64,000 bases of DNA from Synechococcus sp. WH 7805 (lineage in GTDB: Bacteria; Cyanobacteriota; Cyanobacteriia; PCC-6307; Cyanobiaceae), in contig NZ_CH724168.1 of assembly GCF_000153285.1 (NCBI RefSeq), positions 2,023,455 to 2,087,454 of the forward strand. The letters are read 5' to 3'. The position numbers and the translations under genes were made by a program. This document shows positions 1-64,000 of the stretch, one piece after another. The notes beneath the pieces were generated by a model that did not search any database, was not told where the DNA came from, and saw only the letters and a program-made list of their open reading frames with translations. Every line of letters begins with the position of its first letter. Within the stretch, counting starts at the first letter, position 1.

Positions 1-412
1 TCGCTCCTTTCTCACGGTGGCGTCGAACGGCCTCGCTGAGATCCAGATCGATCAGTGCATCGCCGCACAGCACCACAAAAGTGTCGTCGAAAAATCTCTG
101 GAAATCCTGAATTTTTTTAAGGCCACCAGCCGAACCGAGGGCGTCACCAATCAACTCTCCTTCTTCGATTCTCCCCTCAAAGCTGTAAGCGATTTCAACA
201 CCGAAGCGTTGTCCATCTCGGAAGTAGTTCTCGATCTCTTCGGCGAGGTGAGACACATTGACCATCACTTCCTTGAACCCATGCTCTTTGAGCAGTTCAA
301 GCAGGAATTCCATCACCGGCTTTTGCAGGATCGGAATCATGGGTTTGGGGATCACGTGGGTGATCGGCTGAACCCTCGTTCCTCTTCCCGCGGCCAGGAT
401 CATCGCCTTCAT
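1..412 (-). CDS. Sugar-phosphate nucleotidyltransferase, N-terminal part (runs off left edge)
   Basis: The first 137 codons are present; the gene continues beyond the left edge. The protein opens with MKAMILAAGRGTRVQPIT, which holds the glycine-rich nucleotide-binding signature (AAGxGTR) of NDP-sugar pyrophosphorylases, followed by PKPMIPI with the conserved lysine-proline. These enzymes join a sugar-1-phosphate to an NTP to make an activated sugar for cell-wall or surface glycans. Mannose-1-phosphate guanylyltransferase and RmlA/GlmU-like relatives share this start, so the substrate cannot be assigned. It follows scpA on the same strand after 45 bp and may be cotranscribed with it. Confidence 0.85.
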   Translation of the reverse strand, partial: MKAMILAAGRGTRVQPITHVIPKPMIPILQKPVMEFLLELLKEHGFKEVMVNVSHLAEEIENYFRDGQRFGVEIAYSFEGRIEEGELIGDALGSAGGLKKIQDFQRFFDDTFVVLCGDALIDLDLSEAVRRHREKGA

Positions 413-457
413 CGGCGTTACAGGCTTTTGATTAGAAAGGCCACCATAAATGGGGGG

Positions 458-1360
458 TTAAGCGGCCATCGCCGCTTTGGCCGGCGGAACAGCTGGCACG
501 TCAAGGCTGGTCAGGGGTAGTTGCGCTATCTGTCCGGGTTCCAGCACGCGTCTGAGTTGAATCGGTCCATGCAGAACGCCGAACTGTTCAAGCTCAACCT
601 GACCCTGTGACGAGAGGAACAGAAGAGCCCAAAACACACCCACGCGATCCTTGTCGAGATCCGGGGCAGCGGCATCACTCCAGTGCTCTACGAGGGTTTC
701 GAAGTTGACCCACTGGAGAGCTTGTTCCCAATTTTTCAGGTACAGGCCGAGTGCTGCGGTTGTCTCTGGCAACTTCTCACGATGGGCCAGTGCCGCGACC
801 TGGGCAATCGCCTCACGATTGGAGTAACGCTTTTGCCGCTGTCGACGACGCATGTCCAGCTCATCCGATTCAATCTGCTCAGCGATTGACTCCAGCTGTT
901 CAATCAGTTCACCGAGGGTGACCGCTCGCCGCAAAGGCGGTGGCGCCACTGGCCGCCGCTTCAGGTGCTTCTCAGGTCTTCGCGGCAGGTCGAAGCTTGG
1001 ATCCAGCCAGCCCTGATCTGCGCAATCGGCTTCAAAAGCCTCTTCAAACACCGGTGCAGGTGGGAAGGTCTGGGCTTCCAACACTTCCGCCTTGAGACTC
1101 ACCAAGACCGACGCAGCCAGGAAGGCTTCGCTGCTGTCGGCCAGATCGCGTTCGTAGCTGCCCCCTCGACTGGCCATGGCTTCTGCCATGCGTCTAGGAA
1201 CATCGATTCTCTGTTTCAGCTGGTCGAGAAATCCGTCGACCACGGCAATGACATCCACGTCCCATGGGTCCAAGTCACCGCGTTGAGCGGCGTCCTGAAG
1301 CAGACGAATGGCAAGTCTGGCGCCGGCATCAGCACTCTGATTCAGCCCGGCGTCTGTCAC
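458..1360 (-). CDS. scpA: Segregation and condensation protein A (ScpA)
   Basis: A 300-residue protein of the kleisin type. ScpA bridges the SMC ATPase heads and, with ScpB, forms the bacterial condensin that compacts and segregates the chromosome. The N-terminal part (LAIRLLQDAAQRGDLDPWDV, about residues 16-35) is the typical ScpA signature, followed by helical segments and a C-terminal winged-helix-like region. Length is slightly above the usual 250-280 residues. The start is GTG at 1360; I see no better ATG nearby. It is followed by the nucleotidyltransferase gene and preceded by the LapA-like gene with a 64-bp gap. Confidence 0.88.
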   Translation of the reverse strand: MTDAGLNQSADAGARLAIRLLQDAAQRGDLDPWDVDVIAVVDGFLDQLKQRIDVPRRMAEAMASRGGSYERDLADSSEAFLAASVLVSLKAEVLEAQTFPPAPVFEEAFEADCADQGWLDPSFDLPRRPEKHLKRRPVAPPPLRRAVTLGELIEQLESIAEQIESDELDMRRRQRQKRYSNREAIAQVAALAHREKLPETTAALGLYLKNWEQALQWVNFETLVEHWSDAAAPDLDKDRVGVFWALLFLSSQGQVELEQFGVLHGPIQLRRVLEPGQIAQLPLTSLDVPAVPPAKAAMAA

Positions 1361-1424
1361 TACCAGTTACCAACTTCAGGAAAAGTACCCAGCCTTGAAG
1401 GGGTAGGCCAGTGCCCGATGCTCT

Positions 1425-1790
1425 TTAGTTCTGAGATTCTTCAGAGCCGGGGTCTTGCGTGCTTGCCGAAGGAAGAAGCCCCAGCTGAGTCTCGACCGTG
1501 GCTCGGTAGCGGTTCAGATCTGTCTCAAGTTCATGAATTCGTATCTTCTGGGCATCAAACTCACTGGCTTGGCTGAACTTCTCAACGTTGTTCAGCATGC
1601 CGCTCCAGGTGGCGAACAACCAGGCTGCTGCAGCTCCGAAGCCAGAGGCAATCAGCAGCAGAGCGGCAAGAGGCAGCGAGTACTGAATGCCTGGCAGAAC
1701 ATGCACTGTGGTGGAGGTGGTGTTCTCCAGAGTGAAAAACACGGTGCTCAGTCCGAAGATGAAAATCAAACTGAAATTGATCTGGCGCAT
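1425..1790 (-). CDS. LapA-domain (DUF1049-type) small membrane protein
   Basis: A 121-residue protein starting at the ATG at 1790, directly before a hydrophobic segment (INFSLIFIFGLSTVFFTLEN). A second hydrophobic stretch (about residues 35-58) gives two transmembrane helices, followed by a polar coiled-coil-like tail with heptad-type residues (about 70-100). This is the usual layout of LapA/DUF1049 proteins, which in other bacteria take part in envelope or lipopolysaccharide assembly; the cyanobacterial role is not established. An in-frame GTG or ATG up to 1832 would add only polar residues and is less likely. It lies 81 bp downstream of ndhD on the same strand. Confidence 0.6.
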   Translation of the reverse strand: MRQINFSLIFIFGLSTVFFTLENTTSTTVHVLPGIQYSLPLAALLLIASGFGAAAAWLFATWSGMLNNVEKFSQASEFDAQKIRIHELETDLNRYRATVETQLGLLPSASTQDPGSEESQN

Positions 1791-1871
1791 CGACCGAATT
1801 GGTTCATTCACCCAAAAGGTATGGGAACACAATTGATTGATTAACGGACGAATCGGAACAGATGAAGATCG

Positions 1872-3542
1872 TTACGTTGCGCCAGGCGAGGGAAGTTTGG
1901 GTGCTTGAAGCAGAGCGGGGGCCAGGCTTGGATTTCTGATCAGAGGTGCGGTTGGACGGGTGATGGCTTCCATGGCCGCGACATTGCGATCCACGAGTGC
2001 CTCGATGGCTGTGCGGTAGCTGTCGGTCATCAGGCGTGGGTAGAGCCCGATGCCAATGATGGGCACGAGCAAACAGCCGATGATGTAAACCTCGCGAGGT
2101 TCGGCATCCACCAGATTGGTATTGGAGGCCAACTGCACGTTTTCCTTGCCGAAGAAGATCTCCCTCAGCATCGACAGCAGGTAGATCGGGGTGAGGATCA
2201 CACCAACGGCAGCGAGCCCGTCGATCACAATGCGGAAGGAGAGGGTATAAGCCTCATCGGTGGCGAATCCGGTGAACACCATGAGTTCGCTGACAAAACC
2301 ACTCATGCCCGGAAGAGCCAAAGAGGCCAGGGAGCAGACGGTCCAGAGGGCAAACATGATGCGCATTTTTTGCCCGACACCGCCCATCTCATCCAGTTGC
2401 AGGGTGTGGGTGCGGTCATAAGTGGCGCCAACTAGGAAAAACAGACTGGCGCCGATCAGTCCGTGGCTAATCATCTGGAGCATGGCTCCGCTGGTTCCGA
2501 GGGCACTGAAACTGCCGATGCCGATCAACACAAATCCCATGTGACTGATCGAGCTGTAGGCGATCTTGCGTTTGAGGTTGCGCTGGGCGAAGGACGTGAG
2601 AGCCGCGTAAATGATGTTCACAACCCCAAGCACCACGAGCAGCGGTGCGAACTGTGCATGGGCTTCCGGCAGTATTTCGGCGTTGAATCGCATCAGCGCA
2701 TAGCCCCCCATTTTCAGAAGGATTCCCGCCAGCAGCATGTGCACAGGTGCTGTGGCTTCACCATGGGCATCTGGAAGCCAGGTGTGCAAAGGCACAATCG
2801 GAAGTTTGACGCCGAACGCGATCAACAGTCCTGCGTAGCAAAGAAGCTGAAAATTTGTACTGAATCCTTTCTGGGCCAGCACGGAATATTCAAAGCTGGG
2901 AGCGCCTCCGCCCATGAACCCCATTGCGAGGGCAGCCAAAAGGATGAACAGAGAGCTTCCTGCCGTGTAGAGGATGAATTTGGTCGCCGCGTATTGACGT
3001 TTCTTTCCTCCCCAGATCGCCAGCAACAGATACACCGGCAGCAGTTCAAGTTCCCAAGCCAGAAAGAAAAGCAGCATGTCCTGGACAGCGAAGACAGCGA
3101 TCTGCCCGCCGTCCATGGCCAGCATCAGAAAAAAGAACAGCTTCGGTTTGAAAGTCACCGGCCACGCAGCCAGTACAGCCAGGGCTGTGATGAAGCTGGT
3201 CAGAAGGATGAGGGGCATGGACAAGCCATCGGCCCCGACGGCCCAGGTCAGACCAAGATTCGGAAGCCAACTCACCCGCTCCGAGAGCTGCAATCCACTG
3301 AAGCTGGGGTCGTAGCCGGTGAGGTAGGCAGCGACCGTGATCAGAAAAGTAGTCAGGGCGATACCCAGGGCGAACCAACGCACCTGACGCCCGTCACCCT
3401 GATCAGGGATGAAGGGAACCATCAGCGAACCAACGATCGGGAAAAGAATCGAGAGGCTCAGCCAGGGGAACTGGGCGGGGATGATGCCCGCAGCGATATC
3501 AGCTGCCGGGTCAAACGGGGCACTGACGGCAAAGTCCAGCAA
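1872..3542 (-). CDS. ndhD: NAD(P)H-quinone oxidoreductase subunit 4 (NdhD1-type)
   Basis: A 556-residue polytopic protein of the Mrp-antiporter family, one of the proton-pumping subunits of thylakoid NDH-1, which takes part in respiration and cyclic electron flow. About 14 hydrophobic helices are visible, with the family's charged membrane residues, for example the [14 protein letters not shown] stretch (Glu), [18 protein letters not shown] and the [13 protein letters not shown] lysine. It lies 102 bp after ndhF on the same strand, the common ndhF1-ndhD1 arrangement, so it most likely belongs to the respiratory/cyclic form of the complex and not the CO2-uptake form. The open frame begins with TTG at 3542, so the exact start is uncertain by a few codons. 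Confidence 0.95.
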
Positions 3543-3644
3543 GAATCAGCACATTCACCACTGTTCGGAGTGTAGAAATGCTCAGTGATCTGGCATCCCG
3601 TCGATAGGCGTTGACACACACAACGCCGAATCCTCATCCTGGAA

Positions 3645-5657
3645 TCAGGCGATCGGACCTCCGAGGACACCGAATAAGACCACCAGGGCGATCACACCTC
3701 CGAACACGATCAGGGCATAGAACTGCGCCCGCCCCGTTTCGAAATACTTGAGGCCTTCGCCACTGCCCAGCGTCAGGAGGCCTGTGAGGTTCACGACGCC
3801 GTCGACGACCTTGGCATCCACTTCGAGAACTTCACGGGCAATTTTTCGGCTGCCACGCACAAAAAGCTTTTCATTGATGGCATCGAGGTACCACTTGTTG
3901 GCGAGGAAGGCATTCACGCTGGGGAAGCGGGCCGCTACTAGCTGTCCCAGATCGATCCGTTGCAGCGCATAGGCCAAAACAGCCACTGTGATTCCAGCTG
4001 CCGAGATGGCGACAGAGGCGCCGGCAAGGGGCAGGAATTCGCCCCAGCTGAAATGTTCGGCCATCTCGACGGCTTCCTCCGGGTTGAGCAAGGCCGCAAA
4101 CCGGCTGTTCCAGGGAGTCCCCAGCAAGCCGATCAGGATGGAGGGGACGGCCAGCACGATGAGCGGCGCGGTCATCGACCAAGGTGACTCGTGCAGAGAC
4201 CCCCCATGGTGGGTGTGTTCAGCATCCACGGATTTGCCTGCAGCTTCCATAAGCCGTGCCTGCAGGGCTTCATCGTTTCCGCGGAACTGCCCTTCGAACG
4301 TGAGGAAGTAAAGGCGGAACATGTAGAAGGCCGTCATGCCTGCGGTGAGGAAGCCCACAACCCAGAGCACAGGGAAGGTCTGAAACGCTTGACCAAGGAT
4401 TTCGTCTTTGCTCCAGAAACCCGCCAAGGGGGGAATTCCGCTGATGGCGACACAGCCGATCAGGAAGGTGATGGCCGTGATGGGCATTTTCTTGCGTAGA
4501 CCTCCCATCAGGCGCATGTCCTGCGCCAGGACTGGTTCGTGCCCCACAACATCCTCCATGGCGTGGATCACCGATCCTGAGCCCAGGAAGAGCATGGCCT
4601 TAAAGAATGCGTGGGTGACCAGGTGGAACATCCCGGCCACCGGTGCACCGCAACCCATGGCCAGCATCATGTAGCCCAGCTGGGAGACAGTGCTGTAGGC
4701 CAGGCCTTTTTTCAGATCCATCTGCGTCAGGGCGATCGAGGCACCTAGGAAACAGGTCAGCGCTCCGATCACAGCGATGAACACTCCGACACTGGGGAAC
4801 TGGCTGTAGAGCGGTTCCAGTCGGGCCACCAAGAACACACCGGCAGCCACCATCGTGGCGGCATGAATCAGGGCTGAGATTGGCGTGGGGCCTTCCATGG
4901 CGTCGGGCAACCACACGTGCAGAGGGAACTGGGCTGATTTCGCCATCGGTCCCATGAAGACCAACAGACAGAGGGCCAGAGCGGCCCAGCCGGGAACCAC
5001 CCCGCTGCTGACCGCCGCCGATAGTCCATCAGCAATGCCTTGGAAGCCGAAGCTACCCGTCGCCCAAAACAGGCCAAGGATGCCCAGTAGAAGTCCGAAG
5101 TCGCCCACTCGATTCACGACAAAGGCTTTCTGCGCAGCGTGAGCCGCGCCATCACGGTCGTACCAGAAACCGACCAATAAGTAAGAGGACATGCCCACAA
5201 GCTCCCAGAACACGTAAATCTCAAGGAGGTTGGGACTGACCACCAAGCCCAGCATCGAGCTGCTGAAGATCGCCAGGTAGGTGAAAAAGCGCACATAGCT
5301 TTTGTCGTGCGCCATGTAGCCATGGGAGTAAATCATCACCAGCAAAGCCACGGTGGTGACCAGTGCCAGCATCACAGCGGCGAGTGGATCAACCACGTAG
5401 CCCATCGGCAGGCTGAAATCACCCGCACTCGCCCACACAAAAAGGTGTTCAACGGGCGGAGCCCCTCCCAACTGTTCGAAGAGGACCGCGTAGCTGATCA
5501 CTGCCGCAGCACCAATGCAGCTGATCAGCAGCAGTGCAACCGGTTTGCGTAGGCGGTTGATGGTGCGGTTGAAGCTGATCAGGCCTAGACCAGTGATCAA
5601 TGCCCCAATCAAGGGCAGCACCGGAATCAACCAGGCGGAGTCTGCAGCCGAGGGCAT
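3645..5657 (-). CDS. ndhF: NAD(P)H-quinone oxidoreductase subunit 5 (NdhF1-type)
   Basis: A 670-residue membrane subunit of NDH-1 with about 16 helices. The N-terminal oxidored_q1 core contains FPLHVWLPDAMEGPTPISAL and the KKGLAYSTVSQLGYMM lysine motif; a long C-terminal part follows, as in NuoL/NdhF. It is a distal proton-pumping subunit at the end of the membrane arm. The ATG at 5657 is clear. It is transcribed away from the rbcR-type regulator together with the isomerase gene upstream (34-bp gap) and ndhD downstream. In cyanobacteria RbcR/CcmR-type LysR proteins can control ndhF/ndhD genes, so the neighbourhood suggests regulation by CO2 supply (inference). Confidence 0.95.
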   Translation of the reverse strand: MPSAADSAWLIPVLPLIGALITGLGLISFNRTINRLRKPVALLLISCIGAAAVISYAVLFEQLGGAPPVEHLFVWASAGDFSLPMGYVVDPLAAVMLALVTTVALLVMIYSHGYMAHDKSYVRFFTYLAIFSSSMLGLVVSPNLLEIYVFWELVGMSSYLLVGFWYDRDGAAHAAQKAFVVNRVGDFGLLLGILGLFWATGSFGFQGIADGLSAAVSSGVVPGWAALALCLLVFMGPMAKSAQFPLHVWLPDAMEGPTPISALIHAATMVAAGVFLVARLEPLYSQFPSVGVFIAVIGALTCFLGASIALTQMDLKKGLAYSTVSQLGYMMLAMGCGAPVAGMFHLVTHAFFKAMLFLGSGSVIHAMEDVVGHEPVLAQDMRLMGGLRKKMPITAITFLIGCVAISGIPPLAGFWSKDEILGQAFQTFPVLWVVGFLTAGMTAFYMFRLYFLTFEGQFRGNDEALQARLMEAAGKSVDAEHTHHGGSLHESPWSMTAPLIVLAVPSILIGLLGTPWNSRFAALLNPEEAVEMAEHFSWGEFLPLAGASVAISAAGITVAVLAYALQRIDLGQLVAARFPSVNAFLANKWYLDAINEKLFVRGSRKIAREVLEVDAKVVDGVVNLTGLLTLGSGEGLKYFETGRAQFYALIVFGGVIALVVLFGVLGGPIA

Positions 5658-5691
5658 CCGGATAAGGAAGGTTGTCTCGAGTGTAAGCAGC

Positions 5692-6393
5692 TCAGTTCAG
5701 CAGTTCTCCGAGACGGGACTGCAGGAAGGCCATTCCTCCGGCCGGGATGAACCGATGGGCCCACCAGAACACTCCTACGGCAATGGCGATCCCCAACTGG
5801 GCTGGTCTGAACAGTTCTTGCCAGACCAGCTGCTGGCGGCCATCGAGAACAGCCGCGAATGGAAGCACTGAGGTCTCAGAGCGCAGGGTCTCGAATGCGT
5901 CTCCGAACCGAGCCCTCTGGCGACGGTCGCCGTGCCATATCGCAAACAGATGGTGCCCGATCAGTCCGGCACAGGTCACCAACATGAAGCTGCTCCCGAT
6001 CCAGAGGGCGTGGCTGAGGCACCAGAGAATCTGTCCAACAGCCTGAGGGTGTCGACTGATGCGGATGATTCCGGTTGCGTAGAGACGCACCTGGGGTTTG
6101 AGTACCGCGGGAATTTCCAGCAGGTTGTACGTGGCTGGATACAAAAACAGGAAGCTGATGGCCGTGATGCTCCATACCGCGGGCACCATTCCAGGTACCC
6201 CCTGGAGATTCCACAGACGGATCCCGTCGTATCGATGGGCGAGAAAGTAGCCGATCACGACAACCGCCGAGGGAATACTGAGGGCGGCAAAGATCAAACG
6301 CCAGGCCCGGGCACCGATCCTGACTTCCGCCCGACTGCGCAGAGCAGCTCCGCCACTGTGAATCAGGGCGAAACCCAGAAGCAGTAGAACCAT
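5692..6393 (-). CDS. 15-cis-zeta-carotene isomerase, Z-ISO type (NnrU family)
   Basis: A 233-residue membrane protein when started at the ATG at 6393; an in-frame GTG at 6483 would add 30 polar residues. It has five to six hydrophobic helices and the NnrU fold. Several stretches match what I recall of plant Z-ISO closely: HRYDG (53-57), RHPQ (114-117), GHHLF (146-150) and GDRR (155-158), with conserved histidines suited to heme binding. Z-ISO isomerises the 15-cis bond of tri-cis zeta-carotene between the CrtP and CrtQ steps. Automatic annotation would usually call this NnrU. Genes for CrtP, CrtB and CrtQ lie in the same window, which supports the carotenoid reading. It precedes ndhF by 34 bp and diverges from the regulator. 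Confidence 0.75.
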   Translation of the reverse strand: MVLLLLGFALIHSGGAALRSRAEVRIGARAWRLIFAALSIPSAVVVIGYFLAHRYDGIRLWNLQGVPGMVPAVWSITAISFLFLYPATYNLLEIPAVLKPQVRLYATGIIRISRHPQAVGQILWCLSHALWIGSSFMLVTCAGLIGHHLFAIWHGDRRQRARFGDAFETLRSETSVLPFAAVLDGRQQLVWQELFRPAQLGIAIAVGVFWWAHRFIPAGGMAFLQSRLGELLN

Positions 6394-6523
6394 CACAAGG
6401 CTGCTGTGGTGGAGATCGCCGGTTACTTCAGCCAACGAGATGCAGCGGGAGCGTTGATTCTGGAGGCTGGGGGGGAGATCCACTTACAGTTTTTACCTTC
6501 CTGCTGCCTCAAGGCAGCTCTCC

Positions 6524-7528
6524 ATGGCCGATCTGCCCTTCACTCTCGATCAGCTGCGCATCCTGCGAGCCATCGTCAGCGAGGGAAGCTTCAAGAAGGC
6601 TGCTGACAGCCTTTACGTGACCCAGCCGGCTGTGAGCCTCCAGATCCAGAATCTCGAGAAACAGCTAGAGGTTTCGCTGTTTGACCGCGGTGGACGCAAG
6701 GCACAGCTCACCGAAGCGGGCCATCTTCTCCTCAGTTACTGCGATCGAATCCTCAGCCAATGCCATGAGGCTTGCCGAGCGCTTGATGACCTGCATGACC
6801 TCAAAGGCGGCTCGCTGCTCGTGGGCGCCAGCCAGACGACGGGCACGTATCTGATGCCGCGGATGATCGGACTGTTCCGTCAAAAATTCCCAGATGTTTC
6901 CGTGCAGCTGCACGTGCACAGCACTCGGCGTACCGGATGGAGCGTTGCCAATGGTCAGATCGATCTGGCGATCATTGGCGGGGAGCTCCCCGCTGAACTG
7001 AATGAGCTGTTGCAGGTGGTGCCCTACGCCAGTGATGAGCTGGCGCTGGTTTTGCCCGTCAAGCATCCCCTGGCGCGCTTGGTGGAGCTCAGCAAGGATG
7101 ATCTCTACCGTCTCGGATTCGTGAGCTTGGACGCGCAGTCCACGACGCGCAAGATGGTGGATCAGCTCTTGGCGCGATCCGGTCTTGACGTGCAGCGTCT
7201 ACGCATCGAGATGGAGTTGAATTCCTTCGAGGCCATCAAAAATGCCGTTCAGGCCGGTCTTGGAGCAGCTTTTTTGCCTGTGGTGTCGATCGAGCGGGAG
7301 CTCACAGCGAACACTCTGCATCGCCCCATGGTGGTGGATCTGCAGGTGCGCCGACAGCTGAAGCTGATCACGAATCCATCGCGTTACTGCTCTCGCGCAG
7401 CAGAGGCGTTTCGCAGGGATGTGTTGCCGGTGTTTGCCAGTGCCGACAGCCCCCTGCGACAAGCCAGAGGTGGGTCTTCCCCTCTTGAACCTGCGGAAGA
7501 CCCTTTTGAAACGAGAAATCAGAACTGA
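6524..7528 (+). CDS. rbcR: LysR-family transcriptional regulator, RbcR/CcmR type
   Basis: A 334-residue LysR regulator starting at the ATG at 6524. The winged helix-turn-helix is at about residues 4-62 ([20 protein letters not shown] and [18 protein letters not shown]), followed by a type 2 periplasmic-binding-like effector domain (about 95-300). The sequence resembles the cyanobacterial/plastid RbcR (Ycf30)-CcmR group, which senses metabolites linked to CO2 status and controls rbc, ndh or inorganic-carbon uptake genes. It diverges from the isomerase-ndhF-ndhD unit, the usual place for a LysR protein that controls its neighbours. Its 3' end overlaps the convergent DUF3172 gene by 10 bp. Which paralogue it is (RbcR or CcmR) cannot be settled from sequence alone. 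Confidence 0.88.
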
Positions 7529-8151
7529 TCAGCTTCAGGTGTAATTCCCACAGTGTCGTCAGCGACACCACGCGTCAGAAACTTGTTCTGGCTGATGTCG
7601 GTTTGATAGACACAGCGCACTACCGGTTTGTCGCGAACAGACCCGATGTACGCAAATGTATTCATCCGCTGCTTGCACTCACGCTCCTGGGAGGAGGTGA
7701 TGGCACCTTCCTTTCTCAGGACAGCCCAGTTCTCGCGACGGATCACGCAACCAGGCTGAAGCGTGGGTTGGGTCACGAAGCTGCTGGAGGGATTGAGCGT
7801 GGTGTACATCTCGATGTCCATCACGAATGCGCTCGCTCCCCACTGTCGGCAGAACTCAGGATCCGGCACGGCCATGTCGAGCTGCTGAGAACTGGCAATG
7901 TTGCCCTGGTCTCCCTGGGTGGTGCTGGTCACAGCACTTCCGATGCCAATCCCAATCACGAGAACACCGGCCAGGATGGCCACAGTGGCACTGTTCAGGC
8001 GCATGCCCCCATTGGCCGATGGGCCAGGTGGAGGGCCTCCATAGCCTCGGCCACTGCGTCGCTCATCCATGCGGGGATCCCCAGTGCGACGGCGGTCGTC
8101 GGAGCGTCGGTCAACGCCGGCACGGGGACGGTCGTAGGGGGATCGGCTCAC
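7519..8151 (-). CDS. DUF3172-type membrane-anchored protein
   Basis: A 210-residue cyanobacterial protein of unknown function. The first 50 residues are rich in Arg, Asp, Pro and Gly ([20 protein letters not shown] and onward), then comes one transmembrane helix (about 54-75, [17 protein letters not shown]), then a globular part with three cysteines ([19 protein letters not shown]) and a fourth in VVRCVY, possibly forming disulphides outside the cytoplasm. Start GTG at 8151 overlaps the stop of ndhM (GTGA), so the two are probably translated from one message. The link to NDH-1 is positional only. The family assignment rests on memory of cyanobacterial DUF3172 proteins. Confidence 0.65.
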
Positions 8152-8495
8152 AGCAGTTCAGGGGTCCTTGGCAGGCCCATGGAGTAGTTCAACACCCTGC
8201 AGTCAGGGTTGTACTTGAGAGTTCCAGCTTGGAGGAGCTCTCTGATGCATCCCTCCAGTTCGGTGCCGATGCGCCGCAGGTTGTAGTCATTCAGGGCCTG
8301 ACCCGCATGGCTGTCGACCAGTTCGCGAAAGCGGGTCTGAATGATCTCCACGGAGCTATCGCTCCAAAGAAATTCGTTGTCAGGGTCCAGATCCATAGTG
8401 AGTTGAGTCGAATCGGGGACGAGATCTCCGTTCTCAACCCGAGCTGTGAACAGACGGACGTGGCGCGTGGTGCTCTTGAGCAGGGTCTCGGCCAT
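8148..8495 (-). CDS. ndhM: NAD(P)H-quinone oxidoreductase subunit M
   Basis: A 115-residue protein starting at the ATG at 8495 ([20 protein letters not shown]), the typical length and start of cyanobacterial NdhM. This is a peripheral subunit specific to oxygenic phototrophs that binds the hydrophilic/connecting part of NDH-1. Conserved features are [23 protein letters not shown] and the C-terminal [17 protein letters not shown] longer in-frame extension up to 8588 exists but is not typical of the family. It diverges from crtP with 108 bp between the starts and is followed by the DUF3172 gene with a 4-bp overlap. Confidence 0.93.
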
Positions 8496-8576
8496 AGGGC
8501 AAACATTGCGGAATGGGCACCGCAGAGGCGCACTGATCTTGACTTTAAGAAGCGGAGCAGGAACCTCTCCTTTTAA

Positions 8577-10022
<1,446 letters not shown>

Positions 10023-10025
10023 GTC

Positions 10026-10934
10026 ATGCGCCTTTCCACCCCGGATCTCGACGCAGCTTTTGAGGCCTGCCGTCGAGAGACCGCTGAGTGGGCAAAAACC
10101 TTCTACCTGGGAACACTTCTTCTTCCCGCTGAGAAGCGTCGAGCCATTTGGGCAATTTACGTTTGGTGTCGCCGCACAGATGAACTGATGGATAGCGAAG
10201 AGGCGCAATCCCGTTCAGTTCAGGAGCTTTCTGATCGCCTGGATCAGTGGGAACACAAAACGCGAGCACTTTTTCGTGGTGAGGTTCGCGATGATCTTGA
10301 TGCTGTCATGGTTGACACGCTCGAGCGATTTCCGCAGGGAATTCAGCCTTATCTCGACATGATCGAGGGGCAAAGAATGGATTTAACGTGGACTCGATAT
10401 CCGTGTTTCGAAGATCTCAAGCTGTATTGCTACAGAGTGGCCGGCACTGTGGGATTAATGACACAGGGTGTTATGGGAGTTGATGATGCCTATACCTCAG
10501 CGCCCTGGAGCGATCGACCGGATACTTCTGATGCGGCCATAGCACTTGGTATTGCTAATCAACTCACAAATATTCTTCGAGACATTGGTGAAGATCGTGG
10601 GAGAGGGAGAATTTATTTGCCCCAGGAAGATCTTGATTATTTTGGTTACAGTGAGGATGATCTTCTTGCCGGCAAGCTTAATCAATCATGGAAAGACCTT
10701 ATGGCCTTTCAGCTGCAAAGGGCTCGTGATTGGTTTGATCGCTCCGAGGCGGGAGTGCGTTGGCTTTCGAGAGATGCGCGATGGCCGGTTTGGACGTCTC
10801 TCCGTTTATACAGAGGCATTCTCGATGTTATTGAACGCCAAGAATATGACGTTTTTAATGCACGGGCTTATGTTGGTAAATTCGATAAGTTTCTTGATTT
10901 ACCCCGCTCATTTGTTCTCGCTCAATCGCGTTGA
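10026..10934 (+). CDS. crtB: Phytoene synthase (CrtB)
   Basis: A 302-residue all-helical prenyl synthase that condenses two geranylgeranyl diphosphates to phytoene, the first carotenoid-specific step. The first Asp-rich motif is D52-ELM-D56 after RRT; the second, in NQLTNILRDIGEDRGRGRIY, contains the conserved DxGED Mg-binding core. The ATG at 10026 is 3 bp after crtP. The second half of the gene is markedly more AT-rich than the first and than crtP (hand count about 40-43% GC over 10561-10680), although the protein remains intact. A hairpin with T/A tracts follows the stop codon. Confidence 0.96.
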   Translation: MRLSTPDLDAAFEACRRETAEWAKTFYLGTLLLPAEKRRAIWAIYVWCRRTDELMDSEEAQSRSVQELSDRLDQWEHKTRALFRGEVRDDLDAVMVDTLERFPQGIQPYLDMIEGQRMDLTWTRYPCFEDLKLYCYRVAGTVGLMTQGVMGVDDAYTSAPWSDRPDTSDAAIALGIANQLTNILRDIGEDRGRGRIYLPQEDLDYFGYSEDDLLAGKLNQSWKDLMAFQLQRARDWFDRSEAGVRWLSRDARWPVWTSLRLYRGILDVIERQEYDVFNARAYVGKFDKFLDLPRSFVLAQSR

Positions 10935-10938
10935 AGAT

Positions 10939-10968
10939 TAAAAAACCGACCTCACTGAGATCGGTTTC
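10939..10968. terminator. Bidirectional terminator between crtB and the RRM gene
   Basis: Arms AACCGACCTCA (10944-10954) and TGAGATCGGTT (10956-10966) pair with one mismatch. An A-tract precedes the stem (10939-10945), giving a good U-run on the minus strand, and there is a shorter T-run after it on the plus strand. The position between two convergent genes fits a shared terminator. Confidence 0.7.
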
Positions 10969-11006
10969 AAATGAATTTGAATTGTGCTTGATTAAGCTCT
11001 TGGGGT

Positions 11007-11447
11007 TTAAACCGCTGTTTTTTGGTTTCCCAGCAAATCTTTTAGCTTCGCGAGCTCTCCTGCCCAGCGGGGGTCAGGGCCATCTTCGCTTTTGGCATCG
11101 CTATGGACAACTTTATTGACCGCTTTGCGAGCAGAGCCTGGGGCATGGCCTCCACCCTGCTGCCCTGAACGGCGTCCACCCCCAGCATTGCTGTTGTTAT
11201 CACGACGCTCTGAACGCTCAACACGAAGGACGTTGCCATTGAAGTCCTTTCCGTTGAACTGTTCGATCACAGCATCGGCGACCTTTTCGTCGTCGATGTT
11301 GGCGAAACCAAATCCACGACAGGCTCCAGTTTCTCTGTCAAGTACAGCCTTAAAGCGAATCCCCTCCCCAACGCTGGTGAGCTGAGCTTCAAGCTCCTTG
11401 CTTTCGAAATTTTGCGGCAGATTGCCGATGTAAAGACGCACGCTCAT
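11007..11447 (-). CDS. RRM-domain RNA-binding protein (cyanobacterial Rbp type)
   Basis: A 146-residue protein with a single N-terminal RNA-recognition motif: RNP2 LYIGNL (residues 5-10) and RNP1 RGFGFANI (44-51). After about residue 85 comes a Gly/Arg/Asn-rich linker (NNSNAGGGRRSGQQGGG) and a basic/acidic tail ending in LAKLKDLLGNQ. Cyanobacterial Rbp proteins of this layout bind RNA, several are cold-induced, and some help localise photosynthetic mRNAs at thylakoids. Marine strains carry several copies, so a specific rbp letter is not assigned. The 65-bp gap to cca upstream probably carries its own promoter. Confidence 0.9.
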   Translation of the reverse strand: MSVRLYIGNLPQNFESKELEAQLTSVGEGIRFKAVLDRETGACRGFGFANIDDEKVADAVIEQFNGKDFNGNVLRVERSERRDNNSNAGGGRRSGQQGGGHAPGSARKAVNKVVHSDAKSEDGPDPRWAGELAKLKDLLGNQKTAV

Positions 11448-11512
11448 GAAACGGGGGAGAAAAACGGAAAACTGCGTGTCAGGGCCGATCGTTGTCGTCG
11501 CTGCAATGGCAG

Positions 11513-12778
11513 TTAATCACAGCGCCCGTTCGATTGGCTTGCCGAAGAAGGCCGGTGGAGCCATCGGCGGGCCTCGTCGAGGGCCTGTTGTTGAGAAACG
11601 ACCCGACCATAAGCGTGAGCGATGGTCAGGTGCTTAATCAAGGCGCCAAGCCTTGGGCCAGGCTTGAGTGAGAGCTCTGCCTGAAGGCTGTCTCCATCCA
11701 CTGGTGAACAGGGGTGAAAGAGGGGATCTTCGGGATCCCTCCAGCGCTGCATCCATTGGTTTCTGCGTTGTTCCGGCCAGTGCAGAAGCAAGGCGGGAAG
11801 ATCAGCCTCCAGCTCTTGATGCAGCCGCACCATTTCCACTTCGCTAGGGGGGTTGTCGTGATCAGCACCAAGGCGTTTTTGCCAGTAACGCAGCCTCATG
11901 CAACGTTGAATCTGCCGACGGCTGAAGCGAAGCGATTTCAACCCTTGATCGCTGAGAAGGCCAGTCAGCCTCGCTAAAGGCATCGCGAGGTTGTGCTCTT
12001 CCTCGGTCATCCATGGCGCATCCGTCACCGTCATGTCTGTTGTGGTGTCCGAATGCTGAGCCTCCTCTGCTCTCCAGGGCTGGAGAAGGCTCAGAGAGTT
12101 CATCAACGCAATCGCTTGGTCGGCGGCTGGAGCTGAGACGAGTCGCAGCAATTCGGCCTGAATCCGTTCCGGTGCCGACTGAGACAGCAATTGACTGTTG
12201 GCTTTCATCATGGCCAGTGTGTCTGCATCGATGCGCATCTCCAGTTCGGCCATCAACCGAAGTGCGCGCAGCAGGCGCAAGGGGTCGTCGCGGAGATTGC
12301 TCTCCCGGATTGCGGAGATCAGTCCGTTCTGAAGATCCTTGAGGCCCCCTGTTGGATCGAACAGTTGTTGGGGTTCCGACAGGCTCAGCGCAATGGCGTT
12401 GAGTTTGAAATCACGTCGGAAGAGATCCTCTCTTAAATCATTTCCCTCGATCCTGGCGAAGTCGATCGTCCAGCCGTTCAGCACCAACCGAGCCATGTCG
12501 CGCTGTTCATCCAGCACCACACACACACCACCGTGGTCTCTAGCGAGGCCTTGAACGATGCCAAGCACCGCACCGGGAATCACCAGGTCAAGATCAGGGC
12601 ATGGGGGCAATCGGTTCAGTAATCCGTCGCGGACTGCTCCACCAACGAGGATGGCCCCATCAGGCAGTTGAGCGGGCTGAACAGGCCATCGTTCTGGCTT
12701 CAGTCGGCTCCAGAGCAAATCCGGCAGCCGGTCTGGACCCACCGTCAGAATGGTGTTCGCACTAAAACCATTGGGCAT
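11513..12778 (-). CDS. cca: CCA tRNA nucleotidyltransferase / poly(A) polymerase family
   Basis: A 421-residue class II nucleotidyltransferase. The head domain has the signature LVGGAVRD followed by the acidic pair in CPDLDLVIPG, then REDLFRRDFKLNAIAL (the RRDF/Y element) and LRLLRALRLMAE (the RRA-like motif). It adds or repairs the CCA end of tRNAs, or in some lineages adds only part of it. The C-terminal half is helical and less conserved. Start codons at 12778 or 12784 (ATG) overlap the divergent ycf34 start; an in-frame GTG at 12742 is a possible alternative that removes the overlap. Confidence 0.88.
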   Translation of the reverse strand: MPNGFSANTILTVGPDRLPDLLWSRLKPERWPVQPAQLPDGAILVGGAVRDGLLNRLPPCPDLDLVIPGAVLGIVQGLARDHGGVCVVLDEQRDMARLVLNGWTIDFARIEGNDLREDLFRRDFKLNAIALSLSEPQQLFDPTGGLKDLQNGLISAIRESNLRDDPLRLLRALRLMAELEMRIDADTLAMMKANSQLLSQSAPERIQAELLRLVSAPAADQAIALMNSLSLLQPWRAEEAQHSDTTTDMTVTDAPWMTEEEHNLAMPLARLTGLLSDQGLKSLRFSRRQIQRCMRLRYWQKRLGADHDNPPSEVEMVRLHQELEADLPALLLHWPEQRRNQWMQRWRDPEDPLFHPCSPVDGDSLQAELSLKPGPRLGALIKHLTIAHAYGRVVSQQQALDEARRWLHRPSSASQSNGRCD

Positions 12779-13028
12779 GTGCATCTGTGTGGACTGCCGC
12801 TGGGTCGATCGTTGTCAGGCCTATCACGCGGTTGAGCGTCAGCATGGTGCCGCGCATCTCTGCGAAGCCCCTCAGATGAAGCCTGTTGAACCAAGGATTC
12901 ACATCAGTGTGCATGACCTCCCCCATGGACAGGTCGGCGTTGAATGGGATGTGCGTACCTGTGCAAGCTTCACCCTTGACCAAGGGCGATGGGCGCGGCT
13001 GCGCCCTGGTGAAGAGGTGCCCCAATGA
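12777..13028 (+). CDS. ycf34: Ycf34 family protein
   Basis: An 83-residue protein beginning MCICVDCRWVDRCQAYHAVE. The closely spaced cysteines (residues 2, 4, 7 and 13) are the hallmark of Ycf34, a small cyanobacterial and algal-plastid protein reported in cyanobacteria to bind an Fe-S cluster and to affect photosynthetic electron transport. The ATG at 12777 shares the tetranucleotide CATG with the divergent cca start. The 3' end overlaps tsaB in an ATGA, so translation of the two is probably coupled. Confidence 0.88.
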   Translation: MCICVDCRWVDRCQAYHAVERQHGAAHLCEAPQMKPVEPRIHISVHDLPHGQVGVEWDVRTCASFTLDQGRWARLRPGEEVPQ

Positions 13029-13675
13029 ATGACTGGCTGCTGGCGCTGCACAGTTCGACGGAAACCGTAGGCATCGCGTTGGTTTCTGCGCAGGCACCCC
13101 TCAGTGAGGCGAGGGTTCTCTGCCGTACGATGGGGCGTGCTCTGACGAACGCGCTTCCTTCTCTTCTTGAGGAGGTTTTGCCGACGTCTGAATGGTCAGG
13201 GATCCGTCGCCTTGCTGTGGCCACAGGTCCCGGGGGTTTCACAGGAACCCGGCTGACGGTCGTGCTGGCTCGCACGCTGGCCCAGCAGCTTCAATGTCCT
13301 CTCGATGGCTTGAGTAGCTTTGCGTTGATGGCTCCACGCCTGCAGCTTGAGCTTCCCGCTGAGCAGCGGGGTGAACCCTTCTCCATCGTTCAGGTTCTGC
13401 CTCGGCGGGGTCGGGTTGCAGGCCGCTATCAGGTGCGTGATGGCTGGAATCGAGACAATGCAACCTGCGCTGAGATGGACCTCAGGGAATTGAAGGTTCC
13501 GGTGCTGCTTCAAGCGGCCGAGCAGCCGGCACCTGAGGTGACGATGGCTGTTGATGTGGCTTGTGATGTTCTGCAGTTGCTGCGCTGCTGCCAGGATCGC
13601 CATTCACGCCATGCGTCCGGTCCCTGGGACCCCGTGCTGCCGATTTACCCCACCTCCCCGGTGGGATCGGTGTGA
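13025..13675 (+). CDS. tsaB: tRNA threonylcarbamoyladenosine biosynthesis protein TsaB
   Basis: A 216-residue ASKHA-fold protein. LALHSSTETVGIAL at the N terminus is the phosphate-binding strand of the family, and VATGPGGFTGTRLTVVLARTLA (split here as ATGPGGFTGTR and onward, about residues 65-87) is the typical TsaB signature. TsaB is the non-catalytic partner of TsaD and TsaE in t6A37 modification of ANN-decoding tRNAs. The start ATG overlaps the ycf34 stop by 4 bp and the stop overlaps the start of the next gene, indicating one operon ycf34-tsaB-ydcF. Confidence 0.85.
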   Translation: MNDWLLALHSSTETVGIALVSAQAPLSEARVLCRTMGRALTNALPSLLEEVLPTSEWSGIRRLAVATGPGGFTGTRLTVVLARTLAQQLQCPLDGLSSFALMAPRLQLELPAEQRGEPFSIVQVLPRRGRVAGRYQVRDGWNRDNATCAEMDLRELKVPVLLQAAEQPAPEVTMAVDVACDVLQLLRCCQDRHSRHASGPWDPVLPIYPTSPVGSV

Positions 13676-14262
13676 TGGGCTTTGGCATCCGCCCTTTCCT
13701 TTTAATTTCATCACTGGTTGCTGGAGCCGCTTTTGCGACGCCTCTTCGGCCTTTCGCTGTGGCGGCACTCACCCGACAGGATCCGCAAAAGATTCTTGTG
13801 CTGGGTGGTGATGCCGACCGAGAACGCATCGGTTTACGCCTGGCCCGTCAACTGGAGCTGCCGTTGGTCGTCAGTGGTGGAACCAATCCTGAGTATGCCC
13901 AGTGGTTGATGGAGCATGAGGGACTTGGGCAGAATGAGGTTCGACTTGATTACCGGGCGCAGGACACCCTCGGCAATTTCACCTCACTGGTGGATGAGCT
14001 CCAGGGAGAGGAGATTGAGCACGTGCTGTTGGTGACCAGTGAGGATCATCTGCCCCGGGCCTTGATGGTTGGTGGGATCGTTGCCGGCAGTCGTGGGATC
14101 CGGTTGACGGGCGTGCCAGTGAGTTGTGCCGAACGGTGCCGCAAGGAAAGCCTGGGAAAGCGTTGGGGTGATGGCCTCCGCGCTCTCGCCTGGGTTGTCA
14201 CCGGGCGTGATCTGAAGCCCTGGGCACGCAGGCAATGGCCCGAATTGTTCCCTCAGCCCTGA
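13675..14262 (+). CDS. YdcF/SanA-type DUF218 protein
   Basis: A 195-residue protein with an N-terminal hydrophobic segment (about residues 5-25, signal anchor) and a DUF218 domain: ILVLGGDADRERIGLRLA, LPLVVSGGTN, DYRAQDTLGNFTSL and LLVTSEDHLPRALMV. This fold occurs in YdcF, SanA and ElyC, which are linked to envelope or peptidoglycan integrity; the reaction is not known. The ATG at 13675 overlaps the tsaB stop by one base; a GTG at 13672 is equally possible. The 3' end overlaps the convergent plsC by 10 bp. Confidence 0.75.
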   Translation: MGFGIRPFLLISSLVAGAAFATPLRPFAVAALTRQDPQKILVLGGDADRERIGLRLARQLELPLVVSGGTNPEYAQWLMEHEGLGQNEVRLDYRAQDTLGNFTSLVDELQGEEIEHVLLVTSEDHLPRALMVGGIVAGSRGIRLTGVPVSCAERCRKESLGKRWGDGLRALAWVVTGRDLKPWARRQWPELFPQP

Positions 14263-14924
14263 TCGAGCAGGGCGTTGATTCTTTGCTGGAGTTCGATGGT
14301 GGCGGCCTCCAGGTCGGGTTTGCGGCGGCTTATGGGTGCAGGGATCGGCTCACCGATGCGCAGCTGGACTGGCACCAACCTGGGCCAACTTTGCCCAGTG
14401 CCAAGGGCTCGATGACTGTTGAGGATGGCGACAGGCAGAAGCGGTGCTCCTGAACGAGCGGACAGGAGGGCCGCTCCCGGCATGGGTTGATTGACGCGGC
14501 CGTCTGGCTGGCGCGTTCCATCCAGGAACACGCCAATTGCCCATCCTTCCTGAAGACGGGCTGTGGCGGTGCGGATTGCTTCTCGGTCACTGGCGCCACG
14601 TTTCACCGGGTAGGCCCCGCAGGCCCGGATCAGGGGACCCAGCAGGGGAATACGGAACAGTTCCGCCTTCGCCATGAAGGCCACAGGACGCCCCAGGGCA
14701 TGTCCCAACAAGGGTGGATCGAGATGGGAACCATGGTTGGCCACCACCACAAGAGGACCCTGCATAGGGACTCGCTCATTCCCGCAGGTACTTCCTCGGA
14801 ACAGCAGCCGGAACAGCGGAAACACCAGTATTCCGCTAACGAGCCTGTAGGTGAGACTCGGTCGTGGCGTCAAGATCAGTGGTCCTGACGGTTGATTCTC
14901 GGAGTCAGGAGTGTTCACGCTCAA
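14253..14924 (-). CDS. plsC: 1-acyl-sn-glycerol-3-phosphate acyltransferase (PlsC)
   Basis: A 223-residue acyltransferase. The catalytic H-x4-D motif is NHGSHLD (H64, D69), followed by KAELFRIPLLGPLIRACGAY and, further on, FLDGTRQPDGR, matching the PlsC EGTR block (Asp in place of Glu). It converts lysophosphatidate to phosphatidate at the membrane. The frame starts with TTG at 14924 overlapping the fabD stop by 4 bp; GTG at 14918 is the alternative. It is the last gene of the rpaB-plsX-fabH-fabD-plsC series on the minus strand, which puts it in fatty acid and phospholipid synthesis. Confidence 0.9.
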   Translation of the reverse strand: MSVNTPDSENQPSGPLILTPRPSLTYRLVSGILVFPLFRLLFRGSTCGNERVPMQGPLVVVANHGSHLDPPLLGHALGRPVAFMAKAELFRIPLLGPLIRACGAYPVKRGASDREAIRTATARLQEGWAIGVFLDGTRQPDGRVNQPMPGAALLSARSGAPLLPVAILNSHRALGTGQSWPRLVPVQLRIGEPIPAPISRRKPDLEAATIELQQRINALLDQG

Positions 14925-15817
14925 AGTCCGAGATCGCCGGCTCCAGCGAGCTGGGACAGCGTGACCCCGGCCATGGCGCGTTTGGCCAGACCACTGAGAA
15001 CAGCCCCTGGGCCGACTTCCACCAGGGTCTCCACGTTCGCTTCAGTCATCGCCACCATGGTTTCACGCCAGCGAACGCCTGTGATCATCTGGCGTTGCAG
15101 GCGCTGCTTGAGTTCAGCCGCATCCACGCAGGGAGTGGGGTCCGTGTTGCTTAGGACTGGGAAGCGGGCATCCTTAAAGGTCAGATCATTGAGGTGTTGC
15201 GAGAAGGCATCCGCCGCGTCCTGCATAAAGGGTGAATGAAAGGCTCCCGATACAGCCAGGGGGATGACTCGTTTACAGGTCAGGGCTTCACCAACCGCCT
15301 TCACGGCGTCTGCTGTGCCCGACAACACAACCTGGGCCGCACTGTTGTCGTTGGCAATCACCACGCCTTCCGTAGCGTTCACCAGGTCGTCGAGCTGACT
15401 GCGCTCGAAACCGATAACGGCGGCCATGGCTCCTCCGCCAGCTGCGGCCATCAGTTCAGACCGGCGCTGCATCAGTTCAAGACCGGTCTCAGCATCAAAC
15501 ACCTCTGCTGCATAAAGGGCAACCAGTTCTCCGAGGCTATGGCCGGCGACCAGCGCAGGCTCGCGACCCTGCCGACGCAGCTCATCCACGATCAGCGACT
15601 CGACCACGAACAGCGCGGGCTGGGTGTTCCGCGTGTCGTTCAAATCAGCAGGATCATCCGCATCCCCAGGCTCGCCGCGACAAATCCCGAGGAGATCGCG
15701 ACCCAGCAACCGAGAAGCCAGCGCAAAGCGCTCCTCAGCACCAGGAAGGCTGAGAACTGGATCGGCCATTCCGACTTTCTGAGACCCCTGACCAGGAAAC
15801 ACCCAGGCGATCGACAT
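14921..15817 (-). CDS. fabD: Malonyl-CoA:ACP transacylase (FabD)
   Basis: A 298-residue enzyme that loads malonyl groups onto ACP. It begins with VFPGQGSQ (residues 7-13), has the nucleophile in GHSLGE (S94) and the catalytic histidine in SGAFHSPFM (around 203). The ATG at 15817 is clear. It lies 27 bp after fabH and overlaps plsC by 4 bp, so the three are likely one transcription unit. Confidence 0.95.
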   Translation of the reverse strand: MSIAWVFPGQGSQKVGMADPVLSLPGAEERFALASRLLGRDLLGICRGEPGDADDPADLNDTRNTQPALFVVESLIVDELRRQGREPALVAGHSLGELVALYAAEVFDAETGLELMQRRSELMAAAGGGAMAAVIGFERSQLDDLVNATEGVVIANDNSAAQVVLSGTADAVKAVGEALTCKRVIPLAVSGAFHSPFMQDAADAFSQHLNDLTFKDARFPVLSNTDPTPCVDAAELKQRLQRQMITGVRWRETMVAMTEANVETLVEVGPGAVLSGLAKRAMAGVTLSQLAGAGDLGL

Positions 15818-15844
15818 TCTTGACGGCGCAATCGTTTCTGGAGC

Positions 15845-16888
15845 CTACGCGGGCCCCTGCCAGCGAAGCAGGGCCGCCCCCCAACTCAGACCAGCACCGA
15901 ACCCGCTACTGGCGAGGAGATCGCCGGAGCGGACCCGTCCGTCGCGCACAGCTTCATCGAGCATCAACGGGATGGTTGCTGCCGAGGTGTTTCCGTATTC
16001 CGCCAGGTTGCTCAGAACCTTGGCGCTGGGAACCGACAGTCGATCAGCGACTGCATCGAGGATGCGTTGGTTGGCTTGATGGAGCAGGAGCCAGTCCAGT
16101 TGATCGGGAGAGACGTCGCAGCGCTTCAAGAGTGACTGGAGGACGGCGGGAACCTCACGGACCGCGAACTTATACACCTCCTGGCCGTTCATCACGATCG
16201 GCTGAAACCCACCTGCACGGTGCACGGCCTCATCGACGAGGGGAGAGGAGGTGTCGATGGCAGGCAGATTGAGAACGGCGCCGCGCGACCCGTCGCTGTT
16301 TAGAAGAAAACCGAGAAGTCCATCCTGATCCGAGGCTTCCAGAACGACGGCTCCGGCGCCATCGCCAAACAACACGCAACTGCGGCGGTCGTCCCAGTCA
16401 ACGAAGCGGCTGAGCTGGTCTGCACCGATCACCAGGGCACGGCGCATCGCCCCCGTTCGCAGATACTGCGCTGCCGTGACCAGTGCAAACAGAAAACCGC
16501 TGCATGCGGCCGTGAGATCGAAGGCAACAGCATTGGTCGCGCCGAGGTCGGCCTGCACTCTTGGTGCTGAACCGAACAGATCATCGGGTGTGGAGGTGGC
16601 CAGGAGAATGAGGTCAAGATCCTCGGGAGATCGACCGGCCATGGTCAGGGCGTTTCGACCTGCCTCCGCAGCAAGATCGACCAGGGTCTGACCTGCATCG
16701 CTGACCCTGCGACGACCGATGCCCGTGCGTGTGCGGATCCATTCATCGTTGGTATCGACCCTTTGGCTGAGCTGATCGTTGCTGATCACCTGCGCTGCCT
16801 GTGCGCTGCCGCTGCCGATCAGGGCCACGCCAAGGACCTGCGGTGATTGTCCAGCCAAGAGAAGATCCAAGCGGGTGGCGTCAGTCAA
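15845..16888 (-). CDS. fabH: 3-oxoacyl-ACP synthase III (FabH)
   Basis: A 347-residue thiolase-fold condensing enzyme that starts fatty acid synthesis from acetyl-CoA and malonyl-ACP. NDEWIRTRTGI is the typical FabH start block; the active-site cysteine is in DLTAACSGFLFAL, the histidine in LLHQAN and the asparagine in YGNTSAATIP. The frame opens with TTG at 16888, and the first 20 or so residues are not conserved in type, so the true start may be somewhat downstream (for example a GTG before ALIGSG). It sits 22 bp after plsX and 27 bp before fabD. Confidence 0.94.
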   Translation of the reverse strand: MTDATRLDLLLAGQSPQVLGVALIGSGSAQAAQVISNDQLSQRVDTNDEWIRTRTGIGRRRVSDAGQTLVDLAAEAGRNALTMAGRSPEDLDLILLATSTPDDLFGSAPRVQADLGATNAVAFDLTAACSGFLFALVTAAQYLRTGAMRRALVIGADQLSRFVDWDDRRSCVLFGDGAGAVVLEASDQDGLLGFLLNSDGSRGAVLNLPAIDTSSPLVDEAVHRAGGFQPIVMNGQEVYKFAVREVPAVLQSLLKRCDVSPDQLDWLLLHQANQRILDAVADRLSVPSAKVLSNLAEYGNTSAATIPLMLDEAVRDGRVRSGDLLASSGFGAGLSWGAALLRWQGPA

Positions 16889-16910
16889 CCACAGTCCGGC
16901 AGGGGCAAGC

Positions 16911-18218
16911 TCAGGCTTGCACCGTCGTTTGCTGGCTGAGCGCAGCGAGATCCTCCATCACGCCATGGCTGGCGGCTGAATGGGCTATACGCAGGGCACT
17001 GACAACGGACAGAGCCTTGCTGCTGCCATGGCCAATCACACAGATGCCGTTCACGCCAAGGAGCAGCGCACCACCATGCTCGGCGTGATCCAGTCGCTTT
17101 TTGATGCGTTTGAGGTTGCTGCGCAGAAAGGCTGAGCCGACCTTGCCGCGGCGGCCCCTTGGCAGTTCGGCTTTCAGAACACCCAGAAGCACGCTGCCCA
17201 CAGATTCAAGGAACTTGAGCAGCACATTGCCGGTGAAGCCGTCGCACACCACCACATCGAATGCTCCGGAGAGCACGTCCCGTCCTTCGCAATTGCCAGC
17301 GAAGTGCAAGCGGGATTCCTCTCTCAGCAGCGCATAGGTGCTGACCGCCAGGTCATTGCCTTTGCATTCCTCCTCGCCGATGTTGAGCAGTCCGATTCTG
17401 GGCCGAGCGACCTGCAGAACATCTCGGCTGTAGATGTTGCCCAGAAGCGCGAACTGATGGAGGTAAGTGGGCTTGCAATCCATGTTGGCGCCCACATCGA
17501 GCACCAGGACAGGCTGTCCGGGGTCCTTGGTGGGGAACAGGGCGCCGATGGCTGGTCTGTCAATCCCCGTGAGGCGACCCAGCCGGAAGATCGCGGAGGC
17601 CATGACGGCACCCGAATTTCCTGCGGAGTAAACCGCTTTGGCTTCACCGCGTTTCACGAGATCCATCGCCACATTGATGCTGGCGTTGCGTTTGCGACGC
17701 ACGACTGTGGCTTCTTCATGCATTTCGACCGACGGTCCACTCAGGATCAATTCGAGATGGCCGGCATCAATCGCGGCGTTCAACGCTTCGGTCAGGCCTG
17801 AGGCAGCCGCAGCTTCCAGGACGCGATCCGTCTCACCGACAAATCGAATGCGTACGGCCAGCCGCTCGATGGCTTGAAGGCAGCCTTCAAGAATTGGGGT
17901 GGGGGCATGGTCGCCGCCCATGCCGTCCACAGCGACCCAAATCCTGTCTTGGTCGTTGATCTCAATGTCTTCCCCAGGCAGGCCTCCCTGCAGGCGGCGC
18001 AGGGGATCCATCACCGGTTGCAGCATGGATCCGGCCATGGAGGTCACGGATCCAGCCATGGAGCCCGCGGCATTCGCCGAGGTCGTCGCCGTGCCAACAA
18101 GGCTGGTGACAGCCGCATTGCGCCGATACCAGATCACCAGACGGCGTACCGCCTTGGAGCGGCGGGGCTTAGTCCGCGGTGTTGAGACCGGGTTCAGCTC
18201 AGGGTCCTTCGGAGGCAA
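16911..18218 (-). CDS. plsX: Phosphate acyltransferase (PlsX) with an N-terminal extension
   Basis: PlsX makes acyl-phosphate from acyl-ACP for the first acylation of glycerol-3-phosphate. The canonical domain starts near residue 92 (RIWVAVDGMGGDHAP) and runs to the C terminus with SGPSVEMHEEAT and VYSAGNSGAVMA. Before it lie about 90 extra residues: a basic stretch (PRTKPRRSKAVRRLVIWYRR) and a small-residue stretch with SMAGSV/SMAGSM repeats. The frame begins with TTG at 18218, overlapping rpaB by 20 bp; GTG at 18137 or ATG at 18059 would shorten the extension. The cluster with fabH, fabD and plsC supports the function. Confidence 0.93.
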   Translation of the reverse strand: MPPKDPELNPVSTPRTKPRRSKAVRRLVIWYRRNAAVTSLVGTATTSANAAGSMAGSVTSMAGSMLQPVMDPLRRLQGGLPGEDIEINDQDRIWVAVDGMGGDHAPTPILEGCLQAIERLAVRIRFVGETDRVLEAAAASGLTEALNAAIDAGHLELILSGPSVEMHEEATVVRRKRNASINVAMDLVKRGEAKAVYSAGNSGAVMASAIFRLGRLTGIDRPAIGALFPTKDPGQPVLVLDVGANMDCKPTYLHQFALLGNIYSRDVLQVARPRIGLLNIGEEECKGNDLAVSTYALLREESRLHFAGNCEGRDVLSGAFDVVVCDGFTGNVLLKFLESVGSVLLGVLKAELPRGRRGKVGSAFLRSNLKRIKKRLDHAEHGGALLLGVNGICVIGHGSSKALSVVSALRIAHSAASHGVMEDLAALSQQTTVQA

Positions 18219-18945
18219 CGGAATCGACGATGCGCTGGAACAGGTAACCGGTTCCCCGAGCTGTGAGGATCAGCTCGGGATTGGCCGGATCGTCTTCCAG
18301 TTTGGAACGAAGACGGGAAATATGAACATCCACCACGCGTGTATCAACGTGTCGTTCCGGGGTGTACCCCCAGACCTCTTTCAGGATCTCACCGCGACTG
18401 AAGGGTTCGCCCGAGCGACTCACAAGCAGTTCGAGCAAGCTGAATTCCATCCCTGTGAGGCGGATGCGTTCATCGGCACGGAACACCTGGCGTTTGTTGG
18501 TGTCGATCTTTAAATCCGACACCTTGATCATCCCGGAATTGGGAATGCCGGCGGCGTTCTCTTTCTCAACCCTGCGCAGCACGCAGCGAATCCTGGCTTC
18601 GAGCTCCTTGGGGCTGAAGGGTTTGATCACGTAATCATCGGCTCCCAGCTCAAGGCCGGTGATGCGGTCGGCCACGTCGCCCAAGGCGGTGAGCATCACG
18701 ATCGGCACATCCGATTCCTTGCGCAGCTCTTGGCAGACCCCATAGCCATCGAGTTTCGGCATCATCACGTCGAGAACGACCAGATCCGGTTCGCACTCCT
18801 GGAAGCAGGTCAAAGCTTCGGTGCCGTCGCAGGCGGTGACGACGTTGTAGCCGATCATCGACAGCCTGGTTTCCAGAATCCTGCGGATACTGGCCTCGTC
18901 GTCCACTACGAGAATGGTTTCCTTGGTAGGGGCTGAGGCCGTCAT
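18199..18945 (-). CDS. rpaB: Response regulator RpaB (OmpR family)
   Basis: A 248-residue two-domain regulator. Receiver domain: acidic pair in VVDDE, phospho-acceptor D59 in LVVLDVMMPKLDG, conserved lysine in YVIKPF. The C-terminal winged helix includes RLTGMEFSLLELLVSRSGEP and the DNA-contact region VDVHISRLRSKLEDDP. The sequence matches RpaB (Ycf27), the essential regulator that binds HLR1 sites and controls photosystem and high-light genes, usually paired with the kinase NblS. ATG at 18945. It heads the plsX-fabH-fabD-plsC series and diverges from radA with 90 bp between. Confidence 0.92.
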   Translation of the reverse strand: MTASAPTKETILVVDDEASIRRILETRLSMIGYNVVTACDGTEALTCFQECEPDLVVLDVMMPKLDGYGVCQELRKESDVPIVMLTALGDVADRITGLELGADDYVIKPFSPKELEARIRCVLRRVEKENAAGIPNSGMIKVSDLKIDTNKRQVFRADERIRLTGMEFSLLELLVSRSGEPFSRGEILKEVWGYTPERHVDTRVVDVHISRLRSKLEDDPANPELILTARGTGYLFQRIVDSVASEGP

Positions 18946-19035
18946 GTCGCCGGCAATGCTTCAAGTTATGGGTCACAAATAGGCGAGCGACATGCCTTTT
19001 TGTTCACGCAACGCCAACTTTCTTCATTATTCGAC

Positions 19036-20430
19036 GTGCCTCGTCCGTCAACTTTTTACGTCTGCCAGAGCTGCGGAGCGCAGACCCGGCAGTTTTTCGG
19101 TCGCTGCAACAGCTGCGGCAGCTGGAATTCTCTCGTCGAGCAATCCGCCCCGAAGCAGGACGCACGCCGCCGCCGTGCTGGAGCCGAACCAGGAGCCGGA
19201 CCTCAGGCACGCCGTTCCACCTCGATGGCCGCCCTTGGCGACCAGCCGTTGCAGCGGCTCCCCAGCGGATATGGAGAACTGGACCGCGTTCTCGGTGGTG
19301 GGCTGGTTCCCGGTTCGCTTGTTTTGGTTGGTGGTGACCCTGGGATCGGCAAAAGCACCCTGCTGCTGCAGAGCGCATCGGCCATCGCCAGCCATCGTTC
19401 CGTGCTGTACGTCAGTGCGGAGGAGTCAGCCCAGCAGGTGAAATTGCGCTGGCAGCGCCTCACCTCAGATTCCAGCGATCTTCAGCTTCTGGCAGAAACC
19501 GATCTGGATCTGGTCCTCGAGGAGCTTGAGGCTCTGCAGCCCGATGTGGCGATCATCGACAGCATCCAGGCCCTGCATGACGGTGATCTGTCCAGTGCCC
19601 CCGGTTCCGTGGCCCAGGTGCGGGAGTGTGCGGCCGCGCTTCAGCGCGTAGCCAAGCGTCAGAACACCGCGTTGCTGCTGGTGGGGCATGTGACCAAGGA
19701 AGGGGTGCTCGCTGGCCCGAAGGTGCTGGAACATCTGGTGGATGCTGTGCTCACCTTCGAGGGGGATCGCTTCGCGAGCCATCGTCTGCTGCGGGCGGTG
19801 AAGAACCGCTTCGGCGCTACCCATGAACTGGGTGTGTTCGAGATGCGGGGGCAAGGCCTTGCCGAAGTGGGGAATCCCAGCGAGCTTTTTCTCAGCGGGG
19901 AACGGGCCAGCGGAGTGGCCACGATCGTGGCTTGCGAGGGGACCCGTCCTCTTGTGGTGGATTTGCAGGCTCTTGTCAGCACCACCAGTTATTCAAGCCC
20001 CCGCCGTACGGCTACAGGCATCGCGGTGAACCGTTTGCATCAGATCCTCGCGGTGCTGGAAAAACACATGGGCTTGCCCCTGTCGAGGTTCGACTGCTAC
20101 CTGGCTGTGGCCGGTGGGTTGGATGTGGAGGAGCCTGCTGCTGATCTTGGTGTGGCCGCGGCTGTGGTGGCCAGCTACCGGGATCTGACCCTGCCGGCAG
20201 GAACGGTGTTGCTTGGGGAACTCGGCCTGGGTGGTCAGCTTCGGCCAGTGGGGCAATTGGAACTGCGCTTGCAGGAAGCCGTGCGCCTCGGGTTCACCCG
20301 CGCTGTGGTCCCCAAAGGAAGTGGTCTGGGCCCTTTGGCCGCACGCCTTGATCTTGCCTTGCTCGAAGCGGGATCGATCACTGAGGCCCTCGTTCTTGGC
20401 TTGGGAGTGAACCCCGGCGATGACGATTGA
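19036..20430 (+). CDS. radA: DNA repair protein RadA
   Basis: A 464-residue RecA-like ATPase that promotes branch migration in recombinational repair. It begins with a zinc finger (FYVCQSCG and GRCNSCGSWNS), then the Walker A motif GGDPGIGKST, the RadA-specific KNRFG motif (in AVKNRFGATHELGVFEM) and a C-terminal Lon-protease-like domain (GGLDVEEPAADLGVAAAVVA). The GTG at 19036 gives VPRPSTFYVCQSCG, the usual start in relatives; a TTG at 19000 would add 12 residues. Its stop is 12 bp from that of the convergent ycf3. Confidence 0.93.
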   Translation: MPRPSTFYVCQSCGAQTRQFFGRCNSCGSWNSLVEQSAPKQDARRRRAGAEPGAGPQARRSTSMAALGDQPLQRLPSGYGELDRVLGGGLVPGSLVLVGGDPGIGKSTLLLQSASAIASHRSVLYVSAEESAQQVKLRWQRLTSDSSDLQLLAETDLDLVLEELEALQPDVAIIDSIQALHDGDLSSAPGSVAQVRECAAALQRVAKRQNTALLLVGHVTKEGVLAGPKVLEHLVDAVLTFEGDRFASHRLLRAVKNRFGATHELGVFEMRGQGLAEVGNPSELFLSGERASGVATIVACEGTRPLVVDLQALVSTTSYSSPRRTATGIAVNRLHQILAVLEKHMGLPLSRFDCYLAVAGGLDVEEPAADLGVAAAVVASYRDLTLPAGTVLLGELGLGGQLRPVGQLELRLQEAVRLGFTRAVVPKGSGLGPLAARLDLALLEAGSITEALVLGLGVNPGDDD

Positions 20431-20442
20431 GCGTGACCGCGA

Positions 20443-20964
20443 TCAGAAGTAAACGTCCACATTGCTGCGGCCACTGGACTTCAGCCAGTTTTCGATGTCG
20501 AGGTAGCCGCCGGGATTCAGTCGCACGGCTTGCGTCCACACGTCGGCGGCTTGATCAAACCATCCGTCGGCATCGTCGCGGCGACCCTCTTCCTCCGCAG
20601 TGCGCCCACGCTTTTCGTAGATCAACCCCATGTTTTTTAGGCATGACGGCTGCTTGGGGTTTTCATCTAAGGCCTTCTGATAGGTGGCCAGAGCCCGGTC
20701 TTCTTCACCGTTACTCATATAGATAATGGCCATGTTCTTGAGGGTTTCGCCCCGGTCGATAGGGTTCTCCTCAAGCTTCAGACTTTCCTCGTAATTTTCC
20801 AGAGCTTCTGCATAGTCGCCGTCATTTTGAGCTGAGAGTCCATCCCGGTAATACACATACGCCTCTTTCGCTCTGGCGTTGATGGGCAAGAGCTTCACGA
20901 TCAGGTCGGCCATCACCGTGAAGCTCTTGTCGATGAAGTTGTCGTTGCGGTTACTGCGGGGCAC
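20443..20964 (-). CDS. ycf3: Photosystem I assembly protein Ycf3
   Basis: A 173-residue protein with three tetratricopeptide repeats, needed for assembly of PSI on the thylakoid surface. The GTG at 20964 gives [20 protein letters not shown], the family's typical start and length; an in-frame upstream start at 20988 would add eight residues not found in the family. TPR units are around [40 protein letters not shown] and [15 protein letters not shown]. It diverges from the copper ATPase gene with 58 bp between starts. Confidence 0.95.
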
Positions 20965-21022
20965 AAAGAGCTGGACGGATGAATCCATCCTGAACCCAAC
21001 AGGTGATGCCTAGCGTGAGTTG

Positions 21023-23392
21023 ATGGAATCCGTCGCCGTGTCCACATCGTCGTCAGCCGAGAACACCTCCACATCCAGCAGCGCCCAGGTGGTGCTGCTG
21101 GATGTGGAGGGAATGAAGTGCGGTGGGTGCGTGCGAGCCGTTGAACGCACGCTTCAGGATCAGCCAGGAGTCCAGGAAGCCAGCGTCAACCTGGTGACCC
21201 GCAGTGCTTGGCTGCGCTTCGAGCCCACGGGTCTGGATGTTCAGCAGTCCCTCGAGGGGGCTCTTGACGCATTGCGCAGCAGGGGCTTTCCAGCCCAGCC
21301 GCGCCAGAGTGGTGTCTTGAGCGGGGACGCTGAGCCTGGCCGGGCCTGGGGATGGTGGAACCAGTGGCGTCAGCTGATGGTGGCCCTGGTGTTGCTGCTG
21401 CTCTCGGTCCTCGGCCATCTGGCAGAGGCAGGGACGCTGTCGATGCCGTTGATCGGGACGCTGCCGTTCCATGCGGGATTGGCCACGGTTGCGTTGATCG
21501 GACCGGGCCGGTCCATCCTGCGAGGTGGTTGGGCCGCGGCTGTGAGTGGCGTCCCCAGCATGGATACGTTGGTGAGTTTGGGCGTTGGTAGTGCCTACCT
21601 CGCCAGTGTGGTCGCCCTGGTGTGGCCTGCGGTGGGCTGGCCCTGTTTCTTCAACGAACCAGTGATGCTTCTGGGCTTTGTGCTCCTTGGTCGTTTCCTT
21701 GAGGAACGGGCCCGTCGGCGCACCGGTCGTGCTCTCAAGGAACTGGCAGCACTCCAGCCATCTTCGGCCAGGCTTGTGATGGCCGATGGCATCGTGCGGG
21801 ATGTGCCGGTTGAGATGTTGCGGCCAGGTGAGCGGATTGAATTGCTCGCTGGAGATCGCATCCCGGTGGACGGTGTGATCGAGGAGGGCTTTTCCGCGGT
21901 GGATCTGTCCAGCCTCACGGGAGAACCTCTTCCAGTGGATGCCGGCCCGGGAACGGAGCTCAGTTCCGGTTGTCTCAATCTCGAGGCCACCCTGGTGATG
22001 GAGGTGCGCCGGGTGGGCCGTGAAACGGCCCTTGCTCGCATCATCACTTTGGTTGAGCAGGCCCAGGCGCGGCGCGCGCCGATCCAAGGGCTTGCCGATC
22101 GGGTGGCAGGGCGCTTCTGCTACGGCGTGGTGTCGCTGGCGCTGCTCACCTTTCTGTTCTGGTGGCTGATTGGCAGCAGCCTTTGGCCTCAGGTCCTGGA
22201 GGTTCCTGTGGTGCTGATGGATCATGGCCAAGGTCATGGTGTTCATCAGTCCTTGGGAGCAGCAGCTCAGACGCCGTTCGCGCTGGGACTGCAGCTGGCG
22301 ATCGCAGTGCTTGTGGTGGCTTGCCCCTGTGCTCTTGGTCTGGCGACCCCCACGGTGATCACCGTGTCGTCAGGTTTGGCAGCTCGCCAGGGCTGGCTTT
22401 TCCGGGGTGGTGATGTGATCGAGAGATCCGCCGCCATCGAACGGGTGGTTTTCGACAAAACCGGCACCCTCACGCTGGGGAGGCCACTCGTGGATGCGGT
22501 GCTCTTGAGTGATGATCCGTCGCGCACGATCCAGTTGGCGGCCAGCCTTGAGCAGACCAGTCGTCATCCTCTGGCTCATGCACTGCTGCAGGAAGCGCAG
22601 CGCCTCAATCTTCCTCTGCTTCCGGTTCAGGACAGTCGAACCGTTCCTGGAGCAGGGATGGAAGGATCACTGTCTGGCTCTTCGGACCCTCTGCGCGTTG
22701 GATCCCTGGAATGGTTGCGGGGCCAGGGGGTCGAATGGCCTGATCACCAGCGGGATGCCGTCGAAGCCGCTCAGACCGGGGGACAGTCCCTTGTGGCTGT
22801 GAGTCTGGGACAGCGGCCGATGGGCCTGGTAGCGATCGACGATCGTTTGCGTCCTGATGCGGTGATTGCATTGCAGCGCCTGCGATCCCAGGGTTTATCA
22901 CTCGGCATGCTCAGCGGTGACCGTCGTCAAGCTGTGGAACGGGTGGGCCAGACGCTGGGGCTCCAGGGGGATGAACTGGCCTGGCAGCTTCTGCCCGATC
23001 AGAAACTTGAGCGCCTGGAATCTTGGCGCCAGTCTCAGCCGATCGCGATGGTGGGCGATGGCATCAATGATGCTCCGGCTCTGGCGGCCGCTGATTTGGG
23101 GATTGCCGTGGGGACCGGAACCCAGATTGCCCAGGACACGGCTGATTTGGTGCTGATGGGTGATCGCCTGGAGGCCCTGCCTGAAGCCCTTGGCCTGGCT
23201 CGGCGCACGATGCGCAAGATCCGCCAGAACCTCATCTGGGCGTTCGGGTACAACCTCATTGCTCTGCCTGTTGCGGCTGGGGTTTTGCTGCCAGGATTCG
23301 GCATTCTTCTCTCCCCTCCCCTGGCTGCATTGTTGATGGCCCTCAGTTCGGTCTCTGTTGTGGTCAATGCCCTCAGCCTGCGGCTTCCCTGA
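21023..23392 (+). CDS. Copper-transporting P1B-type ATPase (CtaA/PacS type)
   Basis: A 789-residue heavy-metal ATPase. The N-terminal metal-binding domain has GMKCGGC (C33, C36), and eight membrane helices are expected. The transmembrane CPC motif is VVACPCALGLATP, with the phosphorylation site DKTGTLTLG and the hinge MVGDGINDAPAL. The CPC and metal-binding forms point to Cu(I). Cyanobacteria usually have two such pumps, CtaA for import toward the cell interior and PacS for supply of thylakoid lumenal plastocyanin; I cannot tell which this is. A TTG three bases earlier is not preferred. tmk follows after 2 bp. Confidence 0.9.
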   Translation: MESVAVSTSSSAENTSTSSSAQVVLLDVEGMKCGGCVRAVERTLQDQPGVQEASVNLVTRSAWLRFEPTGLDVQQSLEGALDALRSRGFPAQPRQSGVLSGDAEPGRAWGWWNQWRQLMVALVLLLLSVLGHLAEAGTLSMPLIGTLPFHAGLATVALIGPGRSILRGGWAAAVSGVPSMDTLVSLGVGSAYLASVVALVWPAVGWPCFFNEPVMLLGFVLLGRFLEERARRRTGRALKELAALQPSSARLVMADGIVRDVPVEMLRPGERIELLAGDRIPVDGVIEEGFSAVDLSSLTGEPLPVDAGPGTELSSGCLNLEATLVMEVRRVGRETALARIITLVEQAQARRAPIQGLADRVAGRFCYGVVSLALLTFLFWWLIGSSLWPQVLEVPVVLMDHGQGHGVHQSLGAAAQTPFALGLQLAIAVLVVACPCALGLATPTVITVSSGLAARQGWLFRGGDVIERSAAIERVVFDKTGTLTLGRPLVDAVLLSDDPSRTIQLAASLEQTSRHPLAHALLQEAQRLNLPLLPVQDSRTVPGAGMEGSLSGSSDPLRVGSLEWLRGQGVEWPDHQRDAVEAAQTGGQSLVAVSLGQRPMGLVAIDDRLRPDAVIALQRLRSQGLSLGMLSGDRRQAVERVGQTLGLQGDELAWQLLPDQKLERLESWRQSQPIAMVGDGINDAPALAAADLGIAVGTGTQIAQDTADLVLMGDRLEALPEALGLARRTMRKIRQNLIWAFGYNLIALPVAAGVLLPGFGILLSPPLAALLMALSSVSVVVNALSLRLP

Positions 23393-23394
23393 CC

Positions 23395-24036
23395 ATGACG
23401 GGGCGTTTCTTGGTTTTGGAGGGAATCGATGGCTGCGGCAAGACCACCCAGCTGCGCCAGCTTGCTGATTGGCTTCCGGGTAGCGGCCTAATGCCTGACG
23501 GGGCAACGCTGCATCTCACCCGTGAGCCTGGCGGCACTCCCCTCGGTCGTGCTTTGCGTGAACTGTTGCTGCACCCACCGGATGCAGCGGCGCCGTGCCC
23601 GGAGGCCGAGCTTCTGATGTATGCCGCCGACCGGGCTCAGCACGTGCAACGCCGAATTCTTCCAGCCCTCAAATGCGGCGACTGGGTGCTCAGTGACCGC
23701 TTCAGTGGGTCAACCGTTGCTTATCAAGGACATGGACGTGGGTTGGACCAGTCGCTGATTCTTGACTTGGAGCGGATTGCCACCGCTGGCCTCGTGCCGG
23801 ATGTCACGCTCTGGCTCGATTTGCCTCTTGAGGCGAGCATTGCCAGACGGGGCGATCGGGCTGAGGACCGGATTGAGGCTGAAGGGCAGGCCTTCCTGGG
23901 CAGGGTGGCCAATGGATTCCGCGTGCTGGCCGCGGAACGGGACTGGGTTGGTATCCCTGCTGATTTGAGTCCAGAGGAGGTTCAGAGGACCATCCGTCTT
24001 GCTTTGGAAGGGAATACTGCCCTCAGGAGTGCGTGA
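23395..24036 (+). CDS. tmk: Thymidylate kinase
   Basis: A 213-residue P-loop kinase phosphorylating dTMP to dTDP. The P-loop is GIDGCGKT (10-17), the dTMP-binding DR(F/Y) motif is in LSDRFSGSTVAYQG, and LTREPGGTPLG is the conserved Arg-Glu-Pro loop. ATG at 23395, 2 bp after the copper ATPase stop and 3 bp before holB. The tmk-holB pair is common in bacteria. Confidence 0.95.
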   Translation: MTGRFLVLEGIDGCGKTTQLRQLADWLPGSGLMPDGATLHLTREPGGTPLGRALRELLLHPPDAAAPCPEAELLMYAADRAQHVQRRILPALKCGDWVLSDRFSGSTVAYQGHGRGLDQSLILDLERIATAGLVPDVTLWLDLPLEASIARRGDRAEDRIEAEGQAFLGRVANGFRVLAAERDWVGIPADLSPEEVQRTIRLALEGNTALRSA

Positions 24037-24039
24037 CCG

Positions 24040-25014
24040 ATGGCCAGCGAGCTGTTTGCTGATCTTCAGGGGCAGCCCCTGGCCACCCAGTTGCTGCAAT
24101 CCGCGTTAGCGCTTCAGCGCCTGGCACCGGCGTATCTGTTCAGCGGCCCTGATGGGGTGGGACGCCGGCTTGCTGCCTTGCGCTTCATGGAAGGTGTGCT
24201 CAGTGGCGGCAGCCAAGACCCCAGGGAACGCCGGCGTCTTGAAGAGCGCAACCATCCTGATCTGCTTTGGGTGGAGCCCACCTACAGCCATCAGGGGCGC
24301 CTCATCTCCAGGTCTGAAGCCGAAGCCGCCGGAGTGAACAGACGCACACCGCCCCAGGTTCGTTTGGAGCAAATTCGTGACCTCGGCCGTTATCTGGCTC
24401 GACAGCCTTTGGAGTCAGCGCGAGGGCTGGTGGTTCTTGAGCAACCGGAGGCGATGGCTGAGGGAGCGGCCAATGCCTTGCTCAAAACCCTCGAAGAGCC
24501 GGGGCACGGGTTGCTGATTCTGCTTTCGGCTGCACCTGATCGTTTGCTGACCACCATCCGCTCTCGATGCCAGCAGATCCGTTTCACTCGGTTGCCCGAT
24601 GGAGTAATGCATGCAGTGCTGGCCCAGCTGCCAGATGATGCCGGGCACCGAGCTCTGGAGATTGCTGCCTCTGAGCCTGAGCTTGTGGCTTTGGCGTCAG
24701 GCTCTCCCGGTGCACTGCTCGAGCACGTACGTTTGTGGAGTTCGATTCCTGAAGCACTGAAGGAGCGCTTCAGGAATCTGCCCCAGACTCCCGTGGATGC
24801 TCTCGGGCTGGCGAGAGATGTCTGCGAACAGCTGGAGGGGGAGCAGCAGCTCTGGTTGATCAGCTGGTGGCAAACCGTTCTCTGGCGACAGCAGCTCAAC
24901 AGGGTGTCAGTTGAACGCCTGAATCGCCTGCGTCACCAATTGCTGTCGTTTGTGCAGCCACGTTTGGCTTGGGAAGTGACTCTGCTCAACCTGATCAGAT
25001 CCCACACCGCCTGA
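24040..25014 (+). CDS. holB: DNA polymerase III delta' subunit (HolB)
   Basis: A 324-residue clamp-loader AAA+ protein. It has the degenerate P-loop FSGPDGVGRR expected of delta' (a non-hydrolysing subunit), the sensor region ANALLKTLEEPG and the LLTTIRSRCQQIRF motif with the SRC signature. It completes the clamp loader that places the beta clamp on DNA. The start ATG is 3 bp after tmk; the stop faces the convergent rpaA with one base between. Confidence 0.9.
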   Translation: MASELFADLQGQPLATQLLQSALALQRLAPAYLFSGPDGVGRRLAALRFMEGVLSGGSQDPRERRRLEERNHPDLLWVEPTYSHQGRLISRSEAEAAGVNRRTPPQVRLEQIRDLGRYLARQPLESARGLVVLEQPEAMAEGAANALLKTLEEPGHGLLILLSAAPDRLLTTIRSRCQQIRFTRLPDGVMHAVLAQLPDDAGHRALEIAASEPELVALASGSPGALLEHVRLWSSIPEALKERFRNLPQTPVDALGLARDVCEQLEGEQQLWLISWWQTVLWRQQLNRVSVERLNRLRHQLLSFVQPRLAWEVTLLNLIRSHTA

Positions 25015-25015
25015 T

Positions 25016-25813
25016 TCAGGCGGTTGCGCGATTGTTCTGATCGTTTTGCTCTCGATCCTGACGTGCTTGGGAGAGGACGTCCTCAAGACCCTCTAGCTGG
25101 GCACCGGTGGGAAGTTCCAAGCAATAACCAGCTCCATAAACCGTTTTGATGAAACGGGGTTTCCGAGGATCGGGTTCGAGCTTGGTGCGCAGGTGACGCA
25201 CATGAACACGGATGGTCTCAATGTCATCGTCCGGCTCATACCCCCACACTTCCTTGAGGATCAAAGAGGGTGCAACGGTTTGCCCGTGACGCTGGAGCAG
25301 GCAGTGCAACAGCTCGAATTCGAGGTGGGTGAGGCGGACCGGCTTGTCGAACCAGATGGCTTCGAAGCGTTCAGGAACCAGGGTGAGAGGCCCGTAACTG
25401 AGAATTTCGTGGTGGTTGCCGGAGCTGCCCACTGGAGCCCGGTCGCTGCGGCGTAATAGGGCCTTGATACGCACTTGGAGCTCTTCGAGATCGAAGGGCT
25501 TCGTGAGGTAATCATCGGCTCCGGAGTTGAAACCGCTCACTTTGTCTTTGGTGCCTCCAAGCGCGGTGAGCATCAAAATCGGGATCCCTGACGTTCGCTC
25601 ATCGCGACGGAGCCGCTGGCAGAGGGTCAACCCATCGACTTTCGGAAGCATCAGATCCAAAAGGATCAGATCCGGGCTGTATTGCAGAGCAAGAGCTTGC
25701 CCTTTGATGCCATCCTCAGCGCTCTGAACATCGAAGCCGCTGTGCTCGAGATGGCCGCTGACCAGCTCGCGCATATCCCGGTCGTCTTCGATTAGCAGGA
25801 TGCAGGGCTTCAT
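25016..25813 (-). CDS. rpaA: Response regulator RpaA (circadian output)
   Basis: A 265-residue OmpR-family regulator. The receiver has phospho-acceptor D53 in [13 protein letters not shown] and [12 protein letters not shown]; the DNA-binding domain includes [33 protein letters not shown] and [14 protein letters not shown], which match RpaA nearly word for word. In Synechococcus RpaA takes signals from the KaiC-SasA/CikA system and drives class-wide circadian transcription. About 25 residues after the winged helix form a polar tail. ATG at 25813. The upstream 322-bp gap before the tRNA gene must contain its promoter. Confidence 0.92.
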
Positions 25814-26084
25814 CGACTCGCAGGCGGGTGGAACAGGGAAGACGTGGTGATGCCGCGTCGTGGCTTGACAGATTCTCTCAATATTCCTTTGCAGATGCAG
25901 AAATTGGTTAAGTCAGAATTTGAGGGAGCAAAGGCTTTAATCCACTGCGGCGGAGTAAGTTGCGCGGGATTCCGGCGACGAGAGGTCTTGCCGCCTCTTC
26001 AGGAAGTCTTTGGTTTCCTGCCCCGTCTGTTAATGAATTTCCATCAATGAGGGAATTTGATCGGGTGCCGGGCCGGCAGTTCTG
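25814..26084. other. Intergenic stretch upstream of rpaA
   Basis: This stretch separates the rpaA start from the tRNA-Asn terminator. A 68-codon plus-strand frame (25844-26050) crosses it, but its composition is not gene-like. I see no clear promoter, repeat or RNA structure apart from a lone TTGACA on the plus strand at 25865-25870 without a convincing -10 box. The rpaA promoter is presumably here. Confidence 0.4.
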
Positions 26085-26123
26085 AAAAATAAAAAAACAC
26101 CACGAACCTTCGGCCGTGGTGTG
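26085..26123 (-). terminator. Intrinsic terminator of the tRNA-Asn gene
   Basis: On the minus strand a perfect 7-bp stem CACCACG/CGTGGTG (arms 26115-26121 and 26098-26104) is followed by a run of seven T residues. It lies 15 bp past the tRNA 3' end. Confidence 0.9.
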
Positions 26124-26135
26124 TGGTGGTGAAAG

Positions 26136-26207
26136 CTCCCCGGGCGGGATTCGAACCTGCGACCAATCGATTAACAGTCGACCGCTCTACCGCTGAGCTA
26201 CCGAGGA
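26136..26207 (-). tRNA. tRNA-Asn (GUU)
   Basis: Reading the minus strand, the 72-nt cloverleaf has acceptor arms TCCTCGG and CCGGGGA with discriminator G, D-arm GCTCAGCGGTAGAGC, an anticodon loop with GTT (CTGTTAA) and T-loop GGTTCGAATCC. CCA is not encoded. A strong terminator follows. Confidence 0.97.
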
Positions 26208-26230
26208 ATGTGACCAAGAGAACTTACCTC

Positions 26231-26935
26231 TCAGCCCCGCCGTCCTGCAAGAGGCTCGAGCTCCTGCCTCACGACTGGGCCACTTCTCCAGGGGCCGATG
26301 CGTCCATTTTCCATCCGTGCGGCACCATCGGCGTGATCAAGCTCTCCCAGTCGATGGGTCACCCAGAGTGCGGTCAGGGGGGTTTTGGAGCGGTGGCAAA
26401 GCTGTTGAACGGTGGCAAGGATCGTCGTCTGGCTGGCGGAATCGAGCAGCGCGGTCGGCTCGTCGAGCAGAAGTAGGTTGGCTTCACTGGCGAGAGCACC
26501 CGCGATCGAGAGGCGCTGCTTCTGCCCTCCGCTAAGGGTGTGAATCGATCGGCCGCCCATTCCGGCCAGGCCCACCTGTTCAAGAAGCTCCTCAATCCTC
26601 TCCAACTTCTTGGATCTCGAAAGCTGAGGAGGGAGATTGAGAAGAAGCTCGCTGCTGCAGCTCGGCAGCAGCAGTTGATGGTCTGGGTTCTGAAACACCA
26701 GAGCAGGTCGTAAGGAGCAGCGCACTTCTCCACGTTGTGGATGGATCAGGCCGCAGATCATCCGGAACAGCGTGCTCTTGCCGCTGCCGTTGCTGCCCAC
26801 CAGCATCCAAAGCCCAGGGGACCGAATCTCCACGCTGCATTGATCGAGAGCTTGGGTCCCGCAGGGCCAGCAGAAGCTGACCCGATCGAAGCAGAGTGCT
26901 GCCCGGTCGGAGTCGGCGTGTGCCTCTGCTTTCAT
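26231..26935 (-). CDS. ABC transporter ATP-binding protein, CbiO/EcfA-like
   Basis: A 234-residue ATPase: Walker A VGSNGSGKST, Q-loop VFQNPDHQLLLPS, signature LSGGQKQRLSIAGAL, Walker B LLLLDEPTA and an H-loop in VTHR. The FQNPDHQ form of the Q-loop is characteristic of energy-coupling-factor (vitamin or metal uptake) ATPases. No membrane partner or substrate-binding protein is adjacent, so substrate and partners are unknown. It follows the UPF0367 gene by 5 bp and lies 23 bp upstream of tRNA-Asn on the same strand. Confidence 0.82.
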   Translation of the reverse strand: MKAEAHADSDRAALCFDRVSFCWPCGTQALDQCSVEIRSPGLWMLVGSNGSGKSTLFRMICGLIHPQRGEVRCSLRPALVFQNPDHQLLLPSCSSELLLNLPPQLSRSKKLERIEELLEQVGLAGMGGRSIHTLSGGQKQRLSIAGALASEANLLLLDEPTALLDSASQTTILATVQQLCHRSKTPLTALWVTHRLGELDHADGAARMENGRIGPWRSGPVVRQELEPLAGRRG

Positions 26936-26940
26936 CCTGA

Positions 26941-27204
26941 TCAGCCTTCGAAGGAGAAACCCGGGCGCTTCGTGCCGCCGCTGGCAGCGGTCTTCTCATA
27001 GATCTGCACGGCGAGCAGATCGCTCGTGAGAACGCTAAGGCGTTTGCCCTCGACTTTCTCGCAGCTGAGCTCCAGCAGGCGTGGCTGACCCTGTTCAAGG
27101 GCCGAGCGCACCTGTTGGTACAGCGCCTCCGCTGAATCCTGCTCTTTTCGTTGCACGGATACGGGCATTGGACTCATGCGCAGAGCCAACTCAATCACGT
27201 ACAC
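26941..27204 (-). CDS. UPF0367 family protein
   Basis: An 87-residue conserved cyanobacterial protein of unknown function, beginning [20 protein letters not shown] and ending with the conserved [17 protein letters not shown]. No signal or membrane segment; an alpha/beta fold is likely. The start codon is GTG at 27204. It diverges from psbD with 156 bp between the starts and is followed by the ABC ATPase gene after 5 bp. Confidence 0.8.
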
Positions 27205-27298
27205 AAATCAATCCCAGAGATAGGACCATCTTCGCCAATCAACGCGTTCCCCGAGGTGTGGGCATTTCTACTCATGTCTTCCCCGTTGTTCGGCTTTC

Positions 27299-27329
27299 TT
27301 GCCCACGAACCGTCGACGGCCACTAGGCT
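27299..27329 (+). promoter_or_regulatory. Possible psbD promoter
   Basis: TTGCCC (27299-27304) and TAGGCT (27324-27329) are separated by 19 bp and lie 32 bp upstream of the psbD ATG. The match to the sigma-70 consensus is modest and spacing is long, so this is tentative. Confidence 0.25.
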
Positions 27330-27360
27330 TTTTCACGTAAAGCTTCATGAAGCTCCTCTC

Positions 27361-28416
27361 ATGACAATTGCTGTAGGACGCGCGCCTCAGCGGGGATGGT
27401 TCGACGTCCTCGATGACTGGCTCAAGCGCGACCGCTTCGTTTTTGTCGGCTGGTCCGGCATTCTTCTCTTTCCCACGGCCTACCTGGCCATCGGTGGCTG
27501 GCTCACAGGCACCACTTTTGTTACCTCCTGGTACACCCACGGCATTGCCTCCTCGTACCTGGAAGGTTGCAACTTCCTGACCGCTGCTGTCTCCACCCCC
27601 GCTGATGCGATGGGACACAGCCTGCTGCTGCTCTGGGGCCCTGAAGCCCAAGGCGACTTCGTTCGCTGGTGTCAGCTCGGCGGTCTCTGGGCCTTCGTGG
27701 CTCTGCACGGTGCCTTCGCTCTGATCGGCTTCATGCTGCGTCAGTTCGAGATTGCTCGTCTCGTCGGCATCCGTCCTTACAACGCCATCGCCTTCTCCGG
27801 CCCGATTGCGGTGTTCGTCAGTGTTTTCCTGATGTACCCCCTCGGTCAGAGCAGCTGGTTCTTTGCGCCCTCCTTCGGTGTGGCCGCAATCTTCCGCTTC
27901 CTCCTCTTTCTCCAGGGCTTCCACAACTGGACCCTGAATCCCTTCCACATGATGGGCGTAGCCGGCATCCTCGGCGGCGCACTGCTTTGCGCCATTCACG
28001 GCGCCACCGTGGAAAACACCCTGTTTGAGGACGGTGAGCAGGCCAACACCTTCAAGGCGTTCGAGCCCACCCAGGAAGAAGAGACCTATTCGATGGTCAC
28101 CGCCAACCGCTTCTGGAGCCAGATCTTCGGAATCGCTTTCTCCAACAAGCGCTGGCTGCACTTCTTCATGCTGTTTGTGCCTGTGATGGGCCTGTGGACC
28201 AGCTCCATCGGCATCATCGGCCTGGCCCTCAACCTGCGTGCCTACGACTTCGTGTCGCAGGAGATCCGCGCTGCAGAAGATCCCGAATTCGAGACCTTCT
28301 ACACCAAGAACATCCTTCTCAATGAAGGTCTGCGTGCCTGGATGGCACCGGCTGACCAGCCGCACGAAAACTTCGTCTTCCCTGAAGAGGTTCTGCCACG
28401 CGGCAACGCCCTCTGA
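27361..28416 (+). CDS. psbD: Photosystem II D2 protein (PsbD)
   Basis: A 351-residue reaction-centre protein with five membrane helices that binds chlorophylls, pheophytin, QA and the non-heme iron. It begins [20 protein letters not shown] and ends [16 protein letters not shown], as in all D2 proteins. The ATG at 27361 is the conserved start even though the frame stays open for 70 codons upstream. No psbC follows; instead there is a terminator 20 bp downstream. This is therefore the single-gene psbD copy (psbDII type) of a genome that probably has a second psbD in front of psbC (inference from other Synechococcus). Confidence 0.97.
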
Positions 28417-28436
28417 TCTTCAACTTGTTTTTCTTT

Positions 28437-28462
28437 AGGCCTCCGTGAGGGGGTCTTTTTTT
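28437..28462 (+). terminator. Terminator of psbD
   Basis: Stem AGGCCTCC/GGGGGTCT (28437-28444 and 28449-28456, two G-U pairs) with GTGA loop followed by seven T residues. Confidence 0.85.
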
Positions 28463-28773
28463 ATGTTCAATAGCAGGCGTTGATTGGAACGGGTCCTTTG
28501 AGAGGTGTTTGTCGATAGGTGTTCGCTAGGGCTGAATCCGGCTTTGATTGATTCCTGCATTAATGGAATTCTGACTAGCGACTATGTTGAGATGGTACTT
28601 ATTCAATCAAGAGTGGATGATGGCGACGATTGGCAGGTCTCTTTAGAGTCATTCAATGCTTTGGTAAGTAAAGGGTTGCAGGCCTGATTTCTTGGGTATG
28701 TGAGTGGTGTTTCTGGGTTAAGGTCTAAGGCGTAAACTTGGCTTTGAGGCGTTTATGATTGATAGGGGGAAGT
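28463..28773. other. Low-GC intergenic stretch between psbD and the DUF2079 gene
   Basis: About 310 bp, visibly AT-richer than the psbD side. It contains one weak 60-codon frame (listed separately) and nothing else I can recognise. The AGGGGGA at 28763-28769 is the ribosome-binding site of the next gene. Confidence 0.4.
28505..28687 (+). CDS. Doubtful small ORF, 60 codons
   Basis: An open frame from a GTG at 28505; an internal ATG (28592) would leave about 31 codons (VLIQSRVDDGDDWQVSLESF and onward). I recognise no family, and there is no strong ribosome-binding site. The C-terminal part has gene-like composition with an acidic DDGDDW stretch. It could be a small strain-specific protein or a chance frame. 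Confidence 0.25.
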   Translation: MFVDRCSLGLNPALIDSCINGILTSDYVEMVLIQSRVDDGDDWQVSLESFNALVSKGLQA

Positions 28774-30210
28774 ATGGCTATTGGTTTTAAGCAGGGTTCT
28801 TCGATTGAGCATGCAGCTTTTGTTGTCTCGATCGTTTATGCCAGTATTCTGTTCGCGACGGCGGCTGTTCAGCATTATCTTTTTGGTACTCAGGTTTGGG
28901 ATATTGGACTTTTTGAGCAATTTAGTTGGCTGATTGGTGAAGGAAAGATTGCAGCGATTAGCAGTTTGAGGCAGGTTGCTCCGTTGGAGGACCATTTTTC
29001 GCTTCTTCTCCTTCCCTTGGGGGCCATTTATAAAGTCTTTCCCTCTACATTCACCTTCATCGGTTTGCAGTCGATTGCTTTGGGGGCACTTCCTGCCATT
29101 GCTGCGTCTCTAGCTGTCAAGCGTCAGATTGATGCTCGGCTCATCTGGGCATTAATCTGCGCAATCGTTCTTTGTCCTTATAGCTTTTTGGTCAATAGGG
29201 GGGACTTCCATCCAGATGTCCTCACGATTCCATTCATGATTGTGGCTATTCATGAGGTAACTCAGGATCGAAGATGGCGCTATTATCTTTGCCTATTAAT
29301 TACACTTTTTGCGAAAAATGCCCAAGCACTGTTTGGGCTGGGCTTGGGTTTGTATGCGTTTACAAAGGGTAGGTATCTGAGGGGGCTCATTTCAATTGTA
29401 ATTTCAATCTTTTGGTGGTTCTTGGCAACGCATCTTTCTTCTGCAGGGGGAGATCATGTTGCCATGCGTTTGGGCTATTTGGGTGATACGAAACTCGAGA
29501 TGCTTGCAACATTGCTTGTGCGGCCTTGGATTGTTTTTAGTGTTGCCTCTCCTGAGAGTATTTTTCTCTATACCTTAGGACTTTCGCTTCCCTTCCTTGC
29601 TCTTCTTCGGAAGCCAGCGTTGGCATGTTTGCTTGGTGCGGCCCCTGTTTACTTGGTGAATGTTATCTCCGATTCAGGTATTCAGCGTGAGCTAAATCAC
29701 CATTACTCGATTCCAGTATTAGCCTTTTTGATTGCTGGTTGCCTTGATTCGTTGCCGTTAATCTCAGTTAAGGCGCGTCGTATTCAGAAGAATGTATTCA
29801 ATGCCACCTTAGTCTTGTCCATGGTGGCCTTTTTGGGTTACTCGCGAGTGATGTATTTTAAATCCCGTTACCTGCCGCGCTTGCCAGAAGCAGTTGCTTT
29901 TCAGTCTGTTGTTTCTGGAATTGGTTCTCAAGAGTCAGTTCTGGCTTCTTCGAATTATGTCGTCCATCTTGCCGGGCGTGAAAAGATATCTCAAGTCGAA
30001 AAAGAGGATTATAAGGTAAAATGGCCCTTCGATGTCATTATTTTTCCGAGTGAAAAAGCTTTGATTAATGTCAGAGGGCGGCTTAAGGAGGTTGGAAAGA
30101 CAAAGATCGGCCGCACTATGAATCAGGTGCTGGAGAGGGCAAAGGCTTCGGGAATGAGTTGTAGTCAACCCAATGATTACGTTCGTTTGTGTCGGAAGGG
30201 TGCTGGTTGA
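28774..30210 (+). CDS. DUF2079 polytopic membrane protein, AT-rich
   Basis: A 478-residue membrane protein with about ten helices. The N-terminal part contains WDIGLFEQFSWLIGEGK and LEDHFSLLLLPLGAIY, followed by NRGDFHPDVLTIPFMI; the GLF-Q and DFHP motifs are typical of DUF2079, a GT-C-like group of unknown reaction. The short polar C-terminal domain probably faces the periplasm. ATG at 28774 follows AGGGGGA. Base composition is strikingly low in GC (hand count 37% over 29281-29340) compared with both flanks, which suggests acquisition from elsewhere. Two more DUF2079 genes lie downstream in opposite orientation. Confidence 0.75.
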   Translation: MAIGFKQGSSIEHAAFVVSIVYASILFATAAVQHYLFGTQVWDIGLFEQFSWLIGEGKIAAISSLRQVAPLEDHFSLLLLPLGAIYKVFPSTFTFIGLQSIALGALPAIAASLAVKRQIDARLIWALICAIVLCPYSFLVNRGDFHPDVLTIPFMIVAIHEVTQDRRWRYYLCLLITLFAKNAQALFGLGLGLYAFTKGRYLRGLISIVISIFWWFLATHLSSAGGDHVAMRLGYLGDTKLEMLATLLVRPWIVFSVASPESIFLYTLGLSLPFLALLRKPALACLLGAAPVYLVNVISDSGIQRELNHHYSIPVLAFLIAGCLDSLPLISVKARRIQKNVFNATLVLSMVAFLGYSRVMYFKSRYLPRLPEAVAFQSVVSGIGSQESVLASSNYVVHLAGREKISQVEKEDYKVKWPFDVIIFPSEKALINVRGRLKEVGKTKIGRTMNQVLERAKASGMSCSQPNDYVRLCRKGAG

Positions 30211-30392
30211 CGGCTGATTGTCTGGTCCCAGCGTTTTCCTGTGTTGGTGCTATTTCTTGTTGTTAAATGTCTTTGGATTTTGCTGTCTTCGGTGGTCGTG
30301 GTTTGGTTTTATTCTTTCTTTATTCATTGCTTTGCAGGTCTCGATTCATCCGATCAAAAGCCTAGTGCCAGGCCATGGGTATGGTTGGGGCG

Positions 30393-31868
30393 CTATGAGG
30401 TTGAGCTTGGTTTGCGGCAAAACTTCAGCCCAGAATCCCAGCTCTTGCAGGTCCAATACCTTTCCTCTGCCTCATTGAGTAGGCGCTTCTGGATCCTCTT
30501 GTTCGACCCCCAACCCGGATGGTTTGGATTCAGTAAGAAAACGTTCCAGTCGTTGTTAAAGGCTTGCTCGCTCTGAGATCGTTTGGCGAAGGTAACGTGC
30601 TGCCTTTGGCTGATCTGTGGCACTAAGTAACTGGTTGTAAGGACACGATCGTTTGGAGTTAGCTTGGAGATGGCTTGGTATGCATCACCCATCATGTGCA
30701 CTCTGTCGAGATAGGGGCCCGTGAAAAACCATGGCTTGGCTAATGCGAGCCAAAGGCTCACCGCCCAAATGACACCGTTCCAAGGGAAAGTTCGTCTTGG
30801 CTGTAGGGACATTCCGTCAATTGCGGCGGTGACGCTCAGGACGGCAAGTGGAAGGCTGTAATGGTGAATCAGCGTTCGATAAGATGATGCCTCAGCATTG
30901 AGATTGACAAGCAAGAGTGGGACTGCCGCGCTCAAAATCACCAGGGAGTTCCGTCTCCAGAAGGGAAGGGTGGGAAGGATTAAGACCATGAGATAAAAGG
31001 CGCCGCTGCCTAAGTCGATGTGCGTGACGGCAAGCCATGGTCGGCTGATCAATGTGAACAGAATGTCCCCGAAATTGTCACCGAGATGGGAAAACATCCG
31101 ACCAGCGGCTTTTGGCCCTTCTCCATTTCTGAACAATGGATAAAGCCAATGGCTCAGCAGAAGGACCCAAGAGCCGGAGAGTCCAGTGCCTGCGATCGCC
31201 CATGTCCAGCGCCGTTGGAATACCAAGCTGAGGCTGAGTCCCAGGGTGACCAGAACCAGGCCATCACGGCATCCCAGCATCAAGGCCAGCAGCAAAAGCC
31301 AGACTCCGATGCGCTGCTGGCGTTGGCACCAAATCGCCATCGCTAGCCCAGGCATGATCCAGGTCTCCGGGTGGAAATCAAACAAATTGACGTTGAAAAC
31401 CAATGGTTGAAGCCACCACAACAGGCAGCTGAACCAGCAGAGCCGTCTGGATAGGCCGGCTTGAGTTGCCAACATCCAGACAGGGATTGCAGTAAGACTG
31501 AGGGATAGAGCTTGGCTTGCGAGTAGCCAATGAATCGATGGATGCAACCCATACAGCAGACCCGACCCATAGAACATCCAGGCGCCGTGATCAGCGAGCA
31601 CATGAACGTCCTCCATCGAGGAGATCGGGTCGCGCCCTGAGCCGATCAGCCAGGCCCATTGATCAAACAGCCCGAGGTCGTAGGCATTGCTTTGCAGCAG
31701 CCAGTGGCGCAGGGCTGAAGCACCCCAGGCAAGCAGACCGAGCAGCACAGACCAAAGCCAAAGTGCGGCGTGGGGTGGAGCCGGAGCGCGGCGCGGCAGT
31801 GGCTGGTTTGTGGCTGGTTCGTGGCCGTGGCTTTTCAAGCTCTTGCGGGGCAACGCCAGAGGGCCCAT
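30393..31868 (-). CDS. DUF2079 polytopic membrane protein
   Basis: A 491-residue protein with ten or more hydrophobic helices. After a basic, proline-rich N-terminal tail it has AYDLGLFDQWAWLIGSGRDP, then LADHGAWMFYGSGLLYGLHP and NLFDFHPETWIMPGLAMA, the same DUF2079 landmarks as in the neighbouring genes. GT-C-type transferases usually use lipid-linked sugars at the membrane; activity here is inferred from the fold only. The start overlaps the end of the upstream GT39-type gene by 34 bp, so an internal start is possible. It converges on the AT-rich DUF2079 gene with 182 bp between. Confidence 0.75.
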   Translation of the reverse strand: MGPLALPRKSLKSHGHEPATNQPLPRRAPAPPHAALWLWSVLLGLLAWGASALRHWLLQSNAYDLGLFDQWAWLIGSGRDPISSMEDVHVLADHGAWMFYGSGLLYGLHPSIHWLLASQALSLSLTAIPVWMLATQAGLSRRLCWFSCLLWWLQPLVFNVNLFDFHPETWIMPGLAMAIWCQRQQRIGVWLLLLALMLGCRDGLVLVTLGLSLSLVFQRRWTWAIAGTGLSGSWVLLLSHWLYPLFRNGEGPKAAGRMFSHLGDNFGDILFTLISRPWLAVTHIDLGSGAFYLMVLILPTLPFWRRNSLVILSAAVPLLLVNLNAEASSYRTLIHHYSLPLAVLSVTAAIDGMSLQPRRTFPWNGVIWAVSLWLALAKPWFFTGPYLDRVHMMGDAYQAISKLTPNDRVLTTSYLVPQISQRQHVTFAKRSQSEQAFNNDWNVFLLNPNHPGWGSNKRIQKRLLNEAEERYWTCKSWDSGLKFCRKPSSTS

Positions 31869-33406
31869 TCTCCATCCTTTGAGGAGCTGATCTGCTCGCA
31901 GTCCGGCTCCTGCTGCCGACTGACCCGCCAGTGCTCGTTAGCGCCTGTGTCGATGGAACGACGTAACTCCCGTCCGCCATACCAGCCCAGCGACGGCCGG
32001 GTTGGGCCTTTGAGAATGACCACGGCATCCTTAGGAAGCTGGCGGATCAGGCCAGCGATTGGCCTGGGATCCCAGCTTTCGTTCAGTTCCCAGAGCCAGA
32101 GCTGGCTCTGCCAGAGCATCAGCAGGGCCAGCCCCCAGCCAATCAGCACGGCCACCAGGCCCCGGTGACGCGTGCGGAGCGAGGGGCCACGCAGGCCAGG
32201 GCCACCGATCAGCAGCCCGAGCCCGGCGAGCAGGAGGGCGGCGATCGGTAGCTGGATTGGTTCACCAAAAAAGCTGGCCAACCCAGCCAGCACAAGGCTG
32301 AACAAACCGAGAAGCTGGAAGCCCCAGCTCAGCCAGCGTGGCTTGCCCGTCTGCAGCAGTTCGGCTAAGCCTTCGCCGCAGAGAAGGGCGATCGGGGGCC
32401 AAAGCAGATGGCTGTACCAGGGGAGCTGGGTGCGCAGGGGCAGCACTAGGGCGGCGCTGCCGATCAGCAGTCCCAGTTCCCAGCGACCGCTGCTCTGATG
32501 CCGGTGACGCCAGGCCCAGGCCAACCCGGTGGGCAGGAGCAGCAACCAGGGCCAGCCCCCCTCGATCACTTCGGTGATCGGCATCACCCAAGCGCCCTGG
32601 TTCTCTCCTACCACCTCGGTGATCCTTCTCAGACCCTGGCCGCCCCACATCACCAGGGCATTGGCACCCCGCTGGTGCAGGTGCCAGCCATGCCATCCGA
32701 TCCCAGGCAGCAGACCAAGCCCGAACCAGCCGAATGCCGAGGTGCGCCAGGGCCGCCGTTCCCAGAGGCTGATCACCAGCGCGATCAGGAGAAATCCCAG
32801 CAAGGCCGGTGGTTTGAGCAGCAGAATGCCGCTGCCCCCCAACCCCGCCAGCAGAGCATGCCAACGGGTAACTCTGCAGGCGATCCAGCCGCTCCAGAGC
32901 AGCAGGGAGCAACTCACGAGGGAGCCATCCAGCATCGCCAGCCGACCGTGGCGTGCCATCGGCAGCAGAGTCATCAAGATCAGCGCCGCCATCAGTGCGC
33001 TGCTGTCGCGCTGTTTCCGCTCCTTTGGCGATATGGGTTCCGGGTTCAGGCTGCGACGCAGCCAGTAGATCAGGGGGACGGCGAGGCTTGAGAGCAGGCA
33101 GGGCACTAAACGCACAACCCAGTCCTTTTCCCCGAAGTTTTGGACAGCCCCTCCGATCAGCCAATGCAAGCCCGGCGGTTTGTTGAGGTAGGCCCCCTCC
33201 CACTTGTAGGCAATTAATCCATCAAGAAGATGTTGTCCTTGAACAACTTGCTGCCAAGTGGATCGCGCCACAGTGGCCACAAGGCCTTCATCCCAGTCCC
33301 GCAAGGGCTGATTGCCTAGCCAGGGCAGCCAGAGGCAGAGGGTCAAAAGCCAGAGAGCAAGTGCAGGTCTGCCTTTCAAGAACAGATGAGTTCCGTTATG
33401 GTTCAA
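31835..33406 (-). CDS. Glycosyltransferase family 39 / ArnT-like membrane protein
   Basis: A 523-residue GT-C membrane protein. The first periplasmic loop has the hallmark acidic residues (LRDWDEGLVATVARS) and the YLNKPPGLHWLIG block found in ArnT and PMT-type transferases, which move sugars from polyprenyl phosphate to lipids or proteins. About twelve helices follow, then a polar C-terminal tail (NEHWRVSRQQEPDCEQI). The frame opens with TTG at 33406; no ATG is close. It overlaps the downstream DUF2079 gene by 34 bp. The acceptor is unknown; surface glycolipid or glycoprotein modification is an inference. Confidence 0.82.
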   Translation of the reverse strand: MNHNGTHLFLKGRPALALWLLTLCLWLPWLGNQPLRDWDEGLVATVARSTWQQVVQGQHLLDGLIAYKWEGAYLNKPPGLHWLIGGAVQNFGEKDWVVRLVPCLLSSLAVPLIYWLRRSLNPEPISPKERKQRDSSALMAALILMTLLPMARHGRLAMLDGSLVSCSLLLWSGWIACRVTRWHALLAGLGGSGILLLKPPALLGFLLIALVISLWERRPWRTSAFGWFGLGLLPGIGWHGWHLHQRGANALVMWGGQGLRRITEVVGENQGAWVMPITEVIEGGWPWLLLLPTGLAWAWRHRHQSSGRWELGLLIGSAALVLPLRTQLPWYSHLLWPPIALLCGEGLAELLQTGKPRWLSWGFQLLGLFSLVLAGLASFFGEPIQLPIAALLLAGLGLLIGGPGLRGPSLRTRHRGLVAVLIGWGLALLMLWQSQLWLWELNESWDPRPIAGLIRQLPKDAVVILKGPTRPSLGWYGGRELRRSIDTGANEHWRVSRQQEPDCEQISSSKDGEWALWRCPARA

Positions 33407-33562
33407 GTGTTCAGATCGCAGTGGTGTGATGCTGTAACTCCATCCTCGGATGTCGTTACAGCATCGAATGCATCACCGGCGTTCATCAATCCATTGGAGG
33501 AGGTGTCCATGAGTTCCAGTTCTTGCATCCAGGGTCTGCTGATCGCGGAGAACGCCGGCTGA
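33398..33562 (+). CDS. Orphan small ORF, 54 codons (or 17 from an internal start)
   Basis: A plus-strand frame lying between two minus-strand genes. From the ATG at 33398 it encodes 54 residues (N-terminus MVQVFRSQWCDAV, C-terminus SCIQGLLIAENAG). An internal ATG at 33509 is preceded by GGAGGAGGT (33496-33504), by far the best Shine-Dalgarno sequence nearby, and would give a 17-residue peptide beginning MSSSSCIQGLL. A strong plus-strand terminator follows 53 bp after the stop codon. I recognise no family. Either a small protein, a leader-type peptide or a small RNA with a short frame would fit. Confidence 0.4.
   Translation: MVQVFRSQWCDAVTPSSDVVTASNASPAFINPLEEVSMSSSSCIQGLLIAENAG
33428..33465. 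repeat. Perfect 11-bp inverted repeat
   Basis: GATGCTGTAAC (33428-33438) and GTTACAGCATC (33455-33465) are exact complements around a 16-nt spacer. It lies 22 bp upstream of the GT39-type start on one strand and inside the small ORF on the other, just before the strong Shine-Dalgarno at 33496. It could be an operator or an RNA hairpin. Confidence 0.75.
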
Positions 33563-33614
33563 CGGCACCTTCTGACTGATCAATCGGTTTCGCGACAGAG
33601 CGGACCCGGCGAGA

Positions 33615-33650
33615 GCCCCCAGCCGGATAACCGGTTGGGGGCATCGTTTT
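33615..33650 (+). terminator. Strong plus-strand terminator of the orphan unit
   Basis: Stem GCCCCCAGCCGG (33615-33626) / CCGGTTGGGGGC (33631-33642), 12 pairs with one G-U, ATAA loop, followed by ATCGTTTT. The T-run is on the plus strand; the minus strand has no comparable run, so it serves a plus-strand transcript. It ends ten bases before the stop of the DUF2079 gene on the other strand. Confidence 0.8.
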
Positions 33651-33659
33651 AGTAATGGA

Positions 33660-35306
33660 TTACAAGTTGCGCGGATCTGTCGGTAGGGGCTTTTGCAGGC
33701 GATCGCGCAAGGCTTGTTGCAGTTTTGGTTGCACCGCTCCATTTCGTTGCAACACGACAATGCCATCGCTGATGGCTTGAACTTTGAAGCTGTCAAGTTG
33801 CCCTAGCAGGTCTTGCCGGATGCGTCTGAGGGCTTTCCAGTCCCCCCGGAAAGCAATCCCGTAGCGCTCCAGCCAGTCGAGATCGACAGCGATCCATTCA
33901 ACGGAGCGCTCCACTTGATTTCTGTCGATGTAACGAGTGCTGTAGGGATAACGCACGGCCGCTTCCCTGCGTGCCAGCAGGGGCACAAGATTGGTGTTAG
34001 CGCTGACACTGGCGTTTTCGGGGATGGAGGACAAGACCTCCCGCGCGGCCTGTCCATGGCGCCATTGGGCTAGAGGAGAGCTGTAAACCCAGGGCTGAAT
34101 GCTGTCTGGGATCACAAAAGAAAGGCTGCGGTTGGGATTGCTGGTCACCGTGAATAACAGTGAAATGACCAGTGCTATTGCCCAGGCCAATCGCACGCGT
34201 GGGCCTGGGGATGGTTGCTTTCGATGTTCCCACCAAAACAGAGTTCCTAAAGCAAACCCCGGCACCACGAGCCAGGTGTAGCGAATGGTGATTGACAGGG
34301 GATCGTTCGCTCCCTGGGCAAGAAACAGCCCCAACAAGCTGGGTCCTGCCAGAAGCCACGTGTCGGGACTGATCAGGGGGACGAAAAGGAACGGGAGGCT
34401 ATGACCCAGCAAATACAGAAGAGTCTTGTCGGGTGGATCGACCAGCTGTTGCACTAGCAATGCCGGTTGGCTGAGCACACGCCCAATCACCCCAAGACTG
34501 CTGCTTCCCTTTTCCGGATCAGCTCCGAGGTACTGACCGAAGTTCTCCACCATGAAGCGTTTGCTGTTGTCGTCGGAGAACAGTGGCATCAGCACATTCG
34601 TGGAAACAATGGCCCATCCAGCACCCCAGGCGATGAGCGCCAAAGCCAAGCACCACCGTTGGCGGGATCGAACCAGGAGCCACAGTCCGATGGCAACGAG
34701 AACCACTCCAGTGTCTTCACGGATGAGTGGCATGAGCACCGCAGCCACCCAGATGAGGCGGCGTCGGCGTTCCAGCAGGCCAAGCATCAGGCCGAACACC
34801 GCTAGAGGAAGCTGACAAAGATCGGAAAAGTTGCCGAGGGTGGGGCCAATTAAGGCATTTCCCGCGAAGTAGGCGTACACCAGCCAATTGGCCGTTCTTG
34901 CCGGGACACGCGATGAAGCCAGACGGTGCAGCACCAACCCAGCAGCGGTGATCAGGCCCACCTGCAGAACAGGAAGGGCAGCGGCACCGAAGACGGCAAG
35001 CAACGGTGCCCAGAGCAGCAGGGTGGGTGTGAAGTGCTGTCCGAGCCGTTCGTATCCCACGAACGGGAGCTGACCGGCATGAACAACGTTGGTGGAGAGC
35101 TGCGAGGAAAGGGAACTCTCAAACCAATGCCCATGCAGGCTGTTCCATGCCACCTGTTGGAAAATTCCCTGGTCGTATCCAGCGAGCAGGACCCAGGACT
35201 TCCACAGCTGCAATCCGAGCGTCACAAGGGCAAACAGGATCGCTGCCAGCACGGGGAGGTTGAATCGTCCGCGGCAATCGATTCGTTGACCGTGGTTTAC
35301 GTCCAA
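33660..35306 (-). CDS. DUF2079 polytopic membrane protein
   Basis: A 548-residue membrane protein with about eleven helices. GYDQGIFQQVAWNSLHGHWF and YERLGQHFTPTLLLWAPL near the N terminus, LGNFSDLCQLPLAVFGLML and IREDTGVVLVAIGLWLL are the family landmarks. The C-terminal 130 residues are polar and probably extracytoplasmic (IPENASVSANTNLVPLLARR). This is the third DUF2079 protein in 6.5 kb. No function is established. It is transcribed away from the porin genes, with a 224-bp gap. Confidence 0.75.
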   Translation of the reverse strand: MDVNHGQRIDCRGRFNLPVLAAILFALVTLGLQLWKSWVLLAGYDQGIFQQVAWNSLHGHWFESSLSSQLSTNVVHAGQLPFVGYERLGQHFTPTLLLWAPLLAVFGAAALPVLQVGLITAAGLVLHRLASSRVPARTANWLVYAYFAGNALIGPTLGNFSDLCQLPLAVFGLMLGLLERRRRLIWVAAVLMPLIREDTGVVLVAIGLWLLVRSRQRWCLALALIAWGAGWAIVSTNVLMPLFSDDNSKRFMVENFGQYLGADPEKGSSSLGVIGRVLSQPALLVQQLVDPPDKTLLYLLGHSLPFLFVPLISPDTWLLAGPSLLGLFLAQGANDPLSITIRYTWLVVPGFALGTLFWWEHRKQPSPGPRVRLAWAIALVISLLFTVTSNPNRSLSFVIPDSIQPWVYSSPLAQWRHGQAAREVLSSIPENASVSANTNLVPLLARREAAVRYPYSTRYIDRNQVERSVEWIAVDLDWLERYGIAFRGDWKALRRIRQDLLGQLDSFKVQAISDGIVVLQRNGAVQPKLQQALRDRLQKPLPTDPRNL

Positions 35307-35360
35307 TGGATTGAATGCTTCGGCAACGTCTGACCGTCACTCTGCACTGGGCGCGTGTTA

Positions 35361-35380
35361 GGGCGCAACGCCCTTTTTTG
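35361..35380 (+). terminator. Possible small terminator hairpin
   Basis: GGGCG-CAA-CGCCC followed by TTTTTTG. The stem is only 5 bp and no plus-strand gene ends just before it, so it may stop antisense transcription ahead of the porin genes or be chance. Confidence 0.35.
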
Positions 35381-35485
35381 TATCAATTAATGCGGTTAAG
35401 GGCGAAAAAAGGACCCTCTGCGAAGTATCCAAACCGCGTACCGTCACAGGCTCTCTGGTTAAGCTCCGGTTAGCGGTCAGATTTA

Positions 35486-35525
35486 CCTCACGCCTTGTGC
35501 GTAAACCCTCTTTTTTGGTGTGAGG
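35486..35525 (+). promoter_or_regulatory. Possible leader hairpin covering the porin 1 ribosome-binding site
   Basis: CCTCACGCC (35486-35494) pairs with GGTGTGAGG (35517-35525) with one G-U, leaving a 22-nt loop. The downstream arm contains the GAGG used as ribosome-binding site 5 nt before the ATG. Pairing would hide it. The upstream arm is absent from the second porin leader. Confidence 0.45.
35518..35525 (+). promoter_or_regulatory. Candidate Yfr1 small-RNA target site, porin 1 leader
   Basis: GTGTGAGG is the exact complement of CCUCACAC, the core of the conserved unpaired ACUCCUCACAC segment of the cyanobacterial small RNA Yfr1. It covers the ribosome-binding site. In Prochlorococcus Yfr1 is known to repress outer-membrane porin mRNAs, so gene type and site position both fit. 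Confidence 0.6.
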
Positions 35526-35530
35526 TTTTC

Positions 35531-37144
35531 ATGAAATTGTTCCAACGCCTTTTGGTGGCTCCTGCCGCCCTGGGCCTGCTGGCTCCGATGGCTGTCAATG
35601 CCACTGAGCTCAACATCGACGGTGTTTCTGATTACGCCGCTTCCGGTGAGCAGGTCACCAGCATCACTCAGTTTTCCGATGTGTACCCCACCGACTGGGC
35701 ATATCAGGCACTGAGCAACCTGATCGAGCGCTACGGCTGCGTGGCTGGCTACCCCAACGGCACGTACCGTGGCAACCGGGCCATGACCCGCTTTGAAGCG
35801 GCTGCTCTGCTGAATGCCTGTCTCGACCGCGTCACTGAAGTGACCGACGAGCTGAAGCGCCTGATGAAGGAGTTCGAAAAGGAACTCGCCATCCTCAAGG
35901 GCCGTGTGGACGGTCTTGAAGCCCGCGTGGGTGAACTGGAAGCGACTCAGTTCTCCACCACCACCAAGCTGAAGGGTCAGACCACCTTCGTGACTGGTGC
36001 ATCTACTGCAGGTAGCAGCGTCAGTTCTGCGGCTGACGATTACAACCAGTCCTTTGGTGCCGTAACGTTCAACTACGACTTGCGTCTGGCACTCGACACC
36101 AGCTTCACTGGTAAGGACCTGCTCCGGACTCGCCTGCGTACTGGCAATTTCGGTAACTCCGTGTTTGGCAACGGCCTGACTGCCATGGAGGTCGCCTTCG
36201 AAGAGCCTTCCGGCGCGAACAGCGTTGGTATTGACCGGGTCTTCTATCAGTTCCCCATCGGCAGCAGCTTCACCGCAACCGTCGGTGCTCGCGTTCGTCA
36301 GGACGACATGCTGGCTGTGTGGCCTAGCGCTTATCCCGCTGACACGATCCTCGACATCTTCACCTACGCCGGTGCCCCAGGTACCTACAACCTCTCTCTG
36401 GGTGCAGGTGCTGGCCTTAGCTGGAGTAACGACGGTTTCAGCATTAGTGCTAACTACGTCAGCATTAATGGCCAAAATTCCGCTTCGGGAACTGGAGATC
36501 CTTTCAATCCCTGCGACGATACGACTGGTGGTATTGGTACTGATTGTTCCGGTTCTAACGGAACTGTTCAGGTTGCCTACACCGCTGACAATTGGGGTAT
36601 CGCTGCTGCGTACAACTATGCTTCCGGCGATAACGGTGTCGGCCTCTATTCCGGCAACGGCACTCCTACCGCCAACATTCTTCAAACTGGTGGTGCCAAC
36701 AACTCAGTTGGTATCAGTGCTTATTGGTCTCCTGAGGAGTCCAGCTGGATTCCCAGCATCAGCACTGGTTGGGGTCTGAATGACAATGCTGGCGTCGACG
36801 GACTCACGAAGAGCTCCACGTCCCAGTCCTGGTATGTGGGCCTTCAGTGGTCTGATGTCTTCCTGAAGGGCAACTCTGCTGGTATGGCCGTCGGTCAGGC
36901 CACATTCGTGACTGCAGCAGACTTCACCAGTGCTGGTAAAGATGCTCTGGGCACTGACTGGGTCGGAGACGGTAACTACGCCTGGGAGTGGTGGTACAAG
37001 TTCCAAGTCACCGACAACATCTCTGTGACTCCTGCACTGTTCTACCTGAGTGCTCCCCAGGGCTACATCTTCCGTATCGTCAACGAGAAGGATGACACCT
37101 TCAATAACTTCGGCGGTCTGATCAAGACCACCTTCACTTTCTGA
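35531..37144 (+). CDS. SLH-domain outer-membrane porin, copy 1 (Som type)
   Basis: A 537-residue cyanobacterial porin. Signal peptide residues 1-24 (cleavage near VNATE), SLH domain about 47-105 (FSDVYPTDWAYQALSNLIER) that binds the peptidoglycan-linked polymer, a coiled-coil stretch about 103-140 (ELKRLMKEFEKELAILKGRV), then an OprB-like beta-barrel to the C-terminal phenylalanine (LIKTTFTF). It forms channels for small solutes; some members are called iron-uptake porins. ATG at 35531 follows GAGG. The first 468 nt and the 32-nt leader are almost identical to copy 2. Barrel sequences differ, with Cys-containing loops here (FNPCDDTTGGIGTDCSG). Confidence 0.92.
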   Translation: MKLFQRLLVAPAALGLLAPMAVNATELNIDGVSDYAASGEQVTSITQFSDVYPTDWAYQALSNLIERYGCVAGYPNGTYRGNRAMTRFEAAALLNACLDRVTEVTDELKRLMKEFEKELAILKGRVDGLEARVGELEATQFSTTTKLKGQTTFVTGASTAGSSVSSAADDYNQSFGAVTFNYDLRLALDTSFTGKDLLRTRLRTGNFGNSVFGNGLTAMEVAFEEPSGANSVGIDRVFYQFPIGSSFTATVGARVRQDDMLAVWPSAYPADTILDIFTYAGAPGTYNLSLGAGAGLSWSNDGFSISANYVSINGQNSASGTGDPFNPCDDTTGGIGTDCSGSNGTVQVAYTADNWGIAAAYNYASGDNGVGLYSGNGTPTANILQTGGANNSVGISAYWSPEESSWIPSISTGWGLNDNAGVDGLTKSSTSQSWYVGLQWSDVFLKGNSAGMAVGQATFVTAADFTSAGKDALGTDWVGDGNYAWEWWYKFQVTDNISVTPALFYLSAPQGYIFRIVNEKDDTFNNFGGLIKTTFTF

Positions 37145-37159
37145 TTGAAGATGCCCATG

Positions 37160-37221
37160 AGCCCCGTTTCGGGGCTTCACTCCTCACCTTTCAAGCCCTC
37201 CGCTGTCGCGGGGGGCTTTTG
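37160..37221 (+). ncRNA. Yfr1-like two-hairpin element in the 3' region of porin 1
   Basis: Hairpin AGCCCCG/CGGGGCT (37160-37176), a single-stranded linker holding ACTCCTCACC (37179-37188), then a terminator hairpin GCCCTCCGC/GCGGGGGGC (37195-37203 and 37208-37216) with TTTT. Yfr1 has the same order of parts with ACUCCUCACAC in the linker. Nine of its eleven conserved bases are present in order. At minimum this is the terminator of porin 1; whether it is a stable small RNA is an inference. Confidence 0.4.
37195..37221 (+). terminator. Terminator of porin 1
   Basis: Stem GCCCTCCGC/GCGGGGGGC (one G-U) with TGTC loop and a TTTTG tail, 50 bp after the stop codon and preceded by a second short GC-rich hairpin. 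Confidence 0.8.
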
Positions 37222-37321
37222 CATGAAAGATCAACAGGTCTTGATCAGTTCTTAACGCTGCTGAAAGTGAATTGCGAGTAGTTTGCGGCCTGCGCGTATT
37301 CCGCGTAAATCCTCTTTTTTG

Positions 37322-37329
37322 GTGTGAGG
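37322..37329 (+). promoter_or_regulatory. Candidate Yfr1 small-RNA target site, porin 2 leader
   Basis: The same GTGTGAGG as in copy 1, 5 nt before the ATG and covering the ribosome-binding site. The surrounding 32 nt (37303-37334) differ from copy 1 at two positions. Confidence 0.6.
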
Positions 37330-37334
37330 TTTTT

Positions 37335-38978
37335 ATGAATTTGTTCCAACGCCTTTTGGTGGCTCCTGCCGCCCTGGGCCTGCTGGCTCCAATGGCTGTC
37401 AATGCCACTGAGCTCAACATCGACGGTGTGTCTGATTACGCCGCTTCCGGTGAGCAGGTCACCAGCATCACTCAGTTTTCCGATGTGTACCCCACCGACT
37501 GGGCATATCAGGCACTGAGCAATCTGATCGAGCGCTACGGCTGCGTGGCTGGCTACCCCAACGGCACGTACCGTGGCAACCGGGCCATGACCCGCTTTGA
37601 AGCGGCTGCCCTGCTGAATGCCTGTCTCGACCGCGTCACTGAAGTGACCGACGAGCTGAAGCGCCTGATGAAGGAGTTCGAAAAGGAACTCGCCATCCTC
37701 AAGGGCCGTGTGGACGGTCTTGAAGCCCGCGTGGGTGAACTGGAAGCGACTCAGTTCTCCACCACCACCAAGCTGAAGGGTCAGACCACCTTCGTGACTG
37801 GTGGTGTGATCGCAGGTGGTGACAGCGTTGCTGGAGAATCATTCAGCCGTGCAGGCCTCGGTGGTGCCGATGCCTACAACAGGGAATACGGTGCTTTCAC
37901 CTTCAACTACGACCAGCGTCTGTCTCTGAACACCAGCTTCACGGGTAAGGACAAGCTGTTCACCCGTCTGCGTACTGGCAACTTTGATAACAATGCTTTC
38001 GGTGGTGATGGTGTCAACCTGACTGCCCTCGATATCGCTAGCAGCACAGAAAACAGCGTCACGATTGACCGTCTGTATTACAAGTTCCCCGTAGGCGAAG
38101 AGTTCACGTTCATCGTTGGTGCGCTGGCTCGTAATACAGAGTCTCTGGCGATGTGGCCTTCGAAGTACAACAAGGGTGGCGCAAAGATCCTTGATTACTT
38201 TGCTGTTGCCGGTGTACCAGGTGTCTACAACAAAGAAACTGGTCAGCTGCTTGCTGCTTATTGGAAGCAGAAGGTCGACAAAGGCGATCCTGCCTTCAGT
38301 GTCAGCGTTAACTACGTTGCTGATGATGGTGAAGGGAACAACTCGGATTCCTCCACGGGTGGATTCGCGACTGACAACTCCCGTGCCAATCTCCTGGCTC
38401 AGCTGGGTTGGGGCAATGGTCAATACGGAGCTGCCTTCGCTTACCGCTATGGTCAGTGCCGTTCAGCCTTCCGTCGCTCCACTTCGTTTGTTCAGAACGG
38501 TAATTTCAACCTGAATTGCCAGCCTGGTGATGATTCCCGTTCATCCAACAGCTACGCGTTGAATGCCTACTGGCAGCCGGAAAATCCTGGTTTTATCCCT
38601 TCGATTTCCGTCGGTTGGGCGCTCAATAACATCTCCGGCGACAACATTCTGGATGGTACCTACACCACATCCCAAAGTTGGTTCACGGGCTTGCGTTGGG
38701 CCGATGTCTTCCTGAAAGGAAATGATCTCGGTTTCGCCTTTGGTCAGCCCACCTTCGCCACAGCCCTCAAAGGAAGTGATACACCTTCTGATGGCAACTA
38801 TGCCTTCGAGTTGTACTACAACTTCCAGGTGACTGACAACATCGCTGTTACCCCTGCTCTGTTCTACCTGTCTCGCCCGATGGGCCAGAACACCCGGAAC
38901 CTTAAGGTTGATGGCACTGGTTATGACGGTCAGTTCAACGTGTTTGGCGGCCTGATTCAAACCACCTTCAAGTTCTGA
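37335..38978 (+). CDS. SLH-domain outer-membrane porin, copy 2 (Som type)
   Basis: A 547-residue paralogue of copy 1 located 1804 bp downstream of it. Residues 1-156 (signal peptide, SLH domain, coiled coil and first barrel strand) are identical apart from Lys2Asn; the DNA of this part differs at five of 468 positions. After KLKGQTTFVTG the barrels diverge strongly, sharing only strand motifs such as DVFLKGN, NFQVTDNIAVTPALFYLS-like segments and the final LIQTTFKF. The pattern suggests recent gene conversion of the 5' half or module exchange. ATG at 37335. It has its own leader and a terminator. Confidence 0.92.
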   Translation: MNLFQRLLVAPAALGLLAPMAVNATELNIDGVSDYAASGEQVTSITQFSDVYPTDWAYQALSNLIERYGCVAGYPNGTYRGNRAMTRFEAAALLNACLDRVTEVTDELKRLMKEFEKELAILKGRVDGLEARVGELEATQFSTTTKLKGQTTFVTGGVIAGGDSVAGESFSRAGLGGADAYNREYGAFTFNYDQRLSLNTSFTGKDKLFTRLRTGNFDNNAFGGDGVNLTALDIASSTENSVTIDRLYYKFPVGEEFTFIVGALARNTESLAMWPSKYNKGGAKILDYFAVAGVPGVYNKETGQLLAAYWKQKVDKGDPAFSVSVNYVADDGEGNNSDSSTGGFATDNSRANLLAQLGWGNGQYGAAFAYRYGQCRSAFRRSTSFVQNGNFNLNCQPGDDSRSSNSYALNAYWQPENPGFIPSISVGWALNNISGDNILDGTYTTSQSWFTGLRWADVFLKGNDLGFAFGQPTFATALKGSDTPSDGNYAFELYYNFQVTDNIAVTPALFYLSRPMGQNTRNLKVDGTGYDGQFNVFGGLIQTTFKF

Positions 38979-38999
38979 TCTGGCATAAGAGCCATCCCT

Positions 39000-39021
39000 G
39001 GAGTTCGTTCAATCGAACTCC
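39000..39021 (+). repeat. Perfect hairpin after porin 2
   Basis: GGAGTTCG-TTCAAT-CGAACTCC, 8 bp stem, 22 bp after the stop codon. It precedes a 44-nt AT-rich linker containing ACTCTTTACACACAC (39048-39062) and the terminator, a layout parallel to that after porin 1. Confidence 0.7.
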
Positions 39022-39065
39022 TTGGAAATCTTTCGCTCGCATATTTAACTCTTTACACACACTTC

Positions 39066-39092
39066 AACCCCCTCATTGCGAGGGGGTTTTTT
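39066..39092 (+). terminator. Terminator of porin 2
   Basis: AACCCCCTC/GAGGGGGTT (39066-39074, 39080-39088) with a short loop and six T residues. Confidence 0.93.
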
Positions 39093-39173
39093 GTTATCAA
39101 TGATCAAACCGATCGCTTCTTCTGTCTTCTGATGATTGGATGGGTGTAACGGAGCCCGAACCGACGGATTCGT

Positions 39174-40124
39174 ATGGCGATTGCCCCAAACATCACAACC
39201 CTGGTGGGGAGAACTCCAATGGTTCGGCTCAACCGCCTGCCTCAGGCCTGGGGATGCACGGCCGACATCGTGGCCAAGTTGGAGAGTTTCAATCCCACGG
39301 CGTCGGTGAAGGATCGGATTGCCGGCGCCATGGTGGAAGCCGCAGAGAACGACGGCACGATTGCAGCGGAGCGGACCGTTCTGGTGGAACCCACTAGTGG
39401 CAACACCGGAATTGCCTTGGCGATGGTGGCCGCGGCTCGCGGATACCGGTTGATCCTCACGATGCCCGACACCATGAGCACCGAACGTAGGGCGATGCTC
39501 AGAGCCTATGGCGCTGAGCTTCAGCTCACACCTGGTGAGCAGGGCATGCAAGGGGCGATCGAACGGGCCCGGGAACTCGTGCAGGAGATCCCCGGGGCCT
39601 ATCTGCTTCAGCAGTTCGACAATCCCGCTAATCCTGCGGTGCATGCTGCATCAACGGCGGAGGAGATCTGGGCGGATACAGATGGTGCCTTGGATGGACT
39701 CGTGGCCGGGGTCGGCACCGGGGGCACCATCACCGGTTGTGCCCGGGTCCTCAAGAGTCGACTCCCAAAGCTTCGGGTGGTCGCCGTGGAGCCGGCCGCC
39801 AGTCCGGTGCTGGGCGGCGGCGTCGCCGGACCGCATCGTCTTCAGGGAATCGGCGCTGGATTCATTCCTCCTGTCTTGGATATGGATCTGATCGATGAGG
39901 TCATCGCGGTGAGCGACGATGAAGCCATGGAGGTTGGTCGGCGTCTCGCTCGTGAAGAGGGGCTGCTTTGCGGCGTTAGCAGCGGTGCCGTCGTCGCTGC
40001 TGCTCTTCAGATCGGGCAGCGTCCGGTTATGGAGGGACGGCGCATTGTGGTGATCCTGGCCAGCTTTGGTGAGCGCTACCTTTCCACACCGATGTTCAGC
40101 GCAGCAGGTGATCCTGATGCCTGA
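39174..40124 (+). CDS. cysK: Cysteine synthase (O-acetylserine sulfhydrylase)
   Basis: A 316-residue PLP enzyme making cysteine from O-acetylserine and sulfide. The PLP lysine is in [11 protein letters not shown], the substrate loop is [12 protein letters not shown], and the phosphate cradle is [10 protein letters not shown], all typical of CysK/CysM. ATG at 39174. The 3' end overlaps the J-domain gene by 8 bp. CysK against CysM cannot be decided with certainty, but the TSGNTG loop and length favour CysK. Confidence 0.92.
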
Positions 40125-40821
40125 CGGTCTGGATCCCTATGCCGTGCTCGAGGTGTGTCCCTCGGCGACCCAGGCTGAACTCAAGGCCGCCTACAGGCGC
40201 TTGGTGAAGCAGCACCACCCCGATGCGGGTGGAACCGAGGAGCGGATTCTGGCGCTGAATGCCGCCTGGGAACAACTTGGGGATCCCGAAAGTCGCCGAG
40301 TCTTCGACAGGAGCAGCGGGTCTGCGGTAGCGGCAAGGGATGAGGCACGGGCGCGTGGGGCTCGCAATGCCCGTGCCAGTCAGGCGGCAAAGCGGGCCAG
40401 CGGTCGTTCCAGTCATGCTGATCAGGATCTGGCCACGTGGTTGAAGAAGGTCTATGCCCCGATTGACCGCTTGCTCGGCCAGGTGATCAATCCCTTCGCG
40501 GCCGAACTCCGCGCCTTATCCGCTGATCCCTACGACGATGCCCTGATGGAGGCGTTCTGCGCTTATCTCGAACAGAGCAGGAGCCGGCTCGATAAGGTCA
40601 AAACTCTGTTTCAATCCATCCCAACCCCTGCTTCGGCTCGTGGTTTCGGCCTGAGTGTTTATCACTGTCTGTCTCAGGTGGAGGATGCGGTGGCGGAGCT
40701 TGAGCGCTACACGATGGGCTACGTGGACAGTTATCTCCACGATGGACGCGAGATGATGCGCGAAGCCAAGCAACGTCGCAAGCGTCTCCAAGACGAACGT
40801 CGAAGGCTGGAGATCAGCTGA
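40117..40821 (+). CDS. J-domain (DnaJ-like) protein
   Basis: A 234-residue protein with an N-terminal J-domain (about residues 5-60): [20 protein letters not shown] and the HPD tripeptide in [10 protein letters not shown], which stimulates a DnaK/Hsp70 partner. There are no zinc-finger or glycine/phenylalanine regions, so it is a type III J-protein. The rest is helical and charged, ending in a strongly basic/acidic helix ([18 protein letters not shown]). ATG at 40117 overlaps the cysK end; its stop overlaps the next start (TGATG). The client protein is unknown. Confidence 0.85.
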
Positions 40822-42917
40822 TGGCAGCGGGAGCGTTTCGGGCGCTGCTGCTGTTGATCTGGGTGCTGGCCACGGCTGCGGATCGGCTGTGGTGGACGCG
40901 CCACGGTGGCTTGCCCGCCTGGGATCAGGCGGACTATCTCAACAGTGCTCTGGATCATGGTCGGGCGCTTGGTCTGCTCCCGGGAGGTGGCTGGCAAGGA
41001 TGGCAGGCTCTGCTCGACCTCTCTCCGAAAATTCCGCCTCTCGGCTCTTTGATCAACGGTGCTGTGATCGCGGTCAGTGGCGATGCACCGGCGCAGGCTG
41101 CCTGGAGTCTCAGTTTTTGGAATGGACTGCTTCTTTTGGCCACGGCCGGTTGGGCGTTGAATCTTCGTTCTCCGCAGCGTCTGGCCCGGCCATTCGCGCT
41201 GCTGGCTGCTGCCGTCGTCTCACTGGCGCCAATGCTCCTGGAGTTGCGCACCGACTACCTGCTGGAATTACCCCTTACCGCATGCGTGACCCTGGCGTTG
41301 TGGCGTCTGGGGTGTTGGCTCGAACCCCATCGGCAGTCCTCCTGGTGGCAGGCCTTCGCCGCTGCTCTGGCGGTGTCAGCGGCCTTGCTCGTGAAACAGA
41401 GTGCCCTGCTCGTACTGATTCCTGCCTGCGCCTGGGCTGTGGTGGTTGCCCTGCGTTCAGGTGTCCGTCGCCAGGCGCAGCTGGCGGTGGGCCTGACTTT
41501 GGTGGCCCTCAGTCTCCTGCCCTGGCTGCGCCACAACTGGATCACCACCCTTGGAGGGACCAACCGCGCCGTGATCGAGTCGGCGGCCCTCGAGGGTGAT
41601 CCCGGCGTGTTGACCCTGGTCGGTTGGCTCTGGTACCCCCGGCTGCTGCCGGATCAGGTTGGCTGGGTGTTGCTGCTGGTCGGTTTATCAGGTTTGGTGC
41701 TCTTGCTTCAGCAATGGCTGTGCGGTCTGGTGGCGCCGCCCCGGGATGGGGCCGACCGTCGCCAAGGCTGGGTCTGGTTGGTGGGGATGTTGGTGCTGGG
41801 CTGGCTGTTCACCAACCTGAGCCCAAATAAGGATTCCCGCTACATCGCTCCGTTGCTGCCACTTCTGCTGTTGTTGTTGAGCCGGGGCTGGTTGCAGTGG
41901 GGGCTCTGGATCCGGCGTCGCTGGCCTGTGCACGCGCGCTGGTTGCCGGGTTTAGCCCTGGCCGCAGGAGGACTGGCCGCTGCTACCCACGGCTGGATGC
42001 AGCAGTCGGCACGGTTGCAGAACCGTTATCAAGGCCCATTGGAATCGATCGTGCAGCGTGCCGGAGGCGGAGTGCCAGGCGCTGCGCCCGGCACCCTGAT
42101 CGTGGTGCCGAGCACCCCTGATCTGAATCAGCACAACGTCAGCTACTACGGGCGCCGGAATGGAGGCCAGCTGGTCGGGCGTCAGCTTGGTGGCAGCCTC
42201 GATCACGTGCAGCCGGTGCTGGATCATGCCGAGCTGGTGCTGCTGGCGGAGGGGGATCAGGGATCCGTGCGCAAGGCGGCCCGCAGGCTTGATCGCGCCG
42301 TTCGGGAGGCCGGGGTCTTCGAGCGTGTAGAGACCTTCCCCCGTCCAGGAGGGGGCAGCTATTCCCTGTGGAGTCGGCGTGCTGATGTCCCTGCCTTGCC
42401 AGGGTTCGATCAGCGCTTCCCCGCGTTGGCCTCAGCGCTTGAGAAGGGTCCTTCTGGACTGGAGCCGATCTTCAGCAGCGTGGCGATCGAACATATGCTC
42501 GATGGCCATTTCCTTTACAGGGGTCCGACGCGCGAGGCGGCCCTCACCCGGCTCAAGGCTGATCCTGAGGATCGTCAGGCCAGGTGGACACTGGCGTTGT
42601 TGGCCGTGCTGGCCAACCGCCCGCTGGAGGCATCCAGACAGTTTGCGGGATTGGAACAGCGACTTCCAAACAACGCTTGGCCAAGCGCTTTTCGAGCGGT
42701 GGTGCTGCTGGCTGGGTGGGACCCAGGCAAGGCCGCCGCTGTAGCGGCGGCCGCTGGTGAACAGCATGGCAACCAGCCCGTTCTGAGGGGATTGGATGCT
42801 GCAGCTTCGGTGCTGTCAGGCGCAATCTGGCGGATTCCGGAGGCTGTTGAAATCCTTCCCGAGGCCATTCGTCTGGTTGAGGAATCGCTCGAAACTCAGG
42901 AGAACGCTTCGAGCTGA
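40821..42917 (+). CDS. GT39/GT-C-like polytopic membrane protein with a TPR-like C-terminal part
   Basis: A 698-residue protein. The first 400 residues contain about ten membrane helices; [18 protein letters not shown] and [17 protein letters not shown] near the start resemble the acidic loop and KxPP block of GT39 transferases, and [20 protein letters not shown] is a later family-like block. The last 200 residues are soluble and alpha-helical, with degenerate TPR-like segments ([20 protein letters not shown]). The reaction is unknown; sugar transfer from a lipid carrier is inferred. It begins one base inside the J-domain gene stop and converges on ndhO with a 22-bp overlap. Confidence 0.7.
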
Positions 42918-43153
42918 TCCATCCGCAGCCACACGTCGGGGACGGGTCTGCGCCAACGCACCTGGCCGTAGGTTCCTTTCACTACGAGCAGTTCTCCGGG
43001 CCCTTCGAAGATGTAGGCCGGTGGATGGGGATCACTGGCACCGGCTTCCGTGCTGCCCTCATAAGCCGACTTGTTCACGCGCACCAGAGCACCTTTCTTC
43101 AGTGCTGGAGGGGCTTTCGTGGCTGGAGCTGGGCTCGACGGTGTCTCGGCCAT
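42896..43153 (-). CDS. ndhO: NAD(P)H-quinone oxidoreductase subunit O
   Basis: An 85-residue NDH-1 subunit specific to oxygenic phototrophs. After a Pro/Ala-rich N-terminal tail come [37 protein letters not shown] and [20 protein letters not shown], the conserved NdhO barrel. Start ATG at 43153 (a GTG lies one codon earlier). It overlaps the convergent gene's 3' end by 22 bp. Confidence 0.93.
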
Positions 43154-43211
43154 CACGGGTCGGTCTCTATTCGTCAGGCTAGAACCCTTACACGCAACGC
43201 CTGCCTTCCAT

Positions 43212-44465
43212 TTGGATAACGGCCTTTCGACTTATCTGGTGGCCTTCGGTGGTCTCCTGCTCGTGTCGGTGCTTCTGGATGATCTGGCGGCGCGGGTGCG
43301 GGTGCCGGGAATCCTCATGGTGCTTCTGCTCGGTCTGCTGATCAACAACCAGGTGGATGTATCCAGCACTCGCGAGCTGACGCTGCTGAGCCTGGACCAT
43401 GCTCAGCAGATCACCCAGTCATCGCTGGTTCTCGTCCTCTTCTTCGGGGGATTGACGACCAATTGGTCAGAAGTTCGAGGGGTGATTCGGCCAGCTGCGC
43501 GCCTGGCCACCATTGGTGTGTTGATCACGGCCGCGTTGATCACCGCCGTGGGGATCGGCTTTGATCTGGCCCGAGGCGGAGCAGCCCTCACGCAGATTGT
43601 GCCGCGCAATCTTTTTATCGGCGCCATGGTGGCCAGCACGGATGCGTCGGCGGTGCTGGCACTCCTGAGACCCCTGCAGGGGCGACTGCCACAGCCGCTG
43701 ATGGATCTGATCGAATGCGAATCGGGCTTCAATGACCCGATGGCCGTGGTGCTGGCCGGTCTTGCCCTCGCACTAGTGGGCGGAGAGGGCGTCGGTGCTG
43801 GTGTGCTGGTGACCGATCTGGTGCGTCAGTTTCTGCTCGGAATCCTGATTGGCTTCCTGGGTGGAAGCCTCACCGTTCAGCTCCTCGGCACCCGCATGGG
43901 CCTGAACCAGGCCTCGATGCTGCCTGTGGTGAGCCTGGCGCTCCTGATGGTGCTCAGCGGTGGCACGTCTCTGCTGGGAGGCAGCCCGCTGTTGGCGGCT
44001 TACGTGGCAGGGCTGGTGCTGGGCAATAGCGACAGTCTGGATCAGGCGGTTCTGGAGAAAGCGCATTCGAGCTACGCCAAAATGGCTGAGCTGCTCCTGT
44101 TCCTTTGCATGGGACTGGTCGTCGCTCCCCAGGATGTGGTGTATGCGGCGGGGATGGCCCTTCTGCTTTTTCTGGTGATGCAGCTTGTGAGGCTGGTGAT
44201 GGTGCACCTTTTGTTGTGGCGAACTCCCTTCAGTCCTGGTGAGCGCATTTTCGTCTGCTGGGCTGGTCTTCGCGGGGCCGTGCCGATCGCCTTGGCCATC
44301 AATGCCTGGTCTTCGGGGGTGAGCTGGGGCGTGTTGATGCCTCCCCTGGCTTTGGCGGTGGTGCTCTACGGCCTGTTCATTCAGGGCTTCGCTCTGGTGC
44401 CCCTTGCCCGGCGCATGAATCTCACCCTTCCGGATCCAGGCGCTGATCCGTCATCGGCTGCCTAA
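43212..44465 (+). CDS. Cation/proton antiporter (CPA1, NhaP-like)
   Basis: A 417-residue membrane protein with 12-13 helices. ARVRVPGILMVLLLGLLIN near the start, the ion-binding region ASTDASAVLALL, and ECESGFNDPMAVVL (the ND pair of CPA1 antiporters) identify the family, as does CWAGLRGAVPIALAI. It likely exchanges Na+ or K+ for H+. No ATG lies at the expected place; TTG at 43212 is my choice, and the frame stays open upstream to 43071 across the divergent ndhO start. Specificity cannot be read from sequence. Confidence 0.85.
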   Translation: MDNGLSTYLVAFGGLLLVSVLLDDLAARVRVPGILMVLLLGLLINNQVDVSSTRELTLLSLDHAQQITQSSLVLVLFFGGLTTNWSEVRGVIRPAARLATIGVLITAALITAVGIGFDLARGGAALTQIVPRNLFIGAMVASTDASAVLALLRPLQGRLPQPLMDLIECESGFNDPMAVVLAGLALALVGGEGVGAGVLVTDLVRQFLLGILIGFLGGSLTVQLLGTRMGLNQASMLPVVSLALLMVLSGGTSLLGGSPLLAAYVAGLVLGNSDSLDQAVLEKAHSSYAKMAELLLFLCMGLVVAPQDVVYAAGMALLLFLVMQLVRLVMVHLLLWRTPFSPGERIFVCWAGLRGAVPIALAINAWSSGVSWGVLMPPLALAVVLYGLFIQGFALVPLARRMNLTLPDPGADPSSAA

Positions 44466-44497
44466 CGTCGAGCACCGTTTCTTCGCGCTCACCTCCC

Positions 44498-45445
44498 ATG
44501 CGTCTCCTGCTGATCGGATGCACAGGCTTGGTCGGGCGTGGGCTGATCCCTCTCCTGCATGAAGCTGGCCATCAACTCACTGTTGTGAGTCGACGATCAG
44601 CCTCCGCGGTTGGTCTGCCCGATGGAATCGCCCCCCAGCTGCACTGGATTCAGGCCGACCCATCCGCACCCTCCAGCTGGGCTTCCTCAGCAGCGCTGAC
44701 CCAGGCTCTTGCAGCCTGTGATGGGGTGGTGAATCTGGCTGGTGAGCCGATCGCAGAACAGCGCTGGACTCCCCAGCATCTGCGCCTACTCGAATCCAGC
44801 CGACTGGAGACCACTCGTTGTCTCGTTGAAGCGATGGCTGCGCTCGACACACCTCCCTCCGTTCTCGTGAACGCATCGGCGGTTGGTTATTTCGGCACCA
44901 GTGCGAATGCCCGGTTCGAGGAGAGCAGTGCTCCCGGTTCCGATTTTCTGGCGAGTCTCTGCCAGCGCTGGGAAAAAATGGCCGCGGCGAAGCCGGACGC
45001 CACTCGACTGGTTGTGTTGCGCATCGGCATTGTGCTGTCTTGCGACGGCGGTGCCCTCGCGAAGATGCTTCCAGTCTTCCGGACTGGATTCGGAGGACCG
45101 ATCGGGTCGGGTCAGCAATGGATGAGCTGGATCGAGCGCAACGATCTCTGTCGCATGATCCAGAGTGCTTTAGAGCAGCCTTCCTGGTCTGGAGCGATCA
45201 ATGCCGTCGCACCTGAGCCGGTTTCGATGGCTGACTTCGCTTCTGGGCTCGGACGCTGCTTAGATCGTCCCAGTTTGTTGCCGGTCCCCGGTCCCGTTCT
45301 TCAGCTGCTGCTCGGCGATGGCGCTCAAGTGGTGTTGGATGGCCAGCGAGTGTGCTCCAACCGGTTGGAGGAGCTTGCGTTCAGTTTCCGTTGTCCGACG
45401 CTTGACGCTGCACTCGCCGCTGCCACCAGCTCCAGCAGCCGTTGA
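44498..45445 (+). CDS. TIGR01777-type NAD(P)-binding epimerase-like protein
   Basis: A 315-residue extended short-chain dehydrogenase/reductase-like protein. LLLIGCTGLVGRGLIPLL is the Rossmann fingerprint, followed by CDGVVNLAGEPIAEQRWTP, typical of the TIGR01777 (YfcH, SDR39U1) group, and ending with a DUF1731-like C terminus (LEELAFSFRCPTLDAAL). Cyanobacterial members are often labelled cell-division inhibitor SulA homologues, without firm support. ATG at 44498. Its last 65 bp overlap the convergent small membrane protein gene. Confidence 0.85.
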   Translation: MRLLLIGCTGLVGRGLIPLLHEAGHQLTVVSRRSASAVGLPDGIAPQLHWIQADPSAPSSWASSAALTQALAACDGVVNLAGEPIAEQRWTPQHLRLLESSRLETTRCLVEAMAALDTPPSVLVNASAVGYFGTSANARFEESSAPGSDFLASLCQRWEKMAAAKPDATRLVVLRIGIVLSCDGGALAKMLPVFRTGFGGPIGSGQQWMSWIERNDLCRMIQSALEQPSWSGAINAVAPEPVSMADFASGLGRCLDRPSLLPVPGPVLQLLLGDGAQVVLDGQRVCSNRLEELAFSFRCPTLDAALAAATSSSSR

Positions 45446-45656
45446 CAAGGGCGGAGGCGATCAACAGACCGATCGCTGGGGTGAACAGGGGCTCCCAGAG
45501 GCGTTGAAACTGACGCATGGGGGCTTCAACCCCTTGACTGCTCCCCAGAATCGCCAAGGCGAACCAGCCCGCACCACCCAGAACCAGGAACACGTCAAGG
45601 ACCAACACGCGGTCCAACCACCGCTTCCAGATGGGCTCTTGCAATGGTGGGGTCAT
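45381..45656 (-). CDS. Small two-helix membrane protein, unknown
   Basis: A 91-residue protein from the ATG at 45656 (MTPPLQEPIWKRWLDRVLVL). Two hydrophobic helices (about residues 17-38 and 58-76) are joined by a short polar loop; the C terminus is basic (WWQRRVQRQASDNGN). I do not recognise a family with confidence. It follows the LpxB-like gene on the same strand with its start 6 bp past the stop of that gene, so it is probably cotranscribed. The 65-bp overlap with the convergent gene is unusually long. Confidence 0.6.
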   Translation of the reverse strand: MTPPLQEPIWKRWLDRVLVLDVFLVLGGAGWFALAILGSSQGVEAPMRQFQRLWEPLFTPAIGLLIASALVNGCWSWWQRRVQRQASDNGN

Positions 45657-45661
45657 GACGG

Positions 45662-46858
45662 TTATTGCACCAAGTCGGAAATGGCTTGGGCCATCCTGGC
45701 GCCTCCTCCGGCAGAACCAAGCCGTTGTAGGGCTTGGTGTTGACATTGCCGCTGCAGATCCTGGTCAAGGCGGCTCCTTTCGAGCAGATCGATGGCCAGC
45801 CTCGCCGAGGCTTCCAGGGTGGCTGTTTTCCCAGGTTCGCCCGGTGCACAGAACACCGTGGGGCCGAGCAGGCGTCGCTGCGCTTCGGCAAATCCCGCGG
45901 TGAACTGTGGGCCTTGGCCAGCGAGCTGCAGGACGGGGCGTGCCAGTCCCACCGCCTGTTCTGCAGCAGTTCCTGCCATGCACACCAACAGATCCGAGCT
46001 GTGCAAGACGGCTGCGAATCGGCCGCGTCGCACATGGATGCTGCAGTGCCCCCGCTGGAGCTGCAACCCTGAACCGTCGACCGCGTCGGACAGATCCCAA
46101 CCCCACGGTTGCACCAGCGCGCGAAGGGATGGGTCTTCGAGGGTGGCCACGAGAGCCAGATCAAGCTCAAGCGCTTCCCCCCTGAAGAGCTCTTTGGGCA
46201 AATGCTCGATCATCTGCAGAAGCAGATGAAGGTTCTGCTCAAGCTCCGGTCGGCGGCTCCCCGGCAGGAGGCCGATCCGCCGTCTCGCTGCTGGCAGTCT
46301 CCTGGTATCGGCCAGCACCGGGTCCATGAAGGGATTGCCGAGAAAGTGCACCACCCGTCTCAGCTGATCACTGAGATCATCGGCTGTGCACTGATCCCTG
46401 CTGAAGACGGCACGGAAGCGTCGGCTCTTCAGACAGGAGGCACATGGCCACGGCAAACGCAGGCGGCCCTCGTAATGGCTGGAGTAAGCCACGAGATAAG
46501 TGGCCACGGGGCGCCGGCACAGCCAGGCTGCCATCACAGGAATCACATCGCCGACCACGACCACGAGGTCGTAGCGATGGCCGATGCGCAGCAGCCGCAT
46601 CAACCTCCGCAGCAGATAAACCACCTGCCCTTGAATGAGTTCGGTCAGTCGCCCTCGCAGGCTGGTGTAACCCAGGCCTCCTGTACTGAATTCCTGCGTG
46701 CCGCCGATCAGGGCAATGCCAGCATCCCGGTAGGGCTGACCACGTCCCACCAGGGGCAGGGCCTCCACGGTGTGCCCCCGGTTTGCCAGTGCCTTGGCCA
46801 GCAGTGATCCAGACAGATCTTCGCCGTGACCGTTGCTCAGCAGGAGCAGGCGGCTCAC
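45662..46858 (-). CDS. Lipid-A-disaccharide synthase-related protein (TIGR03492 type)
   Basis: A 398-residue GT-B-fold protein distantly related to LpxB. LLLLSNGHGEDLSGSLLAKA at the N terminus, VVVGDVIPVMAAWLC, GNPFMDPVLAD and LLPGSRRPELEQNLHLLL are the family landmarks; the C-terminal nucleotide-sugar site includes LVCMAGTAAEQAVGLARPVL. The substrate is unknown, and it is not the canonical LpxB. Start GTG at 46858 lies one base after the TPR gene stop. Confidence 0.8.
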   Translation of the reverse strand: MSRLLLLSNGHGEDLSGSLLAKALANRGHTVEALPLVGRGQPYRDAGIALIGGTQEFSTGGLGYTSLRGRLTELIQGQVVYLLRRLMRLLRIGHRYDLVVVVGDVIPVMAAWLCRRPVATYLVAYSSHYEGRLRLPWPCASCLKSRRFRAVFSRDQCTADDLSDQLRRVVHFLGNPFMDPVLADTRRLPAARRRIGLLPGSRRPELEQNLHLLLQMIEHLPKELFRGEALELDLALVATLEDPSLRALVQPWGWDLSDAVDGSGLQLQRGHCSIHVRRGRFAAVLHSSDLLVCMAGTAAEQAVGLARPVLQLAGQGPQFTAGFAEAQRRLLGPTVFCAPGEPGKTATLEASARLAIDLLERSRLDQDLQRQCQHQALQRLGSAGGGARMAQAISDLVQ

Positions 46859-46859
46859 C

Positions 46860-47279
46860 TCAGAGCTCCAGCCACGCCTTCACTTTCAAGAGGGCAGGCC
46901 ACTCCGGGCGTCGCCGAAGTCCATCATCGATCGATTCGCGCAGATCACCAGCCACCTCGGGCGCCACAGCCAGAACCTGCTGAACCACTTCGATGTGGTC
47001 GCGGACACCTTTGGCTTTGGTCTCAAGCATGGCCAGGCAGAGGTTGATGCGCGCCTGCGGGTCCTGGGGATTGAGCTTGATCGCCATCCGTCCCGATCGC
47101 AGGGCGTCGTCTGGCTGATCACACAGCAGCTGAAGCCAGGTCAGGCAGGTCCAGCCAGCCGATTGTCTTGGCGCTGCGGCGGTGATCGTCTCGAAATCTC
47201 CAAGAAGATCTTCAGCAGGCACTCCGTCCTGGTAGCGGGCCATCGCCTGCTGGAACAGGGAGTCCTGAGTGGCATCCAT
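46860..47279 (-). CDS. Small TPR-like helical protein
   Basis: A 139-residue soluble protein made of helical repeats: MDATQDSLFQQAMARYQDGV, SAGWTCLTWLQLLCDQPDDA, NPQDPQARINLCLAMLETKA. The spacing suggests two to three degenerate tetratricopeptide repeats. Its function is unknown. ATG at 47279. It is followed after one base by the LpxB-like gene and preceded by iscA (63-bp gap) on the same strand. Confidence 0.7.
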   Translation of the reverse strand: MDATQDSLFQQAMARYQDGVPAEDLLGDFETITAAAPRQSAGWTCLTWLQLLCDQPDDALRSGRMAIKLNPQDPQARINLCLAMLETKAKGVRDHIEVVQQVLAVAPEVAGDLRESIDDGLRRRPEWPALLKVKAWLEL

Positions 47280-47342
47280 GGATGATCAACCGAGACAGCA
47301 ATCCATTCAGATTCCCATAGCGGGCCATGGAAAGGGTTCTGT

Positions 47343-47735
47343 TCAGACGGCAAAGGAGCTGCCGCAGCCACAGGTCTGCGTGGCATTGGGGTTGGTGAAA
47401 TTGAAGCCGCCACCGATCAGCGCTGTGCTGAAGTCGAGCTGCATTCCGTAGATATAAAGCAGGCTTTTCGGGTCGCAAATCACTCGGAAGCTCTGGCCAT
47501 CAGAGGCCGCGTACTCATAGCTTTCGTCATCGCTCTGGGTGTCTGAAGCCGGCACGAAATCCATCGTGTAGCTCATGCCACTGCATCCGCCGGATCGCAC
47601 GCCCACCCGCAGCACCTGGTTGTCACCCTGTTCGCCGCAGAGCTTGGCCAACTGCTTCATGGCCGGTTCAGTGATCAGGATCCCCTTGCCGTCTTTCGCG
47701 GTGTGCGCCGGCGCAGTGCTTGGGGTGGAGGTCAT
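47343..47735 (-). CDS. Iron-sulfur cluster assembly accessory protein (IscA/SufA type)
   Basis: A 130-residue A-type carrier. The three conserved cysteines are C51 (VRSGGCSGMSY) and C122/C124 (QTCGCGSSF), which hold iron or a [2Fe-2S]/[4Fe-4S] cluster for transfer to apoproteins. The N-terminal 18 residues are a Thr/Ala/Pro-rich extension. ATG at 47735. It diverges from crtQ over a 70-bp region that contains inverted repeats. Confidence 0.9.
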   Translation of the reverse strand: MTSTPSTAPAHTAKDGKGILITEPAMKQLAKLCGEQGDNQVLRVGVRSGGCSGMSYTMDFVPASDTQSDDESYEYAASDGQSFRVICDPKSLLYIYGMQLDFSTALIGGGFNFTNPNATQTCGCGSSFAV

Positions 47736-47736
47736 G

Positions 47737-47784
47737 GGAAACACAGGCTGGTTCCCTCACTCTATGGAGGCTCATACATAGAGT
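47737..47784. repeat. Two dyads in the iscA-crtQ divergent promoter region
   Basis: ACTCTATG (47759-47766) and CATAGAGT (47777-47784) are perfect complements with a 10-bp spacer. Next to it GGGAA (47737-47741) and TTCCC (47753-47757) form a shorter pair. Only 70 bp separate the two start codons, so a shared operator is plausible. Confidence 0.6.
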
Positions 47785-47805
47785 CGCTTCAGTTGTGCAG
47801 ATCAT

Positions 47806-49272
47806 GTGCGGGTCGCGATCGTCGGTTCAGGTCTCGCCGGCCTCTCCGCTGCTGTGGATCTGGTCGATGCCGGTCATGAGGTCAATCTCTATGAGGCTCG
47901 TCCGTTCATGGGCGGCAAGGTAGGCAGCTGGGTGGATGACGGCGGCAACCACATTGAGATGGGGTTGCATGTGTTCTTCTTCAACTACGCCAATCTCTTT
48001 GCGCTGATGCGCAAGGTGGGTGCCTTCGAGAATCTGCTGCCGAAGCAGCACACCCATCTGTTTGTGAATCAGGGTGGAGATCTGCGGGAGCTGGATTTTC
48101 GCTTTCCGATCGGTGCACCCTTCAACGGCCTCAAGGCCTTCTTCACGACCCCACAGCTGAGTTGGATCGACAAGCTCCGAAATGCCCTCGCCCTGGGAAC
48201 CAGCCCAATCGTGCGTGGCCTTGTCGATTACGAAGGGGCGATGCGCACGATCCGCGCCTTGGATTCCATGAGCTTCCAAGACTGGTTTGTCGGGCATGGC
48301 GGCAGTCCGGAAAGCATCCGTCGCATGTGGAACCCCATCGCCTATGCCCTCGGTTTCATCGACTGTGAGGCCATCTCTGCTCGTTGCATGCTCACCATCT
48401 TCATGATGTTCGCCGCCAAGACAGAAGCCTCCAAGCTGAACCTGCTCAAAGGCTCTCCTCACCGTTGGCTCACCGGTCCGATCCTTGACTACATCCAGGA
48501 GCGCGGCGGCAAGCTGCATTTGCGCCACCGAGTGAAGCAGGTGCATTTCACGGAAGGGGATCTCCCGGAGGTCACCAGCCTGCAGCTTGGGACCCCTGAG
48601 GGTGATGTGCGGATCGAGGCCGATGCCTACTTGGCTGCCTGTGATGTGCCAGGTATTCAGCGCTTGCTGCCTGAGGCTTGGCGGCGCTTTCCCCAATTCG
48701 AGGCGATCCACAAGCTCGAGGCCGTTCCAGTCGCCACGGTGCAATTGCGCTATGACGGCTGGGTCACTGAGCTTGGAGAGTCCCACGAAGAGCGTCGCCG
48801 GGATGTGTCCCAGCCTGCTGGGCTCAACAATCTCCTCTACACAGCCGATGCTGATTTCAGTTGTTTCGCCGATCTGGCGTTGGCGAGCCCTGAGGACTAC
48901 CGCAAGGAGGGGATGGGATCCCTATTGCAATGCGTTCTGACCCCCGGTGATCCTTGGATCCCCAAGTCCGTGGATGAGATCGTTGCTCATACCGACCAGC
49001 AGGTCAGAAACCTGTTTCCATCAGCGCGGAACCTCAAGCTCACCTGGAGCAACGTGGTGAAACTCGCTCAGTCGCTCTACCGCGAAGCTCCTGGCATGGA
49101 GCCTTACAGACCTGACCAGAGCACTCCGGTAAGCAACTTCTTTTTGGCCGGCAGCTACACCCGTCAGGACTACATCGATTCCATGGAGGGAGCCACGATG
49201 AGCGGACATCTCGCTGCCGCTGCCATCCTCAGGAAGCCGGCCCGGCTGGCCACAAACACTGCAGTCGCCTGA
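47806..49272 (+). CDS. crtQ: Zeta-carotene desaturase (CrtQ/Zds)
   Basis: A 488-residue FAD enzyme that converts zeta-carotene via neurosporene to lycopene isomers. [20 protein letters not shown] is the dinucleotide-binding motif, [20 protein letters not shown] the ZDS-type second block, and [19 protein letters not shown] the C-terminal FAD signature (compare GDYTMQR in CrtP). Start GTG at 47806; the ATG two bases earlier is out of frame. The downstream SRPBCC gene follows after 4 bp. Confidence 0.95.
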
Positions 49273-49276
49273 ACCC

Positions 49277-49726
49277 ATGGGACGCTGGCTTGAACATTCT
49301 GTGACCACCGAGGTCAACGCTCCCGTGGACCGGGTGTGGGCTGTCTGGAGCGATCTCGAGGCCATGCCTAAGTGGATGCGTTGGATTGAATCGGTGAAAA
49401 CCCTTGATGATCCTGAACTCACCGACTGGACGCTTGCCGCCCAAGGGTTTCGCTTCCACTGGAAGGCACGCATCACCCAGCGCGTTGAAGCTCAGCAACT
49501 GCACTGGGAATCCGTCGGTGGCCTGCCGACCAAAGGCGCTGTTCGTTTTTACGTTGAGCAGCCGGAGCGCACCGCTGTGAAGCTCACAGTCACCTACGAG
49601 CTTCCCGGGGTCTTGGCACCACTGATGGAACCCAGCATCCTGGGTGGGATTGTTACCAAGGAGCTTCAGGCAAATCTTGATCGTTTCCGGGATTTGGTTG
49701 AGCGTGAACAGGCATCCGGGGTGTGA
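49277..49726 (+). CDS. SRPBCC (cyclase/dehydrase-like) protein
   Basis: A 149-residue START-like helix-grip protein: VTTEVNAPVDRVWAVWSDLE, MPKWMRWIESVKTLDD, then beta strands and the long C-terminal helix (TKELQANLDRFRDLVERE). Such proteins bind a hydrophobic ligand; polyketide cyclases and COQ10-like proteins belong here. Position 4 bp after crtQ is common in cyanobacteria and suggests a role with carotenoids or quinones (inference). Confidence 0.82.
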   Translation: MGRWLEHSVTTEVNAPVDRVWAVWSDLEAMPKWMRWIESVKTLDDPELTDWTLAAQGFRFHWKARITQRVEAQQLHWESVGGLPTKGAVRFYVEQPERTAVKLTVTYELPGVLAPLMEPSILGGIVTKELQANLDRFRDLVEREQASGV

Positions 49727-49748
49727 ACAGAGTGCCAGATGGGTCTTC

Positions 49749-50288
49749 TTGCGCGCTCTCGTGCGAGGGGTCAGTTTGGCCGGACTGCTCTGGATCCTGA
49801 TCAGCGCTTGCGGCAGTGACTCAACTCAGAACGCTGCGCCTGGGTTAAAGCCGCCTGAGGTTGAGGACTTTGCCTCTGAACCCTCCGAGACTTCTCCTGA
49901 GCGGCTTGCCCCGTCCTCCTCGTTTGTGCCCCTGCCCAGTCTTGAGCAGGTGCTCAGCGCGGTTCCCGATGGCCGCCCTGATCCCTTCGCTCCTGTGGCT
50001 TCTGCTGGTTCAATAACGGCTCCTGCGCCCAGTGCATCCGATGCTGATCAACAGCCGGGCCTTGTGCTCCAGGTTCAAGGGGTGCTCGCGGTCGGTGGTC
50101 AGCGTCGTGCGCTGGTGACCACAGCGGAAGGATCCGGACCGGTCTGTGTCGGCGAGAGAGGTCGTTGCCCTGGCGACTCGAGCGCTTTACTCCCCGTGGG
50201 ATGGGTGGTGCAGGCCATCGACCTGCGCCGCGGCTGCCTCACTGTTTCGGTGGCCGGTCAAACAGAATCTCCGTTTTGCATTGCCTGA
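49749..50288 (+). CDS. Predicted lipoprotein of unknown function
   Basis: About 179 residues. The N terminus has a hydrophobic stretch SLAGLLWILISAC followed by GSDS, a good lipobox with the lipidated cysteine. A long Pro/Ser/Glu-rich linker follows, then a small domain with paired cysteines (GPVCVGERGRCPG and RGCLTVSVAG... SPFCIA). Start is TTG at 49749 or GTG at 49761; neither has a strong ribosome-binding site. The PDPFAP element resembles pilus-assembly PilP-type or secretion accessory proteins, but that is only a resemblance. It converges on hemD with a 31-bp overlap. Confidence 0.65.
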   Translation: MRALVRGVSLAGLLWILISACGSDSTQNAAPGLKPPEVEDFASEPSETSPERLAPSSSFVPLPSLEQVLSAVPDGRPDPFAPVASAGSITAPAPSASDADQQPGLVLQVQGVLAVGGQRRALVTTAEGSGPVCVGERGRCPGDSSALLPVGWVVQAIDLRRGCLTVSVAGQTESPFCIA

Positions 50289-51076
50289 ACACAAGCCATC
50301 ACCAGGCCCTCGAGATCATGGGGATGGGCTTCCTGGTCCACACGGCCCAGCAGCTTGCGGCACCGTTCACTGGTCTGCGGACCGATCGACACCACGGCAG
50401 CCCGTTGGAGCTGGGTTGTCGCCTCCTCCTCCCCCATGCTCTGTGCCAGCAGATGTGTGGTGTGCAGCACCGTTTTGCCGCTGGTGAAACAGATCGCATC
50501 CACTGACCCGGCTCGCAAGGCATCCAGCGTTGCTGCTGGGATCGCCTCCGGACAGCGGGACTCGTAAGCCGGCACCTCCACAACCCGCGCGCCGGCTTCA
50601 CCGAAAGCTTCCGCCAGAACGGTGCGGCCGCCGCTCTGGACCCGTGGCAGCAGGATGCGCAGTCCCCAGCCAGACACCGGGAAGTGTTCGATCAGGCTGT
50701 CGGCGACAAACTCGGGGGGCACGAAATCCGCCTCTGAGCCCAGCTCCTCCAGGCGTCTGGCGGTCTTGCGTCCCACCGCTGCAATTTTGAGGCTGGCCGG
50801 TCGATGGGCCAGGGTCCGCCCCTGCTTCTGCAGCCGATCTTCCACAGCTTCCACTCCGTTCGCGCTGGAGACGATCAGCCAGTGAAAGGTGTCCCATTCA
50901 GCCAGAGCATCGTCGAGGGCGCCCCAGTGATCCGGAGGGCCGATCTCCAGAGCCGGCAAATCGAGAACCTTGGCGCCGAGTGCTTCCAGCAGTCGGCGAC
51001 CTTCACTCTGCTGCTCCACCGCTCGGGTCATCACCACGGTGCGTCCCTGCAGCGGAGAGGCCTCGTCAGTGGTCAT
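50258..51076 (-). CDS. hemD: Uroporphyrinogen-III synthase
   Basis: A 272-residue two-lobed enzyme that cyclises hydroxymethylbilane to uroporphyrinogen III for heme, chlorophyll and cobalamin. Conserved parts are TVVMTRAVEQQSEGRRLLEA, LIVSSANGVEAV, LLPRVQSGGRTVLAEA, VVEVPAYESR and CFTSGKTVLH, with VVSIGPQTSERC near the end. ATG at 51076 overlaps the stop of the GT2-TPR gene by 4 bp, so the two are cotranscribed. Confidence 0.9.
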   Translation of the reverse strand: MTTDEASPLQGRTVVMTRAVEQQSEGRRLLEALGAKVLDLPALEIGPPDHWGALDDALAEWDTFHWLIVSSANGVEAVEDRLQKQGRTLAHRPASLKIAAVGRKTARRLEELGSEADFVPPEFVADSLIEHFPVSGWGLRILLPRVQSGGRTVLAEAFGEAGARVVEVPAYESRCPEAIPAATLDALRAGSVDAICFTSGKTVLHTTHLLAQSMGEEEATTQLQRAAVVSIGPQTSERCRKLLGRVDQEAHPHDLEGLVMACVQAMQNGDSV

Positions 51077-52281
51077 TGAGCGCTCCCGTCCAATTTCACA
51101 ATCCCGCTCACCTGGGCCTGAAGAGCCCCGGCCTCCTTGGCACGGTTCTGTTGACGGAGCTTGTCGATCGCTGCGCGGAAGCTGGCGCGCGCACCGTCGA
51201 TATCGCCACCCATCAGTCGCGCGACGGCGAAGTTCTGGTGGCTTTCCGCGTGATCGGGATTGAGCTCGAGTGAACGCTCGTAGGCGCGCAGGGATGCAGC
51301 GAGGTCGCCCCGGCGTCGTTCCATCAGGCCGAGGTTGTACCAGGCCAGCGCTACTTCAGGGGCACGCTGGCAGGCTGTGGTGGTGAGCTGAATCGCCTCA
51401 TCCAGCTGATTGGCCTGCATCAGCAAGGCGGCCAGGTTCAGCCGGGCACCGAGGCTCAAACGCACATCCAAGGCCAGATCCAGCGCCTGCCTGTAGTAGC
51501 TCTCAGCTGCATCAGCATCCTCAGGTGCCAAGGCGATCCCCAGATTGAGCAGCAACTCATAGCGCTCAGCCGTTCTTCCTGCTCCATCCGGAAGCTGCCC
51601 GAGCCCTTTGCGCAAGAGATTCACACCTCGCTCATGGTTGCCACTGCTCACCTCCAGTGCCCCGAGCTTGGTGCAGGCATAGGGATCATCCGGCTGATCC
51701 TCCAACCACTGCTCCATCGAACGACGCAGTCGTTCGGCCTTGTCACTCTGGTTCAGGAGCTCAGGGCGGTAGCCGTCGTGCAGCAACGCCGGTTCCGCGC
51801 AGTTCGCCACCCGCCAATGCGGTTCCTGCTGCAGGATCTCGGTCACGCTGTCGTCAATCATCGAGTGATAAGGCCGACTCCAGCGGATTCGAGGATCCCG
51901 TCGGAACAGCCGGCTCACATTCGAATACGGGGCCATGGCAGCTCCCAGTTCGTGGCGAAGCAGATTGATCACCAGAACATCCGGTTGAGCCATCAGTGCT
52001 CGAATCGCCGGGATGGCCTCTGCGCGCAGGCGTTCATCGGCGTCCAGCACCAGCACCCAGTCCCCCTTCACGTGCTCGAGTGCCGCGTTTCTCGCTGGTG
52101 CGAAGTCCCCGGGCCAGTCCATCCGTTCCACCCGGGCACCGGCAGCTTCAGCCAGCGCCACGGTGTTGTCCGTTGAGCCGGTGTCGAGCAGAACCATCTC
52201 GTCGACGATTCCTTTCACCGAGTTCAGGCAGGCATCGATGCGCTCGGCTTCGTCGCGGACGATCATCGAGAGGCTGAGCAT
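51073..52281 (-). CDS. Glycosyltransferase family 2 with C-terminal TPR domain
   Basis: A 402-residue soluble protein. GT2 domain about residues 1-190: SLSMIVRDEAERIDACLNSV, VLLDTGSTDNT, PGDFAPARNAALEH and the DxD-like VLVLDADERL. From about residue 195 on it consists of TPRs (YACTKLGALEVSSGNHERGV, VALAWYNLGLMERRRGDLAA, SLELNPDHAESHQNFAVARL). Such GT2-TPR proteins are widespread in cyanobacteria; the acceptor is unknown. Start ATG at 52281 (an alternative lies five codons earlier). It overlaps hemD by 4 bp. Confidence 0.88.
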   Translation of the reverse strand: MLSLSMIVRDEAERIDACLNSVKGIVDEMVLLDTGSTDNTVALAEAAGARVERMDWPGDFAPARNAALEHVKGDWVLVLDADERLRAEAIPAIRALMAQPDVLVINLLRHELGAAMAPYSNVSRLFRRDPRIRWSRPYHSMIDDSVTEILQQEPHWRVANCAEPALLHDGYRPELLNQSDKAERLRRSMEQWLEDQPDDPYACTKLGALEVSSGNHERGVNLLRKGLGQLPDGAGRTAERYELLLNLGIALAPEDADAAESYYRQALDLALDVRLSLGARLNLAALLMQANQLDEAIQLTTTACQRAPEVALAWYNLGLMERRRGDLAASLRAYERSLELNPDHAESHQNFAVARLMGGDIDGARASFRAAIDKLRQQNRAKEAGALQAQVSGIVKLDGSAQ

Positions 52282-52317
52282 GATGTCGTCTCGCACTGGC
52301 GCCGAGATTAGAGCCGT

Positions 52318-53946
52318 TCAGTCGGTGAATTCGGTCCCCAGCTCCAGCGTGTTCTCGTCCCCAAGCAACTGAACCATCAGCATCTGCTGGGCAGCAGCCA
52401 TCTGCCCAGGGCTGTAGGCGGCGGGGATGGTGTCGGGCAGAAGCGTTCGCAGGCTTTCCCATCGGTAGGGGCAGCCATACACAGCCATCCCTGCCAGGCG
52501 GTTCAGCTTCAGAAGCTGGCGGATGGCTGCAGGCCATGGATCATCACGATCCCGGCCTGCGCGGAATGGGTTGCCGCGCAGAAACAGCTGCAGCAAAACC
52601 GGTCCGTCATCCAGGCGATCCAGGGCCAAAGGATTGTCTTCCTGTGGAGGTTCATGCCAGGGGCTGATCCCGAGGTCATGGCAAATGATTGGCCTGAATC
52701 CGCGGCTGGCGGGCCAGACGATGGCCGGAGCATCAGGGCGCAAGAATGGGCAGCCCAGCACTCCATCCACGCGGATCAGGGTCACACCGCCAGCAGCGGG
52801 TGGATGCACCGGAGTCGCTCCCTGTCGTTCGAGGGTGGTGCTCACCAACTCGAGGGCGAGCTGATGCTCGTTTGTGGTTTCTCCCGCCTCAGGCGCTGAA
52901 GCGCCTTCGGTCCTGGCTTGGTCCCCGCTGCAGCGTTGCAGAGCGTCCCGACGTCTCTGCAGAGACTGCTCAAGGCGTAGGGAGGGGATGCGCCCGCTGT
53001 CGAGAGCTGCGCAGACAGCGTCAATGGCCTTGTCTGCATCGGCGGGCATCAGGATCAGGTCCGCCCCGGCTTCGAAGGCCTGCACTGCAGCCTCCCCAGG
53101 ACCCACCAGGCCTGTGATCGCTTCCATCACCAGGGCATCGGTGACGATGAGTCCTTGGAAATCAAGAGAATCTCTGAGCAGGTCGGTCAGCACCCTGGGA
53201 GACAGGGTCGCGGGCCGATCGGCATCAAGGGATGGAATCATCAAATGCGCGGTCATCACGCTGTCCACCCCTGCAGCGATGAGCTGACGGAACGGCCTCA
53301 GTTCGATTTGATCGAGCCGCTCCCGCGAATGCTTCAGTACCGGCAGCTCCAGATGGGAATCCTGGGCTGTGTCCCCGTGTCCAGGGAAATGTTTGGCGCA
53401 ACCAAGAACGCCTCCGGCCTGAAGGCCGCGCTGGAATGCTTCAGCCAGCGCAGCGGTGGCTTCAGGAACCTGGCCCCAAGCCCTCACATTGATCACTGGA
53501 TTGTCCGGGTTGCTGTTGACATCGCAAACCGGCGCCAGCACCCAATTGAGTCCGCATCGGCGGGCCTGGTCAGCAGTGCAGCGCCCGTAGCGTTCGGCAA
53601 GAAGCCTCGCCTTCGCCGGGTCGTTCGACTGCAGACGGCCCAAGGCCATCGGTGGGACCAGCCAGGTGGCGCCCTCAAAGCGCTGACCGACCCCCTCCTC
53701 CACGTCGGCGCAGAGCAGCAGATCCTCATCACCGGCCCAGGAGCGCAGCGTTCGGCAGCGCTGCTGCAGTTCTGTGGCCGTGCCTCCCAGGAGAATCACG
53801 CCGCCGACGCCGTTTGCCAGTAAGCGTTCAAGCTCCCCGTTGCTCAATTCCCAGCGGGGGTATCGCCGTTGGTGATCGCTGGAATGACCGCTGGCCCTCA
53901 CCACCAGCAGCTGGGACACCGCCCGCCTCTGCTCAGCTGCGTTCAT
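52318..53946 (-). CDS. Beta-N-acetylhexosaminidase (glycoside hydrolase family 3, NagZ type)
   Basis: A 542-residue GH3 protein. [19 protein letters not shown], the [16 protein letters not shown] block, and the [14 protein letters not shown] motif with the His-Asp dyad characteristic of NagZ-type enzymes, plus the nucleophile region [11 protein letters not shown]. It removes N-acetylglucosamine from muropeptides in peptidoglycan turnover. The part after about residue 330 is longer than in enterobacterial NagZ and may be a second domain. ATG at 53946 (an in-frame ATG lies at 53961). It overlaps the end of rbfA by 14 bp. Confidence 0.88.
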
Positions 53947-54355
53947 CGTCGTGGATTTCATGAGCGTCGTCACTGCCTGCCGGGATCTCCCCCCGCACCT
54001 GGCGTTCTCGCTCGAGGTCCCCAAGCAGCCCCAGAACGGAGGCTCCCTTCTCCAGGCCACGGTCGAGATGGAAGACCACTTCCGGTGCACGCCGCATCTT
54101 GAGACGACGACCGAGCTCCCCGCGCAGGAAGCTACTGGCTGCCTGCAGACCGTCCATCACTTGGGCTTTGCCTTCAGGGTCGGCCAGCACACTCACGAAG
54201 ATCTTGCAGTGCTGCAGATCCCCGCTCACCTCCACCCCGGTGATGCTGATCAGCCCCTGATGCACCCGTTCATCGCGGATGCCATGAATGAGCAGTTCAC
54301 TCGTCTCCTTGCGGATCAGAGCTGCGACACGTTCTACCCGTCGTCCAGGAGCCAT
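53933..54355 (-). CDS. rbfA: Ribosome-binding factor A
   Basis: A 140-residue KH-type protein that matures the 16S rRNA 5' end and the 30S subunit. [40 protein letters not shown] and [20 protein letters not shown] are diagnostic. The acidic C-terminal tail ([14 protein letters not shown]) extends beyond the core. ATG at 54355. It lies 1 bp after the DUF751 gene and overlaps nagZ. Confidence 0.94.
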
Positions 54356-54356
54356 C

Positions 54357-54563
54357 TCAGCTCATTGGTGCTGAAGACACCATGGCACGCAACACCAGTC
54401 CGAGGCTGATGAAGCCACTGATTAAGGCTCCGATCAGTGCCACAGCGGTCACGGGATTGCTGCGCCGGCGGGCCAGCGGTTCCGCAACGGAATTCAGCAC
54501 GCCAAGGCTGAACGCGATCAGATATCGCGGATAGCGGGTCACATTGACGAAGAACTCGCGCAT
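54357..54563 (-). CDS. DUF751 small membrane protein
   Basis: A 68-residue protein with [20 protein letters not shown] at the N terminus, the conserved RYPRYL element of the DUF751 (Ycf33-like) family found only in oxygenic phototrophs. Two hydrophobic helices (about 13-30 and 43-62). Function unknown. It precedes rbfA by one base and diverges from the GST gene with 59 bp between starts. Confidence 0.8.
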
Positions 54564-54622
54564 GGCGATGGCGTTGATCCGTTTCTCATGGCTACTCTGC
54601 CGGTCCCTGCCCCGGTCTGGAC

Positions 54623-55351
54623 ATGCTGGAGCTCCACCAGTTCCGCCACTCCGCCTTCTGCATGAAGGTGCGGATGACGCTCCACGCCAAAGACCTGAGT
54701 TTTCGTGAGGTGGAGGTCACTCCGGGGCTGGGTCAACTGTCTGTTTTTCGGATCTCGGGTCAGCGACAGGTCCCGGTTCTGGTTGACGGTGATCAGGTGT
54801 TCGCTGATTCCAGCGCCATCTGCCGGTATCTCGAAACGCTGCAACCCGAGCCCGTCCTGCTTCCTTCCGATCCGCTCCAGAGAGCCCAGGTGGAACTGAT
54901 TGAAGATTGGGCTGACACCACCCTGGCCGCGTCAGCCCGGGCAGCGCTTCTGCAGGCTGCAGCTGACGACACCCAGCTCAGGTCGGCTCTTCTGCCTGAT
55001 GATCTGCCGGCACCCTTGCGACAGGTCATGTCTGTGGTTCCAGGTGGGTGGTTGAGCAACTTGGGGGATTTGCTCGGTCAGGAGCAGAGGGCGTCCATGC
55101 TTTCCAGTCTCATGGCTCTGGCCGAAGGCCTCGACAAGAACGAGCACCTGGTAGGCAACACACTCACCTTGGCGGATCTTGCTGTGGCCGCTCAGCTCTC
55201 CTTGCTGCGTTTCCCTGGCTCCTCAGGAGATTCTTTAGCTGGCCGCGGCGTTCCTGGTCTCAGCGATCATCCCCGCCTTCAGTCCCTATTCCATTGGCGC
55301 GATCAGTTGGAGGCCCAGCTCATTCAGCGGGATCCTGCGGCAGCCGAGTGA
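54623..55351 (+). CDS. Glutathione S-transferase family protein
   Basis: A 242-residue protein with a thioredoxin-like N-terminal domain: LELHQFRHSAFCMKVRMTLH, QRQVPVLVDGDQVFADSSAI (the cis-Pro and the Asp/Ser-Ser glutathione contact), and a helical C-terminal domain ending with VGNTLTLADLAVAAQLSLLR (the N-capping box). HSAFCMKV places a Ser/Cys at the catalytic position, as in omega or beta-like classes. The substrate is unknown. The stop overlaps the convergent gene by 32 bp. Confidence 0.88.
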   Translation: MLELHQFRHSAFCMKVRMTLHAKDLSFREVEVTPGLGQLSVFRISGQRQVPVLVDGDQVFADSSAICRYLETLQPEPVLLPSDPLQRAQVELIEDWADTTLAASARAALLQAAADDTQLRSALLPDDLPAPLRQVMSVVPGGWLSNLGDLLGQEQRASMLSSLMALAEGLDKNEHLVGNTLTLADLAVAAQLSLLRFPGSSGDSLAGRGVPGLSDHPRLQSLFHWRDQLEAQLIQRDPAAAE

Positions 55352-56042
55352 GCACCAGCCGAAATCGGCTGCTTCGTCCGGCGAGGCTTTGATCCGTCTG
55401 CAAGCCAGGTGCCCCATAACTCACCTGGCGCTGATCCCCACAGATTTCTGATCCGCACTGTTCGTAGCGCGTCAGCGTCTCGATTCTGCTCAGTCTGGGT
55501 GCTCCCGGGCCATGCACGATCTGCAGCACGAGCTCATCACTCAGGAATTCTTCGGTGCCGCTTTCTGTGGACACCACGGCCTGACGGCGGCCGATCACGC
55601 TGGTTTCCAGCAGAACATCTCCGCTGAGCCTCGCCAGTTGACGGTTCACACGCTCTGGATCCTGCTCGACCGATAGCAGCTTGTCCCCCAGCAGCGCTTT
55701 GCCGATGGCTGTGGCATTGAAAGAGCGGTCGCCGACCAGCTGTCCCGCCTGATTGCGTTTGAAGCGAGCCTTGTGAAGCAGCGTGGATTCGTTCTCAAGA
55801 CGTGAACCATCACGGTCGAGCGTGTCGCTTTGCACCTGCCAGTCGCCCGCGAACCAGTCGGGATAGATCAGATCTTGTCGGGCACGCGGCCGGGGAAGAG
55901 GTGCAGGCAGGGACCACTCGGGCCATTCCATTGCGCGTTGCTCCAGCAGGGAGGCCTGGGCTGGTGCTGCTGCGCCCGCACCCGACACCATGAACAGCTG
56001 CAGCAGCATGGTGAACATCACACTCAACAGCCGCCGCTTCAT
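55320..56042 (-). CDS. Conserved exported protein, unknown (DUF6816-like)
   Basis: A 240-residue protein with a classical signal peptide (MKRRLLSVMFTMLLQLFMVS and AGAAAPAQA), so it is periplasmic or lumenal. IYPDWFAGDWQVQSDTLDRD and the RSFNATAIGKALLG part suggest a lipocalin-like beta-barrel of the sort seen in cyanobacterial and plastid lumenal proteins; the family name is from memory and uncertain. Two cysteines (EQCGSEICGD) could form a disulphide. The ATG at 56042 shares CATG with the divergent gene at 56041. Confidence 0.65.
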   Translation of the reverse strand: MKRRLLSVMFTMLLQLFMVSGAGAAAPAQASLLEQRAMEWPEWSLPAPLPRPRARQDLIYPDWFAGDWQVQSDTLDRDGSRLENESTLLHKARFKRNQAGQLVGDRSFNATAIGKALLGDKLLSVEQDPERVNRQLARLSGDVLLETSVIGRRQAVVSTESGTEEFLSDELVLQIVHGPGAPRLSRIETLTRYEQCGSEICGDQRQVSYGAPGLQTDQSLAGRSSRFRLVLTRLPQDPAE

Positions 56043-56304
56043 GTCAGACCCCCTGATCCGATCACTCGATCACTATGTAGTGCTTGTGCCGGGTGAATCG
56101 GAACAGCTCCTATCAGCCGCCGCCACCTTGACATGGCTGGCTGAACGACTGATGGCTCTCAGTCCATGGCCGGAGGATCTTCGTGGATGCGACGGTGCAA
56201 CCAAAGCCGCAGAACGCCTCCTCGACACCGCCTGTGAACTGGAGCTCTCGCCAGGTGTCTGCGTGCAGTGGTACGCCGTCCGTCTGGAACCGCCTCAGAA
56301 CTGA
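56041..56304 (+). CDS. Conserved small protein, unknown
   Basis: An 87-residue soluble, helical protein (MSDPLIRSLDHYVVLVPGES, LLSAAATLTWLAERLMALSP). No family recognised; similar small proteins occur next to aroK in marine picocyanobacteria as far as I recall. The start ATG at 56041 overlaps that of the divergent exported protein. The stop is 3 bp from the end of the convergent aroK. Confidence 0.6.
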   Translation: MSDPLIRSLDHYVVLVPGESEQLLSAAATLTWLAERLMALSPWPEDLRGCDGATKAAERLLDTACELELSPGVCVQWYAVRLEPPQN

Positions 56305-56307
56305 TGG

Positions 56308-56883
56308 TCAATCGGGTCGCTGTTTCGGTGGGTCTTGGATCAGCGTTGGCAACAAGTTCAGAATTCCGTCCGCCACCGCATCCGGTGGCTCAGCATCGAT
56401 CACTACGGTGAGATCGGCCTCTGAATACATCGGCCGACGTGTCATCAAGAGCCTGTCCAAAGCCATGGCAGGGTCCTGTTCTTGCAGCAGGGGGCGAGGG
56501 GTGTCGTCCTTCTCCAGTCGCTTCAACAACTGTTGTCGCTCCACGTCCAGCCAGATCACGATCCCCTGGTGCATCGCTCCCCAGTTTTCAGGGCGGGTGA
56601 CTGCGCCGCCGCCTGTGGCCACAACGAGGGAGTGGCGCTGACTAATCGCGCTGAGCACCTGGGTCTCGAGGCTTCGGAAACCGCTTTCACCATCGCGCTT
56701 GAAAATCTCGGGAATGGTGCAGCCTGCGGCTTGCTCAATCACGGCATCGGCATCCACAAAGCCGTATTGCAAACGTTGGGCGAGGGGCCGCCCGGTGCTG
56801 GTTTTGCCGCTCCCCATCATCCCGACGAGATACAGGTTGCGGCCGCCGAGCCGCTGTCTGAGGGAGGGGACGGGATCCAGCAT
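56308..56883 (-). CDS. aroK: Shikimate kinase
   Basis: A 191-residue P-loop kinase phosphorylating shikimate at O3 in aromatic amino-acid synthesis. P-loop GMMGSGKT (21-28), shikimate-binding FVDADAVIE (Asp pair) and [14 protein letters not shown] (the Gly-rich loop) and the lid RPLL with an arginine. ATG at 56883, 51 bp from the divergent PTPS gene. Confidence 0.95.
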
Positions 56884-56934
56884 GGCTCCGAATTGCCGTT
56901 AGCTCATTAGGATGCCTCCCGGCCGGACCTTCAC

Positions 56935-57855
56935 ATGACTGAAACGAAGTCGATTGCCCGGCACGGCCAGGGCCGCGGTTGTGTGATCACCCGCCGAGCC
57001 TGTTTCAGCGCCAGTCATCGCTACTGGTTGCCGGAACTCTCTGCTGATGACAACGCAGCCCGCTTCGGTGCCTGTGCGCTGGCTCCCGGTCATGGACACA
57101 ACTACGAGCTCATCGTGTCGATGGCGGGTGACCTCGATGCCGATGGCATGGTGCTCAATCTCTCCGAGGTGAAGCACGCCATCCGCAAGGAGGTCACCGA
57201 TCAGCTCAATTTCCGATTCCTGAATGACGCCTGGTCGGATTTTGATGTGTCAAGACCGGAAGGTTGCCTGCCGACCACCGAAGCGCTTGTGCATCGCATC
57301 TGGCAACGGCTTGCACCGCATTTGCCGATCACGGCACTCCGCCTCTACGAACAACCGGGCCTCTGGGCCGACTACCTCGGACATCCCATGGACGCCTTCC
57401 TCACCATCCGCACCCACTTCGCTGCCGCCCACCGTCTTGCAAGACCGGAGCTGAGCCAGGAAGAGAACGAGCGCATTTACGGCAAATGTGCTCGTCCCCA
57501 TGGTCATGGTCACAACTACCTGGTGGATGTGACGGTGCGTGGTGCCATCGACCCACGCACCGGCATGGTCTGCGATCTCTCCGCGCTCCAGCGACTTGTG
57601 GATGATTTGGTGGTGGAGCCCTTCGATCACACCTTCCTCAACAAGGATGTGCCCTTCTTTGCTGAGTGTGTGCCCACTGCGGAAAACATCGCTCTGCACA
57701 TCGCCGACCGTCTTTCGGGTCCTGTGGGTGCCATTGGTGCCCAGCTCCACAAGGTGCGCCTTCAGGAAAGTCCCAACAACGCGGCTGAGGTGTACGCCGA
57801 GATGCCTCAGCTCGAAATGACACCAGCCACGTTGGAAGCGACGGCCGGGGTCTGA
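56935..57855 (+). CDS. Tandem 6-pyruvoyltetrahydropterin synthase / QueD-like protein (two domains)
   Basis: A 306-residue protein, about twice the usual 120-150, made of two PTPS/QueD domains. Domain 1 (about 18-150): H28 (FSASHRYW), C47 and H53/H55 (CALAPGHGHNY). Domain 2 (about 155-295): H166 (FAAAHRLA), C185 and H191/H193 (CARPHGHGHNY), with a glutamate in VRLQESPNNAAEVY. Both keep the zinc histidines and the active-site cysteine spacing (C-x5-HGHNY) of PTPS, so neither domain looks dead. It converts dihydroneopterin triphosphate in pterin or queuosine synthesis. A RibD-type reductase gene follows after 12 bp. Confidence 0.85.
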   Translation: MTETKSIARHGQGRGCVITRRACFSASHRYWLPELSADDNAARFGACALAPGHGHNYELIVSMAGDLDADGMVLNLSEVKHAIRKEVTDQLNFRFLNDAWSDFDVSRPEGCLPTTEALVHRIWQRLAPHLPITALRLYEQPGLWADYLGHPMDAFLTIRTHFAAAHRLARPELSQEENERIYGKCARPHGHGHNYLVDVTVRGAIDPRTGMVCDLSALQRLVDDLVVEPFDHTFLNKDVPFFAECVPTAENIALHIADRLSGPVGAIGAQLHKVRLQESPNNAAEVYAEMPQLEMTPATLEATAGV

Positions 57856-57867
57856 TCGCGTCCCTGG

Positions 57868-58554
57868 ATGACTCTTCAGACAACAGTCAGGCTGGTGCTG
57901 GCCGTCAGCCTGGACGGACGTTTGGCCTATCCCCAGGGAGGCCCTTCCCAGCTTGGGGGGGCCGGTGATCGCAAGGCTTTAGAGGAAGCCTTGGCCTGGT
58001 CTGACGGAGCATTGATCGGAGCTGGAACCCTGCGGGCGCATCGTTCCAGTTGTCTGATTCATGCGCACGATTTATTGGAGCAGCGCCAAGCGGCGTGTCG
58101 TTCTCCACAGCCCGACCTTTTTGTGGTGAGTCGCCAAGCGGATTTCCCTCTGCATTGGCCGTTTTTTCAGCAACCCTTTGCGCGTTATCTGCTGACCCCG
58201 GGGGGCGGCGGTGCTAAGGGATTCAATGATGGCTATCCCCTCGCTGCGTCGTGGACCGAGTCCTTGGCCAGCCTGGCTGCCCGTGGCTGGTCAAAATTTG
58301 TGCTCTTGGGAGGGGCTGGTCTTTGCGAATCGATGCTGGCGGATGATGCCGTAGACGAGCTGCAGCTCACGCTCTGCCCGCGACTTCTCGGTGGACCTTT
58401 CTGTTGGGTGCCATCCTTGGCCCCAGCACTCCCTGAAAACCTGGCCGCGGCTGATGCCTGGTTGCTGGAGCACAGCCAGCCTCTTGGCGGCGGTGAGCTG
58501 CTGGTGCATTACCGGCGTAACCGGAGCATCAGGTCTTTGAGAGGAAGGTCCTGA
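57868..58554 (+). CDS. RibD C-terminal-type (dihydrofolate-reductase-like) reductase
   Basis: A 228-residue protein consisting only of a RibD_C/DHFR-fold reductase domain: LVLAVSLDGRLAYPQGGPSQ, DGALIGAGTLRAHRS (the NADPH loop), FVLLGGAGLCESMLADD and DELQLTLCPRLLGG. In riboflavin synthesis this domain reduces the pyrimidine ribosyl group; free-standing copies can serve in pterin reduction. Position 12 bp after the PTPS gene argues for a pterin-related role (inference). ATG at 57868. The 3' end overlaps the convergent gene by 46 bp. Confidence 0.85.
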   Translation: MTLQTTVRLVLAVSLDGRLAYPQGGPSQLGGAGDRKALEEALAWSDGALIGAGTLRAHRSSCLIHAHDLLEQRQAACRSPQPDLFVVSRQADFPLHWPFFQQPFARYLLTPGGGGAKGFNDGYPLAASWTESLASLAARGWSKFVLLGGAGLCESMLADDAVDELQLTLCPRLLGGPFCWVPSLAPALPENLAAADAWLLEHSQPLGGGELLVHYRRNRSIRSLRGRS

Positions 58555-58970
58555 AGACCTGTGGCCGGCAAGCCAAGAAGAGAAGCCAGGCAGCGTTTGA
58601 CCACCACCTGGGTGTCGTCTCCCACCCGACCGCTGATCAGTTCACTGACGATGCCGAGTTCTCTCCCACTGCGAGAGGCTTCGCGGATCAAGCATTCGCT
58701 GGCTGGCAGCGCCAGGTCACGACAAGGTTGCAGAACCGTCTCGTCAATGCCGGATATCAGCTCACCCAGAGGCAGGGAGCTGGTATCGATCCTGCCAATA
58801 GCACGCTTGGCGATTCGCTGGCATTCCCCGGCAAGCTGCTGCTCCACCCTGGGCCGCATCAACTGCAGCAAGGGCTCCAGCAGCCCGGCCCTGGCCTCGA
58901 TCGCCATCGTGCTGATGCCTACGGCCAAGAAGGCCATCAGCAAAGGTTGCCAAGGTCTTCTCCAGATCAA
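58509..58970 (-). CDS. Exported small protein, unknown
   Basis: A 153-residue protein with an N-terminal hydrophobic signal (QPLLMAFLAVGISTMAIEARA), then a helical soluble part with four cysteines (GECQRIAK, QPCRDLAL, SECLIREA, VKRCLASL). Start is TTG at 58970 or the internal ATG 11 codons later, which would trim the basic n-region. No family recognised. It diverges from the FemAB-like gene and overlaps the 3' end of the reductase gene by 46 bp. Confidence 0.5.
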   Translation of the reverse strand: MIWRRPWQPLLMAFLAVGISTMAIEARAGLLEPLLQLMRPRVEQQLAGECQRIAKRAIGRIDTSSLPLGELISGIDETVLQPCRDLALPASECLIREASRSGRELGIVSELISGRVGDDTQVVVKRCLASLLGLPATGLQDLPLKDLMLRLRR

Positions 58971-59038
58971 GGGTCGACGACATTGACTCTTGATCTTCGC
59001 CCCCTTGATCTCACCTCGTTAGGGTTCGACTACGGCAC

Positions 59039-60235
59039 ATGGATTGGCCTGAGATGGCGTCGCTCTCGGCTCGCTGGCATCGAAGCATCAGCGAGATTCC
59101 GGAGGAGCGGTGGGACGATCTGATCGGTGATCAGGTTTCTCCTTTTTACCGCTGGAGATGGTTGCTGGCGTTGGAGCGTTCCGGCAGCGTCTCCCCCGAT
59201 CAAGGCTGGCAGCCCCTGCACCTGTCGTTGTGGCGCGACGACAACGAGCTCGTGGCTGTGGCCCCTCTGTATCTCAAGGGTCACAGCTATGGCGAATTCG
59301 TGTTTGATCAGTCTTTCGCGCGCCTGGCCGGTGATCTTGGGCTTCGTTATTACCCGAAATTGATCGGGATGAGTCCGGTCAGCCCCGTGCAGGGTTATCG
59401 CTTCCATCTGGCCGCCAGTGAAGACGCCCAGGAGCTCACCACGCTGATGCTCGGCTTGATCGATGACTTCGCAGCACGGCACGGAATTCTCAGCTGCAAT
59501 TTTCTCTATGTCGATCCCGCCTGGCAGCCACTCGCTCAATCAGCCGGTTGTGCCGGCTGGCTGAATCAGCAGAGTCAGTGGTCCGCTGACGGACAGCAGA
59601 CCTTCAGCGACTACCTCGCTGGTTTCAATGCCAATCAGCGTCGCAACATCAAACGGGAACGCAAGGCCGTGCGGAATGCAGGAGTCACCGTGACACCGAT
59701 CACCGGTGACGCTCTCAGCCCTGCTCTGGTGTCGAGAATGCATGATTTCTACGAGCAACACTGTGCTCGCTGGGGAGCCTGGGGTAGCAAATACTTGGAT
59801 GCCAGCTTCTTTGATCAACTGTGTGAGCCCTCACTGGCTCAGCATGTCGTGCTGTTCAGTGCCCATCGTGGAGATGTGGATCTCCCTGTTGCCATGTCGC
59901 TTTGCGTCAGAGACGCCCAGCATCTCTGGGGGCGCTACTGGGGAAGTGATGAGGAGATTGATTGTCTGCACTTCGAGGTGTGTTACTACGCACCGATCGA
60001 GTGGGCACTGCAGCAGGGGTTGGTGAGTTTCGATCCAGGTGCTGGTGGAAGCCACAAGCTGCGAAGAGGTTTCTCGGCCATGGCCCGCACCAGTCTTCAT
60101 CGCTGGTATGACCCGCAGATGGATGCTCTGATCCGTTCGTGGCTACCGCGTGCCAATGCCTTGATGCGTGAGGAGATCGAGGCCATCAATGCGGATCTGC
60201 CGTTCCGTGCTCAACCTCCTGATTTGGTGAGCTGA
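59039..60235 (+). CDS. FemAB-like / GNAT-type acyltransferase (PF04339-type)
   Basis: A 398-residue double-GNAT-fold protein. SPFYRWRWLLALERSGSVSP, LYLKGHSYGEFVFDQSFARL, YFNPK-like YYPKLIGMSPVSPV and the NQRRNIKRERKAV block are typical of the cyanobacterial/proteobacterial 'peptidogalycan biosynthesis' family; HLWGRYWGSDEEIDCLHFEV and FDPGAGGSHKLRRGF lie in the second half. FemAB proteins add residues to peptidoglycan bridges, but for this subfamily the reaction is not known. ATG at 59039. The DUF4346 gene follows after 24 bp. Confidence 0.8.
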   Translation: MDWPEMASLSARWHRSISEIPEERWDDLIGDQVSPFYRWRWLLALERSGSVSPDQGWQPLHLSLWRDDNELVAVAPLYLKGHSYGEFVFDQSFARLAGDLGLRYYPKLIGMSPVSPVQGYRFHLAASEDAQELTTLMLGLIDDFAARHGILSCNFLYVDPAWQPLAQSAGCAGWLNQQSQWSADGQQTFSDYLAGFNANQRRNIKRERKAVRNAGVTVTPITGDALSPALVSRMHDFYEQHCARWGAWGSKYLDASFFDQLCEPSLAQHVVLFSAHRGDVDLPVAMSLCVRDAQHLWGRYWGSDEEIDCLHFEVCYYAPIEWALQQGLVSFDPGAGGSHKLRRGFSAMARTSLHRWYDPQMDALIRSWLPRANALMREEIEAINADLPFRAQPPDLVS

Positions 60236-60259
60236 CCTTCGGATTCGTAGGGTGATCCG

Positions 60260-60634
60260 ATGAAAGATGGCACCCTCTCTCTCGATGATCAGCTTTCCCA
60301 GCGTTTCATCGCACTGGATCCCAGCGGATATTTTCTGATTCGGGTTGATGAGGATGCAGGGCAGTTGGTGGCCGAGCACTATCGCAATGATGTTGACTCC
60401 AAAGGCCGAGCAACCGACCCAGAAACCGGTGAGGTGCTCAGTTGCCGGGGCGGAAGCCAACGCACTCCCTCTGTTTGTTACCGAGGGCGAACGGCCAAAG
60501 AGCTGGGAATCGCGCTCACGGAAGGTGATGGACCCCATCCGGTGAGCTGTCTTGATCATGCCCTCTATCTCGGACGGGAACTCCAGAAAGCGGAAGAGTG
60601 CTTGTTGAAGGGAACGACGTACGTTCAGGATTGA
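60260..60634 (+). CDS. DUF4346-type protein
   Basis: A 124-residue soluble protein: FIALDPSGYFLIRVDEDAGQ, LVAEHYRND, CRGGSQRTPSVCYRGRTAKE and a C-terminal helix DHALYLGRELQKAEECLLKG. The pattern fits the DUF4346 family of cyanobacteria, of unknown function. ATG at 60260. It converges on the radical SAM gene with 25 bp between; an imperfectly placed inverted repeat ACGTTCA/TGAACGT (60621-60627, 60642-60648) spans the junction. Confidence 0.72.
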   Translation: MKDGTLSLDDQLSQRFIALDPSGYFLIRVDEDAGQLVAEHYRNDVDSKGRATDPETGEVLSCRGGSQRTPSVCYRGRTAKELGIALTEGDGPHPVSCLDHALYLGRELQKAEECLLKGTTYVQD

Positions 60635-60659
60635 GTCTTTTTGAACGTAGTCCTCGCTC

Positions 60660-62234
60660 TCAGACGGGTTGAAGTTCCTTGGACGCGCTGGGTTCTTCAG
60701 GTGGCAGTGATTCAAGCTGTTCCCTGATCTCGCTTTGAACGATCGAGCGGTACTCGAGAAAGTGCTCGTTGTGAGCCAGAACCACGAGGAATTGCTCCAA
60801 AAGAGCCGGATTCTGCATCGCCATACCAAGCATGTAACGCCAGAAGCGTCCACGGGTGTTTCGCTTCAGACCTTGGCGCCAAATCACGATTGAAAGAGCT
60901 CGGAGATCAGTCAAGCTCGGCAGCTGGGTGGATCCCTTCCAGCGAGGAGCGCCCATCTTCAAGTAGTAGGAATACACCCGATCCATGTAGGCATTGGGTT
61001 CGTACAGAGCGCAGAACGCCTCCACGTACTCGTTGGCGATGTCCCGAATCGGTCTTGTGGGTTTGAAATTCAGGAGGTTGGTCTGATTCACGCCCTTTGC
61101 GGCGTCTTTGTCTTGGATCAGGCGGCCTTCCTTCTCGAGGCGATACCAAAGAGCGGTATTGGGGAGGGCCTGCAACATCCCCATCATCGCCGCGGGAATG
61201 CCCGTTCGCGTCACGAAGTCCACGATGCGACGACCTGCACCATCTTTTTCACCATCGAAACCGATGATGAACCCAGCCATCACGCGGATGCCATTGGCGG
61301 TGATGCGATCCACGGCCGCGTCAAGAGGATTGCGTGTGTTTTGGATCTTGCGGGAGGTTTCGAGGCTGGCCTCATCGGGCGTTTCAATGCCGAGGAACAC
61401 ACTTTCGAAGCGGGCTTCATGCATCATTCGCATCATCTCGTCGTCATCGGCAAGATCCACTGAAGCCTCAGTGGCGAAGCTGAAGGGATAACCACGCTCT
61501 TCTTGCCAGCGTTTGATTTCGGGAAGCAGCAACTTGGCATTGCGCTTATTGCCGATGAAGTTGTCGTCCACAAGGAAGATCGATCGTCTCCAGCCGAGGT
61601 CGTACAGGCTTTGAAGCTCGGCCACCAGCTGGTCAGGCGTTTTGGTGCGGGGTTTGCGGCCGTAAAGAACGATGATGTCGCAGAACTCGCAGTTGAAGGG
61701 GCAGCCCCGGGAAAACTGAACGCTCATGGAGTCATAAGCGTCGAGTTCGAGCAGATCGAAGCGGGGGATGGGGGTCGACGTCACATCCGGTTTTTCACCT
61801 TCTGAGCTGAACCGCCCGCCGCTGTCTCCCCTTTGGATGGCTTCGACAAACATCGGGAGGGTAATTTCTCCTTCATCCAGCACCTTGAAATCAGCATCCG
61901 CGATTTCGGGGGCGTCAGGTGTTGAGCTGGCGTAGGGCCCCCCAACGGCTACAGGAAGACAGCGACGCTTCGCTTCTTCGATCTGAACCTGCATGTCGTC
62001 CTTCTGGACGATCATTCCTGAGATCACGACCAATTCAGCCCAGTTCCACTCGGCTTCTGTGACCTCGCGAACATTGCGGTCAACCAGCTTCATCTCCCAC
62101 TCCTGGGGGAGCAGAGCTGCCACAGTGACAAGTCCGAGGGGTGGGAGCAGAACCTTGCGGTTCACGAGTTCAAGGATTTTTTCGTAGCTCCAGAACGTCT
62201 TCGGGAACAGGGGATAGATGAACAGGGTGCGCAT
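60660..62234 (-). CDS. B12-binding-domain radical SAM protein (DUF4070 C terminus)
   Basis: A 524-residue protein. The N-terminal third resembles a cobalamin-binding Rossmann domain (about 1-145, VAVGGPYASSTPDAPEIADA); then the radical SAM core with the cluster motif RGCPFNCEFC (CxxxCxxC) and FLVDDNFIGNKRNAKLLL, and a C-terminal DUF4070-type domain. No DxHxxG B12-ligand motif is obvious, so cobalamin binding is uncertain. Related proteins methylate or rearrange unactivated carbons. The substrate is unknown. ATG at 62234. It diverges from petL. Confidence 0.85.
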   Translation of the reverse strand: MRTLFIYPLFPKTFWSYEKILELVNRKVLLPPLGLVTVAALLPQEWEMKLVDRNVREVTEAEWNWAELVVISGMIVQKDDMQVQIEEAKRRCLPVAVGGPYASSTPDAPEIADADFKVLDEGEITLPMFVEAIQRGDSGGRFSSEGEKPDVTSTPIPRFDLLELDAYDSMSVQFSRGCPFNCEFCDIIVLYGRKPRTKTPDQLVAELQSLYDLGWRRSIFLVDDNFIGNKRNAKLLLPEIKRWQEERGYPFSFATEASVDLADDDEMMRMMHEARFESVFLGIETPDEASLETSRKIQNTRNPLDAAVDRITANGIRVMAGFIIGFDGEKDGAGRRIVDFVTRTGIPAAMMGMLQALPNTALWYRLEKEGRLIQDKDAAKGVNQTNLLNFKPTRPIRDIANEYVEAFCALYEPNAYMDRVYSYYLKMGAPRWKGSTQLPSLTDLRALSIVIWRQGLKRNTRGRFWRYMLGMAMQNPALLEQFLVVLAHNEHFLEYRSIVQSEIREQLESLPPEEPSASKELQPV

Positions 62235-62390
62235 AATCCGAAGTCGCGTTTGTTGAGCTCTGGTGCTGACGGTCGACCCTGCTTGCAGACCCGTCCGATT
62301 CCTTTTGATTTCGATGCACGCAAGCTTAGGCGGGATCTGTCGTCTGGAGACCCGATTTCTGATCTAATGGTCCTGCATTCTGTGACTGCA

Positions 62391-62483
62391 ATGGGAGTTG
62401 TTATTTATCTCGGCCTGGTGGGCGCTGGTCTTGTCACCGCAGCCGCCATCAGCTTGGTGTTACGTGGAATCAAACTGATTTGA
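62391..62483 (+). CDS. petL: Cytochrome b6-f complex subunit 6 (PetL), 30 residues
   Basis: A one-helix peptide starting at the ATG at 62391: MGVVIYLGLVGAGLVTAAAI then [10 protein letters not shown]. The single transmembrane helix and the ending R-x-IKLI are the marks of PetL, a small subunit that stabilises the cytochrome b6-f complex. Length (30) fits; the frame stays open upstream but earlier starts would add non-conserved polar residues. The last 14 bp overlap the convergent MFS gene. Confidence 0.8.
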   Translation: MGVVIYLGLVGAGLVTAAAISLVLRGIKLI

Positions 62484-63696
62484 TCTCGGTCAGAACAGTG
62501 CCCCCACGGCGGCGAATTTCGACCAAAGCCAACACAACTCCGATCCCACCGGTGATGGCAAATGTGGCGGGCAGGCCAACGCTGATGCTCAACTGAGCTG
62601 CGATCAGGCCGCTGATTCCACCGCCGCCAAGAAAGGCAATCTGACTGAGTCCGGCCATACGGCCTCGCAAAATCTGATTGGATCCCACCTGGGTGATGAG
62701 GTTGCTGCTACTCAAAAGGCCTGCTGTTCCAGCGCCGATTAAAAAAGTCATCAGCAGGATGAACGAGATACTTCCTCCTCGCGCCATACCAAGCTGAGCC
62801 ACAGCTGTGACCAGGCCAAACCCGGCGAGCGTTAGAGATGGACGCCTGCAGAAACTGTGACTGTTGCGTTGAAGAACGATTCCTCCAGCAATGCTTCCTA
62901 AGGCCAGAACACTGGTGAAAAGGCCCAGATCCATTGGGTCTGTTCCCAACTCCTGAGCGGCAATCAATGGGGCCAGCCCAGGGTGGAAAAAGCCAACGAT
63001 GCACATCATTCCTGTGAACAGAACCACACGACGCAGGGTGGAGCCGCAGTCTCTCCAAGCCACTGCAAGCGACGATTCCTCGGTTGATGTACTGCGCTGC
63101 TCTCGCTCAAGCCGGGGATGAAGTAGCCAGATGACGCTGGCGATCGGCAGGAGGTAAGTGGCTGCATCGAGGGTCAGCGCTGTAGCGGGACCCGTGAGTG
63201 TGACGAGCCAGCCACCAATGGGCGGCCCCACTAATTTGCCAACGTTGAAGACCACGGAGAAACTCGTCAGATAAGGAGCGAGCTGGGCGTTGTCGTCAAC
63301 CAGAAGAGCGCAGTACTTGTTGCGAGCTGTGAGTTCATAGGCCCCAGCGATCCCCACCAGAAGGGTGCTGGCCAGCAACATCAACACCTGAGGCAACCCA
63401 TCTAGCCAAGGAATGGCGACAGCTCCCACGAGGCCTGATCCCAGCAGGGCCCATTGCGCCTGGATCAAAACCTTTTCACAGCCGATGCGATCGGTGCGGA
63501 CCCCTGCCGGTCCGCTTACCAGCAGGGTTGGCAGCGACAGCGCTGCAAAATGAAGCGCCAGCACCATCGGGGCGGCGGTTTCATCCATGAGAATCCATCC
63601 CTTCGCTGTCAATCCGGCGAAGGATCCGGCGGTACTGACGCCAGAGGCGATCAGGAAAATGATGCGTTGGCGTTCATGCAGACCACTCCAGCTCAC
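62470..63696 (-). CDS. MFS transporter (EntS-like exporter type)
   Basis: A 408-residue membrane protein with 12 hydrophobic helices. [20 protein letters not shown] and [20 protein letters not shown] in the first half and the central loop after HPRLEREQR are typical of the MFS_3/EntS group of exporters, often for siderophores or drugs. The substrate cannot be read. Start GTG at 63696 overlaps the rimO stop in a GTGA, so it is probably cotranscribed with rimO. It converges on petL. Confidence 0.83.
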
Positions 63697-64000
63697 AGGT
63701 CGGCCCGTGCCGAGGCCACCATCGATGCCGCACCCACGATCTCTGCGCGGAGGTCGTAGATATCCGATCCTGTGATCTGGACAGGGATCATGGTCCCTGG
63801 TGCAGCCTGTAATCCGTCGGCCCTGGGCTCGATGTGAACCTCCCCATCCACCTCTGGTGCGAATCGGCCACAGCGACCGATCATCGCGCCGTTCGCAGGG
63901 TTGTGCTGTTCGATCAGGGCATCCACCGTGCGGCCGACCCAGCGCGCGTTGGCCGCTGCAGAGATGGGTTGCTGAAGCGTCATCAGACGATCTTTCCTAG
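63693..64000 (-). CDS. rimO: Ribosomal protein S12 methylthiotransferase RimO, C-terminal part
   Basis: About the last 102 residues of the protein; the gene continues beyond the right edge. [20 protein letters not shown] followed by [14 protein letters not shown] is the typical junction into the TRAM domain of RimO, with the TRAM barrel to the end ([20 protein letters not shown]). RimO methylthiolates aspartate of ribosomal protein S12 using radical SAM chemistry. MiaB has a similar end, but the sequence LMTLQQ-IS favours RimO. The stop overlaps the MFS start by 4 bp. Confidence 0.8.

Follow-up and report, generated by a model that had tools for sequence, protein, structure and literature searches.

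Repression of outer-membrane porins by the small RNA Yfr1 has been established in two cyanobacteria. In Prochlorococcus MED4, according to the account of the work of Richter and colleagues given in PMC6778093, Yfr1 represses the porins PMM1119 and PMM1121; a fusion carrying the PMM1121 leader was repressed about 4-fold by Yfr1 in E. coli and was restored by Yfr2, an RNA that contains the complement of the Yfr1 motif (PMC6778093). In Nostoc sp. PCC 7120 the porin alr0834 is repressed by Yfr1, mutation of the core abolishes the effect, and most of the predicted Yfr1 sites are located in the translation initiation region (PMC6974561). A first-pass annotation of the window, i.e. of the whole stretch of 64,000 nucleotides analysed here, had relied on this target class, which is thus documented in both strains, when it proposed that Yfr1 jointly represses two tandem porin genes.

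Both genes encode porins, as had been claimed, and they are of the som type. Porin 1 (537 residues; 35531..37144, + strand) and porin 2 (547 residues; 37335..38978, + strand) each score above the cut-off of the NCBIfam iron uptake porin model por_somb (NF033921) and possess both the SLH and the OprB domain. The first ~480 coding bases of porin 2 are nearly identical to those of porin 1 (37335-37814 and 35531-36010, respectively), the two genes being divergent afterwards, which suggests, as far as the sequences can tell, gene conversion or modular duplication. The core GTGTGAGG is found on the + strand at 35518-35525 and at 37322-37329, in either case 5 nt upstream of the ATG (35531 and 37335) and spanning the GAGG, exactly where the first-pass annotation had placed it. 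Its complementarity to the Yfr1 core was verified against the Yfr1 of the same genome and proved even longer, since with the preceding G included the match covers 9 nt, GGTGTGAGG (35517..35525 in the porin 1 leader and 37321..37329 in that of porin 2, both + strand) with CCUCACACC. In both genes the core complement therefore falls within the translation initiation region (GGUGUGAGG with CCUCACACC), and both sites are kept in the leaders of the family. Because the two leaders, like the initial ~480 coding bases, are nearly copies of one another, the two sites have to be counted as one observation of a single duplicated sequence, and independent support can come only from other genomes, where it was indeed found. 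The additional argument that the site belongs to the part of the leader kept between the copies is correct in that about 34 nt are common to both, but it is weak as evidence because the copies have been homogenised.

The genome, 2.63 Mb in size and 99.99% complete, contains a single Rfam match to Yfr1 (RF01116, 71.6 bits; C2:797769-797825) with the core intact, so that the check proposed by the first-pass annotation, a search for Yfr1 in the complete genome, gave a positive answer. The gene is flanked by its usual neighbours, a guaB-like ORF upstream and thioredoxin (trxA) downstream (L001), and its RNA has the two hairpins around a single-stranded ACUCCUCACAC. A Yfr2-like Cyano-1 RNA with GUGUGAGGAGU is present in the same genome (L002 1446-1515, - strand). 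A second GTGTGAGGAG...GAAACAAG context (L007) may represent another Yfr2-type copy. It is highly likely, by comparison with related genomes and by analogy with the two strains studied, that Yfr1, a constitutive small RNA, targets the mRNAs of both porins and lowers their translation jointly. The single-stranded CCUCACACC of Yfr1 would pair with GGUGUGAGG at the porin ribosome-binding sites and block binding of the 30S subunit, thereby lowering the translation of both porins together, while Yfr2-type RNAs carrying GUGUGAGGAGU would be expected to titrate Yfr1 and to relieve the repression. For the pairing in the cell, the translational block and the relief by Yfr2 we infer what has been described in other cyanobacteria.

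The frequency of the octamer is unremarkable. GTGTGAGG shows no enrichment, either in the window (2 copies versus 2.9 +/- 1.5 in shuffled versions) or in the genome, where its 49 copies are fewer than the 68 of a reversed-pattern control. Only three of these 49 copies are spaced from a plausible start as a Shine-Dalgarno sequence would be, namely those of the two porins and one before a weak glycosyltransferase-like ORF; a further copy that appeared to be start-proximal was rejected, being inside an mfd-like gene. It is the position of GTGTGAGG that constitutes the signal; its raw count carries none. Among the other three porins of the genome, two are without the site and one has TTGTGAGG. The duplex between Yfr1 and the porin leader was calculated at -17.1 kcal/mol, a value equalled by 4.4% of random 60-mers from the window, and the ranking by duplex energy was discarded as evidence, the porins being no outliers. 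A chance frequency in the window and a duplex energy that is not significant by itself are what a fortuitous match multiplied by gene duplication would produce; such an origin is, however, contradicted by the conservation of the site in nearly all orthologous leaders of the family and in many from elsewhere in the phylum, and it is almost certainly not the explanation.

The survey of conservation within the family covered the porin leaders of 61 genomes, almost all of which belong to different genera. The exact GTGTGAGG was found 3-9 nt before the start in 77 of 94 leaders. In a second count, anchored on GAGG alone in order to avoid selection by the site itself, GTGT directly preceded GAGG in 77 of 83 leaders and in each of the 44 genomes represented, compared with a rough background of 3/66 for other ORFs; the base 3' of GAGG was A in 93% of the anchored leaders, and the columns further out varied. 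Among named genomes, including Synechococcus WH7803, the site was present before 47 of the 55 porins with a full N-terminus and before none of the 24 whose match begins after residue 3. In genomes of the same genus it precedes almost all porins matched over the full N-terminus, in some cases at 10-12 nt from the ATG. No clear pattern of covariation was seen in the family leaders between the nucleotide flanking the Yfr1 core and its counterpart in the leaders themselves.

Outside the family, 64 porin leaders from 24 genomes of other cyanobacterial families were analysed, and all 24 genomes have a Yfr1 match, which exceeds the Rfam cut-off in 22. The commonest 7-mer in these leaders is GTGTGAG (30/64), often located 8-15 nt from the ATG in the form of GGTGTGAGT or GGTGTGAGA and without GAGG, for which reason a Shine-Dalgarno function fails to explain it. 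Since this 7-mer is an exact complement of Yfr1, porin control becomes a candidate conserved function for a small RNA that is nearly universal. The leader conservation reaching beyond the Shine-Dalgarno sequence recurs in the family, named, same-genus and other-family genomes, and the GTGTGAGG-type site, as judged from the leaders compared, is kept far beyond the needs of a ribosome-binding site.

These counts bear on the reading that GTGTGAGG is merely a strong Shine-Dalgarno sequence inherited with a conserved porin 5' end, its match to Yfr1 being incidental because the Yfr1 core resembles an anti-Shine-Dalgarno sequence. A GAGG 5 nt before the ATG is in fact a good ribosome-binding site, the two copies in the window are duplicates, and the site is kept in some genomes that are without an Rfam Yfr1 match. 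On the other hand, the GTGT, which lies outside the Shine-Dalgarno sequence, is conserved equally to the GAGG; other families keep GGTGTGAG at 8-15 nt from the ATG, the GAGG often being lost (GTGTGAGT); in the Yfr1-less genomes that retain the site, Yfr10-like RNAs carry the motif; and Shine-Dalgarno sequences in Prochlorococcus have been reported to be no more frequent than expected by chance (PMC6778093). Inheritance of a mere ribosome-binding site is accordingly regarded as improbable, and the leader sites of the two porins are very probably, on this comparative evidence, real repression sites of the kind known from the two species.

Several genomes differ in the small RNA itself, although each pattern of loss or replacement described here is a single case. 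In genome G025 the guaB-trxA spacer (L171 1421-1649) still contains the 11-nt Yfr1 core, both hairpins are eroded (-6.6 versus -23.8 kcal/mol), and the site is missing from all three porins. G010 and G039 keep the leader site; neither has a Yfr1 match, but each possesses a Yfr10-like RNA in which GGAC and GTCC enclose the motif and a terminator follows. The leader site is likewise kept in G008, which has no Rfam Yfr1 match. Yfr10-like RNAs consisting of GGAC or a similar sequence, ACTCCTCACAC, GTCC and a terminator were seen at L172, L179, L163-L167, L176 and L182-L184, all of them in genomes where no Rfam Yfr1 was found. In G049 a Yfr1-like match of 36.8 bits (L221) represents a variant in which ATTCCTCACAC replaces ACTCCTCACAC, and this genome has one porin with TGTGTGAGGAAA, a complement of 11 nt.

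In the predicted folds of the window the site is about half unpaired for transcripts with 5' ends up to -40; a consensus promoter scan found no promoter for the porins. In a transcript whose 5' UTR exceeds ~45 nt, the folds predict full pairing of the porin 1 site, the stretch ACCTCACGCC (35485..35494, + strand) forming 10 base pairs with GGTGTGAGGT (35517-35526) if the start is more than ~45 nt upstream; this pairing element was not seen in relatives. A CCTC box in the porin 1 leader (35507..35510, + strand) could, according to the predicted folds, close a weak 4-bp hairpin on the GAGG, and that of porin 2 (37311..37314, + strand) has the same predicted arrangement. Many family leaders of the GG type share the order CCTC...GGTGTGAGG, in which CCTC lies a few nt upstream of the site; GG-type leaders, those of the window included, have this box in place of the small hairpin seen in other leaders. 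The 40 nt upstream of the site are more stable than their shuffled versions (mean z -1.8, versus -0.2 to -0.7 for upstream control stretches), and a small hairpin a few nt 5' of the site occurs in many family leaders, its sequence differing between genomes (e.g. L065, L075, L121 and L145). As a guess, the leader hairpin might act as a 5' stabiliser in the manner of ompA.

The Yfr1 core itself recurs at the other end of porin transcripts in relatives. CCTCACAC was found in the 160 nt that follow the stop codon in 22 of the 68 porins that have the leader site, as against a mean of 0.22 and 2 at most in the shuffle control and 0 occurrences of the reverse complement; among porins without the leader site it was found in 1 of 36 (Fisher p = 0.0003, a value that ignores relatedness). 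All 20 distinct elements folded are predicted to present the motif unpaired in a hairpin with 8-15 enclosing pairs and a loop of 12-16 nt, and most are far more stable than versions with shuffled flanks. The trimmed stems differ in sequence in 15 of 16, and because they differ in sequence as well as in length, RNAalifold gave no consensus for the aligned 3' hairpins. Two pairs changed on both sides in the four hairpins that can be aligned are weak alone; the case for the hairpins is based on them together with the shuffled-flank tests. In two whole genomes with 18 pattern matches, stable hairpin loops holding the motif were found only in porin 3' UTRs. The named carriers are Cyanobium and freshwater Synechococcus, and many of the carrier porins are arranged in tandem, the element being separated from the following leader by a T-rich hairpin that resembles a terminator. 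Hairpins with CCTCACAC in the loop were noted at the Cyanobium-type loci L054, L058, L059, L060, L063, L065, L067 and L234, and at the further ones L243, L258, L280, L283, L289, L294 and L299.

In the window the 3' UTR of porin 1 contains ACTCCTCAC (37179..37187, + strand), which is identical to the Yfr1 motif in 9 of 11 nt. In the predicted fold ACTCCTCACC is single-stranded between two hairpins, so that the Yfr10-like placement of the motif in the loop of a stem, seen in Cyanobium-type relatives, is not seen here. The Yfr1-like element is absent from the 3' UTRs of same-genus relatives, and a single copy in a window is close to the number expected; ACTCCTCAC was for these reasons rejected as a functional element and is likely due to chance. 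The same observations concern the suggestion that the main partner of the leaders is another RNA with the same core, either an RNA of the Yfr10 type or an element in the porin 3' UTR, Yfr1 itself being minor. Yfr10 has the motif, and some of the targets, in common with Yfr1 (PMC6778093), Yfr10-like RNAs replace Yfr1 where it is missing, and relatives carry the 3' UTR hairpins with CCTCACAC. In the present genome, however, the full 11-nt motif is confined to Yfr1 and to the strand antisense to the Yfr2-like gene, none of the 47 CCTCACAC sites is held in a strong hairpin loop, and the copy in the 3' UTR of the window is imperfect and not conserved. A principal role for such an RNA is therefore considered very unlikely, and Yfr1 is retained as the presumed partner of both porin leaders.

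In the Cyanobium/Synechococcus lineage the loop CCUCACAC is the exact complement of the leader of its own porin and of that of the tandem neighbour. The 3' UTR hairpin of freshwater and related Cyanobium/Synechococcus may, as a tentative proposal with rather less than an even chance of being correct, be a feedback RNA built into the porin transcript. The predicted hairpin could be freed from the 3' end and repress porin translation in trans, it could pair with its own leader in cis, or it could trap Yfr2 and in this way free Yfr1. No report of such porin 3' UTR hairpins was found in the literature searched, and if expressed they would represent a new mode of self-regulation of porin transcripts.

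The small RNA MicF of Escherichia coli blocks translation of the porin mRNA ompF. This regulation, mentioned in PMC6202907, resembles the present case in that a small RNA would block a porin mRNA, but both the RNA and the porin family are unrelated. Small RNAs derived from 3' ends, described in cyanobacteria (PMC8136909) and reviewed in PMC9438474, offer a model for the predicted porin 3' UTR hairpins. These hairpins are also similar to Yfr10 (PMC6778093) in that the loop above the stem holds the Yfr1 motif, yet they are predicted to sit within porin transcripts. With the Yfr1 regulon of Nostoc, the two porins have in common an outer-membrane porin target (alr0834) and a site in the translation initiation region (PMC6974561); whereas that study stressed cell-wall genes and differing roles of Yfr1 in distant strains, the present survey points to porins as shared, and suggests porin leaders as a common Yfr1 target class across cyanobacteria despite the different roles assigned. 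The closest counterpart is the pair PMM1119/PMM1121 of MED4, which, as far as it is described in PMC6778093, agrees with the present locus in the small RNA and its core, in the porin family, in the duplication of the porins and in the site in the leader, and differs from it in that here the genome is that of a marine Synechococcus-like organism, the leader is of the GG type, the complementarity extends over 9 nt and the repression is predicted from sequence. Both porin leaders join this known class as additional members, so that two well-supported targets are added to the Yfr1 regulon, and the breadth of their conservation strengthens the case for porins as its core target.
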